From: Naegleria lovaniensis
Taxonomy: Eukaryota > Heterolobosea > Eutetramitea > Acrasida > Naegleriidae
Direction of reading: 5' to 3'
Assembly (NCBI RefSeq): GCF_003324165.1
Contig: NW_025407854.1
Coordinates: 306,711 to 370,710 of the forward strand
Length of the DNA stretch: 64,000 nucleotides
Both the position numbers and the translations under genes were made by a program. Positions 1 through 64,000 of the stretch are shown piece after piece. The first letter of the stretch is position 1; each line of letters opens with the position of its first letter. The notes below the pieces were generated by a model. The model worked only from the letters and a program-made list of their open reading frames with translations, was not told where the DNA came from and did no database searches.

Positions 1-2
1 TA

Positions 3-131
3 TTTGAAGATTGTGTCAGAAGATTTCGAAATGGTGGACATCGAAATATTGAACTCTTACATGAAATTATTCAACACGATGTGAAAGTATTGAAAAATTT
101 GGGTCAATCCAAAAAGTGCTTGTTGATGTAA
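3..131 (+). CDS. 3' end of an unidentified protein ending in a possible CaaX box (5' truncated)
   Basis: One plus-strand frame is open from the left edge to a TAA at 129-131, giving 42 residues that finish in KKCLLM. The last four residues, CLLM, fit a CaaX prenylation motif, and a terminal Met would favour farnesylation; two lysines precede the Cys, as in many lipidated small GTPases. The visible part is too short to assign a family. Another frame is also open from the edge to a stop at 82-84, so the coding frame is not certain. The neighbouring DUF1348 gene is convergent with it. Confidence 0.35.
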   Translation, partial: FEDCVRRFRNGGHRNIELLHEIIQHDVKVLKNLGQSKKCLLM

Positions 132-248
132 TAATCATTGATTCACCTCTGTTACATGCAACGTTCATTTCAAAATGATAATGAATCATCATCATCACGG
201 TGACTACAGAACAATTTAATTATTGGAACAAACTTGATGCACATCCAA

Positions 249-674
249 TCACTTGAATCTTCGTTCACTTTCCTCAATGTTCACATCATTAATACTTGCA
301 TCACGTTTTTTCATCAATCCCGAGTCTTGATCAAATTCCCAATTTTCATTTCCATAGGCACGAAACCATTGACCTTCTTCGTTATGATATTCATATTCGA
401 AATGAACAGAAATTCGATCATTCAAAAAGGCAAATAATTGTTTCTCTAATTTATAATCCAATTCTTTTGAAAATTTGCGTTGAAGGAATTCACGAATTTC
501 GGAATGACCTTTTAGAAATTCACTCCGATTTCTCCATTCACAATCGGGAGTGTAAGCTTTGGTGATTCGATCAATGTCTTTGGAATTCCAAGCATCTTGT
601 GCGAATTTGACTTTTTGGAGAGCTGTTTCGAGAGTGAAGGGAGGTTTGATGACGGGTGGTGTGGAATTGGACAT
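249..674 (-). CDS. DUF1348 family protein (SnoaL/NTF2-like fold)
   Basis: Single-exon 141-residue protein that follows the DUF1348 consensus along its whole length: [12 protein letters not shown] near the N-terminus, [37 protein letters not shown], the [19 protein letters not shown] core and the ending [10 protein letters not shown]. Family members are compact alpha+beta cone proteins of the NTF2-like superfamily, found mainly in bacteria and fungi; no reaction is established, so none is claimed. The start follows a run of A on the coding strand, the usual start context in this window. No intron and no targeting peptide are visible. The close match to bacterial sequences makes ancient lateral transfer possible (inference). 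Confidence 0.9.
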
Positions 675-923
675 TTTTTTTTAAGGAGTTAGAGAGTGAC
701 AAGTGGCAGCTCTTAGATCCACAGATTTGTACGCACTCAGGAAGCATTACGCAATCCTGTATTGAGAATTCAGCAATCCTTTGGACTCTTCCAACGGCTT
801 AATTCCTTACATCTCAACATCAAGTGAAGAACAAGGAAAACACAACAGTACTACGTCATGTCTGTTTCAACATTTTCAACAACAACAAAAATGCAATCAA
901 TTAAGAGAACTGTATTTGTTTTA

Positions 924-1289
924 TTACTTGGCTGGTGAGTTTGGACACAATTTGTTCCAAATTTTAATCCTTAATTGATGGTCTTGAGAATTTCTATTTT
1001 CATTCAAGCATGCCAAAATCTCTGACGCACCAATGACCAACAGTGTATGATTCTTATTAAACGCAGAGAATACATCATTCAATGATCTTGTTGTAGGTCC
1101 GATATTAGAATAATTTTGCTTCATGAATTGTAAATCTAGCTTTGATGTGTCCATGTTTGGACAAAATAATATTCTCAAGCACGGCATTTCTTCCATATTA
1201 ATATATTTGTCTTGTGTATCGATATTTAACCCTTCCAAAAAGGTGTCTCCTTTTTTTGTTGTACCCATATTTTTGGGATCCGTTGTCAT
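924..1289 (-). CDS. hypothetical protein, 121 residues
   Basis: Minus-strand frame of 121 codons starting MTTDPKNMG and ending CPNSPAK. Composition is ordinary for a soluble protein, with a hydrophobic stretch (HTLLVIGASEIL) near residue 85. I do not recognise the family and see no signal peptide or membrane segment. The start is not in the strong A-run context seen elsewhere. It may be a complete small gene or one exon of a larger one. The plus strand over the same bases also has a signal-peptide-like fragment followed by a GTGAGT donor at about 930, so the strand assignment is not secure. Confidence 0.4.
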   Translation of the reverse strand: MTTDPKNMGTTKKGDTFLEGLNIDTQDKYINMEEMPCLRILFCPNMDTSKLDLQFMKQNYSNIGPTTRSLNDVFSAFNKNHTLLVIGASEILACLNENRNSQDHQLRIKIWNKLCPNSPAK

Positions 1290-1701
1290 GAAACTATGAA
1301 TGCCAATCTCTCTTCTTCATGATGAATATTTGAATAGCAATTGGCTATCAAAAGCTATTGTCAAACCAGGCAATCAAATGAGACCTAGCAGACGGAAATT
1401 ATTTGTTTTTAAAAATGAGGAGGATGTCATAATCGAAGAGTAACATCAATTTCTCACTCAGTATATGCTGTGCACTACACCAATGTTGTCTAAGATATGA
1501 GGTTAACAGAGGTCATAACATGCAACACACATGACAATGATCTATAGAAAATCTAGTACAATGTAATTCCTTTCCAAAAATTAATTTCATTAAAATATCC
1601 AATCTGTCGATGGTGAGTGAAGTATCTTGTAAAAATTTTGTCACATGGTCTCTTGCCATCATCTTGTAACTCTTTACACCTTGTTTAAACTGGCCATTAA
1701 T
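1290..1701. other. intergenic stretch with one very short ORF
   Basis: No convincing gene. A 47-codon plus-strand frame at 1300-1443 (start MPISLLHDEYL, end EEDVIIEE) is below usual calling length; it ends at GAAGAGTAAC, which could also be read as a splice donor. No RNA gene or repeat was recognised here. Confidence 0.3.
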
Positions 1702-2448
1702 TTAACAGTAACAGGTTTGTCGGTTCCTCTCCTTTGTTGTGCGGAATTCGTTAAAGTCCCAATGTGAACTCCATTTCTCTAACTCTTGAAATTGGAAGGC
1801 GTTGAGGTGATCTGGAAGCAGAGGAGATTTATACAAATCCAGTAAAATAGTTTTTTGCTGACGTTTCTCTTCTTCTTGTATTTTGGATTTCCAATTTGCA
1901 ATAGAGTGTTTGAAAACGGAAGAAATTTTGTTAACATATTCAGCTAGATCATCATTGAGATTCCGAGGTTCAATCGTGATAACAGAGGTTGGATTTAAAT
2001 TGGGTAGCAATCTATTAACAATCCAAAATACAACAGTTTGGCAAGCGTTAGAGAGTTGGGGTTTGTTATTCTTGTTGTAGGTACGTTCAAGTTGGTCAAT
2101 GGCATATTTTATATTCTCCATCTTGATATTTTGTACAATATTGTGGAGTGATGAGCCGTCGAAACAACGTCATACAAAGACTTTACATCATCATCCGACA
2201 AATTAGCACCACCGCCAGATTCGTGAGAAGCCAACACTGACGCTGCCTGTTGAGCATTCCAACTCTTGTAATCACTCAATTTGAGAGTCCGTTGCCATTT
2301 TTCTTTTTTTTTACTCGCCACAGAAGTTCTTGTGAGTTTTTTTCTTTGATGATGATTGAGGTTGGGATTTATTGTATCCCTTCAAAAAGAAGTAAACAAC
2401 AACGAGGCAAAAGAAAGGCAATACCATGAATATTAATAATAATTGCAT
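1702..2448 (-). CDS. membrane-anchored unknown protein, frame broken
   Basis: Three adjoining minus-strand frames appear to form one gene. From the ATG at 2448 comes a strongly hydrophobic N-terminus (MQLLLIFMVLPFF onwards, about 22 residues), fitting a signal anchor, then a Ser/Lys-rich linker. The frame must change at an A7 run (2337-2343 on the plus strand) to reach a charged segment with KWQRTLKLSDYKSW, and change again near 2122-2168 to reach a 139-residue helical C-terminal part (YAIDQLERTYNK, then a Glu/Lys-rich coil). The second change can be explained by a 47-nt GT-AG intron (2168 down to 2122) with a poor donor, or by a one-base indel. The family is unknown. Either a real gene with assembly errors or a decaying one. 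Confidence 0.5.
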
Positions 2449-3643
2449 GATGGTTTTCGAGCAAATGTTGTTTACTGCATTTGTTTGGTGATGATGTTCC
2501 TGATGTTTTTGTGTTGATGAATAAGGTTTGGTTTGAATGTTTGCAGATGCTGCTAACTGGATCTATGTTATCAAATCGGAGAATAGCCTTTGCAAAAAGT
2601 TAGAAGAAAAGTAAGAAGTTTAAGGGTCTCAAAAAGATGGAGTTGAAGAAAAATTTATTTTTTTGTTTTGAAAAATTGTATTACCTTATTCAACCCAACT
2701 TATATTAAAAAACCCGTTTACAGTACAAGGAAAACACAATCTAATGTAGGGTTGTTACATGGATAGCACAGTCCAAAAGAAAGTTCTTTAAGCAACACTC
2801 AAGTGAACAGTTCAGAGGTCACACAACGAAACAACAATTGACATTTTCAAACGAATCAACACAAGTTGGTTTCGAATTTGTAAAAGTAACCTCCAATCGA
2901 TTACTGAAACTGCATTTTGTCCAAACCAAGACGTCAAGTCAACCTGCAATTTACACGTGTGCCATTCTGAATTGTACTTTTTTAGGTGTGTCTACACTTT
3001 TTTGTTGCCAGACATGTTGTTTCACTTGTTTCATAGCTAACAGCTGTATGACTATTTGAATTGCACAACTACAGTAAGCTTCATTCAGAAGAAGGTGGGA
3101 ACAAGAGCAATTCTCATCTCTTTGGAATTTCAAGGTGTTGATACCAATGATTTCTCAAGTGCACGCCTTCAATTAACCGACTATGAAAATATTTTTCCTT
3201 TTCTGGACCATGACAGAGAACAAGTACAAAGTTTTTTTGTTTCATCGTTGAATAGAATCTGTTTACCTCGGGCAACAACAACAACGCCCATCATCAAAAA
3301 AACAACACACCACTACTCTCTGTAACAAGGTTTTTGTGTACCTATTCCTTGTAATTTGTAGTCCTTTTGAAATTTCATTGTGAACTCTGCAACGTATCTC
3401 TCTAACTCTTGTAATAATAACTGATACTGTTACTACAGTGCACTATTGTTGTTGTTGTTGTTGTAATTGTAGCAATATATTCTATCGGATCCGAATCAGT
3501 CCAATTTCTAGTAATAACATTCGTGTACAGTTAGTTATCTGTCCCGGGACTGCAGACCAACAATCTTCATCATTATCTTTCATTCATATTTTAAACAAGT
3601 TCCACCAAAACAAACTTTCAAACTAGTTGATAAATAAATAACA
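2449..3643. other. long intergenic region, no firm gene
   Basis: About 1.2 kb, the longest gap in the window. It holds only weak plus-strand frames: 2838-3059, Cys-rich and without a proper start, and 3056-3325, beginning at a TTG and containing a moderately protein-like stretch (TDYENIFPFLDHDREQ). A GTT microsatellite lies at about 3447-3464. I see no tRNA, repeat family or transposon remnant. It includes the 5' flank and probable UTR of the PH-domain gene. Confidence 0.4.
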
Positions 3644-4054
3644 ATGCCAATAGGACCCAAAGTACATCGGAGTGGATATGTCTTCAAGAAGGGAGGACTC
3701 ATCAAATCCATCAAGAAACGTTGGTTAGTACTCAATGATGAAGAACTCGCATACTATGAAAATGTTGAGAAAATGGCTGGAGAGCCACCAATTGATAGAA
3801 TTTATCTTCGACTCGTGATTGCTGCTGAAGATACGGGAAAGACTGAAGTCATTTCCAAGAAGAATTATTATGAATTTATAATCAAGACGAATTTGGGAAG
3901 AGATTATCAGATCTATGTGGAGACTGCGGAAGAGAGAAGCGCTTGGGTAGATACTATCAATTCATTAACTCACGCTTTTAAGAGTCCTGTGAAGAGCTTT
4001 GAGAAGGTTACGGATCCAAACATGTACAACAAAATGGCTGCTGTCAAAAATTGA
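3644..4054 (+). CDS. PH-domain protein
   Basis: A 136-residue protein consisting almost entirely of one pleckstrin homology domain (about residues 8-112). The hallmarks are the HRSGYVFKKGGLIKSIKKRW opening strands, with basic residues in the beta1-beta2 loop that usually bind phosphoinositide head groups, the LNDEELAYYEN strand, the YEFIIKT strand, and the C-terminal helix with the invariant Trp (ERSAWVDTINSL). PH-only proteins act as small membrane-binding adaptors at phosphoinositide-rich membranes; the specific lipid cannot be read from the sequence. The short C-terminal tail has no further domain. Single exon, with the start preceded by AATAACA. Confidence 0.9.
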   Translation: MPIGPKVHRSGYVFKKGGLIKSIKKRWLVLNDEELAYYENVEKMAGEPPIDRIYLRLVIAAEDTGKTEVISKKNYYEFIIKTNLGRDYQIYVETAEERSAWVDTINSLTHAFKSPVKSFEKVTDPNMYNKMAAVKN

Positions 4055-4521
4055 CATTTGACATTGGGTTTACGATGAGAAGAGAGTGGTCGTGATTGTG
4101 TGTTGCGGTGTTGATGGCATTGTCTGTCCAACCTACTTGAACCACGTTCATCAATTATTGACATTTATTGTCGCCACTTCATACTCTTTTAATCACTCAC
4201 ACTTTTGTATTAATAGTTTTAACCCTACCCTAATGCACATTTTCAATTTTGTTAAGCTCTGCGGAATGACTCAAGGTACAATCCCTCGATTATTCATTTG
4301 TAAATTAACTCACAAGACACATTGTTGTCTACCCCATTAAAAACATTGTTCAATTCGTTCTAGACCATTCGTCATTATTAAGCTCAGGTCGAAATGAAAA
4401 GCTTTTAAAACAATTCATACGATTAGACCTCGTCCAAAAGCGAAAACAAAGTAACTGTGAAGATCTAAGGGTTGTACAACATGTTTTTAGAAATTTTGTT
4501 TTATTATTTGGATGAACTAAT
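4055..4521. other. convergent intergenic region
   Basis: Gap between the 3' ends of the PH-domain gene (plus) and RPL8 (minus). It should hold both 3' UTRs. AT-rich, with no repeat or RNA gene recognised; open frames on both strands here are short and start-less. Confidence 0.4.
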
Positions 4522-5307
4522 TTAATCGAACTTTTCAACTTGGTTGATGATTTGTTTACCTCCTCTAATTCTACCAGTTCTACGAGCAGCAATCAAACCG
4601 ACCTTTCTACCAGCTGGTGTCCATCTAGACACAGTAGATGGCTTACCAATGTGTTGATGGTTACCACCTCCGTGAGGGTGTTCAACAGGGTTCATAGCAA
4701 CACCACGGACTCTTGGCCATTGTTTTCTTCCCTTAGCCTTGAATCTAAAGTAGTTGGTTGATGCCTTCAAGACAGGTCTTTCAGTCTTACCACCACAAGC
4801 AATAACACCGACTGTGGCTCTGTTGTCGGATGGGAGTGTCTTCTTGACACCTGATGGAAGCTTGACTCTTGTCTTACCGTCCTCAGAGTGGGCAATGATG
4901 ACTGCAGATTCACCAGCAGCTCTAGCCAAAGCACCTCTGTCACCAGTCTTTCTTTCAACGTTACAACAGACAGTACCTTCTGGCAAGTTACCGATTGGAA
5001 GAACGTTACCAATCTTCAATTCAGCCTTCTTACCACAGAAAACAAATTGACCAGTATATAAACCTTCTGGAGCGAGGAAATGTTGAATGTCCTTCTTTGG
5101 CTTGAGAGGATCACGGAAAACAACTTCAGCGAGTGGAGCTCCTCTACCTGGTTCGTGCAAAATTTGTCTGACGACACCCTTCATGAAACCTTCTCTTTCA
5201 GAAAAGTCCCACTTTCTGTATTGTGGCTTGGCAATCTTGTGGATGGATCTAGTCTTGTATGGACCAGCACCGTTACCCTTTCTTTGTGCTCTAATTCTCT
5301 TACCCAT
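4522..5307 (-). CDS. RPL8: 60S ribosomal protein L8 (uL2 family)
   Basis: Single-exon 261-residue protein matching eukaryotic uL2/L8 at normal length. It begins [13 protein letters not shown] and carries the family signature [16 protein letters not shown] near residue 205, including the His at the tip of the conserved loop that reaches towards the peptidyl-transferase centre, followed by the basic C-terminus [17 protein letters not shown]. It is a core large-subunit protein binding 25/28S rRNA and is required for subunit joining. Codon usage is visibly more GC-rich at third positions than in its neighbours (for example repeated AAG, GTC and ACC), as expected for a highly expressed gene. The start is unambiguous from the conserved N-terminus. 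Confidence 0.99.
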
Positions 5308-5513
5308 CGTTGTCTAGATTCACAACAAAAATATCAAATTAGAATAACGTTAGTTTAAAAGACGATGACGTACGTTTGTTTTGGCTTATTTTTTTTCGAC
5401 AAATTTTTTCAAAAATCTGGTCAACTTTATTTTAGAGTTTACAATGGCAGCGTAATTTTTGGTTAAATTGTCCTACTTGGTGAAGGTCGAACCACAAAGG
5501 TTACAAACAACAT

Positions 5514-8500
5514 TTACACAAACATCACCTCCATCATGATTTGAGCTCCTGGTTGTCTCTGGGAAAAGAGAGAAGGTGCAGTGTTGGATGCACCAGTGAC
5601 CACTGAATTTCCATCTACTCTGTTGCCGTCGACAAAAACAGTGTAGTTGACAAGATCGTCAATCATCTGACATGCCCTAGAACGAGCTGCATACTCACCA
5701 CATGCTCTACATTGGACCGAATCGTACACAGGATCTCGAATAATTTCAAACGTGAAAGTGTCCCGGGTGATGGGATGGTGCTTAGGGCAGGTGGAATGTG
5801 TAAATTGAGCTCCTAATTGCATGGGAAGGTTAGAAGGGTGAGAGGGTGAGCAAATTGGACATGTGTCTCTTGGAGGAGGTACAAATTGTTCTGTCGCAAT
5901 GCTTCTTAGTAGAGTGAATGTATTTTCGGTGTTTGTTCCATCCAGTTTTGGGTTGTTCGAAAAGAATGAATGGAGGGTGAGAGCAAAATGAAGAACGGGC
6001 ATATTAGATGACGGATCTTCGGTAGTTGTGAGTGCTTGAGTGATTGTTTTGAGATTTCGAATCATTGCAACATTGTCTGTAAGGGTGGCCACTTCATCTT
6101 TATCAATGCAGTTATGAGAAGGAAGCGGTGCTTGAGTTTGGTACGAAGATGCTGACCAATAATATTTCTTGATAATGCTGTCGTAATAAAGTAATAACCA
6201 ATCACACAATAATAGTTGTGTCTTTTTGTTTGATTCTTGCTTGGTTAAAAAATCCAAGAGCTCAGTGGCATAAAAATGTCTAATGCAATTTCCTAGAGTT
6301 ATCTTCTTCTGAAGGAGTAAATATTTGGGGTCGTTTTCCAACAATGTAGCTTCTGTACAAATATTCGAGTAAAGGAAATAAATGGATTTTTTCAAATTCC
6401 AATCTTGATTTGTTGTGGCATGTTCAAAGGAACGGTCAAGTATGGCTTCTACAACATGACTCATGTCAGGTTGAGTAAGGCAAGCGGCTATATCAAACAA
6501 TTGCTCTCTGCATGTCAATCCCTTAGTAATTTTAGTTGTGAAATAATCAATGATATGTGCTGAAGGAATTTGTTGGTCTTGTGGTATTTGATAAATTGCT
6601 CTAATCGCGTACATGAAGAGAGGAATAATGTAAATCCTAGTTTTGCTTCGATGCTCAAAATCTATCCGTATTTCCTTTAGAGGAGGTCGTTCAACAGCAA
6701 TAGCAGCAAGAGTATGATTAGGAGAGAGTGAACAACCCCAAATTGGGAGATCAGATCTCTTTGGAATTATTGTTACTGAAATATATTTGTCTGGTGTTTG
6801 CGCAGAAGAATCTATGTGGGGTTGCGGATGTTCCACTATTTTCCATTGAACCAAACTTCCATCAAGAGAGCTCGTGTAAACCATAATTGCATTTAAATTG
6901 CAATGTGTCTGGGTGCATGCAATTGAGACTTGCTGAAGAGAAATCGAGGAAATTATATGATCTTGACAAGAGTAGGATTTTCTCCATTTGAGAGTCATGT
7001 CACCGCCAGCATTAATCGAAAATTTACAAATAAAAAACTTCTTGGCTTTGGCATAGGCAATATATAGAGTGTCTTGATCGTTTTCAGAAGAGGTCTTGGA
7101 TGAAACAAAGAGAGGCTCTATTGCGATTACAGGTAATCCATCTTCATGAAAATATTGTGAGAATTGTTGTTGAGACATGTCACTAACGGATAGTAAATCT
7201 TCTCGCTTCTCAATATTTTGGTTGAATTCTTTAGGAATTTTCAAAAACTTGAGCTCGCCGCTGGAGCTAGCACAAACAACTCGGAAATAGTTTTCTGATT
7301 CTGCTGAAGGAAGAAACTTTACAATAGATATAAAGGTGGAAAAGACTTTGTGGTAACCAATGAGCTGAATGTCGACTTTCTCGTCAATTGTTTGCATAAC
7401 AGAGAATACTGAAATAAATCCAGATTTTGATCCACACACTAAATAAAACGCCCTTTTCTTAGATTCAGCATTTAAATTCGTAAATGATGTTGAAAAATCA
7501 AAGCATAATATTTCTGATAAAGTTAGTCTGTGAAAGTAATCTTGTTGAGAGAGCTGATTTAAAACTAGCGTAAAAAATTGTTTGAAAAATCGATCTCAAC
7601 ATACCTCTTCATCTTTGGCTCGGGCTGATCCTCTTGTAAAATAAAGCCTCTTCGGCTTTTTTGATTTGTCTGTTTGTTGCTCTTCAGATTCTAGCGGTTC
7701 CTGTGTTTCGTTCAATTTTCGTTTGTTACTAATTTCCTCACTTTCGTTACTTTCTTCGTTGTTTGTGGCGTCAATTTCTTGTGTCTTGCTTTTTTTTGAC
7801 TTCTTTTTTGTAGATTCAGCTTTTTCTTTCTCAGGAGAGTAGATATTACAGACTACGTCAGAACGTTCACCCTTTTCTTTATCTTTTCTCATTTTAGTTC
7901 TCAATTTAATGTAAAGATTTTTAGTTATACTCTCTTTTGAAATGTTGAATTCTTCCATACGTGATTTATATGCTTCCAAAGTGCTTTTGAGCACCTTATC
8001 ATAAACCTTTTGTTCTTCGTCTGTCCATTTTCTATATCCAACCTATTTGCAGGATAACAATTGTCGTGACTCCATGAAAAGTATATTAGCTTTCAATTAA
8101 CTTACCTGGTATTCTTTTTTAGAAGGGTCAAATCCAGACTCTTCTGTGAAATTTTTGTAAAATTCTGCAAAAAATTGTTGTTCAACGCTCATGACAGAGG
8201 AGTTCTTTTTGGAGGAATGAATTCTAGTTTTCTTAGCAACTGCAACGAACGCTTGCGAAGGAGGAGGCATGATATTTTGAAGAGGAGAGGAAATTTGATG
8301 CTCTTTTTCGATAGCTTGTAAATTTTTGTCATTATCTTGTAAAATTGACCTTACGTCACAGACAAGTTCCCAGTGTGTTGAAAATGAAAAATTTGGTTTT
8401 TTGTAAATTTTGCAATTGTTGTCAGAGGTGGAACAACATAAAAGGCATCCAAAATTATTAATTACAGATGCTTTTGTAGCGTTGTTGGACGGTACTGGAG

Positions 8501-8993
8501 GGCTCCAACCAATGCTTCGGAAGCAGCTTGGAAGAAAACGAACAAACATGGATGGATGAATGACTGATCTATCTTTGAAATGAGTTGAAGTACGCACTGG
8601 CTCGTGGTTGGTAGTTACCACTCCATCTTCGGATTCAGTTTCTTTGTGTAACACAATCATTCCTCTCTTATCTGTATTTGTATTCACAACACAAATGGAA
8701 TTGTTTGTAAGTAGTGCTATTGAATTATTCTCTTTGCACCATTTGATTGAATTCGGAAATGAATTTCTTGCATTAAACTCTTCAATAAATGATCCGTATT
8801 TATCTGGTGATGCATTATTATCTTCCAAAGATGATGAAGAACCAGCATTTGCTTTTCCGATTTGATCATTATTTATAAAAATGCTCGTTGGCTCGCTATT
8901 ATTTGGAATTGGCTCTTCGTCCGACACGTCCTCCATATTTAAAAACAACGAGCTTTGCATTGGAGGTGATGACGAAAGCCTTTCTTCGCTCAT
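5514..8993 (-). CDS. TFIIIC90/GTF3C4-like subunit of RNA polymerase III factor TFIIIC
   Basis: Three exons on the minus strand: 8993-8106, 8042-7605 and 7553-5514, joined across GT-AG introns of 63 and 51 nt, give 1121 residues in one frame. The N-terminal part contains a beta-propeller-like start (IKWCKENNSIALLTNN) as in the TFIIIC delta/90-kDa family. A lysine/glutamate-rich insert with nuclear-localisation-like KKKSKKSK occupies most of exon 2, then further beta-rich sequence. The C-terminus has the cysteine/histidine zinc-binding module of this family: CPIC, CPKHHP and CRACGEYA. TFIIIC binds A and B boxes of tRNA and 5S promoters to recruit TFIIIB. Overall identity is low, so the call rests on the C-terminal zinc module and architecture. 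A second candidate TFIIIC subunit lies at 26.4-28.6 kb. Confidence 0.75.
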
Positions 8994-9364
8994 TTTTTTT
9001 TGAAAGGAATCGAAACAAGCCTTTCCAAAACTTGAATTTGTTGAGCCTTGTCTTAAACAAACATAAACTCAATAGTGCTTGGGGAGAAGGGGACATTAGT
9101 TTCAATCGGGCGTCAAAAGCAACTTGGTTGATTATCATGTTGGTCAACAAATCAAAAAAAAGCTGACACTAATCATCTCCTACACGTCTTTTTTCCGATA
9201 ACAAAACATTTTACTTGATATTTCTTCGAGTTGAGTGACTATTGAAACAAACAACTTGTTTTCAAAGACATTCATGTACATTCATCTCTCACATCGTTGT
9301 TGTCGTCGTCATTAAAAACAATTTTACAACTTGATTCAATACCTCCAACAAACTTGTCATCATC
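8994..9364. promoter_or_regulatory. divergent promoter region
   Basis: 371 bp between the start of the TFIIIC90-like gene (minus) and the 7TM-RGS gene (plus); it must hold both 5' UTRs and promoters. No TATA element can be assigned with confidence in such AT-rich DNA. An A8 run directly precedes the minus-strand start. No RNA gene seen. Confidence 0.5.
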
Positions 9365-11163
9365 ATGACCAATAATTTCACCATTCTACAATTAACAGCT
9401 CCTATACCTTGGAATTTTCATTCCACAGACATGATGGATCAATGCAATTATGCAAATCCTCTTTTCATTTCCCGAATTAACAAAATACCTCCTTCTAATT
9501 TTTATCGAATTTACTTGTTAGGAACAATATTTGGATTGGGACTCATTCTCTATGTTGGTGCTTTTGCGTTAGTGATTGCTCGGAGGAACAAATCTCCACT
9601 GAGGGATCGTTCCGTATCACTTTTATTGATCTCGGGAATTTCTGGAGCTTTTGGACTTGCCTACATGTATTCTCGATTGTATTTTGACTTGATTTTAGTT
9701 TGTCCCATTACGTATTATATGGTGGGATTGGTTCAATTTTCATATTTTCTTCCATACTTGTTTCGTTGTTTTAGGACTATCATGCAATATAAATTAGCTC
9801 AAGCACAAGCTGCCATCATGGAAGAGCAAGAGATTTCTACGGAGGATCAATTCAATGTGAGGGATTTGAATAGTTATTATTATGGAGTGGAATCCATGAC
9901 CAGTAGTGGAGATCGTAGAAGACGGCGAAGGAGAAATAGAGACATTCGTGACAATGCATTTCTCTCAAGTGAAAATAGTAATGAATTGAATATCACTGAA
10001 AGGCCGTTGAATTACGACTTTTTGTCATCTAAAAAGAGAATTACACAAGGAAATATGATTTCTGAATTGGCCAAGAATGAAAAATATTCTCGACTCATTA
10101 GCAATCAATATTACTTCTCTGAGGGATTTCTTCTCATAATTATGACCATCATTCTCTTAATATGGACGATGATTATTTTTGTGGCACACATGCTTGTCAT
10201 GTTTGGATTTAATCTTATTAATCCGGTTTGTCAAAAGAGATGTAACGAACATGAGGGCGTCGCTTTGCGAGTATTCGTTTGTGTGACAATTATTCTCATT
10301 ATTCCATTTGCATTTTTATTATTCAAAATGAGGAAGATTAATGACGATTTTTCGATTCGAAAAGAAATGACGGTCATGCTATGTTTTAGCATTATTGTAG
10401 TGGCTATTCCTTTAATTGTGCTGTTAGCAGTTCCTGGCCAGGTAAGGAATTATTGTGTGAAAATTATTTCACAATTGCAATCAACAACTACTATAATGAC
10501 ATGAATGATTTATCGCAAATTGAAAAATAGTTTTGGCCTGATCAACCTACTATTGGATATTTTCTGGGAGTGGAAGTTGTGGGTAGCTTCATTATTTCAA
10601 TTATTTATCCTCTGGGTTCAACATGGGTTAGAGATATTGACATGTCAAAATTTAACATTTTCAAAAGATGGAAAAAACGCGGATCCCATTCTGACCACAT
10701 GATCACCACTTCAAACATGATCTTAAACGAATCGATCCATGCATCAACTATACCCTCTGAAAGTTCCATACCATTTTATGAAAAATTTGAATTTTATTTA
10801 CAAAACAACGATGCAAGAGAGATTTTCAAACAATTCCTCGTGAGAGAGTTACACGTTGAAAGTCTGATGTTTGTCACCGAACTGCAGTATTTTAAGAGTT
10901 TGGATGAAGAGGACGAATTACTTGGGGAGATTGCAAAAACTCTTTTCGAAACCTATGTCAGAGATGGAGCACCTTTTGAAGTGCACATTTCACACAAAGT
11001 GAGAAATGAATTAATCAGCAATTTAGAACGACCTTCTCTGAGTATTTTCAACAAGGCTGAACAGGAGGTGTTAAAAAATATGGAAACTCAAAGTTTTTCT
11101 CGATTCAAAAAATCAAATTTATTTTCAACATTTACAGAAAGATTTAAACGAAATAACTATTGA
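9365..11163 (+). CDS. seven-transmembrane receptor fused to an RGS domain
   Basis: Two exons, 9365-10441 and 10531-11163, joined across an 89-nt intron (GTAAGG...AATAG), encode 569 residues. Hydrophobic segments are visible at about residues 48-70, 82-103, 109-135, 253-280, 298-320, 335-356 and 369-390, giving seven membrane spans. A long loop between spans 3 and 4 carries a polybasic RRRRRRNR stretch. After span 7 comes an RGS fold (about 427-545) beginning FYEKFEFYLQNNDAREIFKQF, with LYSIF-type helices and the late SFSRFKKSNLF. RGS domains speed GTP hydrolysis on G-alpha, so the protein can couple ligand sensing at the plasma membrane to switching off its own G protein. The same layout occurs in plants (AtRGS1) and protists. 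The ligand is unknown. Confidence 0.88.
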
Positions 11164-11236
11164 GAGAATTCCATGTTCATAATTATAATTAAAATATGAT
11201 GCAAGTAATTAATTCGTCTTGAATTGTTTAAAAAAA

Positions 11237-12734
11237 ATGAAACAAATTTCCAATTTGAAAAAGCTTGAAAAAATTGCTCCATCATCAACATCGGAATCAT
11301 CACATTCATTACTGAAATCCAAGAAGACATATTCAAAAAATGTTTCCTCCGCAATACCTCAAGAAAAGTTTCAAAATTTTATAATACCCTCTCGATTCCG
11401 AGAAGGAGAAGAATATGTACTCACTCATCAAAAAAGAGAAGATGATTCAATTTATACATTTAGACACGTTATACCGTACATACATGTCTATGATCAGAGT
11501 GTAGAAAATTATGAAGGGAGAATGATTGGAAAGCCTTTCAAAGAGGCTTATTGCTCCGAGTATGGTATTGATGAAAATACTTTTTCTCGAATGTGCATCA
11601 TGGGAGTCATCACACTAAACCATCAACCAATTCTTACACGACAAAAACAATTCCAAAAGTTGAAAGAGGGGGATTCTTTTCAAGTTAAAGATATTCGTAT
11701 GGATAGACCCGTTAAACATTTTGATCAATTAGAAATTATTTATGAAAACGAGGATTTTGTGGTTGTCACAAAACCAGATGGAGTATGTGTACATCCAATT
11801 CGGAGATATCACAAAAACTCTCTGTTTTATATGATGGAACATGAGTACGATCAACATTTTGGAAATAATTTACATTGTAAAAGTAGGTAGGACACCGTTA
11901 TCATGTTAACGAAAATTTCATGCATGACTTGAACGACTTTAATGACAGCCATTCATAGATTAGATCGACAAACAAGTGGCGTATTAATTGTTGGAAAAAC
12001 ACCAAAAGGAGTGAATCTATTTCAAAAGCAATTCAAAGGACAACATATCAACAAGCAATATATTGCAAAAGTTCATGGCATCATTCATGAAAATTCAGTT
12101 TTTGAAATTAACGATCCAATTGTGTGTATTCAACCATGGGATGGACTCTACAAATCAATACCGAATCGAGAGAAGGAGTTAGAGTATCGTGAGCTCTGTA
12201 AAAAGAATCGTGTCAATTTTGAACCTAAATCTTCCATGTAAGTTGTTCAGGGGATTCATCGAACGCCACTTATGAAAATTCGATTTGGGTGACAGAACGA
12301 AATTTCAAGTATTGCTTCGAAATGAACAAGAAAACACAACGACGTTATTATGCACTCCCATTACAGGGAGAACTCATCAGATTCGAGAACATCTTTCGGG
12401 ACAAGGATTTCCTATCATTGGAGAAGAAGTAAGCATGACAAAGATTGATCCAGAATACTCTGAAAAACGCATCGATACAGGAACAGAAATATGGAAATAC
12501 AAACTAGATTTATTTGAGAAGTATGGACTTGACTCTCCACAAGTGGCCATGCAAGCATTACAGGATACAGTGTATGGGCGTTCTTTTTCAATTCCACAAG
12601 ATCTCTGTTTGTTTTCGTTCAGATATCAGGTAGGACCATTTGATTTCCAGAGCTCACTATTTGCTCCAGAATTTTTGAAAAGGGATTGGAATGAGATTTG
12701 TCACATTTTGAAACGACCAAACAAGAAAAGGTAA
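11237..12734 (+). CDS. RluA-family pseudouridine synthase (Pus9/RPUSD2-like)
   Basis: Three exons, 11237-11882, 11949-12237 and 12296-12734 (introns of 66 and 58 nt), give 457 residues. Exon 1 holds an N-terminal region with FRHVIPYIHVYDQS and an S4-like part, as in Rib2/Pus8/Pus9 proteins, then the KPDGVCVHP strand. Splicing exon 1 to exon 2 creates the catalytic motif TIHRLDRQTSG with the nucleophilic Asp, and exon 3 supplies TGRTHQIREHL. These are the defining RluA motifs. The likely role is conversion of uridine to pseudouridine in tRNA (position 32 in the Pus8/Pus9 group). I chose the ATG at 11237, which follows an A run; the upstream frame has only a TTG. The stop lies 25 bp from the convergent DPP3 stop. 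Confidence 0.88.
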
Positions 12735-12759
12735 CAAAGGAATTCTGATTTTTACAGTA

Positions 12760-15138
12760 TTATTGTTGAACAAACTTGGATTGAGCAACAAATGCATCAA
12801 TCATGCTAGAGCTTGAGATTGGATAATTGACCAGCTGAACTGTCTTTCCATCCTCAGAGAGAGTGGTGTGAGGCTGAATAAATACTTTTCTTGGTTGTTT
12901 CTTGTCTAATACAATCTTTCTCATTTTCACAAAGTCTTCAGGTACTGAGGTGTACTTGTTGAAAAGTTCCGTTGCTGCATTCTTGTCACCGATGGACTTG
13001 TAGACGTTAATCTTCAAAAGATAATCATAAATGGCCTTCTTTCCAACTGTTTCAATCTTGGTCTTGTCCAAAGAGAGCTGTAAATCATTATCTAATTGCT
13101 TAATTTCAACCAGACCATTTCCAGCTTCAAGAAGAACTCTAAGAATGGAATAACGAGCACGCATGTGAGCTTGGAGCCAAGCGCCTGTATCAGGATTATA
13201 AAATTGCAAACCCATTAATCCTGCTCTCACCATATTAAGCCAATTCACATAAATGATTTTATCAGCTTCTTCTCCTTCAAATCCACAAATCTTTAGAATT
13301 TCACGATCCAAACACAAGTAAATGCCAACACACTCAGCTCGACATTCTTCATAGGCGTTACTAATTTCACCAATGACAGAATTGAAGTTCTCTCCAGGTT
13401 TGTAGAATGTAGTCACAGGCTGTTTAGTGATTGGATTAATGACATTGGCAATGTCAGATTCTTTCAATAAGGAACCGCTTCCGTGACCCAAAAGTTCATG
13501 AAGAATGACTTGAACTTCGAATGATTTACCTTTGTAATCAGTGTAAATTTTCTTATCTTCCTCATTTAAAAATGTAATTTCCTCACCAGCAGCAACTGGA
13601 GCACCTAAAACATTCCCCAACGAAACGTTCTTGAAACCATGTTGGTCTCGAATGTTGAAGGAGTTTGGAATGTTGATTCCAGCTGGGAGACCAGAGCTTG
13701 TGAATGTAATGACTTCCAGACTGTTGTTGTTGATATTGGGATTGAATATCGAATTCGACGAGTAGTTCAGTAATGCCATGTAAATTGTTCATGTCACTGA
13801 TGTGTCAATAGAATTTCGAACATACCTTGTAAAGTCAGGTTTTGTAAATTTTGAAACTTCGAATGGTTTTCTGTCACCGTTTGTGCTGTCTTCATTCCAT
13901 GGTAATCGTGCAATGAATTTTTCAGCATTGTCTACAATTGTTTGAGCTTTTTGACTTGCAACCTTGTTCACGACAGCGACGAATCCCTCAAATTCAGCTC
14001 TTACTCTCAAAGGGTCTCTATAAGATTCAATGTATCCAATATTTGTCTCAATAATTGGTCCCTTATCCTTGACCCAAGAAATTTGAGAATCTAAGAAATC
14101 TTGACCATTGCCCGAGTCAAAGAATTGAGTATACTTTCTCAACATTTCTTTTTGGTGCTCGTTCGCAGCAAATGGCAAAGCCTTTTCCAAGTTGTCACGA
14201 ATATTCGCCATCTGCTTACTAAAGTCACCATATGTAACAGTAATGGTAAGATCTTGGAAAGTGTGAGTGGTTGGATCTTTTGGTTTTGCACTTGCGGTCT
14301 TGAGCTCAAATTTCTTGTCACCAGTCTTGAATAGTCTTGTGTGTTCAATATGAATTTGTTGTTGTTCCATAAACGTCTTTACCAACTCTGCCTCTTGTTC
14401 TGTGACGTCTCTAGTGTAATAGGTCGAGTTTCCAAACCCCAATTCCAGCACATTGCTCTCCAAACTGTACATGGCATTTTTGATCTTTTCAAAAAGCTCA
14501 ATAGCTTGTTGATTCTCACTTGCCTTAACTACCTTTTCAAACTCCTCGGGTTCACATCTTGGAATGAATTTACTGTCCCCAAAACTCAAATAATTACCCA
14601 TATTTCCAAAGAATGAAACTGCATAATTAATAACAGCCTCATAATCATGTTCAGAAACTCCAGCCTTCAACGACTTTTCTTTCAATCCACTTGCTTCAGC
14701 TCCTCCTTCAAAAAGCAAACAGAGTAACCGATAAATATCAGGACTCTCCTCCGAAACTTGATGAAGAACAATAGGTGTTCCAGCAATGGCTGCCCGAGAG
14801 AAGTAGTGAGCATATAATTTTTGATCATCAGTGAGAGCATTCCAAGCCTCTTCAAGCTCCAATCGTGTAACTGGAATTTTCTCGGGACAAACGTAGTGTT
14901 TTAATTTCTCATCTTGCAAGATGGATTGCACTTGTTGGACCATTGTGTGGTTGTTGATTGAATAACGGCAACTGAAAAATCTTGATTGTTGAATGGAAGA
15001 ATACGAGCTTTCCTTTTTCTTGTGTTGAGAAATTGAGTGCAATGAGAGGATTACTTGAGAAGAGGAAGAAACAATTCCGACGCGTCTACTTGCAAGATTT
15101 TTTTTAGAATGAATTCCAATAGTACGAAAAAGGGACAT
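12760..15138 (-). CDS. DPP3: dipeptidyl peptidase III (M49 metallopeptidase)
   Basis: Two exons on the minus strand, 15138-13826 and 13720-12760, joined across a 105-nt intron (GTATGT...CAACAG). The join produces PDFTSLEVITFTSSG, which matches the human protein at the same place. The predicted 757-residue protein has the family's zinc motif HELLGHGSG and, about 55 residues later, EECRAE with the third zinc ligand Glu. It removes dipeptides from the N-terminus of short peptides, normally in the cytosol. The first 65 residues are an extra basic, Ser-rich leader (SKKNLASRRVG) resembling a mitochondrial presequence; an internal Met at residue 66 (MVQQVQSIL) would give the usual cytosolic length. 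The outer start has the A-run context. Confidence 0.95.
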
Positions 15139-15290
15139 TTTTTACATCAGAAGGTGATAAATTCGAGAAGATATCAAAGACCTTCAACAATGTTTACTGA
15201 TCGGAAGAGAAGTGTTCTTTTCTTGAAATGTTTCAACTACTTGTTGAAAGCTTTGTTGAAAACAGTATTTCAGAACTCTCTCAAAAAAAA
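15139..15290. promoter_or_regulatory. short bidirectional promoter
   Basis: Only 152 bp separate the DPP3 start (minus) from the next plus-strand start at 15291. Both ATGs are preceded by A runs on their own strands. It must serve both genes unless one promoter extends into the neighbour's coding region. Confidence 0.5.
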
Positions 15291-16611
15291 ATGATCAACA
15301 TTTATCTGTGCTCAAAACCATGCAACAAATTGACCAACACCCCCATTTCATTCATACCCATTGAAATACCTCTATCTGATGACTATAGTAAGAGTCATGC
15401 TTCCATTCATCAAATTATTTGCTCTGGACCTTGTTCCGATGATTCCAAATGTAGAATTTTATTGAGTGATGGAAGAGTTTATAAAATTTCATTTTCAAAT
15501 AATACAGATAATGATTTACCTTTGATCAATAGACAAGAATATTTAAAAGAATTTGGGATCATGACTCACAAGATCGTCAAGCAAATGGATAGTTTCACAA
15601 ATGGATGTATATTTTTAGTACATGATATGAAAAAGAAACGAAATGTTTTATATGGTGAAGGTTTGTAGAAAGACAGAGGAAAATGACACACATCATGTGA
15701 CTATTTGAATGAATTACGTGGTATAATGATGAAACTTGTTCTTTTCATCCACATTGAATTTTATGACGCCCACCAATATTATTTAACTTACATGCAATTT
15801 TGAAATAGAATCTAATTATTATGACAATTTGGGAAATAGTGACTCCAATGATGTTCGGCTCATATTTGATCCTCAATTGTATGACCATCAACATTCAAAC
15901 GCATCGGTGACTCATATTGCATGTTGTTTTTCGTTTAGCGTTTGTGTCGTGAATCATAGAGAGATTCGAGTATCAGGACAAGATTGGATTGATGCTAAAT
16001 ATGCAACGATATGGAGAAATACTCAATTTATAACACCATGTGATGTGAAAGATATTAGAGGAGGGAATTTCCACTTTATATGTCTCTTAATGGATGGATC
16101 GATCGTCGCTGGTGGATCCTTTACTAAGGAACATTCCCTTTGTGCAACTGGACAAACAGGTAGTATTTGTCATTTCACCATTCCATTTCGAATCGAATCA
16201 TTTTCATGTGCTTCATCGAGAACCTTAATTGAAACAGAAAAGGATTACTTATTGTACGGAGCGAATCCATTTGCTCAAACTCAAACCAAAGCGTATCATC
16301 TCACCATTCCAAATCACTTGGATTTGAAGCTTAAAAGCGTATTGATGTTTCGAGAGACATTTGTTTTCAAATCTGTCAGCAATCCATCGCAATTGATTGT
16401 TGCTACCGACTCTCATACCATGGGAGTGGTTAATCTTTCTGAATATTTTAGTGCCAAAGACATTTATAGAGATGGAATTGGGATTAGTTCCTATTCCAAT
16501 GCCTTAGTGTTATATTGTAATCCTGAACGTGCCACTTTCATGCAACGAAGACTAGGAGATTTCATTTCAAAACGAGGAGGAGCTTTATCGGATATTTCAA
16601 TATGTTGTTGA
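15291..16611 (+). CDS. possible RCC1-like repeat protein
   Basis: Two exons, 15291-15660 and 15809-16611, joined across a 148-nt intron (GTTTGT...AATAG), give 390 residues. I set the start at 15291 because an A9 run precedes it; an in-frame ATG at 15228 lies closer to the divergent DPP3 gene. The protein has spaced Gly/Cys blades of the type 'ILLSDGRVYKI', 'FHFICLLMDGSIVAGG' and 'KDYLLYGANPF', resembling the seven-bladed RCC1 propeller repeats that are abundant in amoebae. The repeats are degenerate, so this is a tentative family call. RCC1-like proteins range from Ran exchange factors to scaffolds; no specific role can be inferred. No signal peptide or membrane segment. Confidence 0.6.
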
Positions 16612-16684
16612 CATGATTAATGTGAAATGATATATTTATTTCATATTTTATGTACAACATCATTACAGATGAACATTATAGGTG

Positions 16685-16751
16685 ATGATATCATTATTAT
16701 TGACTTGCATTGGCCCTGTTATGATATCATTCTTATTGACTTGCATTGGCC
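16685..16751. repeat. two-copy direct repeat over the GST stop codon
   Basis: A 31-bp unit occurs at 16685-16715 and again at 16721-16751 with one mismatch. The second copy contains the stop and last codons of the GST gene, so the first is a duplicate of that end lying just downstream in the 3' UTR. Confidence 0.9.
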
Positions 16752-17389
16752 AACGCTTGTTTCCATGAGTCACGAGCAGCAATCTTTTCCCACCAAGCTT
16801 TCACATGAGGTCGTTCCTCAATCAATCTTCCTAAATTCACCTGAGAATGGAATAAATAATTTCCAACAGGTAAATGATACAAATCGGCCAACGTGAATTG
16901 ATTGCCACCCACAAATTCTTGTTGAGTCAGAATCTTTTCATAGACATCCAAATTCTGAGCAAGTTTTTGAGTGAAAAACTTGACACGTTCTTCATCGGGA
17001 GCTCCTAATCCTTTCATACCTTTCCATACCAATTCAAAAACAAGAGGAGAAGCAACGGAATCAAAGTATGAAATCTCAATCGATGCACCTTGTTCGAATA
17101 TTCCCAATTCTTTAACGTTGGTACTTTCTGGAATTAATAGAGTTCCTTGATTCTTGAATTTTGCTTCCAAATATCGACAAATGGCACGTGATTCATAGAT
17201 CAAGAAGCCATCATCGTCCAGAAGTGGAACCACTCCAAAAGGTTGTTTCTCCAAGAAGGATGGTTGTTTTTGTTCTCCCTTATACAAATTCACAGGAATG
17301 TATTCAAAGGAAAGACCCTTCTCAAAAAGAGTAGTCACAACTCGTTGCGTGCATGTAGATCTGTAAAGGCCATAAAGCTTGAGGACCAT
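16733..17389 (-). CDS. glutathione S-transferase, phi-like class
   Basis: Single-exon 218-residue cytosolic GST. The thioredoxin-like N-terminal domain begins MVLKLYGLYRSTCTQRV, with the Ser after YR in the position of the catalytic Ser of phi-class enzymes, then FGVVPLLDD (the cis-Pro glutathione-binding loop) and YESRAICRYL. The all-helical C-terminal domain includes FTLADLYHLP, the N-capping/hydrophobic staple motif. Phi GSTs conjugate glutathione to electrophiles and reduce peroxides; they are best known in plants and fungi. Length is normal. The gene is divergent from pirin, and its last codons are part of a duplicated 31-bp unit. Confidence 0.9.
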   Translation of the reverse strand: MVLKLYGLYRSTCTQRVVTTLFEKGLSFEYIPVNLYKGEQKQPSFLEKQPFGVVPLLDDDGFLIYESRAICRYLEAKFKNQGTLLIPESTNVKELGIFEQGASIEISYFDSVASPLVFELVWKGMKGLGAPDEERVKFFTQKLAQNLDVYEKILTQQEFVGGNQFTLADLYHLPVGNYLFHSQVNLGRLIEERPHVKAWWEKIAARDSWKQALANASQ

Positions 17390-17612
17390 TGGGATGTGTT
17401 TTTGGATGTTTTTTTATGTTGTTCGAAATGACATTGTTGATGGACATCGGTGATATCTTCAAGCCGACGAATTTATACATCCGCATCAAAATTGTGTCGC
17501 TCAAATGGTTTCATGAAAGATGTCCACTCGATCACTGGGAAAACTGGTTAGTTCAAACCTGCGCACGTTTACAGTGGCCGAAAAGATCTTGCTCCCGCAC
17601 TTTTAAAAAGAA

Positions 17613-18578
17613 ATGGCAATAAATAGTATGATTACAAAACGAGAACTCTTTGAATTCAAAAAAAAGCAGTTATTCATTCAACCGTTAGACAAATTTATTC
17701 CCATCGACAACAACATGTCCCAACAACGACCATTGGTTAAAGTCATTAAGAAAATTATCGGAAAGGAACAATCGGAAGGAGTTGGAGTTCGAGTCATTCG
17801 AACCCTTGGAAGTGGACAAGTTTCCTATCATGATCCCTTCTTGTTATTGGACGAAGCAAAACTTTCCAAGCCAGCTGGCTTTCCCAGTCATCCTCATCGA
17901 GGTTTTGAAACAGTCAGCTACTTGCTACAAGGTTCTATGCGACATGAAGACAATCAGGGAAATGTCGGTATGCTTGGCACGGGAGACGTGCAATGGATGA
18001 CTGCTGGAAGAGGCGTCATTCATAGTGAAATGCCAGCTGGAGAGGGAATCATGCATGGCATACAGCTTTGGGTCAATCTTAAAGCGAAAGATAAAATGGT
18101 GGACCCGCACTATCAAGATTTGAGAGCGAGCGAAATTCCAAAAAAGCAATTGGATGAATTTACAACTTTATCCGTCATTGGAGGAAAGCGTTCGTCGAAC
18201 GTGGAGTTGGAAAGTCCACTGAAACTTTTAACAACAGTGTTATATTTTCATGTCAAGATTGCAAAGAACGGTCACGCCTATAGAGAAATTATTCCGAAAG
18301 GATATCAAGGATTGGTATATGTGATTGAGGGTTCTGGAAAAATAATACAAGAAAACAATGCGAGTGAAAATGCTCCTGAAAAATCTGCCTTATTGTTTAA
18401 GGAGACGACCGAGGATCAAACTCTCGAATTTGAGACCGCATCGGATGTCACACAGTTTCTAGTCATTGCTGGTGAACCAATGAAAGAACCTATGGCTCGA
18501 TATGGACCATTTGTCATGAACACTCAAGAAGAAATTTACCAAGCTTTTGACGACTATGAATCTGGAAAGTTTCAATAA
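17613..18578 (+). CDS. pirin-family cupin protein
   Basis: Single-exon frame of 321 residues. From the internal Met at residue 35 (17715) the length is 287, matching human pirin at 290. The N-terminal cupin has the metal site FPSHPHRGFETVSYLLQGS (two His) and GRGVIHSEMP (third His and Glu). The RVIRTLGSGQ opening, PFLLLDEA and the C-terminal cupin ending LVIAGEPMKEP are all typical. Pirins are iron-binding, act as redox-sensitive transcription co-regulators in animals, and some have quercetinase activity; which applies here is unknown. The 34-residue extension contains basic residues and could be a targeting leader or untranslated sequence. Confidence 0.92.
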   Translation: MAINSMITKRELFEFKKKQLFIQPLDKFIPIDNNMSQQRPLVKVIKKIIGKEQSEGVGVRVIRTLGSGQVSYHDPFLLLDEAKLSKPAGFPSHPHRGFETVSYLLQGSMRHEDNQGNVGMLGTGDVQWMTAGRGVIHSEMPAGEGIMHGIQLWVNLKAKDKMVDPHYQDLRASEIPKKQLDEFTTLSVIGGKRSSNVELESPLKLLTTVLYFHVKIAKNGHAYREIIPKGYQGLVYVIEGSGKIIQENNASENAPEKSALLFKETTEDQTLEFETASDVTQFLVIAGEPMKEPMARYGPFVMNTQEEIYQAFDDYESGKFQ

Positions 18579-18694
18579 TCGTTCAGTAACTGAATGAACG
18601 AAACTAGGAATTTGCATGTACATACACAAAATAAATTAATTTACGATTCAATAATAAATCACATTCTCTTGGCGATGCAGTCATACCATGCAAA

Positions 18695-20053
18695 TTATGA
18701 AATTCGTTCAAGTGCTCCGTGTTTAAACCGTTCAATCACTTGCCATTCCGTATTCGATTCTGTTATAAAATACTTTCGAATCATTAAGCGTTTAAGAGCT
18801 AAGGCGTCATCTCCTGCAAGAACCAGAGCTTCATCAATCAATTTCAATAACTCAGAGTCCGGCATGAATGCCTGCATTTCGGTATCGACCAGAAAAGCCA
18901 TCGCCTTTTTGGCTCCAAATTTTTCATAGCATCTTTTAAATGTTTCCTCAGCCTTCTTGTGATCGTTCATTAATATATGGCATTCAGCAATGTTGGTGTA
19001 AGCGTCGACCTGTACATGTGGGAAATTTGATAGTTCCAAGCATTTTTCAAAATCCTTTATGGATTCCTCTAATTGTCCCAGTTGAGCATTGGCATCTCCT
19101 CTGTTTTGGAAAACGAGTGCATGTTGAGTAAAGTGAGAATGTCCAATATTATATTGTTCAATTGCCGATTCGTATTTTCCAACTGAATAAAAACTACCTC
19201 CAATATTGTTATAGAGTCCTGCCAGCTGATAGGGTTCCAATTTGGGAAGATAATTTGTCTCAAAATGGTACATCAGGGCCTTCTTGTAATACTGAATTTC
19301 TAGATCAAATCGTTCCTGATCAGAGTGTAATATTCCAAGCCAATTTAAAATTGCATAGAAACTTTCATATTTTGTTAAACAGTACGAGGGAGAGGATTCC
19401 AACGTTTTTTGGTGCCTTTGCGACAATACATATTGTAAAGCTTTTTTAAAATAGTAAAAGCTGGACTCATAATTTTTCTCATACAGACAAACTGAGGCAC
19501 TAAAAATACAATACCAATAATCGTGGTTGATATTGTTAATGACCATGTCCTTTGCGCCTTCTTGCTGTTTTAAATCTCCGTTGATTGGTGTGGAAATGGT
19601 TGTAGAATTTTCACCAAACAATTTTGCATGATTATTATACGAGTATACTGTAAAAAACATTCCTAGTTTTAACGTTCTTAATTGGAGGCCATTGAAGCCT
19701 AACGACCAGTATAGAGATGACTTTCTAAAGTATGCATGCCCAAAAAACGGCAATGTTTTGATTGCTTCATTAATGTGAAGCTCGGCTTTATCGAAATTAT
19801 TCCTAGCAATTTCCAACTCAAATAAATAGATTAATTGATTATATTTTTCAAGTGTTGTTTTCGGAACGATCATGGGAAGTATTCTTGGATGGAGAGTTAC
19901 ATCAGTGTCGTCATCATCTTCATGCTGATCCACAAACTTGTAATAATCTTGAATCGTAAGTTTGTGTTCTTTGGCCATCAGACCGTTCAATGATGATATC
20001 GATAACAGTTTCTCGTCATCATCGCCGATTGAACGGATTGCTTCGTCTTGCAT
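18695..20053 (-). CDS. tetratricopeptide-repeat protein
   Basis: A 452-residue protein from the ATG at 20053, which follows an A/G-rich KKKK-coding run; a longer frame to 20152 would overlap the upstream gene's coding end, so the shorter start is preferred. An acidic N-terminal part (HEDDDDTD) is followed by about eight TPR-like helix pairs, clearest in LAGLYNNIGGSFYSVGKYESAIEQYN, LVFQNRGDANAQLGQLEESIKDFEKCLE and AYTNIAECHILMNDHKKAEETFKRCYE. TPR arrays are protein-docking surfaces; no partner or complex can be named. No catalytic domain, signal or membrane segment. It lies tandem with and 46 bp downstream of the stanniocalcin-like gene. Confidence 0.78.
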   Translation of the reverse strand: MQDEAIRSIGDDDEKLLSISSLNGLMAKEHKLTIQDYYKFVDQHEDDDDTDVTLHPRILPMIVPKTTLEKYNQLIYLFELEIARNNFDKAELHINEAIKTLPFFGHAYFRKSSLYWSLGFNGLQLRTLKLGMFFTVYSYNNHAKLFGENSTTISTPINGDLKQQEGAKDMVINNINHDYWYCIFSASVCLYEKNYESSFYYFKKALQYVLSQRHQKTLESSPSYCLTKYESFYAILNWLGILHSDQERFDLEIQYYKKALMYHFETNYLPKLEPYQLAGLYNNIGGSFYSVGKYESAIEQYNIGHSHFTQHALVFQNRGDANAQLGQLEESIKDFEKCLELSNFPHVQVDAYTNIAECHILMNDHKKAEETFKRCYEKFGAKKAMAFLVDTEMQAFMPDSELLKLIDEALVLAGDDALALKRLMIRKYFITESNTEWQVIERFKHGALERIS

Positions 20054-20099
20054 TTTTTTCTTCTTCAATTTACATTGTGGCTGAGGAGAATGCATCAAT

Positions 20100-20958
20100 T
20101 TATTCAATGTATTGATCCAATTCATTGACTTCATCAAATGGCAACACGTCAATCATGCAATTCTTCAAAACTCCCATTATTTGCTTCATGCTTCTCATGG
20201 AGAACAAATCCTTAGCATCCACTGTGGTCAACACATTCTTCACATCGAAAACATTTCTAATCTTACAAATGCTGTAAGTTTGTGAATCGACAGGACTCAC
20301 CGAATCTGTGTAACATCCAGGATGAGAATTGAAAGCATAATCAGTAATTCTCTCACAGGTCCATCCCTGAGAAATCTTGCTCACGACATTATCCATCAAA
20401 GCTTGTTGAAGACAATGACCCGTAGAGGCAACCCACTTTTTCGAGTAATCGCTCTTGTAGACTCCTTCTTGGAGTGATCTAAAGAATGCACTACAATACT
20501 TGAGGCCATAATTGATGGCATAACCAGAAGAACCACATGGCATAATCTTCTCCAAACAATCCGTGTAGAAGGAGCACTTGTCGTATTGTTGAATGGTTCG
20601 GAGGCAGGTGGCTTTCAATTCAGGAGTGAGGAGAGAGGGTGCTGAAGAACGTGCTTCACCACGAGTAAGAGCAGCCTGAGTGTAGCTATTCATGAGGAGG
20701 ATAGCTGCCGCAACCATCAATACAAGAAGGACGGAAGACTATTGATGATGAAATTGTGGATGATGAATGATTGAAATAACAGTATTCAGAATTATGAAAT
20801 CGAATCCGTGTCCGTAAATGAAGAGTGGATTACATAATGATGAAATTGATGGAATAGAAGAGTGCATGAGAGTTATATGAGATCCGTAAATATTTACATG
20901 TTGTGTGTGAGTTTGATGATAAATCGTCGTCATCCACACAAAAAAAACATACCTTCAT
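20100..20958 (-). CDS. secreted stanniocalcin-like protein
   Basis: Two exons on the minus strand: 20958-20953 (only ATG AAG) and 20738-20100, across a 214-nt intron (GTATGT...CAATAG). Splicing gives MKSSVLLVLMVAAAILL, a textbook signal peptide, and a 214-residue protein. The mature part has exactly ten cysteines with spacings close to stanniocalcin-1: 9, 5, 6, 13, 26, 18, 13 and 15 residues between successive Cys, then a final Cys near the C-terminus; human STC1 has 8, 4, 5, 8, 23, 15, 13 and 6 by my recollection. The YTDCLEKIMPCGSSGY and HPGCYTDS segments also resemble the family. Stanniocalcins are secreted calcium/phosphate regulators in vertebrates and have reported protist homologues of unknown role. 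Sequence identity outside the cysteines is low. Confidence 0.72.
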
Positions 20959-21322
20959 GTTTTCGTTGTGATTTTTTGAATTTCATTTGAAGAATTTTTG
21001 GTTATAACGAGAGCAAGCAATCTCTCTATTCCCAAACTTGATCTAGGCTCAACAACATTCACAGCAAGCCAATTTATTTCGTCCTCATGGGTAGAACCCC
21101 TATCAGTGCTTATGAGTGAAAGATTAGCAACCTGGATTTACACCCCAACAAAAAAATATGAAATCGAGTTGAGGGGTTCATTTTGATGGATGTATTAATA
21201 CAAGATTGATTTGGTGATCAATCTTTCAACTACTATTCATTCAGATAAATTATTTTGAAAGAATGCATGTTTTTCGATGAACTCTGAACTGATCATCAAT
21301 TGCACAAATTCAGGCAAGAAAA
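20959..21322. promoter_or_regulatory. divergent intergenic region
   Basis: 364 bp between the stanniocalcin-like start (minus) and the DUF4116 gene (plus). No gene, RNA or repeat recognised; a short plus-strand frame at 20998-21186 lacks an ATG in good context and looks random. Confidence 0.4.
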
Positions 21323-23731
21323 ATGTCAGAATCCAACTCTCAAGCTAGCCTGTGGCTGATTGATTTTTGTCCTATCCCTCATTCATCTTCCCATCAACTA
21401 CTCACTCGAAAATTTCTACATCAAATTAAAGGTTTTACCAAATGGTACCGAGAACGAGAAGCGTATTTGAGTCATCTAGAATTACCACTCCGGATCGAAT
21501 TTTTAGATGATCATGAATGTATAGAAAGCCGATTATACCATCACAATCAAGCATTGTTTCGACTTCACAAAAATTCTGTCCATAATCCTTTCCAGGATAT
21601 TACCAAGGGACTTGTTACAACACTACAAGACGATCATGGTTTATCATCAACTTTTCATGAACTTTTTAAAAGCAACAAAAAGGCATGGAGAATTGCAGTA
21701 TTCAGAGCTTTGTTATTCAACAACTGGCAAATACTTGATTATGTTTCAAAACATGAGCTCTTGGACGATTGTTTCAGAAATGACTTGAGATATTTATTGA
21801 ACTTTCAAGCAAGCTGTCCTGTGGCCTTGGATCCAGATAATCGAGATCTTGCCATGAGAACCATCAAATCATTTCCTATGGATTTGAGGTATGCATCAGA
21901 AAGGTTACAAAACGATAAAGAAGTTGTCTGGAAAGCAATCAAGGAAAATGCAGAGGCTCTTCAATTTGCTTCACACGAATTGAGAAATGATAAAATTACT
22001 GTGATCAAAGCGTTGATTTCTGGTAATGTACAAGTGATTAATTATGCTTCCGATGAGTTGAGAAATGATTCTGAACTACAAGCTGCAGTTGCCATGATTT
22101 CGAAACATGGTGTGAAAAATCTAGTATTTTCATTGAATGATGCAATGCCCGAAGTGAGAAATAACCTGTATTTGACCTACATGTCTATCATGTTAAAAGA
22201 ACACAATTTGAAATACGCTACAGACAAATTCAAGAGCGATAGAGAGTTAGTCAAACTAGCTGTACAGCACCAACATGATATATTTCAATTTGCATCATTA
22301 GAGCTTAGAACAGATTGTGAATTTGTGTTAGAACTGTTACGAAAACATCCCAGTGGCCTCAACGATTTTGTTTGCCGAGATCTCAGCAGAGACCAAACAT
22401 TCAATATTCAATGGATTAACATTGCAAGAACTGAATTGAAGCAGGAAATAGTGTTTCGCACTTGGTTTCTCAATAATTTTGCTCGTGATCGAGATATGGT
22501 CTGCTATTATTTTGACCCACTGTCATCATTAAAATGTGACTATTGGATCGCTGTGGAGTTGGTGAAGAATTATTACACGCAAGATCGAGAAATTTTGTCG
22601 AGAATTTTGAGAAAATGTGGAAGTGCTTTGAAATTTATTTCTAACGATTTTAAAAACGATAGAGATATTGTGTTAAATGCTGTGACTAGTTCAGGTTTTG
22701 CTCTGCAATATGTCTCTGGTTCATTATGCCATGATAGAGAGGTGGTTATTTGTGCATTGAAAAATGAAGGCAACGCTCTGCAATTTGTTTCAAAAGAGCT
22801 CACCAATGATAGAGAACTGGTATTGACTGCAGTGTTACAGAATGGAAATTCACTGCGTTACGCAAGAGAAGAATTTAAAAACGATAGAGAAATAATCTTG
22901 ACTGCTCTTCGCAAACCAACAAATATTTTAGGAATTATTGAGAACATTTCTGAAGACATGCGAAATGATCGAGAAATTATGTGGGATGCCGCTATTAAAA
23001 GCAACGGCTCGGCTCTACCATTTGCTTCTGACCAATTGAAGCAGGATCGACAATTTGTGCTAAATCTCGTAGAAAGAGATGCCTCTTTTCTCAAATACTT
23101 GCCTCAAGAATGGCGAGATGACCGTGAAATCATATTGACTGCTGTAAAGCAAGATGGTTCATTCATCACATATGCACCACTAATATTGCAAAATGATAGA
23201 GAAATCATTCTTCAAGCTGCTTTAGGGTGTCTTTCAGCATCTACGGAATTACAGAACAACAGAGAAATTGTGTTGCTCAAAGTGAAACAAGACGCTCGCT
23301 TTTTTAGTGAAATATGTTATCTTTTTGATAACGATCGAGAAATTGTGTTGGAGGCAGTCAAACAAGACGCCTCTCTGTTTTGGAACACCTCTGAGGAATT
23401 GGCTTTTAACGACAATACCTTATTTCTGGAGGCATTTAAACGTTCAGGCGATTTATTTTTCCATAAAAACATTGAACGGTCATATTTTAATGAGCTAAAG
23501 AGATTAAGACTTGATTTTGAATATCATGGATGTGATATACCTGAGAGATTTCTTGTGACCCAAAATCCAGTCTATTTATTAGAGCATGACGGACTCTATT
23601 TAGTGAAAAATAATGATCAAAAAACATGGAATCAATATCTATTCGATCATACAGCAGAAAGTAACGATTGGAAAATAATTTTTAATGCTGAAATTGATAG
23701 TTTTTCGTTGACCCGCCAGTTGGAGAAATAA
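21323..23731 (+). CDS. DUF4116 repeat protein
   Basis: Single-exon 802-residue protein made largely of imperfect units of about 24 residues, clear from about residue 185 to 720. The core is an 'L(K/R)NDREIVLTAV' helix followed by 'G.AL.FAS.EL', for example ALQFVSKELTNDRELVLTAV and ALPFASDQLKQDRQFVLNLV. This is the DUF4116 repeat (PF13475), greatly expanded in some protists; each unit probably forms two helices of a solenoid. The unit near residues 520-540 has a short insertion, and the last ones are degenerate. The N-terminal 170 residues and the last 70 have no recognised domain. No signal peptide. Function is unknown; a protein-interaction scaffold is the cautious inference. Confidence 0.88.
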   Translation: MSESNSQASLWLIDFCPIPHSSSHQLLTRKFLHQIKGFTKWYREREAYLSHLELPLRIEFLDDHECIESRLYHHNQALFRLHKNSVHNPFQDITKGLVTTLQDDHGLSSTFHELFKSNKKAWRIAVFRALLFNNWQILDYVSKHELLDDCFRNDLRYLLNFQASCPVALDPDNRDLAMRTIKSFPMDLRYASERLQNDKEVVWKAIKENAEALQFASHELRNDKITVIKALISGNVQVINYASDELRNDSELQAAVAMISKHGVKNLVFSLNDAMPEVRNNLYLTYMSIMLKEHNLKYATDKFKSDRELVKLAVQHQHDIFQFASLELRTDCEFVLELLRKHPSGLNDFVCRDLSRDQTFNIQWINIARTELKQEIVFRTWFLNNFARDRDMVCYYFDPLSSLKCDYWIAVELVKNYYTQDREILSRILRKCGSALKFISNDFKNDRDIVLNAVTSSGFALQYVSGSLCHDREVVICALKNEGNALQFVSKELTNDRELVLTAVLQNGNSLRYAREEFKNDREIILTALRKPTNILGIIENISEDMRNDREIMWDAAIKSNGSALPFASDQLKQDRQFVLNLVERDASFLKYLPQEWRDDREIILTAVKQDGSFITYAPLILQNDREIILQAALGCLSASTELQNNREIVLLKVKQDARFFSEICYLFDNDREIVLEAVKQDASLFWNTSEELAFNDNTLFLEAFKRSGDLFFHKNIERSYFNELKRLRLDFEYHGCDIPERFLVTQNPVYLLEHDGLYLVKNNDQKTWNQYLFDHTAESNDWKIIFNAEIDSFSLTRQLEK

Positions 23732-23853
23732 TTATTAAATTTATAATTAAACAACTATTAATAATATAATTTTATGGAACTCTTTACAAAATTAAAAAGT
23801 CACACGTGTTATGGAACTGGAGAGAGATGCCACAACCCATAAAAGACAAAAAA

Positions 23854-24626
23854 ATGCCCAACCGAGCTTCTCTCGCCACTGCAGGTTATCATGACGATGG
23901 TGCAGCCTTCGCTTCAGATCATTCACCACTCTACGGATTTTTCCTCATTATTGTATTAGTTTTTGCTATCATCAAGACCTTTATTCATAAGAGTATTGTA
24001 TATACATTCCGATTTTTGAAGAAAATAGTTACTGGAAAGGAATATGAATGCGTGTTTTGTGGCTTACATAAATTGGATGATGAATATAATACCATTGTGT
24101 TGTATAGAGACGAAATTTGTTATATTGTAGAAGATATTAGACCCGAGGCTGAATTTCATTATCTAGTCATTCCTTTTAAACATATTCCTAGTCGGCGAAA
24201 AATTGAAGATTTGGAAACTTTGCGTGTGGGTATGTGTGTAATGCATACAGCACGTTCATTGAATAGTGCTTGGCAAAATTTTTCCATATTTTGAATTGTA
24301 ATAATTAATTATTGGACGAAATTACTAATTCGTGACATTTTGATGCAATACGCATAACAGTCAAACACATGAAAATTGTGGGACAACAATTTGCGAAGAG
24401 AAGACATTATGAACTGTGGAATGAAATGAGCAGTAATGGTATTGCAGAAGACAGAACTGGTTTCCATCTACCACCTTTCAATTCTGTAGAGCACTTACAC
24501 ATGCATATATTGGTCGGAAAATTTAAAAATTATCTTTCAAAACTTGAGTTCACTCCCAACACCTATTGGTACACCACATGTGATGACATGATTGAGGATG
24601 CAAGATCCAAGAAAAAATCAATGTAA
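23854..24626 (+). CDS. membrane-anchored HIT protein (HINT3-like)
   Basis: Two exons, 23854-24229 and 24361-24626, across a 131-nt intron (GTATGT...ATAACAG), give 213 residues. I chose the ATG at 23854, which follows AAAAAA; an upstream in-frame ATG at 23827 is weaker. One membrane segment (YGFFLIIVLVFAIIKTFI, about residues 27-45) precedes the HIT domain. The domain shows CVFC, DIRPEAEFHYLVIPFKHI and the histidine triad HLHMHIL with the nucleophilic central His. HINT3-type enzymes hydrolyse nucleoside phosphoramidates and acyl-adenylates. An N-terminal anchor is unusual for this normally soluble family. The LGFH-equivalent, TGFHLPPFNSVEH, is well kept. Confidence 0.86.
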
Positions 24627-25017
24627 AAAATATAGGCTCTCACACAACAATTAGTGGAGCTCGGCTCTGTCCCATTTGACAAGAATAAACAAGCAAGCTA
24701 ATAACACAGCATTGGGTAATGAATCTCGGGAAAACTTTCCACCATCGTCACCCTATGCATGAAGCCTTCCCTCTCATCAATTTTCCTTTTTTGTAACTAG
24801 GATAAGGTTTTCGTCAAGGGTTTTCATGACATGAAGCATTTCACAACCCAATTGCCTTTTGGTTAAATCAAAGAACACAGAAAAAACGCCACGTTTTACC
24901 ACACAGCAACCTTCATTATTGTTTATTCCTTGTGCACTAGCTTTATACAATTGTCATTACCCATACCAGTAACAATTACCACAACTATATTGTCATTCCC
25001 AACGACAACTACAAGAC
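24627..25017. other. intergenic region
   Basis: 391 bp between tandem plus-strand genes. No open frame, repeat or RNA gene recognised; the last 100 bp are CA-rich and probably the 5' UTR of the next gene. Confidence 0.4.
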
Positions 25018-26220
25018 ATGGCATCGTCATTTGAAACGACTCCCCAATTGACATATTCCCTCTCCTCCATTGCTGACCTTCTCAATCAACATACAGAGTG
25101 TTCGAACATTCAGCAACAACAAGAAATCATCATCTCTTCGTCATCTCCACTGCTTGTGAAACCGTATCGACATTCGTTCGTGGGTTCTACCACAACCTCA
25201 AAACATCATGACGCCAGTAATCATTCTTTATTTCCTTTCATCAATGGCCTGAGCGACTTGCTGAAAGAAGATCCCCAACCACATCATAGCAATAATCCTC
25301 TTCATGATGCCAACGATCCAAAAAGCCATCCATTTGAACTCCTCCCAAGTCCTATTATGATTCCTCAACCTCAAGTGGTCAATCCAGGTTCAACTTCAAC
25401 TTTTCCAACAACCAAAACACCATCGCCCAAAGAGGGATCTCTTTCAAAGGATTTGGCACAGCATCATACTTCTACCACCATTGACTGCGGTGTTGCTCTC
25501 GATAGTGGCGATGGTCATGTGAAATCTTCTTCAACGACGTCGAATCAACAAGTCGCTGCCGTACAAGCACCTCAACAAACTAGTCTTGATTTTGTATCAG
25601 CGTATGCCATATTCTTGCAGAATCAACAACGACAACAACAGCAACAACAAATCACACAAACTTCTTCGAATAGTTTTCAGATTTCAACTTCTCAAACTTC
25701 AGATTCAACAGGAATTCTGGACGTGTTGAGTGGAAGTACTCTTACCAATCCCAATGCTTACATTCTGTTGCAACAACATAATCGGCCGTTGATTGGAAAT
25801 GGTCAAACCAACATGACGACAAATGTTCCAAATCGTTCAACCTCTCCTTCAAGCCAATTGTCTTCAGTACCAACTACTACTACTAATTCTGTTTCATCAA
25901 CATCAGAAGGACCTTCTACGAAACGAAAAAGGAATGCATCAAAGGAGAGCTCTTCAAAGAAACCAAAAACCAAAATGGAAAAGAAAGAAAGGAAGAAACA
26001 GACTTCAGCAACCAATAAGAGTGAGAGCTCATCATTGAACTCTCATTCGTTCTATCATCAACAACAGCAGTATGCCATTGCTTGTGGAAATATTTGGTTT
26101 GTTCCAAACGAATTTGACGTGTTCAAATCAGGTAAAAAGAGACAAGGAGTTCAATACAAGTTTGAAAATATGATTACTCCTTCAAATTATAAGGGGGTAC
26201 CACACGAAAGGAGAGATTAG
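25018..26220 (+). CDS. low-complexity, probably nuclear protein; 3' end uncertain
   Basis: A 400-residue frame rich in Ser, Thr, Gln, Pro and His, with polyglutamine runs near residues 205-215 and 345-350. A strongly basic block around residues 300-325 (KRKRNASKES, KKPKTKMEKKERKK) fits a nuclear localisation signal or DNA-contacting tail. The only ordered-looking part is at the C-terminus (CGNIWFVPNEFDVF, then GVQYKFENMITPSNYKG). The frame ends soon after a G5 run at about 26194; both other frames stay open beyond it, one for about 27 codons with GEIRWYTRECIFG and one for more than 60. A one-base error in the G run is therefore likely and the true C-terminus is not known. A role in transcription is only suggested by composition. 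Confidence 0.65.
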   Translation: MASSFETTPQLTYSLSSIADLLNQHTECSNIQQQQEIIISSSSPLLVKPYRHSFVGSTTTSKHHDASNHSLFPFINGLSDLLKEDPQPHHSNNPLHDANDPKSHPFELLPSPIMIPQPQVVNPGSTSTFPTTKTPSPKEGSLSKDLAQHHTSTTIDCGVALDSGDGHVKSSSTTSNQQVAAVQAPQQTSLDFVSAYAIFLQNQQRQQQQQQITQTSSNSFQISTSQTSDSTGILDVLSGSTLTNPNAYILLQQHNRPLIGNGQTNMTTNVPNRSTSPSSQLSSVPTTTTNSVSSTSEGPSTKRKRNASKESSSKKPKTKMEKKERKKQTSATNKSESSSLNSHSFYHQQQQYAIACGNIWFVPNEFDVFKSGKKRQGVQYKFENMITPSNYKGVPHERRD

Positions 26221-26373
26221 ATGGTACACAAGAGAATGTATTTTTGGAAATTCCAAGTCGATCAGACACAAGTGTTAGCAATGAGAAATTCATAAAAATT
26301 CATCAAGAGTTGAGCTGTACTTTCCATAAAATTGCATCTTGTTGCTCAAAACTTGTAGCAACCAGAGAAAAAA

Positions 26374-28589
26374 ATGCCCAGAAAAAAGGCAGAAGCCTCT
26401 TCTTCGAAAAAGGCAGATAAATCAGCCACGACAGAAATCAAGAATGATGAAGAATCGGAAAGCACAAAAATGACAAGAAAATCCACTAGAAAAAAGAAAA
26501 GCATCAGTTATGAGGACACTGCCATAGATTTATCATCAACGGACGATGAAAAAAGTAAATCAAAGAAGAAAAAGGCTTCATCAAAAAAGAGGAAAAAAAA
26601 GGAAGATGACGATGAAGATTCTTATGTACCAGAATCTTCAGAAAATGAGGATGATGTTATATCTGTTGCAGATTCGGTGGAGGAAGTGCATTCCGATGCG
26701 AGTGAAGAGCCTAAAGCTAAAAAATCAAAGAAAAAAAAAGACAGCGTAAGCAAAACTAAATCTTCGAAAAAAGAAAAGACCTCAAAGCCTAAAAAAACAA
26801 CAAAGAAAAAGAGCTCAAACATTGAGCGAACATTAACTCACCATGTCACTAACGAGAGCATTGTCATTAATTGTGAGAATTTATGCCCGCAATTTTGTCC
26901 AATAATTGAAAGTCGCGAGATCAAAGATGACGTTGTACGCAGTATCATTGTTCAAGGTTCTGACAATACCTCTCCAAACGTTGAAGGAATGCTATCAAAA
27001 ACAATTTTTCTCAACACAAAGCCAGAAAAGGAACGAAAAAATTATGTTCCCGAGGATAGATCTATGGAACGACCATGTATTCAGGTAGAAATACCTTTTC
27101 ACCAAGGTACGCTCATAGAATCTCGGGCTGAAAATGTAAAATCTGACGCACAGAATTTTGCAATTTTAAACATTGGTGCGCCTGTTTGGGCTATGGACTG
27201 GGTGAACAAATCACCAGAAAATAGCGATCAATATGCTGCCATTGCTCCCCACACTACACATTCTGCATTTCACAAATGTGGCAAAATTACGTCTCAGCAT
27301 GATTTATTTAGGCCTCTTGCTACATCATCGAGTTCTGCCATCTCTGATTTTGATCATTGTGGAAAAATTCAACTTTGGAATTTTGGAAAATTGACTAGCA
27401 AAGGACAACTGAAAATGAAACCATCCATTGATTTTTATGTGGAACAGAATCATGGATTTATTTGGGACCTTAAATGGATGCCTAATTCCTATGTCGCTGA
27501 CAAGAGGCTTGGAATTTTAGGCTGTGCCTGCTCGGACGGAACCATTCTGATAATATCTATTCCTCTTCTCTCTCAAATTAATCATGACCCACTGTACATT
27601 CGAGCCAAAACGGCGCATTGATTATCAAACTACGATCAGAATGCTACACAAGTACACAATTTGATGCCGAAAACACATTAAGTAATAGAATCCCTTACTG
27701 CCTGGCATGGTCTCCCAATTGTAAATATCTCCTAGGTGGATATAATGATGGTACAGTTTCTTTATGGAAAATTAATTCCAATGCGTCATTGCAAGACAAC
27801 AAACCTCTTCTAGAATTGGTAAGCACTATTCAAGCCCATAATCACCCCACGAATGATTTGGCAATTCGATCTATGTCATGGTTCGATCCTGCTTTGAATG
27901 AAAACATTTTTGCTACATGTAGCAATGATGGAATGAACAAGATTTGGGACTTGAGAGACATTTATTATCCCTATTATTCGGCTGCGAACGCCAATAGATT
28001 TTGGTCGACAGGAATTGTTTTTCCAGAAGGCTCAAACGCTCTCCTGTGTATCTCCCATGATGGAAACATTCGTCAATTCGATGCCGTTGAAAATGCATTT
28101 CAACTATTATCTACTACAGATGGTCCTTTATGGGATATTTCTCTATGCTCGTCACGTGCAAGTTTCGTTGTCTGTACAGCTACAGGAAGAGTAGAAGTAA
28201 TGTCCCTCGAACAAGACTCTATGGGCCGAAAGCGACGATCTGTAGATACACGGGTCGATGATTTACTATTACAAATTGATTTGGTTGTGGATGATGATAC
28301 TAGTAGTGAAAAGCAATCCTTAGACAAGATTGCTAAATCCATGAAGCACGCACAATTATGTTATTCGTTACCATACCACGTACCTACATGTGAATCTGAC
28401 AACGTTAAGAGCTATTCCAAACTTCCCACAAAGGTCAAAGACATTAAGCTTGTTCCAGATGAGCGTATTTCAATTCATAGATGTTTATTTCATCCTTCAA
28501 AGTCTCAACATTTAAGAAATTGGTGTCTAGTTGGAGGTTATGATGGACTGGTCTTTGCAATTCCAGTTCCAGAACACTATAGCGAGTAA
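26374..28589 (+). CDS. GTF3C2-like (TFIIIC 110-kDa) WD-repeat subunit, frame broken once
   Basis: Two abutting plus-strand frames (26374-27621 and 27618-28589) read as one protein of about 738 residues if one A is added to the A4 run at 27607-27610. The N-terminal 150 residues are Lys/Ser/Glu-rich and nuclear in character. The rest is a beta-propeller: VWAMDWVN, the family-typical GFIWDLKWMPN followed by GILGCACSDGTILI, LAWSPNCKYLLGGYNDGTVSLW, IFATCSNDGMNKIWDLRD and GPLWDISLCSSRASFVVCTATG. The GFIWDLKW/CSDGT pair and the late GPLWDIS blade match GTF3C2, which pairs with the B-box-binding subunit of TFIIIC. Other WD proteins cannot be fully excluded. Start preceded by A6. Confidence 0.66.
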
Positions 28590-29217
28590 GAATACGAGTG
28601 AGAAATATTTACAAATCAGTTCAAGTCATACATACCTAAAGATCACATTCCTCCATTTCTTTGCTTTTAGAAAGGCTACAAATACAGATCTTTATTAATT
28701 AGAGAGCAACAAACCTTCTTTTCAAAGTCCACTCCATGAGATTTCCCACGCATTAACTAAGGTAGACTCGTCACTTTTCATCACCAACACGAGTAAGTTT
28801 AGATTAACTGTTTTCTGCCATTTTTGTGGTCGATCCGTCAATTGGTTAATTCTATTGATGTTTCTGTGCATGTAGCCTTTTAGTCAGTGTTGTATTAAGT
28901 CTTGCTAGCAAACCGAACCAAACTGTAAATACAACATTTACCCATTCTGAACATCAAGTGTATGACGAGAACCAAAAAAATTCAAACAAAATTTTATTAT
29001 TAGAGCTCGAGAAGTCCTTCGCACCAACATCATTTTGCTTACAACTGCCATCCCTATCATTATTCGAGACATCAACAACAAGGATTTTTGCTGTACTATC
29101 TTACCAAGCTAACATCTTGACACAAGGCAAATATATTTCATCTCTGTGGCCAATAACACGAGAATCCATTCTCCTAAATTGTACATATTCTTGTATTAAT
29201 ATTTATTTATTTGAATA
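28590..29217. other. intergenic region
   Basis: 628 bp between tandem plus-strand genes. One start-poor frame (28958-29218) has a Ser/Thr/Leu-rich translation without a recognised domain and runs into the next gene's start; I regard it as noncoding. No RNA gene or repeat seen. Confidence 0.4.
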
Positions 29218-31112
29218 ATGACCATGAGTGTAACAGCAACCACCACCACAACAGCTTTACAAAAAGACATGATGATGATGAGCGTGCAGCATGCTCCTAA
29301 CGAGCCTTCGTTAATTAACTACGAGGAGGACGCATTCGGAACGGGCGTTTCTGCCATTCTCAATCCTTCCGACGAATTATTCTGTCCAATTTCGCACACG
29401 ATCATGAGTGAGCCTGTGATTGCAGCTGGTAAGTTACCATTCCGTTTACAAGTGTTAGTTGTGTATGAATCGTTTGACGTTGATTCAATTATATTCATAA
29501 TGTATCGCAAATTATTTGAAATTTGATGAAACTACTTTTGTGTTTAGATGGAAGAACCTATGAAAAGGAATTAATTACACAATGGCTTCGCGAACACAAC
29601 GGAACCTCTCCTTTCACAAGAGAAAATATAGGAACCAACACTATCGAAAATGTGCATATTAAGAATGAGATTCAACGATTCTTCACAACACTCAAGTCGT
29701 TGGAGAGTGACCATTGTGCATTCCAATATCACTTGTCGAATGATGTCTTTTTACCATGCTCCATGTTGGTAGAATTTCAACATGCAGTGAGTAAGAATGA
29801 CCTTAACACTGTCAAGACTCTCTATGACAATGACATCCGACTTTTACTCTACTCACCAGAAATGTTAAACGATTTTGTCAACCACAACATTTCATCTCTA
29901 GTGAGAGCTAATAATTTTTCTTCCAAGAGCTTAATAAGTTATTCATTGAATGGATACGAGTTGTGTTGTAAAATTGGATCATTAGGTAAGTGTATAATAA
30001 TTTGGTTGAACGTGAACATTTATTTTGGATTCATTTCTTGACTTTTCACTCATGCAATTGCGACCAAATATTTAGAAATGATTGAGGACATGTACAATTT
30101 CCTTTCTAGATCTTCCTTAAATCGACCATTGCCTCCTCTTGCTAACGAAACCAACATTGAAAGAACTCATTGAATAAGGCACTGTGGTCCGAGTGCAAAA
30201 AAGAACATGTAGATATTCACACTTTGTCCAAGTTAATGAATTTCGGAGCTCAACCTCACAAACTAGACGCTTCAGGACGAAGTAGCCTCTATATTTTCCT
30301 GAGCTGTCACGACAATGTCGAGGCATTCAAGATTCTCTTTGAAACACATTGTACAGTTCTCATTCGAGAGAAGTGTCATCAGAACGAATATCTATTGTAT
30401 AGTGCTGCCAAGTTCAATCGTTACAACATTGTACGATATTTGATGGAACGTCATGCGGACCTCATTGACTTGTCTTTGCAACATGGTCCTAACAATGAAA
30501 GTCCCTTGCATGCAGTTGTGAGGAATTCAAATGAAGGTTTGTATTTCATTGATGATGAGTATCAACTGATCATATCCTGAACGTGTACAATAATCATTTA
30601 GAGCTACTTACCTTCTTCCTTTCTCAGCGAAACGTTGGTGTGGATTATTTGGATAGCTTCAATCGATCTCCATTTATGCTTTCTTGTAAACTTGGATTCT
30701 TTGGGGTCACAAAATTGTTATATGATAAGGGAGCACAGCTTGATTTGTGTGATCATGATGGTGATACTGGTCTTCATTATGCTGCATCGAGGTGAGTTTA
30801 CAAATGACGCTTATATTGTTAACAGTCGAGTTATTCATTATCTTTCATAGAAATTGGTCTCCAATCATTGAACTCTTGATTTGTAATGGCGCTGACGTCA
30901 ATGCTCGCAACAAACGAGGACTTTCACCCTATAATGTTGCTTCCTATGAAACAACCAAGAGTCTCATCCAATACTTGACAGCCAAACAATTATCATTCGC
31001 ATTTAAGCGTGTTCGTGTTATTGAGGATGAAAATTCCTTCCTCAAATCACAATTGCTCTCCATGTTAGAACGTATTGAAAAGCTGGAAAGACAACAAACT
31101 CCACAACAATAA
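29218..31112 (+). CDS. U-box / ankyrin-repeat protein, probable E3 ubiquitin ligase
   Basis: Five exons fit: 29218-29428, 29548-29985, 30076-30536, 30602-30791 and 30851-31112, all with GT-AG borders. Exons 1 and 2 together make a U-box: DELFCPISHTIMSEPVIAA joined to DGRTYEKELITQWLREHN, then SPFTRENIG. This fold binds E2 enzymes without zinc. Ankyrin-type repeats follow (GRSSLYIFLSCHDNVEAFKIL, RSPFMLSCKLGFFGVTKLLYDKGA, DTGLHYAAS, IIELLICNGADVNARNKRG), and the C-terminus is a short coiled coil (ENSFLKSQLLSMLERIEKLER). Within exon 3 the frame breaks at about 30171 (CATTGAAT): one extra T would join ...NIERTH to LNKALWSECKKEH. The substrate is unknown; ankyrin repeats presumably select it. Confidence 0.76.
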
Positions 31113-31707
31113 ATATTGTAACCAACGCCCACAAGTTGGCAGGTCTGCTTGTCAAAAAAATGCACAAATGGCGAATTGTTATTCAACTAACTGGTTCCGA
31201 ACCTGTACTTCCATCATGATTGGCTGATGATGCTATCAATTCTTTAAAAATCTCGGACCACATTAATTGGTTCACTCTCTTTATTGTATCAACACTTGCA
31301 ATTTGGTTAATCAAAGGCTTTTCAAATCATGAAAACTCGTATCATCGTCGCCAACTAATCTTGTTAACAGATGATACGACTTGGTACATGAATCCATCAA
31401 ATAATGGAAGTTAAAACCCATTTCTGAAAGAACACGATGGAAGTTCAATAATGGAAATCGTGTTCTTGCAGAAATGGGTTTTAACTCCAGTTTGGCCCAA
31501 AAAAACAAGGGCGCTAAAATTTACTGTGGATTCAGCGAGCTTGTAACTAACTCGTACCGAAAAAATAGAGGACATCAATACCTTTGAATCGTCATCATAC
31601 GCATTATTCGAGTTCAACTTGATAACTTGATCAACAACTTTACTTGAAAATTTTGTGAAGTTTTACATCTTTGATCTCAATAAGCCTTATTCATACCTCT
31701 GAACAAG
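31113..31707. other. intergenic region with a strong hairpin
   Basis: 595 bp without a credible gene. The frames here (31220-31414 plus, 31311-31617 minus) owe part of their openness to the inverted repeat at 31410-31485 and have no domain. The downstream part is the promoter/5' UTR of the first sensor paralogue. Confidence 0.5.
31410..31485. repeat. 29-bp-arm inverted repeat (hairpin)
   Basis: Left arm 31410-31438 and right arm 31457-31485 are reverse complements with one mismatch in 29 bases, separated by an 18-base loop. The arms contain AAAACCCATTTCTG and its complement. No coding frame or flanking target duplication accounts for it. Confidence 0.95.
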
Positions 31708-34451
31708 ATGACCAGGATTTTCCCTTCGGAAAGCACGGGGAGTATTGTAGTAACTGGAGCAGGTCATTCGTCGCATCCAACAACAAATTTGCCCAATAAG
31801 AATTATAGGATACCTCAAAACGGAGAAGCGAGCACGACCAACATGTCTGTGGCAGGATCAACCTCATCGTTTCAGATCATCAAGCACTCGAATACTCCGG
31901 TTAATGAGTCCATACAAGTAATGCCAGGAGAGCCTCTGAACAGTGATCATATGATGAAAAGTGAAATTAAACAATCAACCAACAAACTGCATGAGGAGTT
32001 GGAATCAGGCTCATGGTGGGGATGTATACCTCTTCGTCTTTTCATTAGTGCAATGATAGCATTATTAATTGTTGTGAGTTGCGTTTCTATTTGGGTGACC
32101 ACATTTGTAGTGTCGAAACAAGCGATTGAAAATTTGGCAAATGATGTGATTGGAGTGAGCAATCAAAAGATTTTATCATACTTGGATGCAGTCATCAATC
32201 CTTTGGGCAAAATGTCAAAAGCAATGGCAGCTGATTACAATTGGGGAATTGCCAATGAAAACAACTTTCGAAAGTATCTCTTTCCAAAATATTATTTCTT
32301 GGGAGCCACAAGTTGTGGATACTTTTTTGGATATCCTTCAACCAAGTACACTTATTCAATCACTGGAGTTGGTTCCAAGGCTTATTTGGTTTATTCTTAT
32401 CAAACTCCAGGTTTCATTGGAACCATCAGAGATACTGTTAACAACAAGACTGGTGCTGTTATCAAATATAATAGCACAATAGACTATACCCCCTTTTTTT
32501 CAGCTCAACAAGATTATTACAATTCAACCATTGAATTATGTAATAGATTGGGAATTGAGGGAGTTTATGGACCACCCTACAAAGCATTGAATTCGAGTAT
32601 GGCAATTTATCATTCATCAGTGGTTTATGATCCAGTATTGTATGCCTCTGGAATTAAGAAAGCAGTTGGAGTGACAAGAATCAACATGTCATTGGGTGCA
32701 ATTGTTTCATATTTGAGCAAAATAGTGTTGATTGGAAGAGGATATTGTTTAGTTTCACAAACGAATGGAATGATGATTGGAGGAAGTATCAACACTCTTG
32801 CAGGAGATGGAGAAACGAATTTACACTTGTTCAATATTACAGACCGACATGCAGGAAAACTCATGAGATCACTTTTCATGCTGTACGGTAATGACCAAAA
32901 TATGATTCCACCAGTTTCATACATTAGAGACAGCGGTGTTTCTTACATTGTCTCATCCTCAAAATATACTATGGACAATATGAAATGGAACGTATATCTA
33001 ATCGTATATGAGGAGGATATATTCCACTCTCTGATTGTAGCGTCAGGTATTTCAATTGGCGTTTTTGCAGCTGTAACAATTGTGGGTGTGATTCTCAGCG
33101 TTGTTTTAGGTAGTATTATTGCCCGGCCTCTTAAAAAGTTGGAAGAACAGTTTTCTTTAATCAAGGTATTGGACTTGAATGAGATAAGTCTTTGGCAATC
33201 ACCGTTCAAAGAGATCAACAATATTTTCCAGAGCTTGGGGGACACGGTGGTGTGGTTAAAGGAAATTAAGACATTCATTCCTGACTATGTGTTTGAACAA
33301 ATTCAAACAAGTAAGAGCCTCTCTGTAAAATCCATTGAAGTTACCAAAGTGAATTCAGTAGCTTCCAACATGAACAAAGCGTCTATTTCCTCTCTTTCTC
33401 AATCGCATCTTGGAGGATCCAGGCTTTTCAAGTCCTTGAGCAATTCAGGTGGAAAATTGGGGAAAACTATTTTTCAAATGGGACTGCATACAAATCTTTG
33501 TTGTGTCATTCATGTGATTTTCAAAGGTTTTACGAATGTGGAGTCATCTTCAGAAAAAGCTGAATTGTTTACATCGGCTATTTCAAACATCACACCACTC
33601 ATCAAATTATACAAAGCTAATATTCAAATATTAACAGACTTTGAATTTCAAATAGTAATTACTGGTTCCCGTAGCGACATCAAGGTACCTGTAAAAGGGT
33701 TGGAGTGTGCTTTGAAAGTTGTAAAAACTCTGGAATCGATCAACCAAACTCAATTTATTCCTCGCGTTGGGGTGAGTGTGAGTGAAGCAGACATCGGTAA
33801 CATTGGAACCAAAAATTCAAGGTTTTTCGCAATAGGTATGTTTGTCAATCTGTAGCATTGTAATTTTTTTAAACATTTCCTTTGTACAATATCGCAACAT
33901 TTACAGTTGGTAAATGTGTGAAGGAGGCTTCTAAAATGGCAAAGGTAGCAGTTTTGTTTAACTTGTCTGTCGTTGCTGATTCCTCATGTTTTTCCAGCCC
34001 GTTATCGAGAGAGAAATTTATTGCACGACCCATAGATCGCTACCGAAAAGATAAGCTTTCAGACATTGAATCAATTTGGACAGTTTTAGACGAGAAGAAT
34101 CATGAAAAAGATGAGTGGTTGTACGAATTAGAAAATTCGAAACGCAACAACACATTTGACAAGTTCTTGAACGCTTTTTGTATTTTCACAAAAGAATTTT
34201 GGGAGAAAACAGAACCCGATTATTATCCTGAAGCATTGGATCATAATTTGGATATTCTGAAAGAGTACGCTCATTTAGTGGAAGATCATTCCTTACCTCG
34301 ACTCATCTCTGTATTAACTGCTGTTGCCACCACGTGCTCTCCACAAAATATTCCTTTTGTTTTGACGAATTATTCATCCGAATTGGGATGTGAGTATAGA
34401 GGCTTGCTATTGGACACACAACCTGTAGCAAATCTTCATATTGAGATGTAA
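31708..34451 (+). CDS. two-TM sensor with extracellular domain and degenerate cyclase domain (paralogue A)
   Basis: Exons 31708-33835 and 33907-34451 across a 71-nt intron give 890 residues. A Ser/Thr-rich cytoplasmic N-terminus (1-108) precedes TM1 (about 110-134), a long extracellular part (135-440) with several Asn-X-Ser/Thr sites and the look of a dCache-type sensor, TM2 (441-471), and a HAMP-like stretch beginning ARPLKKLEEQFSLIK. At about 595-760 lies a class III cyclase-like domain: VIHVIFKGFTNVESSSEKAE, a middle ILTDFEFQI strand, RVGVSVSEADIGNIG and, across the splice, GKCVKEASKMA. In true cyclases the first metal Asp is three residues before GFT; here it is Ile, so catalysis is doubtful. 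The C-terminal 130 residues are shared with paralogue B. The ligand is unknown. Confidence 0.85.
32100..32432 (+). repeat. 333-bp block identical to 37072-37404
   Basis: By eye this segment of paralogue A is base-for-base identical to 37072-37404 in paralogue B, while sequence just upstream (TM1) and just downstream diverges even at silent sites. A second near-identical block follows at about 32517-32812, matching about 37490-37785 with about six differences. Confidence 0.93.
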
Positions 34452-34925
34452 ATAATGCATACTGTCTCAAATAACTCTGAAAAGAAATATTAAAAAAACC
34501 CTCACCATATTATTTTGAAACAGAAGATAAGCGTCAACTATGAGATTCATGACATTCCAAGGTCATCATTCACCAAAATTGTTTTAAGACAGACACAAAA
34601 AAAATTATTGAGGTTTATGTACACCGAATCCAATTGGGATTCTAACTAAGGACACAAGGTCCTTAGTCTTCAATCTTGTAAGAGTAGTATTTGGCATCTG
34701 CACGAAGGTAACAGTACTGGATTCAGCATTCTTCATAGCTGGACTGCTTATCTATCACATCTGAGTAGAAACGAGTGATGGACGTAGAAATGGACGATGT
34801 GGATTAAACCACGAATTCGAATCTGATGACATGTGGATCAAGAAGATCTCATTCACAGTATCTCGCAGGGTCAAGCTTCGGACATTCATGAATGAAGTGG
34901 AGGAGATTGAGACAGACACAAAAAA
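34452..34925. other. intergenic region with a small hairpin
   Basis: 474 bp. The only structure I see is a 9-bp perfect stem with a 5-base loop at 34645-34667 (ACTAAGGAC, then its complement). No gene or RNA family recognised. The last bases, with an A6 run, lead into the hydrolase start. Confidence 0.5.
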
Positions 34926-36231
34926 ATGAAATCATTATTCATCATTCTCGCCTTCTTATTGGTTGTTGGACTGGTGATCAATTACAACACCAAATATTCC
35001 ACGCACGTCTTTCTCACACGAGCCTTCTTTCATGCCTTGCTGTTGAGAAATAAATATTTAGGAATGAAAGTAGGAGATCCCGAATCAAGTATGATTGGCA
35101 CGACCACTACAGATTGGAAGGAAGTTTCATTGGAGGCTCAAACGTTGTACAATATGGTTCGGTTTGTGAGAAGTAGGCTACACATGTCGGATGAGGAAAT
35201 TCGGGATACTGCCTATCATGCTCTAGCTCCTCCAGTTTCTCTTCATAATTCATTAAGTTTTGAACATGTGCCTGAAATTAGGAATTCAATATTTGTTACA
35301 TTGAGAGATCGGTTCTATATTGAACACTTCTTTGGAAAGGATCGTCGTGGAAAGGTTATCTTGTTACTTCATGGAGGATGCGGTTTTGCTGGACAGTATG
35401 ATGGTATGTTTGGAGTTGTAAATCATTTTCAACATAATTTTGAATTAATTACCAAATTGGAACTAATATTTGACACAATATGTAAATAATAATTATTGTC
35501 GAAATAATATGAATAATTAATGGATTTCATTTCTATCAATCATCACAGGCCAGGAATTGAGAAGTATTGTTGAGCACATGCAACAGAGGTTTAACAGTAC
35601 ATTGACCCATATTCTTTCTGTGGATTACAGACTTATGGGACTGACTGAAGCAGAACGACAAAAGAAGGATGTATTTGCATCGAAATTTAGTGACCAAGTT
35701 GACGACGTCATTCAAGCGTACCATTGGTTGTTAACAAAGTTTAAGCCTGAGGATATTGTCATTGTAGGAAGTTCCTTTGGATCTACCCTTAGTGCCGAAT
35801 TTATACGAAGAGCCGCTAATGAACATCTTCCAATGCCAAAAGCTGCAGTGTTGATGGGTGGAGTCTATGATTTGAGTATGAAACTAACTCGAAGCAATAA
35901 GAATTCGAGAAATAACATCATGCTTTCCGATCAGCTAATTGGCATTATGCATAGATTGTATAAGGACGAGGAGTCTCCTCTTTTCACTTGGAAGAGCAGT
36001 GTGAATAAGGCCGTGTTTTCAACCAAACTTTACCTTGTTTATTCAAAAGATGAAGAATTATCCAAGGACAATGAAGTATTTATTCAACTTTTAATGGACC
36101 TAGGTCATCCATCTGTGAAGGTCTCTGCTGACAACATGATGATTCATGTTCACCCAATTTTTGAATACTATTTCCCTGAAGCAAAAGCTGCCATGTCAAA
36201 GATTTTGGACTTTATTGATTCTCAACAATAA
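34926..36231 (+). CDS. membrane-anchored alpha/beta hydrolase (HSL/esterase-like)
   Basis: Exons 34926-35403 and 35549-36231, across a 145-nt intron (GTATGT...CATCACAG), give 386 residues. An N-terminal hydrophobic segment (FIILAFLLVVGLVI) anchors or exports the protein. The alpha/beta-hydrolase core has the oxyanion motif LLLHGGCGF, the nucleophile elbow VGSSFGST with the central Ser, a candidate acid in VYSKDEEL and a His-containing MIHVHP near the C-terminus as the catalytic base. This order matches HSL/esterase-lipase enzymes, including arylformamidases and steryl esterases; the substrate cannot be told. It lies between two sensor paralogues, all on the same strand, but I see no evidence that they share a function. 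Confidence 0.88.
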
Positions 36232-36673
36232 GGGTTTAAAGCATCACCACATATTTAACCCATACCGCTTAATTGTCACACTTAGAATCTGTTGCTATTT
36301 GTACGTTATAATTTTATTTCATATTTGGTGATACATAGTTTACCTCAAACATTCTTTGAAGTAAAACAAGAATTACAAGATCTGACATACAAAAACGTTT
36401 CGGATAGCAGTGACATCAAAAGCCATCACACATAGAGAGATAATCCAAAAGTTACGATTGCATCGAGCGAGATGAGAGCTATCAGTAAGATGATTTGAAT
36501 ATCCATTGTTTGATTTGTGTTGCTTTCCGTTCGTTACTTTTAAAAAAGAATTGAGTCGCCCAGTCACTCCATCAAGGTTTTAAAAGTCGAGTGACTTAAT
36601 CTCTCAGTAACCACCAATATTCCATTTGAAAAATTGTATTTACCTCCGAGTGTTGCATGACATATCTTTCATC
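36232..36673. other. intergenic region
   Basis: 442 bp between the hydrolase and sensor paralogue B. No gene, repeat or RNA recognised. An in-frame ATG at 36626 lies upstream of the chosen start of paralogue B, but the residues it adds have no counterpart in paralogue A. Confidence 0.4.
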
Positions 36674-39562
36674 ATGACACGAATATTTCCAGTCACAGGA
36701 AGCTCCGACTCCTTTCCCTCAAATCATCACCCTCATCACAATTCCCGAATGGCACAATATTCGGCAGATAATTCCATCCCATCAAAGCCTCCGGAAACGA
36801 ATGCCAATATAACCAATGAATCACTACGAGTGTTCACGGGAGAGCTGTCAAGTACTCAACACCACAGCCAGCATACTTCGAAAAGTTCTGCAACGTCACC
36901 TCCTGCCACTAAAGAAGGTCTAAACCCACTGGATTTTAACCAAACGGGTGATGAAGATGGGATCTCCATCGACGCACCTCTTCTTGTCCAAGGCATCATA
37001 CCACTTCGTGGGTTCCTTATTGTGATGGTAGCATCCTTGATGGTCATGAGCTGTTTTTTCATATGGGTCAGCACATTTGTAGTGTCGAAACAAGCGATTG
37101 AAAATTTGGCAAATGATGTGATTGGAGTGAGCAATCAAAAGATTTTATCATACTTGGATGCAGTCATCAATCCTTTGGGCAAAATGTCAAAAGCAATGGC
37201 AGCTGATTACAATTGGGGAATTGCCAATGAAAACAACTTTCGAAAGTATCTCTTTCCAAAATATTATTTCTTGGGAGCCACAAGTTGTGGATACTTTTTT
37301 GGATATCCTTCAACCAAGTACACTTATTCAATCACTGGAGTTGGTTCCAAGGCTTATTTGGTTTATTCTTATCAAACTCCAGGTTTCATTGGAACCATCA
37401 GAGACACTGTCAATAATAAGACAGGCGAAGTGATAACAGTGAACAGCACGATCGATTACACGCCCTTCTTTTCAGCACAGCAATATTATTACAATTCAAC
37501 CATTGATTTATGTAATAGATTGGGAATTGAGGGAGTTTATGGACCACCCTACAAAGCATTGAATTCGAGTATGGCAATTTATCATTCATCAGTGGTTTAT
37601 GATCCAGTATTATATGCCTCTGGAATCAAGAAAGCAGTTGGAGTGACAAGAATCAACATGTCATTGGGTGCAATTGTTTCATATTTGAGCAAAATAGTTT
37701 TGATTGGAAGAGGATATTGTTTAGTTTCACAAACGAATGGAATGATGATTGGAGGAAGTATCAACACTCTTGCAGGTGATGGAGAAACAAATTTACACTT
37801 GTTCAATATTACTGATCGAAATGCTGGTCCTTTAATGCAAGCATTATTTGCCAAATATGAGTTTGATTCAAACAATATTCCACCACTCACTCATGTTTCA
37901 TTGAATGGAATTTCATACATTATTTCTCACTCCAAATATACCATAGACAATTTGAAATGGGATGTCTATTTGATTGTGTATGAGGAAGATATTTTACATT
38001 CTGTTATTGTGACTTCTGGCATTTCGGTTGGGGTGTTTGTGGGGACTACACTGTTGGGACTAGTGCTGAGCATCGTTCTCGGATCAATCCTAGCGCGACC
38101 ATTGAAAAAACTCGAAGAACAATTTTCCTTAATCAAAGTTTTGAATTTGGATGATGTGAAATTTTCTACTTCCATTTTCAAAGAAATTCACAACATTTTC
38201 AGAAGTTTGGAAGAAACTCTAATTTGGTTAAAGGAAATTAAGTCGTTCATTCCAGAACATGTATTGGACGAAATTCAGGGTACAGACCCTAAATTATACT
38301 CTCCGCAACTCTTAACGAGTCGACAACACACCTCCATGAGATCAAGTGTTACTAAGAATTCTGTCTCATCGTGGCACTCGGCAGGAAGAGACTCCAACAG
38401 CAGCAAGCGACCCAAATTCCTTCGGGCATTAAGCAAAGCAAGTGGGGTTGGAAGCGGAAGGTCAAACTTTGGAATGAGTTCGCTCTTCCAGATGGGTTTA
38501 CAGAAGAAATTATGTTGTGTGCTGCATGTCATATTCAAAGGTTTTGAACATGTCGAATCGGCAGCAGAGAAGGCTGAATTATTTACAGAAGCACTCGCTT
38601 CGATTGCTCCACTGATTAAGATCTACAAAGCTTCTCTTCAGATATTGACCAATTTTGAGTTTCAGATTTATGTCACTGGAAATCTCAATGATGATGAATA
38701 CAAAGTTCCAATTAAGGGAATTGAATGTGCTCTGAAAATTGTCAAATCTCTAGAATTATTGAATGCTATCAAGTACATGACACGAATTGGAGTGAGTATG
38801 AGCGAGGCGCAAGTTGGTAATATTGGAACGAAAAGTTCAAGATATTTCACTACGGGTAAGTTTGAAAACTCAAAATTCCATTTGATTGAACTAATGCACC
38901 GTTTGAATCACATTAATCTCGCATAATTGCAATGGCCCACCCCAACAGATGGACCATGTGTAAAAGATGCCACCACCATGGCAACACTTGCACGACTTTT
39001 CAACCTTTCCATTGTGACAGATGCGTCATGTTTTGATGGTACACTTTCCAATGAGAGATTCATTGCAAGACCCATTGATCGATTCCGCAAACCTAAATCC
39101 TCAGAAATTGAAACCTTGTGGACTGTCACAGACGAGAAGAATCTTGAAAATGCCGAATGGCTCTACGAATTGGAGAATTCTAAAAGAAACAACTCCTTCG
39201 AACGATATCATGACGCCTTTCAAGGACTTTTCACACACGAGTTTTGGGACGGCATTGCTCCTGAGAATATTCTTTCCACTCTTGAAGATCAATTACATGT
39301 CCTCCAAGAGTATTCGAGCACTTTGGATGATCCCTCACTTGTACGATTAATTTCTTCGCTTTCTTCGATTGCCTCCTCATATACAGCCACTCCACAACAA
39401 ATTCCTTTTGCGCTCAATAATTATCACTCACTTCTGGGAAGCGATTTGAAAGGAGTCGTGATTGATTCCCCTCAACCCAATTCAGAAGATGCAAACGATG
39501 CCACACAACCACTACAGGGTCTCTTAATTTCAGTGACTGATATTATTCCAATTGAACACTAA
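36674..39562 (+). CDS. two-TM sensor with extracellular domain and degenerate cyclase domain (paralogue B)
   Basis: Exons 36674-38855 and 38949-39562, across a 93-nt intron placed exactly as in paralogue A, give 931 residues. The start is set at MTRIFPVTGSS because paralogue A begins MTRIFPSESTG. Architecture is the same: Ser/Pro-rich cytoplasmic leader, TM1 ending CFFIWVSTFVV, extracellular sensor, TM2 (GVFVGTTLLGLVLSIVLGSI), HAMP-like ARPLKKLEEQ, a longer Ser/Arg-rich linker and the cyclase-like domain (VLHVIFKGFEHVESAAEKAE, RIGVSMSEAQVGNIG). The first catalytic Asp is again replaced by Ile. The sensor domain is almost identical to A while both cytoplasmic ends have diverged, suggesting the same ligand but different output, or gene conversion of the sensor only. 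Confidence 0.85.
37072..37404 (+). repeat. 333-bp block identical to 32100-32432
   Basis: Partner of the block in paralogue A, 4,972 bp away in direct orientation. Its sharp ends inside coding sequence are typical of a gene-conversion tract. Confidence 0.93.
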
Positions 39563-39629
39563 ATTTCTCAACAAGCTATAATATTTTGTTGCCACCTCAT
39601 CACCCAATTTTTTTCATCATCAAAAAAAA

Positions 39630-40634
39630 ATGAGCAGCCTTCCTTCATCATCTATCATGCCATCCACATCTCCATCGTCGGCTTTACATCAAACAGCTCC
39701 CGTTAAAACTTTCTCATCCGACCATCAAGATATGATTCATGATGCACAGGCTGATTATTACGGAAAAAGATTAGCAACATGTTCAAGTGATTGCACCATC
39801 CGAATTTTTGATTTGGCTCCTGGTGCTACCGAACAACAAGAACCCAAATTGTTGGATGTGCTTACGGGACATGAAGGTCCTGTTTGGCAAGTGAGCTGGG
39901 CTCACCCACAATTTGGATCGATTTTGGCAAGTTGTTCCTATGATCATAAAGTAATAATTTGGAAGGAAAATCAACAAACTCACAAGTGGGCCAAAGTTTT
40001 TGATTACAGACTCGACAGTAGCGTAAATTCAATCTCTTGGGCACCTCATGAACACGGCCTTCATTTGGCTAGTGCTTCTTCCGATTGTCAAATTACTATC
40101 TTTTCCTATGATGAACAGAGTAATAATTGGAGAGTCTCAAACATTAGAGATGCTCACAAAATTGGCTGTAATTCTGTTTGTTGGGCTCCTGCATCACACA
40201 CTGGTGCCTTGGTTCAGCAACCTACTCAAGATCAACCCGAAAGTAGCAAGTTTGTGAAGAGAATGGTCTCCGGTGGAAGTGATAATCTCGTTAAAATCTG
40301 GGAATACAATGAATCAATTAATCAATGGAAAGATACCACACTGGAAGGACATACTGATTGGGTTAGAGATGTAAGCTGGGCTCCAAATATTGGTCTTCCA
40401 TATGAAACTATTGCCTCTTGTTCTCAAGATAAAACTGTAATAATTTGGACAAGAGACCAAAATTCAAACCAATGGAGTAAGCAAGTTCTTGCATTCGATA
40501 ATGTTGTTTGGAGAGTGAGCTGGTCATTGACTGGAAATATTTTGGCTGTCTCTACAGCTGACAATGAAGTTACATTGTGGAAAGAAGATGTCACTGGAAA
40601 ATACAAGAAGATTAGCTCTCTCAGTGACAAGTAA
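39630..40634 (+). CDS. SEC13: SEC13 (COPII coat / nuclear pore beta-propeller)
   Basis: Single-exon 334-residue protein. After a Ser/Pro-rich leader of about 30 residues come the six WD blades of SEC13: the family-typical ATCSSDCTIRIFDL, LTGHEGPVWQVSWAHPQFGSILASCSYDHKVIIW, SISWAPHEHGLHLASASSD, GCNSVCWAP, MVSGGSDNLVKIW, GHTDWVRDVSWAPN and VVWRVSWSLTGNILAVSTADN. SEC13 pairs with SEC31 in the outer COPII cage at ER exit sites and with the Nup107-160 complex, each time receiving a seventh blade from its partner. The GCNSVCWAP blade is diagnostic. The start follows an A8 run. Nothing unusual apart from the slightly long leader. Confidence 0.96.
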   Translation: MSSLPSSSIMPSTSPSSALHQTAPVKTFSSDHQDMIHDAQADYYGKRLATCSSDCTIRIFDLAPGATEQQEPKLLDVLTGHEGPVWQVSWAHPQFGSILASCSYDHKVIIWKENQQTHKWAKVFDYRLDSSVNSISWAPHEHGLHLASASSDCQITIFSYDEQSNNWRVSNIRDAHKIGCNSVCWAPASHTGALVQQPTQDQPESSKFVKRMVSGGSDNLVKIWEYNESINQWKDTTLEGHTDWVRDVSWAPNIGLPYETIASCSQDKTVIIWTRDQNSNQWSKQVLAFDNVVWRVSWSLTGNILAVSTADNEVTLWKEDVTGKYKKISSLSDK

Positions 40635-40800
40635 TTATTTCAACAAGAATACAAAAGCATTAAATTCATCAACCTCTTTCAAAATTATATTATTTTATTT
40701 TTAATTACCTAAATTTCATAACAATTTCATCATTGCTTCAGATTGAGTAAGAACGAAATTGTGTGAGATGTGAAATTGGAACTTTCACAAGTTCAAAAAA

Positions 40801-42078
40801 ATGTTTTTACACCATAAAACAACTAGATCACTATCGATATCCATTTTCATCATTACCACCACACTCTTTCTATTTTCCGTTCATCACGTAGCAGCTATTA
40901 TTCAACATGCCCAATCATCATCATCATCTTATGAATTTTCAACCACATCCGACCACAATACCATCACGATCATGAATCACGCCATGATGATGAAAACCCT
41001 CTCTTCTAGCATTCCTTCCTATAACTTTACATATGGTGGACGATTGAGTACATCCGAATTGTTACAACAAATCATGATGACCAACAATACCTCTCGGGAA
41101 TCTGCTCTCTCGACCATTGCCTCTCAATTCTATGCGTTTAGGCTTCCAATCCGATTTTCCAATAATTTAAATGTCATCTCGGAACGTATTGAAGTGATTG
41201 CCTTTGATCCATACAATGGTACCATCTATCTCATCGTGAATGGCTATAACGTCGAGTCATACTTTTATGGAAAGAATGCTTCAACGAGCAGTGATAGTAG
41301 CAACAATAAGATTGTTCCTTTGTTTTCGGAAATAATGTCTCCTTATTTTCCGACTGCTTTTGATGGAAAAAGTTTTGTCTTGATTTTTGAACCCAATGGT
41401 TTTGCCAATATTTTGAAACAAAGTGATAATGCAACGACATGTCGAACGGTACTTCACATGCCCTCTTTTAAAATGTTTAATCCTGTGAATGTGAGAAATC
41501 AATTTGTGATTTCCAATGTATATGGAATGGGTGGAATTCAAGTGATGAATAAGGAAAGTGGAGAATGCCTCACTTTCAATAACGAAGGATATCTCAATAA
41601 TTTAATGGCAACATTTAGTGTGTGTAACAAGACAAATCCAAATCAATTATTTGTTTGGACAGGTGCATATTTGGTTCCAAAATATCCAATCAATGATAAC
41701 ATGTATCAAGCTCTCAAGAGAGATTTTGCATTTGGAACATCTTTCTTGCCATTTTCACCAGGATTTAAGTATATTCGAATGACCATGCAATTTGTGACGC
41801 CAGCCAACTATGATCTTGTTCGTGCCGATAAGACTTTGAATTTTACAGACTCCAGTATTGAACAATTTTATAAGGAAAACACGATACTGATTGACGACAA
41901 CTTGAAGGGTAACATTACAGCCCTAATTTCACAAGCGCTCAATTCAAACATGATTTCCCAACTTGCTTTCAAGTGGTCTCGTGCAAGCTCAATGTATTCG
42001 CCTGGCTCTAGCGCTCTTGTTGTTGCAGTAACACTCGTACTGCTTGTGACAATGTTGGTGCAGACTTCATATTTTTAA
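40801..42078 (+). CDS. secreted or GPI-anchored surface protein, unknown family
   Basis: Single-exon 425-residue protein with an N-terminal signal sequence (SISIFIITTTLFLFSVHHVAA) and a hydrophobic C-terminus (ALVVAVTLVLLVTMLVQTSYF) that ends the protein without a cytoplasmic tail. Together with the small residues just before it (MYSPGSS), this fits GPI-anchor processing. At least seven Asn-X-Ser/Thr sites and a few cysteines (TCRTVL, GECLTF, SVCNKT) lie between. I do not recognise the ectodomain; it is beta-rich in appearance (RIEVIAFDPYNGTIYLIVNG). Likely a cell-surface glycoprotein. Start preceded by A6. It is convergent with CUL3, 46 bp between stops. Confidence 0.72.
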   Translation: MFLHHKTTRSLSISIFIITTTLFLFSVHHVAAIIQHAQSSSSSYEFSTTSDHNTITIMNHAMMMKTLSSSIPSYNFTYGGRLSTSELLQQIMMTNNTSRESALSTIASQFYAFRLPIRFSNNLNVISERIEVIAFDPYNGTIYLIVNGYNVESYFYGKNASTSSDSSNNKIVPLFSEIMSPYFPTAFDGKSFVLIFEPNGFANILKQSDNATTCRTVLHMPSFKMFNPVNVRNQFVISNVYGMGGIQVMNKESGECLTFNNEGYLNNLMATFSVCNKTNPNQLFVWTGAYLVPKYPINDNMYQALKRDFAFGTSFLPFSPGFKYIRMTMQFVTPANYDLVRADKTLNFTDSSIEQFYKENTILIDDNLKGNITALISQALNSNMISQLAFKWSRASSMYSPGSSALVVAVTLVLLVTMLVQTSYF

Positions 42079-42124
42079 ATTCAAGTGCAATAAAAATATG
42101 ATATAAATTAAAAGGCAAAATAAT

Positions 42125-44631
42125 TTATGCTACATAGTTGTACTTGGAACGACTTTCTGTGGAACGTTCCAAATATTCTCTTTCAATCAAACTTTCAATA
42201 CGTTTCTTAATCATGTCTGGCGATGGCATAAATCTTTGTTGTAATTGCTTGGTCACTTCAATGACAAGATCTCTGTGTTCGAGCGTCTTTCTTGCCTTCA
42301 TAATACGGACAATAGCAGCATCCAACATCCACTTTCTTTCTTCATCGACTTTTTGCTTGGTTTCTTCTTGCTGCTCCTTTGTTTCCTTCACGACAACTGG
42401 CGAGATTTTAACCTTAATCAATTTGCTTTCAAAATCATTGTTAACAGTGAATACAGAGTCTTTGGTAAGGGTCTTATCTGAGCTATTGGTCAATAATTTT
42501 TGGTGGGTTGCAGTTTTAACTGTCAAGGCCATAATATTTCTCTTCAATTCGTTCATAGGGATCTTGGTTTGTTGCAAAATGTCACCATATGAAAGGGATT
42601 CCTTTTCGTTAAATAGCAATAGAATGATCATTTGGAAAGTGGAAACGTTGAGTTCATACTTCTTATCATAGCCATTGGCCTTCACGTCGCATGTTCCCAT
42701 GTTGAATTGCCATGTGACCTTTCTACCAGTGTGTTCGTTGGTGTAGAATTCTTTGAAAATATTGGCTGCCTTGTCCACCAACTCAGGTACAGTAACAGCA
42801 ATCGATTGCGTGACTGGCCAGTAACCAGTGGTCAAAACTTGAACGCTCAAATCTACTGGAGGCTTCTTGTTTGGATAACGTTCGATATAGTTCTTAAACG
42901 ACTCGTTTGTTTCTCTACTCAATCTCATATCAGTAAACATTCCTTCTAATTTTGTGGTGAATTGATAACCAAATTCTTGCTTCAATTTGGCAATGAATGC
43001 CTTTTCGGCGTCGTCTGATTGAGAACGTTGGTTGAGCAATCTCTTTGCCAAGTGTGTCTTGTAATACTTTTCAAAGATATCCTTCTCACGCAAGTGTCTG
43101 AACAATGCAATGACTTGTTCAAAGAGCACGTCGAATTCAGATTCATTGATTTGAGTTTTACCCTTCTTCAACTTGCTGTCCACATAGAGAGACAAATATT
43201 CAGGGAATCTTTCATTGGCATTAATCACGTCATCGAACGCCTTCTTCACACATGCTTGGAACTTGGAATCTCTCATGACGTTCTTACCTTTCTTGATCGA
43301 GAAGGCACGAACGAGAAGATCCTCATACTTTTCCTTCAAAACAATCAAATCTGCAATAAAATCGACAGGATTTTCTTCCTTTTCCTTATCCTTAACAATG
43401 TGATAGCCTTCACTTCTACAAAAGTTTTCTACTAAATCTACACATGGATCTAATGCACCATCAACAAGAGATAATACATCGAAAACGAGACGCAAATCAT
43501 CAACTCTCCAAGTTTGAAGCATAACAATACAACCCGATCCTTCTTTTTCAATAATTCTATGCTTGAATTTGTCAATCATGACAGTCTTTAAGACGTTTTC
43601 AATCTTTGCTTTTGTGTCAGGATCCATACATCTGTCAACTCTGTCTCTTTCCTCCTTTAAACGTTGTGTAACCTTCTTAAGATAGTCTGTTGCAGTAGAT
43701 GATTCAAAGTAATCGTTAGCCTCCTTAGTATAGAATTGTCTACTTTCATCCAAAAATTTCTTTTCAAAGTGAGTTTCATAAATGTCTTTCTTTGAAATTT
43801 CAATCATCATTTGGGTAAGACTCTTCATCAAGAAACGATCTGCAACAACTTCACCACATCTATCCTTGTAAATAATATCCATAATCAACCTTTGAATTCT
43901 TTCGAGCGTATTCTTGTGGAAAACTTCTTGTCCAAAAAGTTTAATACCAAGCTCATAAACTGGTGTCTTTTTGTATTGTTTCACATAGTTACGATCCATA
44001 TACATGAGAATGTCTCGTACCATGCTTACGGAAGTTCTGTGTTTTTCCCATTGTCTTAAAAGCTCCTTGAGAAAACCTTCATCGGTACATTCCATAATCT
44101 TTTCTCGTACACCTTGAATATATTGAGAGAGTTTTGACCTCACTCCTTCATAGAGGGCATCTCCGTTCTTGTGAAGCACGATTTGATAACCCGATCTGTG
44201 TTACGTAATGTTATCAAATCGTGTGTGCAAATGTGTTCATCAATGTTCATCAATGATGACGTAAATGTTTTGTTCAATATTTGGAAATTGCAGAAGATGA
44301 CGAGTGAACCATGGATGTGTAAAAGAGCACAACAATTACATGTTCATAGAATGATAACAGTCATTGTTATTTCCATATCAAAATGGAAATTTAAAGTTAG
44401 GTCATGGCAATTGATAAACATCAATAGGTGAAATACAAACAAAACCTACGTGTAGAGTACTTGGAAAGACAAGGATGAAGCATTTTCTTGATAGATCTGA
44501 TCAATGGCACTGATAATCTTTTCCAATTTATCATCCACATCGCTTTTACCCATTTGACCCTTTCTTTGGATATATCCTGGGATCACTAATTTACCTGATC
44601 CTCCCAAAGGAGTCTTGTTTGTACCACTCAT
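42125..44631 (-). CDS. CUL3: cullin-3
   Basis: Two exons, 44631-44450 and 44195-42125, across a 254-nt intron (GTAGGT...ACACAG), give 750 residues, the usual cullin length. The splice joins SSLSFQVLYT to SGYQIVLHKNGDALYEGVR, aligning with the human CUL3 N-terminus. Cullin repeats follow, then the RBX1-binding cullin homology region (DIFEKYYKTHLAKRLLNQRS, GMFTDMRLS, TGYWP) and the C-terminal winged helix with the neddylation motif AAIVRIMKARKTLEH and the YLERSTESRSKYNYVA end. CUL3 scaffolds E3 ligases that use BTB proteins as substrate receptors; the N-terminal extension before the first helix is the part that contacts BTB adaptors in animals. A 14-bp inverted repeat encloses the intron acceptor. 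Confidence 0.94.
44177..44223. repeat. 14-bp inverted repeat around the CUL3 intron 1 acceptor
   Basis: CACGATTTGATAAC at 44177-44190 and its exact reverse complement at 44210-44223, 19 bases apart. On the CUL3 (minus) strand the CACAG acceptor falls in the loop, one arm is intronic and the other is exonic. Confidence 0.95.
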
Positions 44632-45265
44632 ATTGATCTCTGTATAATGATGATGATGATGTTATTACTATTTTAAAATAATAATATATTGGCTTCTGAT
44701 GATGATACACAAAATAAAACTACAACAAAAAATACTCTCGGGTACACCAACAAAATTGTGTGAGTTTTAATACTGGCAAGTGTACGCAAGGCTGATTGAT
44801 TATTCGCAGCGAGATAGACTTTGGCTTTTGAATTTGTTGTAAACACTTGTTGTGAGCCAAAGCAATTTTTTGTGATGCACTTATTTTTAAATTCTGAAGC
44901 TGAACTTGCTGCGTTGGAGAGTTCATCTTTGAGCTTGAAAATTGAATGACTCTTTCATCTCATCTTTGATTGAAACATGAAAAACAAGAAAGAGGGTCAT
45001 GATTTATCGTTCCAGTGTGAGAGCGAAGCCACCGAGTTTACTTTGTCCATCAAGATGGTTTTGGTAATCCCATCATGATGATGTTCAGTTTGATGTGATG
45101 TCGGAACTTTCTGATGGGTCCATGCAAAACCTTAAACGCCACCTTTCAAGCTGGACATCACACTAGATCAAAAAAAAACATTTCACTCTTAACGAATACT
45201 GTGTACAGAACATTGCAACAGTACCTTATTTCACAACATCATCAAGTCTTCATTCTTTTGACACC
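44632..45265. promoter_or_regulatory. divergent promoter region of CUL3 and the homeobox gene
   Basis: 634 bp between the starts of CUL3 (minus) and the homeobox gene (plus). A 68-codon minus-strand frame (44720-44926, MNSPTQQVQLQNLKIS...) begins with an ATG and could be a tiny gene or upstream exon, but its second half is not protein-like. No RNA gene or repeat recognised. Confidence 0.4.
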
Positions 45266-46624
45266 ATGCAACATCCAATCATGAATTTGTTTCAGTCGCC
45301 AAGCAATAACTCAGACAATCCAGAAAAGCATTCCAATGGCGATCTTTTTAATTGTGAATCTCAACTCTTTGGAAATGTTTCTCTCTTATCTGCTCCTGAG
45401 GCAAGCGATTCGTTGCTTTCATTGTTCAATGAACGTGAAACCTTTGCCTTTGAAGATTGCATGTACACTTCTAACAATAATTCATCCTTACTTCATTCCT
45501 TATCCAGCACTGGGTACAACTCATGGTCGTCGTCATCTTTAGGCTTTGATTTTCAAACTTCTTATTCCCTCGATGCCTTGAGTTCTGATTCTGTGTTGAG
45601 TACTCCATCGAGATTTGAGACGCCTTTGACAAAGGAAGCTACTTTTCCTTCTCCACTCTCTGTAAATATCATTCCTTTGAAGAATTATAGAGACCACAAA
45701 TCGAACATGTCATCTCAAATGATGGCAATTCAGAAAGACACCTTTGATCAACCAAGCTTGGAATCCATCGCCAAGAATATTGAAACCTTATTGGAAGACT
45801 CTTTCAGTGTCAATGATTTGAATCTCATGAAAGAGCTAAAGAAAATTGAAAATGATGTTCGAAGCGCTCTCATTATGAAGGAACATACTCGAATGATGAA
45901 TAGTAACAACAACAACGCTGGCTCATCCTGTAGCAGTTCAATTTCGGCAAGCACTCCTTCTATTGTGTCTTCGTCCTCCTCAATGAAGAAAGACGAACAT
46001 GCAAGTCACATTCTGACTCGATCACAAGCACAGAAGAAGAAACAATCTTCCTCGTCTCGAAAGAATGCTTTACCAGTGTTGTCCTCCCCTCAAACCAAGA
46101 AAAGAGGAAAGGCCTCAACAAAGAGAAAGCGTGCATCTGCAGATGAAGATTCTGAGAGTGAAAAATCCTCGAACAGTAGTAATGATTCCGATTCCGATTT
46201 TCGTCCTTCCTCAACAGAAAACAATGAATGTACTACAGAAGAAGAAGAAGATGAAGAAACTGAAGATGATTCCAAGTCCTCTACTACCACTACATGTAAA
46301 AGAAAGGCAACAAGCAGTGCTTCCAAATCAAGAACTGCCACACCTCAACCAAGAAAAAAAAGAACAACCTTTGCCAAAGCAGATATTGCACTATTGACCA
46401 AGTGGCTTCATGATCACTCGAACAATCCGTATCCTACCGATGATGAAAAGAAGACCTTATTGGAATGTGTGAACATGACAAAGGATCAACTCGAAACCTG
46501 GTTTGTGAATAATAGGAAGAGACTGTTGCCTAATCACCACTTTGTTAAAAAAACACCAGTCGTTGTCGAAAACGAATCGTTCAATCAACGACTACTCAAA
46601 CAATTGGCTTCAAAAGAAAAGTGA
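45266..46624 (+). CDS. TALE-class homeodomain transcription factor
   Basis: Single-exon 452-residue protein. The first 210 residues are Ser/Asn-rich, and residues about 240-350 alternate basic blocks (KKRGKASTKRKRASADED) with acidic ones (TEEEEDEETEDDSKS). The homeodomain lies near the C-terminus, about 359-421: KKRTTFAKADIALLTKWL, then HSNNPYPTDDEKKTLLE with the three-residue loop extension typical of TALE proteins, and recognition helix QLETWFVNNRKRLLPN with the WF.N.R signature. TALE factors bind short TGAC-like sites, often as heterodimers, and control life-cycle or mating transitions in many protists and plants. The partner is not in this window. Start ATG 45266 is the first in frame. 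Confidence 0.9.
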   Translation: MQHPIMNLFQSPSNNSDNPEKHSNGDLFNCESQLFGNVSLLSAPEASDSLLSLFNERETFAFEDCMYTSNNNSSLLHSLSSTGYNSWSSSSLGFDFQTSYSLDALSSDSVLSTPSRFETPLTKEATFPSPLSVNIIPLKNYRDHKSNMSSQMMAIQKDTFDQPSLESIAKNIETLLEDSFSVNDLNLMKELKKIENDVRSALIMKEHTRMMNSNNNNAGSSCSSSISASTPSIVSSSSSMKKDEHASHILTRSQAQKKKQSSSSRKNALPVLSSPQTKKRGKASTKRKRASADEDSESEKSSNSSNDSDSDFRPSSTENNECTTEEEEDEETEDDSKSSTTTTCKRKATSSASKSRTATPQPRKKRTTFAKADIALLTKWLHDHSNNPYPTDDEKKTLLECVNMTKDQLETWFVNNRKRLLPNHHFVKKTPVVVENESFNQRLLKQLASKEK

Positions 46625-46939
46625 AACATTAGTGTAGAGAATTTCAAGTCCACTTACCTTTCTCATATTCCTTAAATTCTTGTAACATACAACAAAATAT
46701 CAGCTTTTTCATTGTTTTTAGGTGCCAATAAGATCCTGTTTTGTTAACCTGTCGAATTCATGAAAAATACGTGACAATCGAACATGCGAGCTGCCTCACC
46801 ATAAACGCATTCACTAAATATTTATTGAAATATTATTCAATTCTGAAGTATCTCTGAAATTTTGACACAGCCTTTTGCCTTCCAAATGGATGATTATCAT
46901 ATTTATGAAAAAATCATCGAAACTGTGAGAACTAAAAAA
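46625..46939. other. intergenic region / 5' flank of the TBC gene
   Basis: 315 bp. It contains an upstream in-frame ATG at 46886 (MDDYHIYEKIIETV), which could extend the TBC1D5-like protein by 18 residues. Otherwise AT-rich without recognised features. Confidence 0.4.
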
Positions 46940-49596
46940 ATGAGTGATGAAGAAGGAGAAGAGATTTTTTTGTCGGTCCGAGTTCATGACTTTCACTCAC
47001 AAGTGTAAGTGTTCAATCGAGGTCGGAAGAAATATATTGGCCATGATGCGAATGCGAACATGATACTTGGAATATGGTGGTTGATGAAATAACAATGATG
47101 AATTTATACCATAACATCAATGAAACAATGAATCATTTATGAAAATAATAGGAAAGAATTTGAACAAATTAATAGCTCTACAGATCCGAATACATTACTT
47201 CAAAGTTTATGCACAAAAGCCTTGTCGGGAAATCTTGGTCAATCCACTATTCGTTCAATAATTTGGAGAGTTTTTCTCGGAGTTTTGCCACTGACTGAAA
47301 AGTTTGGAAAGGAACATTGGATAACGAAAATAGATTATGATCGTGAACGATATGAAGAACTTCTCAAGAAGCATGAAAATGATCCAAGAAAAAAGACTAA
47401 AAATTCTGCAAATTCAGAAGATGAAGTAGATGTTACTTTTTGTGACCCTCTCTCACAATCACAATCCGTAGGTATTCAAATTGTTAACTAGTATAATTTC
47501 AAGGTATCTTAACACTTTGAAATTGTAAATGTTTTCTGACTTTATGCTTAAAAGAATCCGTGGTCCGAGTTCTTTGAAAATTCAGAGCTTGAAAAAACAA
47601 TTGTACAAGATTTGAAACGGCTGTATCCAGAATATCCGTTTTTCAGAACTGATGAAATTCAAAATTTACTCAAAAGAATGCTCTTTGTATGGTCGAAAGA
47701 AAATACTGACCTTTCGTATAGACAGGGCATGCATGAATTACTTTCCCCCATTCTTTTGGTTGTGTACAGAGATGCTCAAAATATTGAAAATTATAAGGTA
47801 TGTAGCAAGCTCAGAAGGGAGGTCACCTTTTTCACACAACACATGTGTCCCTTGAAATACGACAACTTCTCCAATTTATTTTCACCCACTCTATAGCATC
47901 TATTGGAAGAAAATCCTGACCTTAAATTACTCATGAAATTATTGGATCGCAATTTTCTAGAGCATGACGCTTACTGCTTGTTTGAGAAATTAATGACCAA
48001 AATGAGGGAATACTTTATTGTTGGAGAAGGCCCTCAGGGAAGACCATTTCCAAACATTAGTACTAAAGGCCCTCTCGATAATATGCTCATGATAGAACGA
48101 AAGATGGATCTCTATGAAACACCAATTTTTAAAATTTCAAACAAGATTCAAAACACTCTACTCGAGAAGAAAGACCCAGACCTGCATCGTCACTTGACAA
48201 AGATGTGCATTGAACCACAAATTTATTTAATTCGATGGGTCCGATTGCTCTTTGGAAGAGAGTTTCACATTGATGACGCCATCATTTTGTGGGATGCAAT
48301 TTTCTCTGATTGTGGTGGGTTTAGATCTGAAAGTCTAATCTCAGCATCTGATATCGATTTATCATTGGTTGAGCACATTTCAGTAGCCATGTTGCATTTC
48401 ATAAGAAAACATTTACTTTCTTCGGATTCAAGCTATTGTATGAAACGACTGATGAGATATCCACCCGTTGAGGATGTACATATTTTCGTAGAACAAGCAC
48501 TCGAGTCACGTGCAAGACCAACAAGTTTATTACCGTCCATGGAAGCCAGTAGTAATCATCATAATGGTGCCAATAATGGAGGAACTTCTTCTGTGACGGT
48601 CATTCCCAAGTCACAATCGAATCCACAACTTGACACAAGCTCGTTATTCCCCAGGCTCACCAAAGATGTTCCAGTCACAGAGAGAACTATTAAACCTTCT
48701 CGAAAGCAAGAAGGTACTCCCAAACACAAGAACAGTAATAGTATTTCCGCAAGTCCAAATTTGGGAGCTTTTGCTAAACAGCTATTCCCATCTTCATCGA
48801 CCAAGCCAAAATCAAAGGGTGTGACACCTCTCAATTCTCCTTCACCCTCAATACATGCCATGGCAACCTCACACCATCTCTATTCATCTGAAGGACATGA
48901 ATGGATAGAGCGAGAAAAGAAGTTGGGAGATGTTGTCGATGTTGTTTTGAACGTGTTACAGAACATGGCACTAGAGTAAGTAAGAAAACACAAAATAATT
49001 CCAACCTTTAGCGTTCATTTATTGATTCATGAAAATTGAACATTATTGAAATATTAATAATCTTACACCAGAGCCAAATTGGATGAAGAACGGTTGCTCA
49101 TGTCTGTGGCAGAGCTGAAACATGTCAGAGATTGCTTAAAGTTTCAATTACCCTTCCAGGAACGAGGTAGGTTCTAAATAATTTGTGTGAAATTATTTTA
49201 AATAACCTTAACATTCTTTCAAACCATTTTTATTCAGAAATTGACTGGATCGCCAAAAGATTAAAATCGCCTCGAGGATCTGAAGCAGAAGAGAATCAAG
49301 AACACGGTATGATGCAATCATCATCATCGTCAACAACAACAACGACTACAAATACTCCTCATGAAGAAGAAGAGATCAAAAAGTCTCTGGGTACCTTTGT
49401 GGTCATTGATTTTCATGAATCTCCTCATCCACCATCTTCCACAACATTGGAACCACATTTTCCAAATTCACACCTTCCATCATCCACCTCACAACACAAA
49501 CCTACTGCTCAAAAACAAAACACAGTGCCGAATCAGAACAGCAACACTATCAGTAGTAGTAGTAGTGAGCCTGTTTTTCATCCATTGTTGAAATAA
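46940..49596 (+). CDS. TBC1D5-like Rab GTPase-activating protein
   Basis: Six exons with GT-AG borders, 46940-47004, 47152-47467, 47555-47797, 47897-48975, 49072-49166 and 49238-49596, give 718 residues in one frame. The order of motifs follows TBC1D5: KALSGNLGQSTIRSIIWRVFLGVLP, CDPLSQSQS joined to NPWSEFFENSELEKTI, then SYRQGMHELLSPI carrying the catalytic-Gln YRQG motif, LEHDAYCLFEKLM and EPQIYLIRWVRLLFGREF. The usual arginine finger motif (IWR.VFLG here, rather than IPRTWP) is of the TBC1D5 type. TBC1D5 inactivates Rab7 and works with retromer on endosomes. The C-terminal 230 residues are Ser/Pro-rich with a short helix (SVAELKHVRDCLKFQL). The start ATG follows A7; ATG 46886 is an alternative. 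Confidence 0.88.
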
Positions 49597-49726
49597 TGTA
49601 TGGTGCTTTCAATTTGTAACTGAAATTCTTCAATCAATAATAACAAGTTTCTGAAAATCCAAATCTAGAGTTCACCTCTTCCAGAACACTTATTTCACTT
49701 TTCGTATTTCTTTCCACAAACAAAAA

Positions 49727-51636
49727 ATGAGTGAATGTTGGAGAACCCCAATAACACTGTTCTTCATGTTGATGATTACTCTGATTTTTTCATCATTGAG
49801 CACAGCGAAGGTCATCAAGATGGAATCATCCAACATTCCGAATCACACAACTACTGTTCTTTCTATTGATTCTGCTAGTGCTCCTCGGACTGTCATGAGC
49901 TTCTTTTCAAATGATCTCGATGTTTCAATATCGGGAGTACGAGCCTCAGCACTGCCAGTTACGACAAGTTTACGATTTTCCAATTGCAACCACACACTGA
50001 GTATCATGTTTGGTCTCGTTCCACTCAATGAAACCAATACCATTTTGAAATTCACCAATCCTCAATTTCCATCCAATTTTGCATGTTCAGATGTGGTGCT
50101 AGCTCAGTTTTATGAAATTCCTGTACGATATCAACAAACATTTTTCGCTCAGCAAAACGAGGTGAATTTGAGCCCAAAAGGAAATCAATATAATTTATGT
50201 GAAACGATTGGAAGTTATGAAAAACAATTACAGAAGGAACGAGGAATCATGAATTGCTCACAATTATTGTGTGATTCAAAAATTAATAATGTAGAGGATA
50301 TTGTAAATTCATTGACGGATGGAAAAAGCACATTGGCGGATTGGATCAATTATTGTAGATATTGCGAATCGGAAGGAATACCAGATTTGTGTCTAAAATC
50401 TCCAAACTCCGGAGATGATCAAGCAAGAGCCATGTTGACTGCTTTTCCTACAAGTACGCAATATTGTGGAATGGATATCTTTGGGGTACCCTTTTTAGTG
50501 GATACTGTTAGAATTATTCCTCAAACTCCCTTTTTAACCAATTTCAGTAGTTTTTCGTTTATATGCTATTGCCCTTCTATTAATACTTTTGCATTTTCAT
50601 GTAGTACATCTCTCCTCAAGGACGATATCATCCAACAATATTTTCTAATTGCGCTTTTCCCACTGACATTTGTTGCTCTATTGTTTGGTTTCTTTATTCC
50701 TAAAATATGGAAAATTATGAAGACACGTTCTGGAAGTTTGATTACAAGTAGTTGTATCATGCTTAGTTCGACCTTGTCCATAATTTCCAGTTTGATTGTT
50801 GTTGTGGTACCACCACCTCTTTCAATACTCATTTCAAAACATGTGCAATATTTTGCACTCGTGACAATATTGTACAGCGTCTGTTCGTGGTTACTGGATT
50901 TATATCGATTGATTTCATTGGCAAAGAATAGACAATCTCCAAAGAGTTTTTACGTGGTTCATGCTTTTTTGATGGCCTTGTTCTTAGCTGTTGGAGTGGT
51001 TTCTTCTGTAGTGATTGCAACTCAGAACGAAGAGTCACAACCTTACTTGCTAATCGCCGAAGTGTGTTTAGGTTTCATTGTAGCTCTGTTTTTTGTGATT
51101 GGAGCAATGTGGGCATACATTGTCATGAAGAAAATTAGTGATGTGAATTTGATGAGAACAGGTGTAAGTGCTTCTTATTCATTCCTGACCAATTCTTGTT
51201 AATTCTCAAATGGGTGTAGTTTGTGAGATTTGTATTCTATGCCACATTCGTTCTCATGATATTTTCCATCTCTTATCTACTGGCCATTATTTATATGCGT
51301 ACAAATACTGGGTTTGCTTTGATTTGTGATTCTATTGGGAAGATTGCAATTTTTGCCTTGTTTATGGGAGTAGTGTATGCCGATTTTGACCGTTACGAGT
51401 TGAGAGAATTTTATGGCGTCTGTCTTAAGGTTATTTACAAGTGCTTAAAAAAGCATATTAAGACTCTCAAAGAGAGAAGAGAAGGTGGTGACAGTCACAC
51501 TGAAAGTGATTCTTCTAAATTATTGAAAACTGAGGGTGATTCGGCATATCAAGAAGACTCTAGTACTTCATGGGTGACCATGAATTCTTCAAGCGTTAAT
51601 ACTGAAGTTACGACAAGTCACATTGCCTCAAAATGA
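49727..51636 (+). CDS. orphan seven-transmembrane receptor with a large ectodomain
   Basis: Exons 49727-51163 and 51220-51636, across a 56-nt intron (GTAAGT...GTGTAG), give 617 residues. A signal peptide (TLFFMLMITLIFSSLSTAKV) leads into an ectodomain of about 270 residues with some 14 cysteines (for example NCSQLLC, YCRYCESEGIPDLC) and several glycosylation sites. Seven membrane spans follow at about 303-325, 343-366, 374-397, 406-430, 440-466, 481-505 and 513-535, then a basic/Ser-rich cytoplasmic tail. The layout resembles Frizzled/cAR-type receptors, but I cannot see the family motifs clearly. Likely a surface receptor; ligand and coupling unknown. Start preceded by A5. Its stop lies 2 bp from the inferred stop of the convergent gene. 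Confidence 0.78.
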
Positions 51637-51638
51637 AA

Positions 51639-53675
51639 TTATTCCAGAATATTGAATGAAATAATTTCACAAAGAGATGCCAAGCTTCCTTGTTCACTCT
51701 TTGATTTCAAATATTTCTGAAGAATGGGAGTCCACATGTCAAAGAAGCACACAGCAAGTGGATGTTTTGAGGAACATCTGTTTCCAATGTCAATCAGAGC
51801 ATGTTAAACGTTTTAAGAACTGGTGTCATATAAATCACTCACCTTCTAATAGACCTAGAAATAAACATTAAGGTAGAAAGCACATTCTGTTCATTCTCTT
51901 GACGATGCGAGACATGGTGTAAGGTATATCGTAGTTCTGCTAATTGTTTGCGATAGTGATTTCCTCTTTCGGTGCTACCATTAAGAAAATCTGACAAGTG
52001 CTTCATTGGAAAGTTGTCGAGAATAATCTGTTTGTGAAGCATACTCCTTCCATAGCCCTCGAATTTTTGAATGAGAAAATAGGCAGCAAAGGTATATTGC
52101 AAAAGTAAATCCTAATAAAGAGTTGTGTTAACAATGAAATGCATCGACACGTTCTCAACGTACCAAAATGGGCTTGCGCAAGTTCGAAGGTTTCAAGTGG
52201 AATTTCCCCAAGAAATTCAGAATTTTCTCCTCTATGACAGTAGCCGTGTCAATTTCATAGCTAGCATTCATTTCTTGCTTTAGACGAGCCATAAGGTCCA
52301 TTGAAAAATTGATACACTCTTCAATCGTTTCGTAACTGTTCTGTTGATAATATTGTGACGAATCAGCATGTATGTTGTCCAAGCTCGAGAGTACAGATCT
52401 AAATGCTAAAAATTCGAGAGCTAAACACAAAATGAGAGGAGCACCATTATAGTAGGCTACAGTGTCAAAGTGTGAAGAAATAGAATTCCAAAATGGAGGT
52501 GAATGCAAGTCATATGTGAATGAACCTTGATATTGAATTATTTGCTTCCATACAATGTATGAGTTATAAAGATAGGCCTTAGTGAAGCGAAGTTTTAGTG
52601 CTCTGTCTTCATGTTCTGGGCGTAATTTGTTCAGAAAATGAGTTTTGCAGTTGTTTGCAATGGCTCGAACGGAATTGAGACACATATTGAAGTTGTTGAG
52701 AATAGAATCTTCATTCTCCATTTCATCTCCTTTGTTTTGATCAAGTACGCGCCGAAAAAGCTCAGCCACAACATTCTTGGCCACACGTGTTGAAATATGA
52801 CTTGCCCTATAAATTTTCGTGAATTTGATATATTGTTGGATGAATCGGTCTGACATGTCATTAGCATCGTTTGACCCTTCTAAATTTTTACTGACCCAAT
52901 CATGATCCACATTGTGTTCACATACGGAAATCAAATGCTTCAAATATGGGTTACAGTGTGGGTGTTGTGTTAACAAGTAGCTCACTATCTTAAACGAGAT
53001 TATCCATTGAAGTCTTTCTAGAAAGGTAGAATGATTCCTCAATTCTTTGAAAGAATTGAAGAGATGTCTCCATAACGTCTGTAACACTCGTACATTACTG
53101 GAAAACTTTTCAATCAAACAAGTCACTGTTAACAGTAAGGGAGTGTTCTCATCGGGACTCACAAGTAAACACCTTCCATTTAAGATGCTCTCCTTTTCTA
53201 CACCAAAATTATGAATGGATGTAAAAATTACGACATGCAATATCCTCAATGGAGTGATAATTTTTCTCGTAAATAAATACAACCATTTCATGAGTAAATC
53301 TAATTTTCGTGTGCATGTCATCTTGGTGATGGCATAAAATTTGAATACTAATTTACAAAATTTTCGTTCTAATAATTTACAGTCTATCAAGAAATTCATA
53401 ATGTTATTGTTCTTTGAAAGGTTCATGATTCTTGTATTACACTCTTCAATTAAATCCAATGCTATTCTCATTATTTTACCATTCCGCTTCATTGTAGAAA
53501 ACTCTTGTCTTGGTATGTCATCATGTTTGAAATTATATGGTACAATACCATTGATGGAATACGTTGAATACCATAAAGCCTGTTTCAAATGAATTCCGAG
53601 TACATGAACCCATTCGGTAGTATCTACCACAACTTGATGATTAGCATCGTCCTGTTGATTATTCGTTACATTCAT
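51639..53675 (-). CDS. unknown helical protein, three exons
   Basis: Minus strand, exon 1 53675-52164 and exon 2 52111-51843, joined across a 52-nt intron (GTACGT...TTATTAG) to read ...RKPIL-DLLLQYTFAAYFLIQKF. Exon 2 ends at a GTGAGT donor, and a third exon at 51777-51639 (RCSSKHPLAVCFFDMWTP onward) keeps the frame and ends in TAA, giving 639 residues. If that intron is not used, the frame stops one codon after the donor. The protein is predicted mostly helical, with many Leu/Phe-rich helices, no signal peptide and no motif I recognise. Start is MNVTNNQQDD, 125 bp from divergent prohibitin. Confidence is high that exon 1 codes and moderate for exon 3. Confidence 0.6.
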
Positions 53676-53800
53676 TATTTGTTTACAATTTGCATAATTT
53701 CACTTTTTCAATAATTATTGAATTCCGAAGCACAAGAATAACTATGCGATTCAATCAAAATTATTTTTTTTCATGATTAAAAAAATTTTCTAAACACAAA
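53676..53800. promoter_or_regulatory. short bidirectional promoter
   Basis: 125 bp between the start of the unknown minus-strand gene and prohibitin 1 on the plus strand; very AT-rich, with a T9 run at about 53763-53771 and CACAAA just before the prohibitin ATG. Confidence 0.5.
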
Positions 53801-54633
53801 ATGGCTCATCACGCACTCGATAAAGCTCTCAAATTCATGACGGCTGCAACCTTTGCCGGAACTGGTGCGCTTGCACTCGGTTATCATGTTTGTATACAGT
53901 GGATGGAGGTGAGAGAGCAATTTTGATGGATTACGTTGGTGGAGGTATTCGTGATGATTATGTTGCTGGAGAAGGAACACACTTTAAAATTCCGTTCATT
54001 CAGAAACCCATCTTCTTTGATACACGAATTCGTCCAAGAGAAATTTCAACCAAGACCGGAACAAAAGATTTACAAACAGTGAATATTACATTGAGAGTTT
54101 TGCATCGTCCTATTGTTGAGAAACTCCCATTGATTTATAAAGAATTGGGAGGCGATTATGATGAGCGTATTCTTCCGTCAGTGGGTAATGAAGTAATGAA
54201 GGCCGTAATTGCTAGATACAAGGCCGAAGAAATTATTCAACGAAGAGAACAAATTTCAAAGGAAATTCAAAAGATGGTCCGAGATAGAGCCTTACAAAAA
54301 TTCCATATTGATTTGGTGGATGTTTCCATTACTGATTTAAGTTTCAGTAAGGAATTTACAAGGGCTGTTGAAATGAAACAAGTTGCTGAACAAGAGGCTG
54401 AAAGACAGGCCTTTATTGTCGAAAAATCGAGATATGAAAAGGATGCTGCAATTATTTTGGCCTCAGGTGAAGCTAAGGCAGCCGAAATGATTTCTGAAGC
54501 CATGCAAAAATCTGGATCTGGTCTCATTGAGCTGAGAAAAATTGAAGCCAGTAAGGAAATTGCAAACACTCTTGCTAACTCGAAGAACATTACATATCTT
54601 CCAAAAGATACTCCTTATTTGATCACAAAATAA
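53801..54633 (+). CDS. PHB1: prohibitin 1, frame broken once in a T run
   Basis: The ATG at 53801 opens MAHHALDKALKFMTAATFAG and a short hydrophobic anchor (GTGALALGY), as in prohibitins. The frame shifts at the T3 run 53889-53891; one more T would give GYHVLYTVDGGERAIL, matching the family, and the rest runs to 54633 (about 277 residues, normal length). Conserved parts are the SPFH/band-7 domain (FDTRIRPREISTKTGTKDLQ), DYDERILPSVGNEV, the long coiled coil with VAEQEAERQAFIVEK, and the PHB1 ending SKNITYLP. PHB1 and PHB2 form ring complexes in the mitochondrial inner membrane that hold m-AAA protease and stabilise membrane proteins. No intron fits the break, so an assembly error is most likely. 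Confidence 0.92.
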
Positions 54634-54759
54634 TAAATTAGTGTTTTGTCCTAGATTGATTTAGGATTGGTGCAACATGTGGTGTTTGTGATTCTTTATG
54701 GTTGTTGTTATGTTGCGGCAATGATCTGACTTGTCAAATTGAAAAGTTCATCCCAATTG

Positions 54760-55689
54760 TTAAGGTTGGAAAAACTTGAGCATTTGTCGTTGATGCAATA
54801 TTTTGTCCTCACAAATACGTGACATGTCATTACAATGAATCCATGTAGTGATGGTCGTTCGAGGAGGTGACATCTTCAACGGTACTTGCTCATATCCATC
54901 TGATGAATCGTTTGGTAACGTTTCTGTCACACCATGAACCACCGTATCACTGAAAAACACAACTGCTCGATTGAATTTTGGTTCAATGTCCAATTTTTCA
55001 CTCTCCCAATAATTGTTATACAAGTGTTTGGAAGGTTTATAAATTCTGAGATTTCCACCAGTCCAATTTCTTTTGTTCGCTCCATTCATGTCCAAATCGT
55101 TTGAATTTTCTCCATTCTCCTCCTCTCGATAAGGGGTACAATAATACACAACTGTAATTTTCCTGGAATCATTCGAATAATTATCGAAATGTAATGGTAA
55201 ATCATTATTGAAATCTTCACATAGAGCGACCTTATTAAAAAAGAACTTGCTTTCAGCGTTACTAGTATTTCCTGTATTTTCTTTTTCGTTTCCAGCCCGA
55301 TGAGCTTCATTCATGATGTTATTGTTCGTTGAATCAAAGATCTTTTCAAAAAGTAATTTCTGAAACCAAGTGCCAACAGTTTCAACAAAATACGTCAATT
55401 CATTCTTGATCGGTTCATCGTCGGAAAAGTGTTTTGGAGTCATTTGAAGAGTGTAGAAGGGATTGGTGCTTATTGAAGTTACTTGTCCTGTTTCTTCATC
55501 CTCCATATAGGATTCCTCTCGGATCAGTTCGTTTTTATCTCGCAACGTGGAAATATGATGAAAGAAGTTGTTCTTTGCATCATCATTGCGGAAGGTGAGA
55601 AAATTATCTAAAATGACAAAATGATGGGTTTTCAATTCGGAGATGATCAATTCTTCTCTGTGAGCCCAATTCTCTCGCCAGAATTTCAT
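54760..55689 (-). CDS. 2-oxoglutarate/Fe(II) dioxygenase, prolyl-hydroxylase-like
   Basis: Single-exon 309-residue protein. The double-stranded beta-helix shows the iron-binding HFDNYSND (His-X-Asp), NWTGGNLRIYKPS, the distal VVFFSDTVVHGVTET with the third iron ligand His, and RTTITTWIHC, where the Arg binds the 2-oxoglutarate carboxylate. This set and spacing fit the prolyl 4-hydroxylase/EGL-9/OGFOD group. The N-terminal 130 residues carry HHFVILDNFLT, a typical opening of these enzymes. An Asn/Glu-rich insertion (GNEKENTGNTSNAES) interrupts the domain before the first iron motif. No signal peptide, so a cytosolic or nuclear substrate is more likely than collagen-type secretion. The substrate is unknown. 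Confidence 0.86.
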   Translation of the reverse strand: MKFWRENWAHREELIISELKTHHFVILDNFLTFRNDDAKNNFFHHISTLRDKNELIREESYMEDEETGQVTSISTNPFYTLQMTPKHFSDDEPIKNELTYFVETVGTWFQKLLFEKIFDSTNNNIMNEAHRAGNEKENTGNTSNAESKFFFNKVALCEDFNNDLPLHFDNYSNDSRKITVVYYCTPYREEENGENSNDLDMNGANKRNWTGGNLRIYKPSKHLYNNYWESEKLDIEPKFNRAVVFFSDTVVHGVTETLPNDSSDGYEQVPLKMSPPRTTITTWIHCNDMSRICEDKILHQRQMLKFFQP

Positions 55690-55792
55690 TACGAAAGGGT
55701 GGAATGTTGTTCTTTTGTTTTGAATCTTTGAAAATGTTCAATTTTCTTAGCCGTGCTGGCTTTGAGGTTCACCACCAACGAACAAGAAAAAA
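55690..55792. promoter_or_regulatory. short bidirectional promoter
   Basis: 103 bp between the divergent starts of the dioxygenase and methyltransferase genes, the shortest divergent gap in the window. The plus-strand ATG is preceded by A6. Confidence 0.5.
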
Positions 55793-57502
55793 ATGTTAAA
55801 ATCAAGTGTGTGGAGAATAGGAAACAACCAATACAGCAGCATGGGAAGAAGCATTCCTACATTATTCATCACAACAAAATTTGCTCCGAGTTTAAAGTAT
55901 GAATTGAGAACCTTTTCGGAATTTGAATTTCGAAATTATCATCATCGTCATCTTCTGAAGAAACAGTCGAATAACGCTGTGATGGAAAATAATGTCGTTG
56001 AGCCTGAACCGAATTTCATACATTCTTCCCACACCCTACCATCCACAAAACTTTTAAAAACAAAGCTTGATGAAAATTCATGTTGGACCACACTTGAAGA
56101 CTATTTTTCATCCAATTCAACCCTCGAAGATGTATTTGTAAAGGCTACATTCAGTAAGCCTTCAGCAGAAACAAATTCCAATGTTGAAAAATCTTCCAAA
56201 GACATGATTGCGAAGGTTCAAGTGCGACCGATTCAATTAAAAGACAAGAAGAATAGAAACGACACAAATATGCCATCATCATCAACATTGCATTATCAAT
56301 TCACTCTATTTCATAATAGAAAGGCAACTCATCAAAATATTTCATCTCCTAGTGAGGCATTTGCAAAAGTCAAAGATCTTATCATCTCGAACAGATATCA
56401 ACAAGTTTTAATTCAACCACCTTCTGGGCACAATGTACAAATGCTATTGAAATATACTTGCGCAGACGATAATGAAATAGACACTCCATTGATTGAGGGC
56501 GTTAAAATGTTGACATTTACAGAACAAGCTAAAAGTACTGACTCGACCATCCTTACTCAAGAATCTACACCTAACATTGAACGTGACCACAACAGAAAAA
56601 AGCATTACATTCTTGAGGAAGGAAAAAGAATACCATTCCTTGTAGATCTTGGCATTATGCATCCTGAATCTGGAAAAGTGCTGGCACCAAAATATAACAA
56701 GTTCAGACAAATGAATCACTTTTTAGAGATATTCAAAGACACCATTTCTGAGAGTGTCATTGAGCAGAAAGACACTCTGCGTATTATTGACTTTGGATGT
56801 GGAAAATCATACCTTACATTTGCTCTTCATTACTACTTGAAAGATATTCTCAAAATTGAAAACTTTCAAATTATTGGACTCGATCTCAAGGCGGATGTTA
56901 TCGAGAAATGTAATACTCTTGCCATTAAATATGGCATGCAACACGAATTGAAATTTGTGGTGGGTGATATTCATTCCTTTGAACTCTCGCCACACTTTCT
57001 CGATCCACGACAAGATCTGTCCTCTGAAGTGGACATTGTTGTGTCTCTTCACGCTTGCAATACAGCAACCGACAAGGCACTTGCTCAAAGTGTGAAATGG
57101 TCTGCAAAGTGTATCATTTCAGTTCCTTGTTGTCATCATGAAGTGTATCAACAACTGAAACATGCAAAAACCTTGCCCGAAGATCACTTGCTGTATCCAC
57201 TTTTGAAACATGGCTCATTGAGTGAAAAATTCTGCTCACTCTACACGGACAGCCTCAGATGTCAGTTATTGGAAATTGCTGGCTACAAGACCTCAATTGT
57301 CGAATTCATTGAAACCGAACACACACCCAAAAACCTCATGATCCGAGCCATCAAACCTGGCCGCACACCAACAACATCCACTACTGATACAAACAAAATA
57401 CAACGGGATCTACTCATTCAACGCTACGTGAAGCAGAAGCAAAGCCTTCCCGTCAAGATTTCTTTAGAGGATTTCATGCAATCCTTTTTTGAAAACAATT
57501 GA
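55793..57502 (+). CDS. SAM-dependent methyltransferase (PF13679 type), possibly mitochondrial
   Basis: Single-exon 569-residue protein. The C-terminal half (about 320-530) is a Rossmann methyltransferase of the Methyltransf_32 group: motif I LRIIDFGCGKSYLTFALHYYL, motif II IIGLDLKADVIEKC, VVGDIHSF, then DIVVSLHACNTATDKALAQSV and the characteristic ISVPCCHHEVYQQL. The LHACNTATD and PCCHHE pair are typical of a family widespread in bacteria and seen in eukaryotic METTL25/GSTCD-like proteins; RNA is a suspected but unproven substrate. The N-terminus is basic with few acids over about 60 residues (RSIPTLFITTKFAPSLKYELR), which could be a mitochondrial presequence. The middle region has no recognised fold. 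Start preceded by A6. Confidence 0.86.
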   Translation: MLKSSVWRIGNNQYSSMGRSIPTLFITTKFAPSLKYELRTFSEFEFRNYHHRHLLKKQSNNAVMENNVVEPEPNFIHSSHTLPSTKLLKTKLDENSCWTTLEDYFSSNSTLEDVFVKATFSKPSAETNSNVEKSSKDMIAKVQVRPIQLKDKKNRNDTNMPSSSTLHYQFTLFHNRKATHQNISSPSEAFAKVKDLIISNRYQQVLIQPPSGHNVQMLLKYTCADDNEIDTPLIEGVKMLTFTEQAKSTDSTILTQESTPNIERDHNRKKHYILEEGKRIPFLVDLGIMHPESGKVLAPKYNKFRQMNHFLEIFKDTISESVIEQKDTLRIIDFGCGKSYLTFALHYYLKDILKIENFQIIGLDLKADVIEKCNTLAIKYGMQHELKFVVGDIHSFELSPHFLDPRQDLSSEVDIVVSLHACNTATDKALAQSVKWSAKCIISVPCCHHEVYQQLKHAKTLPEDHLLYPLLKHGSLSEKFCSLYTDSLRCQLLEIAGYKTSIVEFIETEHTPKNLMIRAIKPGRTPTTSTTDTNKIQRDLLIQRYVKQKQSLPVKISLEDFMQSFFENN

Positions 57503-57588
57503 GCGAAAAGCAGAACGAATCGTTCAATGATTCGAGCAGATTCGAGTAATTTGGCCGTACTTGTCCACACAACAATCGTCACAAATCC

Positions 57589-58105
57589 ATGAAAATTTTT
57601 TTGCCTGCTGAAATTTGATGGACGGAGTGTTTCTTCGAAGCACCAATATACCATCACGAAAGGCCCATCAAGCGTGAAACATCAACAACAAGGCTGCTTA
57701 AAGCACTCGAAACAACAGGATGGAACCTCCTCTCCGTACTCAACAACATTCAGCATTCTTTTTGATGAAGAAAAAACACCCACTCCAGCAACAAACGCCA
57801 ATAACAATATTTCTCATTCTCTCGTGATAGCGTTACAGAGTTTGAGAAAGGAACTTTTGGCATTCAAGAAGAGTTGTCGTAGGCTAAAAAGTGCATCACT
57901 CGCTTGTGTGAACACCAAGAAAATAGATCTGGTCCGTCTTAACGAGATCCTACACAAAGCACCTTTTTCACAATTGTGTTTCGGATCTATTATTCATCAG
58001 TGTTTCTCTTTTGATCAAAATAATTCATCACTGCCAGAGAAAAACTTTTCACACACAGTGGTCTGGACTTGTCACCTTTACCTTCCCTTTGATTGCCTGA
58101 TTTAA
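57589..58105 (+). CDS. hypothetical small protein, start doubtful
   Basis: A plus-strand frame of at least 143 codons (57674-58105) has no ATG of its own. An ATG at 57589 would join it if the T7 run at 57596-57602 were one base shorter, giving about 171 residues starting MKIFCLLKFDGRSV. The translation has Gln/Ser-rich parts and one credible helix (SHSLVIALQSLRKELLAFKKSC). No family recognised. It may be an exon of the next gene or noncoding; the rest of the 57503-58331 interval shows nothing else. Confidence 0.3.
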
Positions 58106-58331
58106 CTCCATTTTTGTGTTGTTGATAGGTTCCCGTGTTTTGAGGCACAAAGCAGAAGCCCTGCGGATCACTTCCACTTCATAAGAAAAGGCTGTAATTC
58201 CTCCTTCCAGCCACCACTTCAACACATTCATCCATACAATAACTCCAAAGCTTCCTTCTTGTTATTGTATTTAGATCATCGTAACATATCCTGAACCCTC
58301 TTCAATTCCATCTTTAGCTTATTCTTCGAAT

Positions 58332-60827
58332 ATGCTCTGTATGGACACTTCTAGAAAATACCAATCGGTCAGCAACAACACGTCGACGGCAAATTCATCA
58401 GACTCTGACCTTTCGGTAAGCAACTCACCCGTTCCCATAAAACCATCATCACTGGCGAACAGAAAACCTCCACCACCTCCTCCATATTCAGACGATGAAG
58501 AAGACAATTTTGAAAGCGTCAGTAGTACCACAGCCAGTACTCCCACATCAACAACCCCACCAACAAGCACTCAACCATCCATCTACTTATCAACAGCCTC
58601 AGTTTCAACAGCTTGTGCCTCTTCTGTGAACGAATCTCAGGTCAATGTCGCACTCGACTCATCGATTGTCAGAGAGAGGCAACAGAGAAATGATCTGTTG
58701 CATCTCTTCGAAATTGAAGACCGAGGCGATTCACAACGATTAACTTGTACAGTGGAATATGTCGATGATTACTTATTGAGAATATCACAACAAGTTAGAA
58801 TACCAAGATATTCACACAAAAAACTTCCACCAAAACCTCCCATGAATGCCACTTCGTCACCAACATCAAGCTCTCCTACTTCCTCCGTCGCTTCTCCTTA
58901 CAATGAAGACGACCAATCCTCTATTCCTTCTTCACAAAGCACGGATGCACTAGATCGATTGGAAAAAGTTGAAGAACAAGCAGCAGACGACAAACCAACA
59001 AGACATTCTCTCGTCGCCAGTCGAGCACTGTTGTTCCAAAATACCGGACTTTCCAAATTTGCAAAGCCAAGAGCTCCATCAACTCTGGTAAGGCAACCAC
59101 GGAATACCGACACTAACACCTCGGTTAGATCTAATCGTAGTGACACATCTTTTGTGACACACACAGCAAGAGTGACTCGAACCGAATCATTGTCACCTAC
59201 CTCCACTCCTTCAAATCTTCTTACTCCTCCTCCTGTTCCTCCAAAATCATTGAAGCCAAAAAGAGATCTCTCACCATCAACACCTGAAGATTTCACACCT
59301 TCCTTACAAATCTCGCAAAAGATTCCATCTCCCTTACTTCGTCAAGAAGAATCAAAAAGATTGAGCTTTCATGCAACACCTACCCCTGAATCAAAAGTTC
59401 AGCGCGAGAAAATACCAAGAGAACGTGTTCTTGGACCTCACGTCATTGATTTTGTCACTCAATTGACGTTTCCAAATCATTCTAATTGTTACCTTGTTCA
59501 TTTAGCTGCAAAATATAATCATGTGGACATATTGCACTGGTTATTGGATTGTTGCTGTGATGAAACATGTCCAAAAAGTCCGTCCACGCCTTCAACAGAT
59601 GCCTTGGAAATACCACATTCAAAGAAGTGTATTTCGAGGCAAAAGAAGCTATGGAGCCTCCAAGATAAGCAAGGAATGACACCACTCTATTACTCAGTTG
59701 CTGGAAACGATATTGGGCAAAAAACACAAGATGCTTGCGTATTTTTATGCAGTCAATCAATAGTTCAAGAGAAACAACTTAATTTCTTAATTGACCCATA
59801 CGGTAATTTACCAATTGTTCTTGCTTTGAAACGGAAGGACTTGGAATTGGCCGATATGTTACAATTATTTGGTGCGAAATTGGATATTACGGTAGGCATT
59901 GGTGTGCTGGGAGAAAGTTTGCTACACAGTGCCTTTCGAGATTGTGACGTTCCAGTCAGTGAATATATCATCAAAGCAATGCCAAGATTAATATTCAAAA
60001 AGAATCAAAGAGAGGAGCATGCGTTGTTTGCCTGTCTCAGAGATTACAGATCCATTAATACTCACTCTTCAAACTCATCATCAAATCTTCTTGAACTAAC
60101 TGAAAGAAAAACATACTCGGAGAGAAGACAAAGTAGTCTTGTTTTTACCAATACCTCTACCAGTCTTAACAACAACAACAAGTACTTTTTATTCTTAAAA
60201 CACATTCTTGTGAATGGTAACCAATTATTTGGAGTTGAAATATTCGAGAAAGCACTCTTAATGAAGAATGCTTTTGGAAACAACATACTCATGCAAGCTG
60301 TTGCATTTAATGATGTGGATTCATTCAAGACTATCTGCCGATATTTATTTGAGTATTCCATGAAGCAGGTGGAAAAGCACAAGTTGTTGACAAGTATGGC
60401 ACTTGACAGGGATCGAGATGGAAGAACCATTCTTCATTTAAGTATTGATTTTGCTATCAAAATGCTTTCTAAAAAACCTGAAGACTTTTTAGCCTGGTTC
60501 AATGGATTTGAGTGGTTGTTTGTTTGGCTTGAACAAAATTTCCTCTGTCTGACAAATAATGTTCAATTTACCAAGTCACAATCTCTTCATTCTTTCCTCA
60601 TGCAAAAAGATAATAGTGGTAAAACGGTATTTGACATGGTGGCCATGCAAGATATCAAGAAAACAGAATGGAAAAGCATCAAAGAAAGTCTTCAAACTGC
60701 AGCTGACAAGTGGATACAGAACAAACCAGTTTCAGGTACTGGATCAGCTCTTGAGGCTTCCGAAGCAAGTGAAAAACAATCCTTAGTATCTTTGTTCAAA
60801 AACAAGATGAAGAAATCAAACAAGTAG
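58332..60827 (+). CDS. proline-rich ankyrin-repeat protein
   Basis: Single-exon 831-residue protein. The first 370 residues are Ser/Thr/Pro-rich and disordered, with SH3-ligand-like stretches (RKPPPPPPYSDDEED, KKLPPKPPMN, PPPVPPKSLKPKRD). From about residue 380, ankyrin-type repeats occur: YLVHLAAKYNHVDILHWLL, GMTPLYYSVAGND, GNLPIVLALKRKDLELADMLQLFGA, GESLLHSAFRDCDVPVSEYII, NNILMQAVAFNDVDSFKTIC and GRTILHLSIDFAIKML. Inserts separate several repeats. The C-terminus is basic (LFKNKMKKSNK). Such proteins act as adaptors linking SH3 or WW partners to other targets; no enzyme domain is seen. It could be cytoskeletal signalling, but that is only inferred from the PPPP/PPK motifs. Confidence 0.85.
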   Translation: MLCMDTSRKYQSVSNNTSTANSSDSDLSVSNSPVPIKPSSLANRKPPPPPPYSDDEEDNFESVSSTTASTPTSTTPPTSTQPSIYLSTASVSTACASSVNESQVNVALDSSIVRERQQRNDLLHLFEIEDRGDSQRLTCTVEYVDDYLLRISQQVRIPRYSHKKLPPKPPMNATSSPTSSSPTSSVASPYNEDDQSSIPSSQSTDALDRLEKVEEQAADDKPTRHSLVASRALLFQNTGLSKFAKPRAPSTLVRQPRNTDTNTSVRSNRSDTSFVTHTARVTRTESLSPTSTPSNLLTPPPVPPKSLKPKRDLSPSTPEDFTPSLQISQKIPSPLLRQEESKRLSFHATPTPESKVQREKIPRERVLGPHVIDFVTQLTFPNHSNCYLVHLAAKYNHVDILHWLLDCCCDETCPKSPSTPSTDALEIPHSKKCISRQKKLWSLQDKQGMTPLYYSVAGNDIGQKTQDACVFLCSQSIVQEKQLNFLIDPYGNLPIVLALKRKDLELADMLQLFGAKLDITVGIGVLGESLLHSAFRDCDVPVSEYIIKAMPRLIFKKNQREEHALFACLRDYRSINTHSSNSSSNLLELTERKTYSERRQSSLVFTNTSTSLNNNNKYFLFLKHILVNGNQLFGVEIFEKALLMKNAFGNNILMQAVAFNDVDSFKTICRYLFEYSMKQVEKHKLLTSMALDRDRDGRTILHLSIDFAIKMLSKKPEDFLAWFNGFEWLFVWLEQNFLCLTNNVQFTKSQSLHSFLMQKDNSGKTVFDMVAMQDIKKTEWKSIKESLQTAADKWIQNKPVSGTGSALEASEASEKQSLVSLFKNKMKKSNK

Positions 60828-61033
60828 TGATAGATGTCATGAGAATGAACATGCATCAATATGATTGACATGCCCACACTTTTCCAATTGGCTGATTCAC
60901 ACTCCCAATTGACTAACCTTAATTGTATAACAACAACACGCTTCAATAAATGGAAACAACACTAAATTTTTGGGTTTGAAGTAAATATGCTTTTGCTGAA
61001 CTTTGTTGCCTTTGTCGGAGAATTAGAAAAAAA

Positions 61034-62122
61034 ATGATCGAATCGAATCTTTCCAAGTTCTTCCTCTCGACAGCTCCCGAAGAAATGTTATGCGAAATTA
61101 TAACATTTCTTCCATTCCGAGAGTTGATTCACATGTTTATGCTTTCAAAAAAGTATTGCCAATTATTTATGAACAGTGAGCTCTTATTCCACAAGCTCTG
61201 CATTGTATTTTGTAAACAGTACGAAGTTCCACTGGATGACATTGATGATCAAAGGAAGAAAGTATTGAATCTTATGACCGACACAACAGATCGGAATCAT
61301 TCAACATCATCTTCATCTTCAATCGATAGTGATCATTACAGTCCGAGAATATATTTTCAAGTGTTGCAACGATTGATCCGAGCTCATGGTTACCGTTGGG
61401 ACACTGAATTTCCGTATTACCAACAATCGGATTATTCCAAAATTTATAAGTGTGATGAAACGACACTAAGTGTGTTGGAACAACCTCTTCATGGAGATTT
61501 TATCACCATCAAGGCTCGTAAATTACTCATGCCAGGTCATTTCTATACATGGCAGTACAAATTGGAGAAATATCTACCAGATGAGACATCAAATTCTTTC
61601 AAAGTAATGGTTGGCGTAGAATCTCTATATTTCTTTCCATTTGGATCACAACATAGTGGAGATGTGATCGGTTGGCAAGCATCTTCAAAAGGCTGTGCAC
61701 TCATTACAGGTCCAAAACAGATAGTAAGAAGTGCATGTGCAGCGTTCACCCATACCCATCAACAAAACCTTGTAAACTTGTCACAAAATTTTCAACAAGG
61801 TGATTCGATTATTGTGGAATTTGATTTTCGAGTACCATCTGAGATGAAAGATGAACACGCAGAAGAACAACGACTGTATGAACGGTATCAATACTCACAA
61901 CAACAGGCTCGACAATTAGGCAAGATTCGTTTTTCATTATTATGGAAATCAACCCAGCGTGAAGAGAAGAATTTGATTCATTTAACACCTTGGCTTGATT
62001 ATGGCGATCCAAGATTTGCTCCCTATGTCCCTGCATGTAGTGTGAATGATTATCAGAGCATTTCCATTGGACCTAATTACCAATTTTATAATTCAAAACA
62101 ATTGTTACATGATTTGGAATGA
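61034..62122 (+). CDS. F-box-like protein with SPRY/B30.2-like C-terminus
   Basis: Single-exon 362-residue protein. An F-box-like helical module is at residues about 13-60: APEEMLCEIITFLPFRELIHM, then LSKKYCQLFMNSELLFHKLC, the usual hydrophobic pattern for SKP1 binding. The C-terminal half is beta-rich with VMVGVESLYFFPFG, VIGWQASSKGCALITGP, GDSIIVEFDFRVPSE and GKIRFSLLWKS, which resembles SPRY/B30.2 strands of the 'D.igv..d...g.i.f..ng' type. The pairing suggests a substrate receptor of an SCF ubiquitin ligase. SPRY assignment is by pattern and is less certain than the F-box. Start preceded by A7. Confidence 0.78.
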   Translation: MIESNLSKFFLSTAPEEMLCEIITFLPFRELIHMFMLSKKYCQLFMNSELLFHKLCIVFCKQYEVPLDDIDDQRKKVLNLMTDTTDRNHSTSSSSSIDSDHYSPRIYFQVLQRLIRAHGYRWDTEFPYYQQSDYSKIYKCDETTLSVLEQPLHGDFITIKARKLLMPGHFYTWQYKLEKYLPDETSNSFKVMVGVESLYFFPFGSQHSGDVIGWQASSKGCALITGPKQIVRSACAAFTHTHQQNLVNLSQNFQQGDSIIVEFDFRVPSEMKDEHAEEQRLYERYQYSQQQARQLGKIRFSLLWKSTQREEKNLIHLTPWLDYGDPRFAPYVPACSVNDYQSISIGPNYQFYNSKQLLHDLE

Positions 62123-62239
62123 AAATTTCCCTTTCCTTTGTGAGTAAATGATGAATGTTGTGGTGGTGTCCTGTTACAGTTTGACAATGAGCAAACATCA
62201 TCAAAAAATTCGAATTTAAAATTTCCAATCAAAAAAAAA

Positions 62240-63229
62240 ATGCCAACCAAACAAAAAACAAAGCCATCATCATCCAAAACGGACAAGCTGGTCGAGTTGG
62301 ATGCTCTTGACCTGGGACCAACAGAAACGGCAGCAAGCGGAGTGGAAATTACTGGAGAGAGTACATCAAAGAAAAAGAGGTCTACATCATCATCGGCTCA
62401 AAAAAAGAAGGGACCACCTCCACCCTCCGAGCAAGGTATTGAAGTACTCGGAAGAAAATACAGCAAGGTAGAGCTTATTGGTAAATTATTACAATCATCA
62501 GGGATCCAATGTATTCCAAAAACTGTCTTGATGGAGAACGCAAAGAGAATTCTTCAACAAGATAAATTCACGAATCTGTTGCAGGATCCAGAAGAACCCA
62601 TGAAGGAAATTCACGGTTACAAGATGGGAACTAGGGCTTTTGAAATGTTGAGAGAACATGTTGATTATGAATTAACTAATTTAATGTACATTGCAAACGT
62701 TCTTACTGTTGCAAAAGGAAAAATCACAATTGGTGAAGGAGAAGTTCTTTTGGCACGTCTTATTCAAAAACATCAATTGAGCTTGCATGGTAACAAGGAG
62801 GGCACACAGAAGGCTCTAATCAAATGTCAAACACCAAAAGCAAGAGACACCATCGTTCTTGGTCAAGATGTTCACATTGACAAGATTGCAACAATATTAG
62901 AGGAAGCCATTTCAAGCAAACATCATGATCTTTCTGTGGGTGACTTGAACAGCCATAGAGTCGATGAACTTAGAAAGGCCATCAAAAAAGCTGAGCAAAA
63001 ATTGTACAATGAAGATGGTACTAGAAAGGAGCCAAAGAAGAGAAAGAAGGAGGAAGTGAAGGAAGAGGAAGAAGAGGAAAAATCAGCCACTTCTGAGAAA
63101 AAGAAGGAACCAAAAACTAAAAAAACTAAACCTTCTGCTGAGGAAAAGAAGACAGAGACAAAGCCAGCTGAAAAGAAGGAGGAAAAGTCTGAGAAAAAGG
63201 AAAAATCAGAATCTCAAAAGAAGAAGTAA
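62240..63229 (+). CDS. lysine-tailed protein with a possible histone fold
   Basis: Single-exon 329-residue protein in three parts. Residues 1-65 are Ser/Lys-rich. At about 70-190 lies an ordered region: helix KTVLMENAKRILQQDKFTNLL, then TRAFEMLREHVDYELTNLMY onward for about 30 residues, a KITIG loop and helix EGEVLLARLIQKH. The long central helix, the K-ITI loop and the L-ARLI helix line up with histone H3 (ALQEACEAYLVGLF, KRVTI, DIQLARRI) without gaps over about 45 residues. The last 80 residues are almost only Lys and Glu with Ser/Thr/Pro/Ala, like an H1 or HMG tail. It may be a chromatin protein; the fold call is by pattern only. The start follows an A9 run. Confidence 0.6.
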   Translation: MPTKQKTKPSSSKTDKLVELDALDLGPTETAASGVEITGESTSKKKRSTSSSAQKKKGPPPPSEQGIEVLGRKYSKVELIGKLLQSSGIQCIPKTVLMENAKRILQQDKFTNLLQDPEEPMKEIHGYKMGTRAFEMLREHVDYELTNLMYIANVLTVAKGKITIGEGEVLLARLIQKHQLSLHGNKEGTQKALIKCQTPKARDTIVLGQDVHIDKIATILEEAISSKHHDLSVGDLNSHRVDELRKAIKKAEQKLYNEDGTRKEPKKRKKEEVKEEEEEEKSATSEKKKEPKTKKTKPSAEEKKTETKPAEKKEEKSEKKEKSESQKKK

Positions 63230-63648
63230 ATTTATTCTATGGTGACACTTTCCCAAAGCTATACCCACCGCATAAAATACGCGATTTACCTTGATAAAGC
63301 ATCATGCCACTCCGATCTTTTGTGTTCAAAATTATTGAGATTCTAATTTCTCAAACAACAATTGGAACAATTCATCACTTTGTCTTGCTCTTTGTGCAGA
63401 AAGTTTTCGTTTCCTTTTTTTAAAATTGACACTCACACTGTCCACAACTCCACGCGCGAGGCTCTTATTTAATGTAACTTGATGAACATGCGTGATATCC
63501 TTAATATATGTATAAAAAATACAAATAATCCACACAGCTCAGCAGCTGCCAAAAACACGTTAGCCGTTAGAGCATGTCATTCATCGATTTCTAAAAAAAT
63601 GTGACTTTTCCGTGAAGGTAAGAATTTGAAGTGAAAATATGAGTGTTT
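63230..63648. other. intergenic region with a doubtful minus-strand exon
   Basis: 419 bp. A minus-strand frame at 63332-63535 has no ATG; its end is protein-like and basic (FKKRKRKLSAQRARQSDELF, then QLLFEKLESQ), so it may be the last exon of a small unresolved gene. I could not find a matching upstream exon. No RNA gene recognised. Confidence 0.3.
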
Positions 63649-63876
63649 TCAACTGATATTGAAAACATATGCACCCAAATATTGTTTCCAGAAATTGTAA
63701 CCTTCTTCTGCCTCCCAATATCTCTTGTTTTGTAAACCTTCAAAGCGAACAATTTTTTCGCTCCACGATGCTCCCCATGCCATCTTTACAAGCAAAGGCT
63801 TTGAATATTTCGGCAAAATATTTGCACATGAAATGAGAGAGATCTTCTCCAAATCGTCCTCACCAACAATGTCATC
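63649..63876 (-). CDS. 3' exon of an unidentified gene running towards the right edge
   Basis: Minus-strand frame open from about 63876 to a stop at 63649, about 75 residues beginning DDIVGEDDLEKISLIS and continuing ILPKYSKPLLVKMAWGASWSEKIVRFEGLQ to YLGAYVFNIS. The translation is rich in aromatic residues and looks like a folded domain end. No ATG is available; a possible acceptor (CCTGAG) sits at its 5' border, so it is probably a terminal exon whose earlier exons lie at or beyond 63.9 kb. Family not recognised. Confidence 0.45.
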   Translation of the reverse strand, partial: DDIVGEDDLEKISLISCANILPKYSKPLLVKMAWGASWSEKIVRFEGLQNKRYWEAEEGYNFWKQYLGAYVFNIS

Positions 63877-64000
63877 TCAGGTGCTCAACCATGCTCAACT
63901 CTTTCAATTCAATCCATAAAATTCATATCAATATACTCCTCGTGATGTCTTCTATCAGGTGATGCACAGCAAGATCCACTCAAATCAATAATTCCCACAA

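Follow-up and report, generated by a model that had tools for sequence, protein, structure and literature searches.

We describe a minus-strand gene in a 64,000-nucleotide stretch of the Naegleria lovaniensis genome (hereafter the window; GC content about 37%) whose product is predicted to be a secreted protein with ten cysteines spaced much as in stanniocalcin (STC). Based on the order of the cysteine gaps and on residue similarity in the segments between them, the protein is probably either a very distant member of the stanniocalcin family or a protein with the same disulphide-locked, all-helical fold. We favor homology to stanniocalcin, and only as a remote relationship, on the strength of these sequence comparisons. 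The reading that we prefer is that of a secreted STC-fold protein whose partner would be something other than pappalysin. Because the profile test failed, the candidate is not filed here as an established stanniocalcin.

Gene Structure and Predicted Protein

The original prediction placed the gene at positions 20100–20958, which proved exact, from the minus-strand ATG at 20958 to the stop codon at 20102–20100 (Table 1). Re-derived from the DNA, the spliced candidate comprises 214 aa; the splice is predicted, and exon 2 together with the stop codon extends from 20738 to 20100. Upstream, the exon-2 frame is closed by a TAG that itself forms the predicted splice acceptor, and the predicted splice therefore gives the better leader. 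An alternative, unspliced start at 20717 is possible and would give a shorter leader.

Relatives of the candidate were sought in collections of viral contigs and of prokaryote genome contigs and none was found, as would also be the case for a frame that is open by chance and is not a gene. Such a chance frame is scarcely credible, however, given that the open frame spans 212 codons, that a canonical intron connects the start codon and its lysine to the leader, that the ten cysteines are evenly used, and that a neighbor on the same strand lies 46 bases downstream. We conclude that the candidate is a real, intron-containing gene of the Naegleria type, with a predicted splice.

Table 1. Coordinates of the candidate gene and of the neighbor that limits it.
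Feature	Position in the window	Strand	Basis or remark
Exon 1, ATGAAG (M K)	20953..20958	-	splice predicted
Predicted intron, 214 b, GTATGT...AATAG, canonical	20739..20952	-	sequence-based
Exon 2, first part: remaining hydrophobic leader, residues 3-24	20673..20738	-	cleavage site by eye
Mature chain of 190 aa with ten cysteines; possible stanniocalcin fold	20103..20672	-	sequence
Stop codon	20100..20102	-	sequence
TPR-repeat protein, 452 aa; outside the feature, marks its 3' limit	18695..20053	-	same strand, downstream

The leader, MKSSVLLVLMVAAAILLMNSYTQA, reaches a top 12-residue hydropathy mean of 3.3 from residue 5 (residues 5–16), and every 12-residue segment from residue 41 onward stays at or below 1.35. 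The signal peptide that had been called clean is best described as predicted, since it was judged from hydropathy and by eye, with cleavage placed after residue 24 by eye as well. If cleaved there, the mature chain has 190 aa, a mass of 21.4 kDa, and a pI of 6.2. It contains exactly ten cysteines, again as claimed, at residues 47, 57, 63, 70, 84, 111, 130, 144, 160, and 196, and it ends 18 residues past the last of them (C10). A search of the candidate protein for N-x-S/T sequons found none. The gene is single copy, with one match in its own genome (one candidate scored).

Cysteine Spacing

How closely does the cysteine pattern follow that of stanniocalcin? The nine gaps are 9, 5, 6, 13, 26, 18, 13, 15, and 35 in the candidate and 8, 4, 5, 8, 23, 15, 13, 6, and 34 in STC1; those of STC2 are identical to the latter once its extra C120 is omitted. 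The differences from STC1 (1, 1, 1, 5, 3, 3, 0, 9, and 1) sum to 24. Seven of the nine gaps differ by at most 3, in agreement with the claim that most spacings fall within a few residues of STC1, and the other two, the fourth (13 vs 8) and the eighth (15 vs 6), are longer in the candidate by 5 and 9. The human STC1 core used in these comparisons was validated by its match to PF03298 at 1.2e-90 (302.7 bits) and to the STC2 chains in the PDB at about 1e-32.

A summed difference of 24 was reached in 5 of 2,000,000 random placements of cysteines over an equal span, in 7 of 4,000,000 nine-gap draws from pooled genomic cysteine gaps, in 135 of 4,000,000 draws when gaps were restricted to 40 or fewer, and in 144 of the 362,880 reorderings of the candidate's own gaps. 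The pool consisted of 1218 real cysteine gaps from ORFs of at least 120 aa in 264 kb of this genome (the window plus positions 1–200000 of contig C34). That the candidate has a better-than-chance, STC-like order of gaps is confirmed under several nulls.

The stanniocalcin family was itself picked after the cysteine pattern had been seen, and 44 of 229 ORFs in the 264 kb, the candidate included, carry at least ten cysteines. When cysteines may be skipped freely, a 147-aa ORF with 18 cysteines (eight of them skipped) ranks first at a cost of 14, followed by the candidate (24) and by an RCC1-looking ORF (35). At a cost of 5 per skipped cysteine, the candidate ranks first (24), with the others at 35 and 36. 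Because other ORFs fit nearly as well or better, the spacing by itself carries less weight than the random placements imply, and we rejected it as proof of stanniocalcin, two clearly unrelated ORFs lying near or below the candidate's cost. The STC-like pattern is unusual, not unique.

Residue Similarity between the Cysteines

The residues between the cysteines provide a second test, because they were compared independently of spacing. In this anchored test, the ten cysteines were fixed, each intervening segment was aligned, and the outcome was compared with that of shuffles. Across six tests, z ranged from 2.9 to 3.8, a similarity matched by 1–15 of 5000 shuffles; it holds separately against STC1 and against STC2, and reversed segments fall close to the shuffle mean in all three anchored comparisons. 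The positive control, STC2 against STC1, gave a z of 12. Anchored identity amounts to 34 of 123 columns with STC1 (24 of 113 without the cysteines) and to 28 of 125 columns with STC2 (18 of 115 without them). Local features common to the candidate and STC1 include CLE after C3, CY at C8, and K-x-[FW]-V-x5-C before C6.

Without anchoring, the similarity is near chance. The semiglobal alignment score was reached by 148 of 2000 shuffles for STC1 and by 1130 of 2000 for STC2, the local alignment score by 217 and 988 of 2000, and in unanchored alignment the reversed candidate scores as high against STC1 as the forward one (24 vs 23). Free alignment with MAFFT lined up only some of the candidate's cysteines with those of STC. 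Free hhalign placed residues 100–198 on the C-terminal half of STC in the anchored register, keeping K-x-[FW]-V, C6, CY at C8, C9, and C10, at a P of only 0.09 (probability 0.6%).

The near-chance unanchored scores favor an alternative in which the candidate is a cysteine-rich, secreted, helical protein specific to the Heterolobosea and unrelated to STC, its spacing the product of chance and of selection by a reader familiar with STC. Moderately close spacing in other ORFs points the same way, as do the single copy in the genome, the lack of relatives among the viral and prokaryote contigs, and the lack of any family match beyond chance ones at E≥0.18. We regard this alternative as an appreciable possibility that falls short of being probable. 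In a retest, the candidate reached an anchored z of 3.69 (2 of 5000 shuffles), above every one of 24 control ORFs (mean 0.15, sd 1.13, maximum 2.50), which had at least ten cysteines and a cost of at most 200, the candidate excluded; the two ORFs closest in spacing gave residue z values of −2.02 and −0.34. Against the alternative, choosing a family by spacing would not create this anchored residue similarity, which holds for STC1 and STC2 taken apart.

Profile and Genome Searches

The HMM search against the stanniocalcin Pfam family, proposed as a check of the original prediction, did not bear it out: the whole protein matched 0 Pfam families at E≤10, three sub-pieces gave no match to PF03298, and the candidate lies below the gathering threshold of that family (23 bits). 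Searches of Pfam and NCBIfam gave only chance matches to unrelated families at E≥0.18, and phmmer against PDB sequences gave 0 matches. Two findings together, no profile match and a different disulphide topology, had been named as telling against a stanniocalcin homologue; the first of them was obtained. With spacing and anchored residues in favor and the Pfam profile against, the claim of a stanniocalcin homologue stands as plausible.

The candidate's own genome (30.69 Mb in 97 contigs) was also searched with stanniocalcin queries. At E≤10, the sole match to PF03298 (E 0.2, one candidate scored) was rejected as an unrelated 821-aa frame, which by eye we take to be a gamma-tubulin-complex protein. 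This search says little, because one candidate was scored and 0 of 14 control genomes gave a match. The STC1 core likewise had one match in the genome, at E 0.03 and 22% identity with three internal stops, which we dismissed as chance; the frame beside it is presumably, by eye, a succinate dehydrogenase flavoprotein.

Predicted Fold and Disulphides

AlphaFold models built on a single-sequence alignment had mean pLDDT values of 35.8 and 38.7, too low to use. Both contain helices only, without strands, and may fit the helical bundle of STC2, which we count as weak evidence. A Foldseek search with the model of pLDDT 36 returned 19 matches at E≤10, the best at E 1.3 and none of them STC2. The STC2 bundle is described with 11 helices in one account (PMC9579167) and with nine in another (PMC9780223).

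The disulphides of STC2 are listed as C56–C70, C65–C85, C76–C125, C109–C139, and C146–C181 in a table of the latter source (PMC9780223, Table 1). By alignment, the candidate's pairs would be C47–C63, C57–C84, C70–C130, C111–C144, and C160–C196, at separations of 16, 27, 60, 33, and 36 residues as compared with 14, 20, 49, 30, and 35 in STC2. Five disulphides in the STC2 order (C1–C3, C2–C5, C4–C7, C6–C8, and C9–C10) would then lock the helical bundle.

The ten cysteines match those of STC2 (PDB 8a7d, 8a7e, and 7y5q) and occur in the same order as the ten of STC1; like STC1, the candidate is predicted to be secreted. Unlike STC2, it lacks C120, which forms the covalent bond to PAPP-A and in whose place K123 is aligned; STC1 is likewise without C120. 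The candidate also lacks C197–C205 and C211 of STC2. The STC1 core carries an eleventh cysteine that has no counterpart in the candidate, and it is an eleventh cysteine that serves the covalent dimer of vertebrate STC1 and STC2. It also differs from STC1 in having no N-glycan sequon and no long C-terminus. The STC2 dimer, as described in PMC9579167, is formed by helices between E169 and C211 and by a C211–C211 bond; this three-helix region is truncated in the candidate. With 18 residues after C10 and no eleventh cysteine, a covalent dimer of the STC type is therefore not expected.

Possible Function and Wider Context

As its hydropathy suggests, the leader would route the candidate into the secretory pathway. 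We envisage that the protein would be stable outside the cell or in a vacuole and would bind another protein there; given its lack of an eleventh cysteine, an N-glycan site, and a long C-terminus, it may be monomeric or form a loose dimer. Our guess is that the binding partner could be another secreted or surface protein.

STC1 and STC2 are described as inhibiting the metalloprotease PAPP-A (PMC9579167, PMC9780223). In mammals they do so by way of an exosite, and the candidate might by that precedent be a true stanniocalcin that inhibits a pappalysin protease as in animals. We consider this very improbable. A search of the candidate's own genome for Peptidase_M43 (PF05572) gave 0 matches at E≤0.01, exon by exon, so that an intron-split gene could escape it; 2 of 14 control genomes were positive. 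Where STC2 has C120 and K104, the candidate has K123 and A106, and V63 of STC2 falls in a gap; the dimer interface from E169 to C211 is cut short as well. Since pappalysin was not found and the candidate has lost two of the contact positions of STC2, the partner would be something else, and a role as a pappalysin inhibitor is unlikely.

The original prediction had raised an autocrine signal or a calcium/phosphate-handling protein. Only the analogy with the fish hormone and the predicted leader speak for these functions, and neither sequence nor neighborhood contains a pointer to ion handling; we regard them as improbable. The nearest genes encode TPR, DUF4116-repeat, pirin, and glutathione S-transferase proteins and give no hint of a pathway. 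The 812-aa frame adjoining the candidate (21293–23731) has 12 DUF4116 matches (PF13475, E 1.3e-135).

What is the relevance of a stanniocalcin-like protein in an amoeba? Roch and Sherwood reportedly described stanniocalcin homologues of unicellular eukaryotes in 2011, which are said to have been recognized mainly by a signal peptide and their ten cysteines. Because homologues from single-celled eukaryotes were already mentioned with the original prediction and are reportedly in print, the present find is a modest one; the library searched contains no paper with both stanniocalcin and Naegleria, and none on protist STC was among the papers listed. If the preferred reading of a remote STC-fold protein is true, a discoban amoeba has such a secreted protein without a detected pappalysin. 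We speculate, tentatively, that the fold is older than animals and originally had another partner, with protease inhibition and mineral regulation as later uses. To our knowledge, no receptor has been firmly established for the stanniocalcins of vertebrates. In a non-animal cell that can be cultured and in which no pappalysin was detected, a minimal version of the protein, single-copy and apparently non-glycosylated, would make the original role of the fold addressable.

Other Features of the Window

Two adjoining paralogues on the plus strand (31684–33855 and 36611–38926) share a block of 750 bases, 717 of them identical (32098–32847 vs 37070–37819), with diverged flanks; from the sequence, the block has the appearance of gene conversion or of a strongly constrained part. 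Neither paralogue matched a Pfam family at E≤0.001 or 0.01. At 9335–11163, a frame resembling a seven-helix receptor (7tm_3, E 8.2e-8, 32.7 bits against a cut-off of 33.5) precedes an RGS domain (PF00615, E 3.7e-18) on the same strand, and the two may belong to a single 7TM-RGS gene interrupted by an intron. Finally, two abutting minus-strand frames occupy 12760–15141, with what seems to be an intron or a change of frame near 13789; together they resemble, by eye, a dipeptidyl peptidase III with its HELLGH motif.
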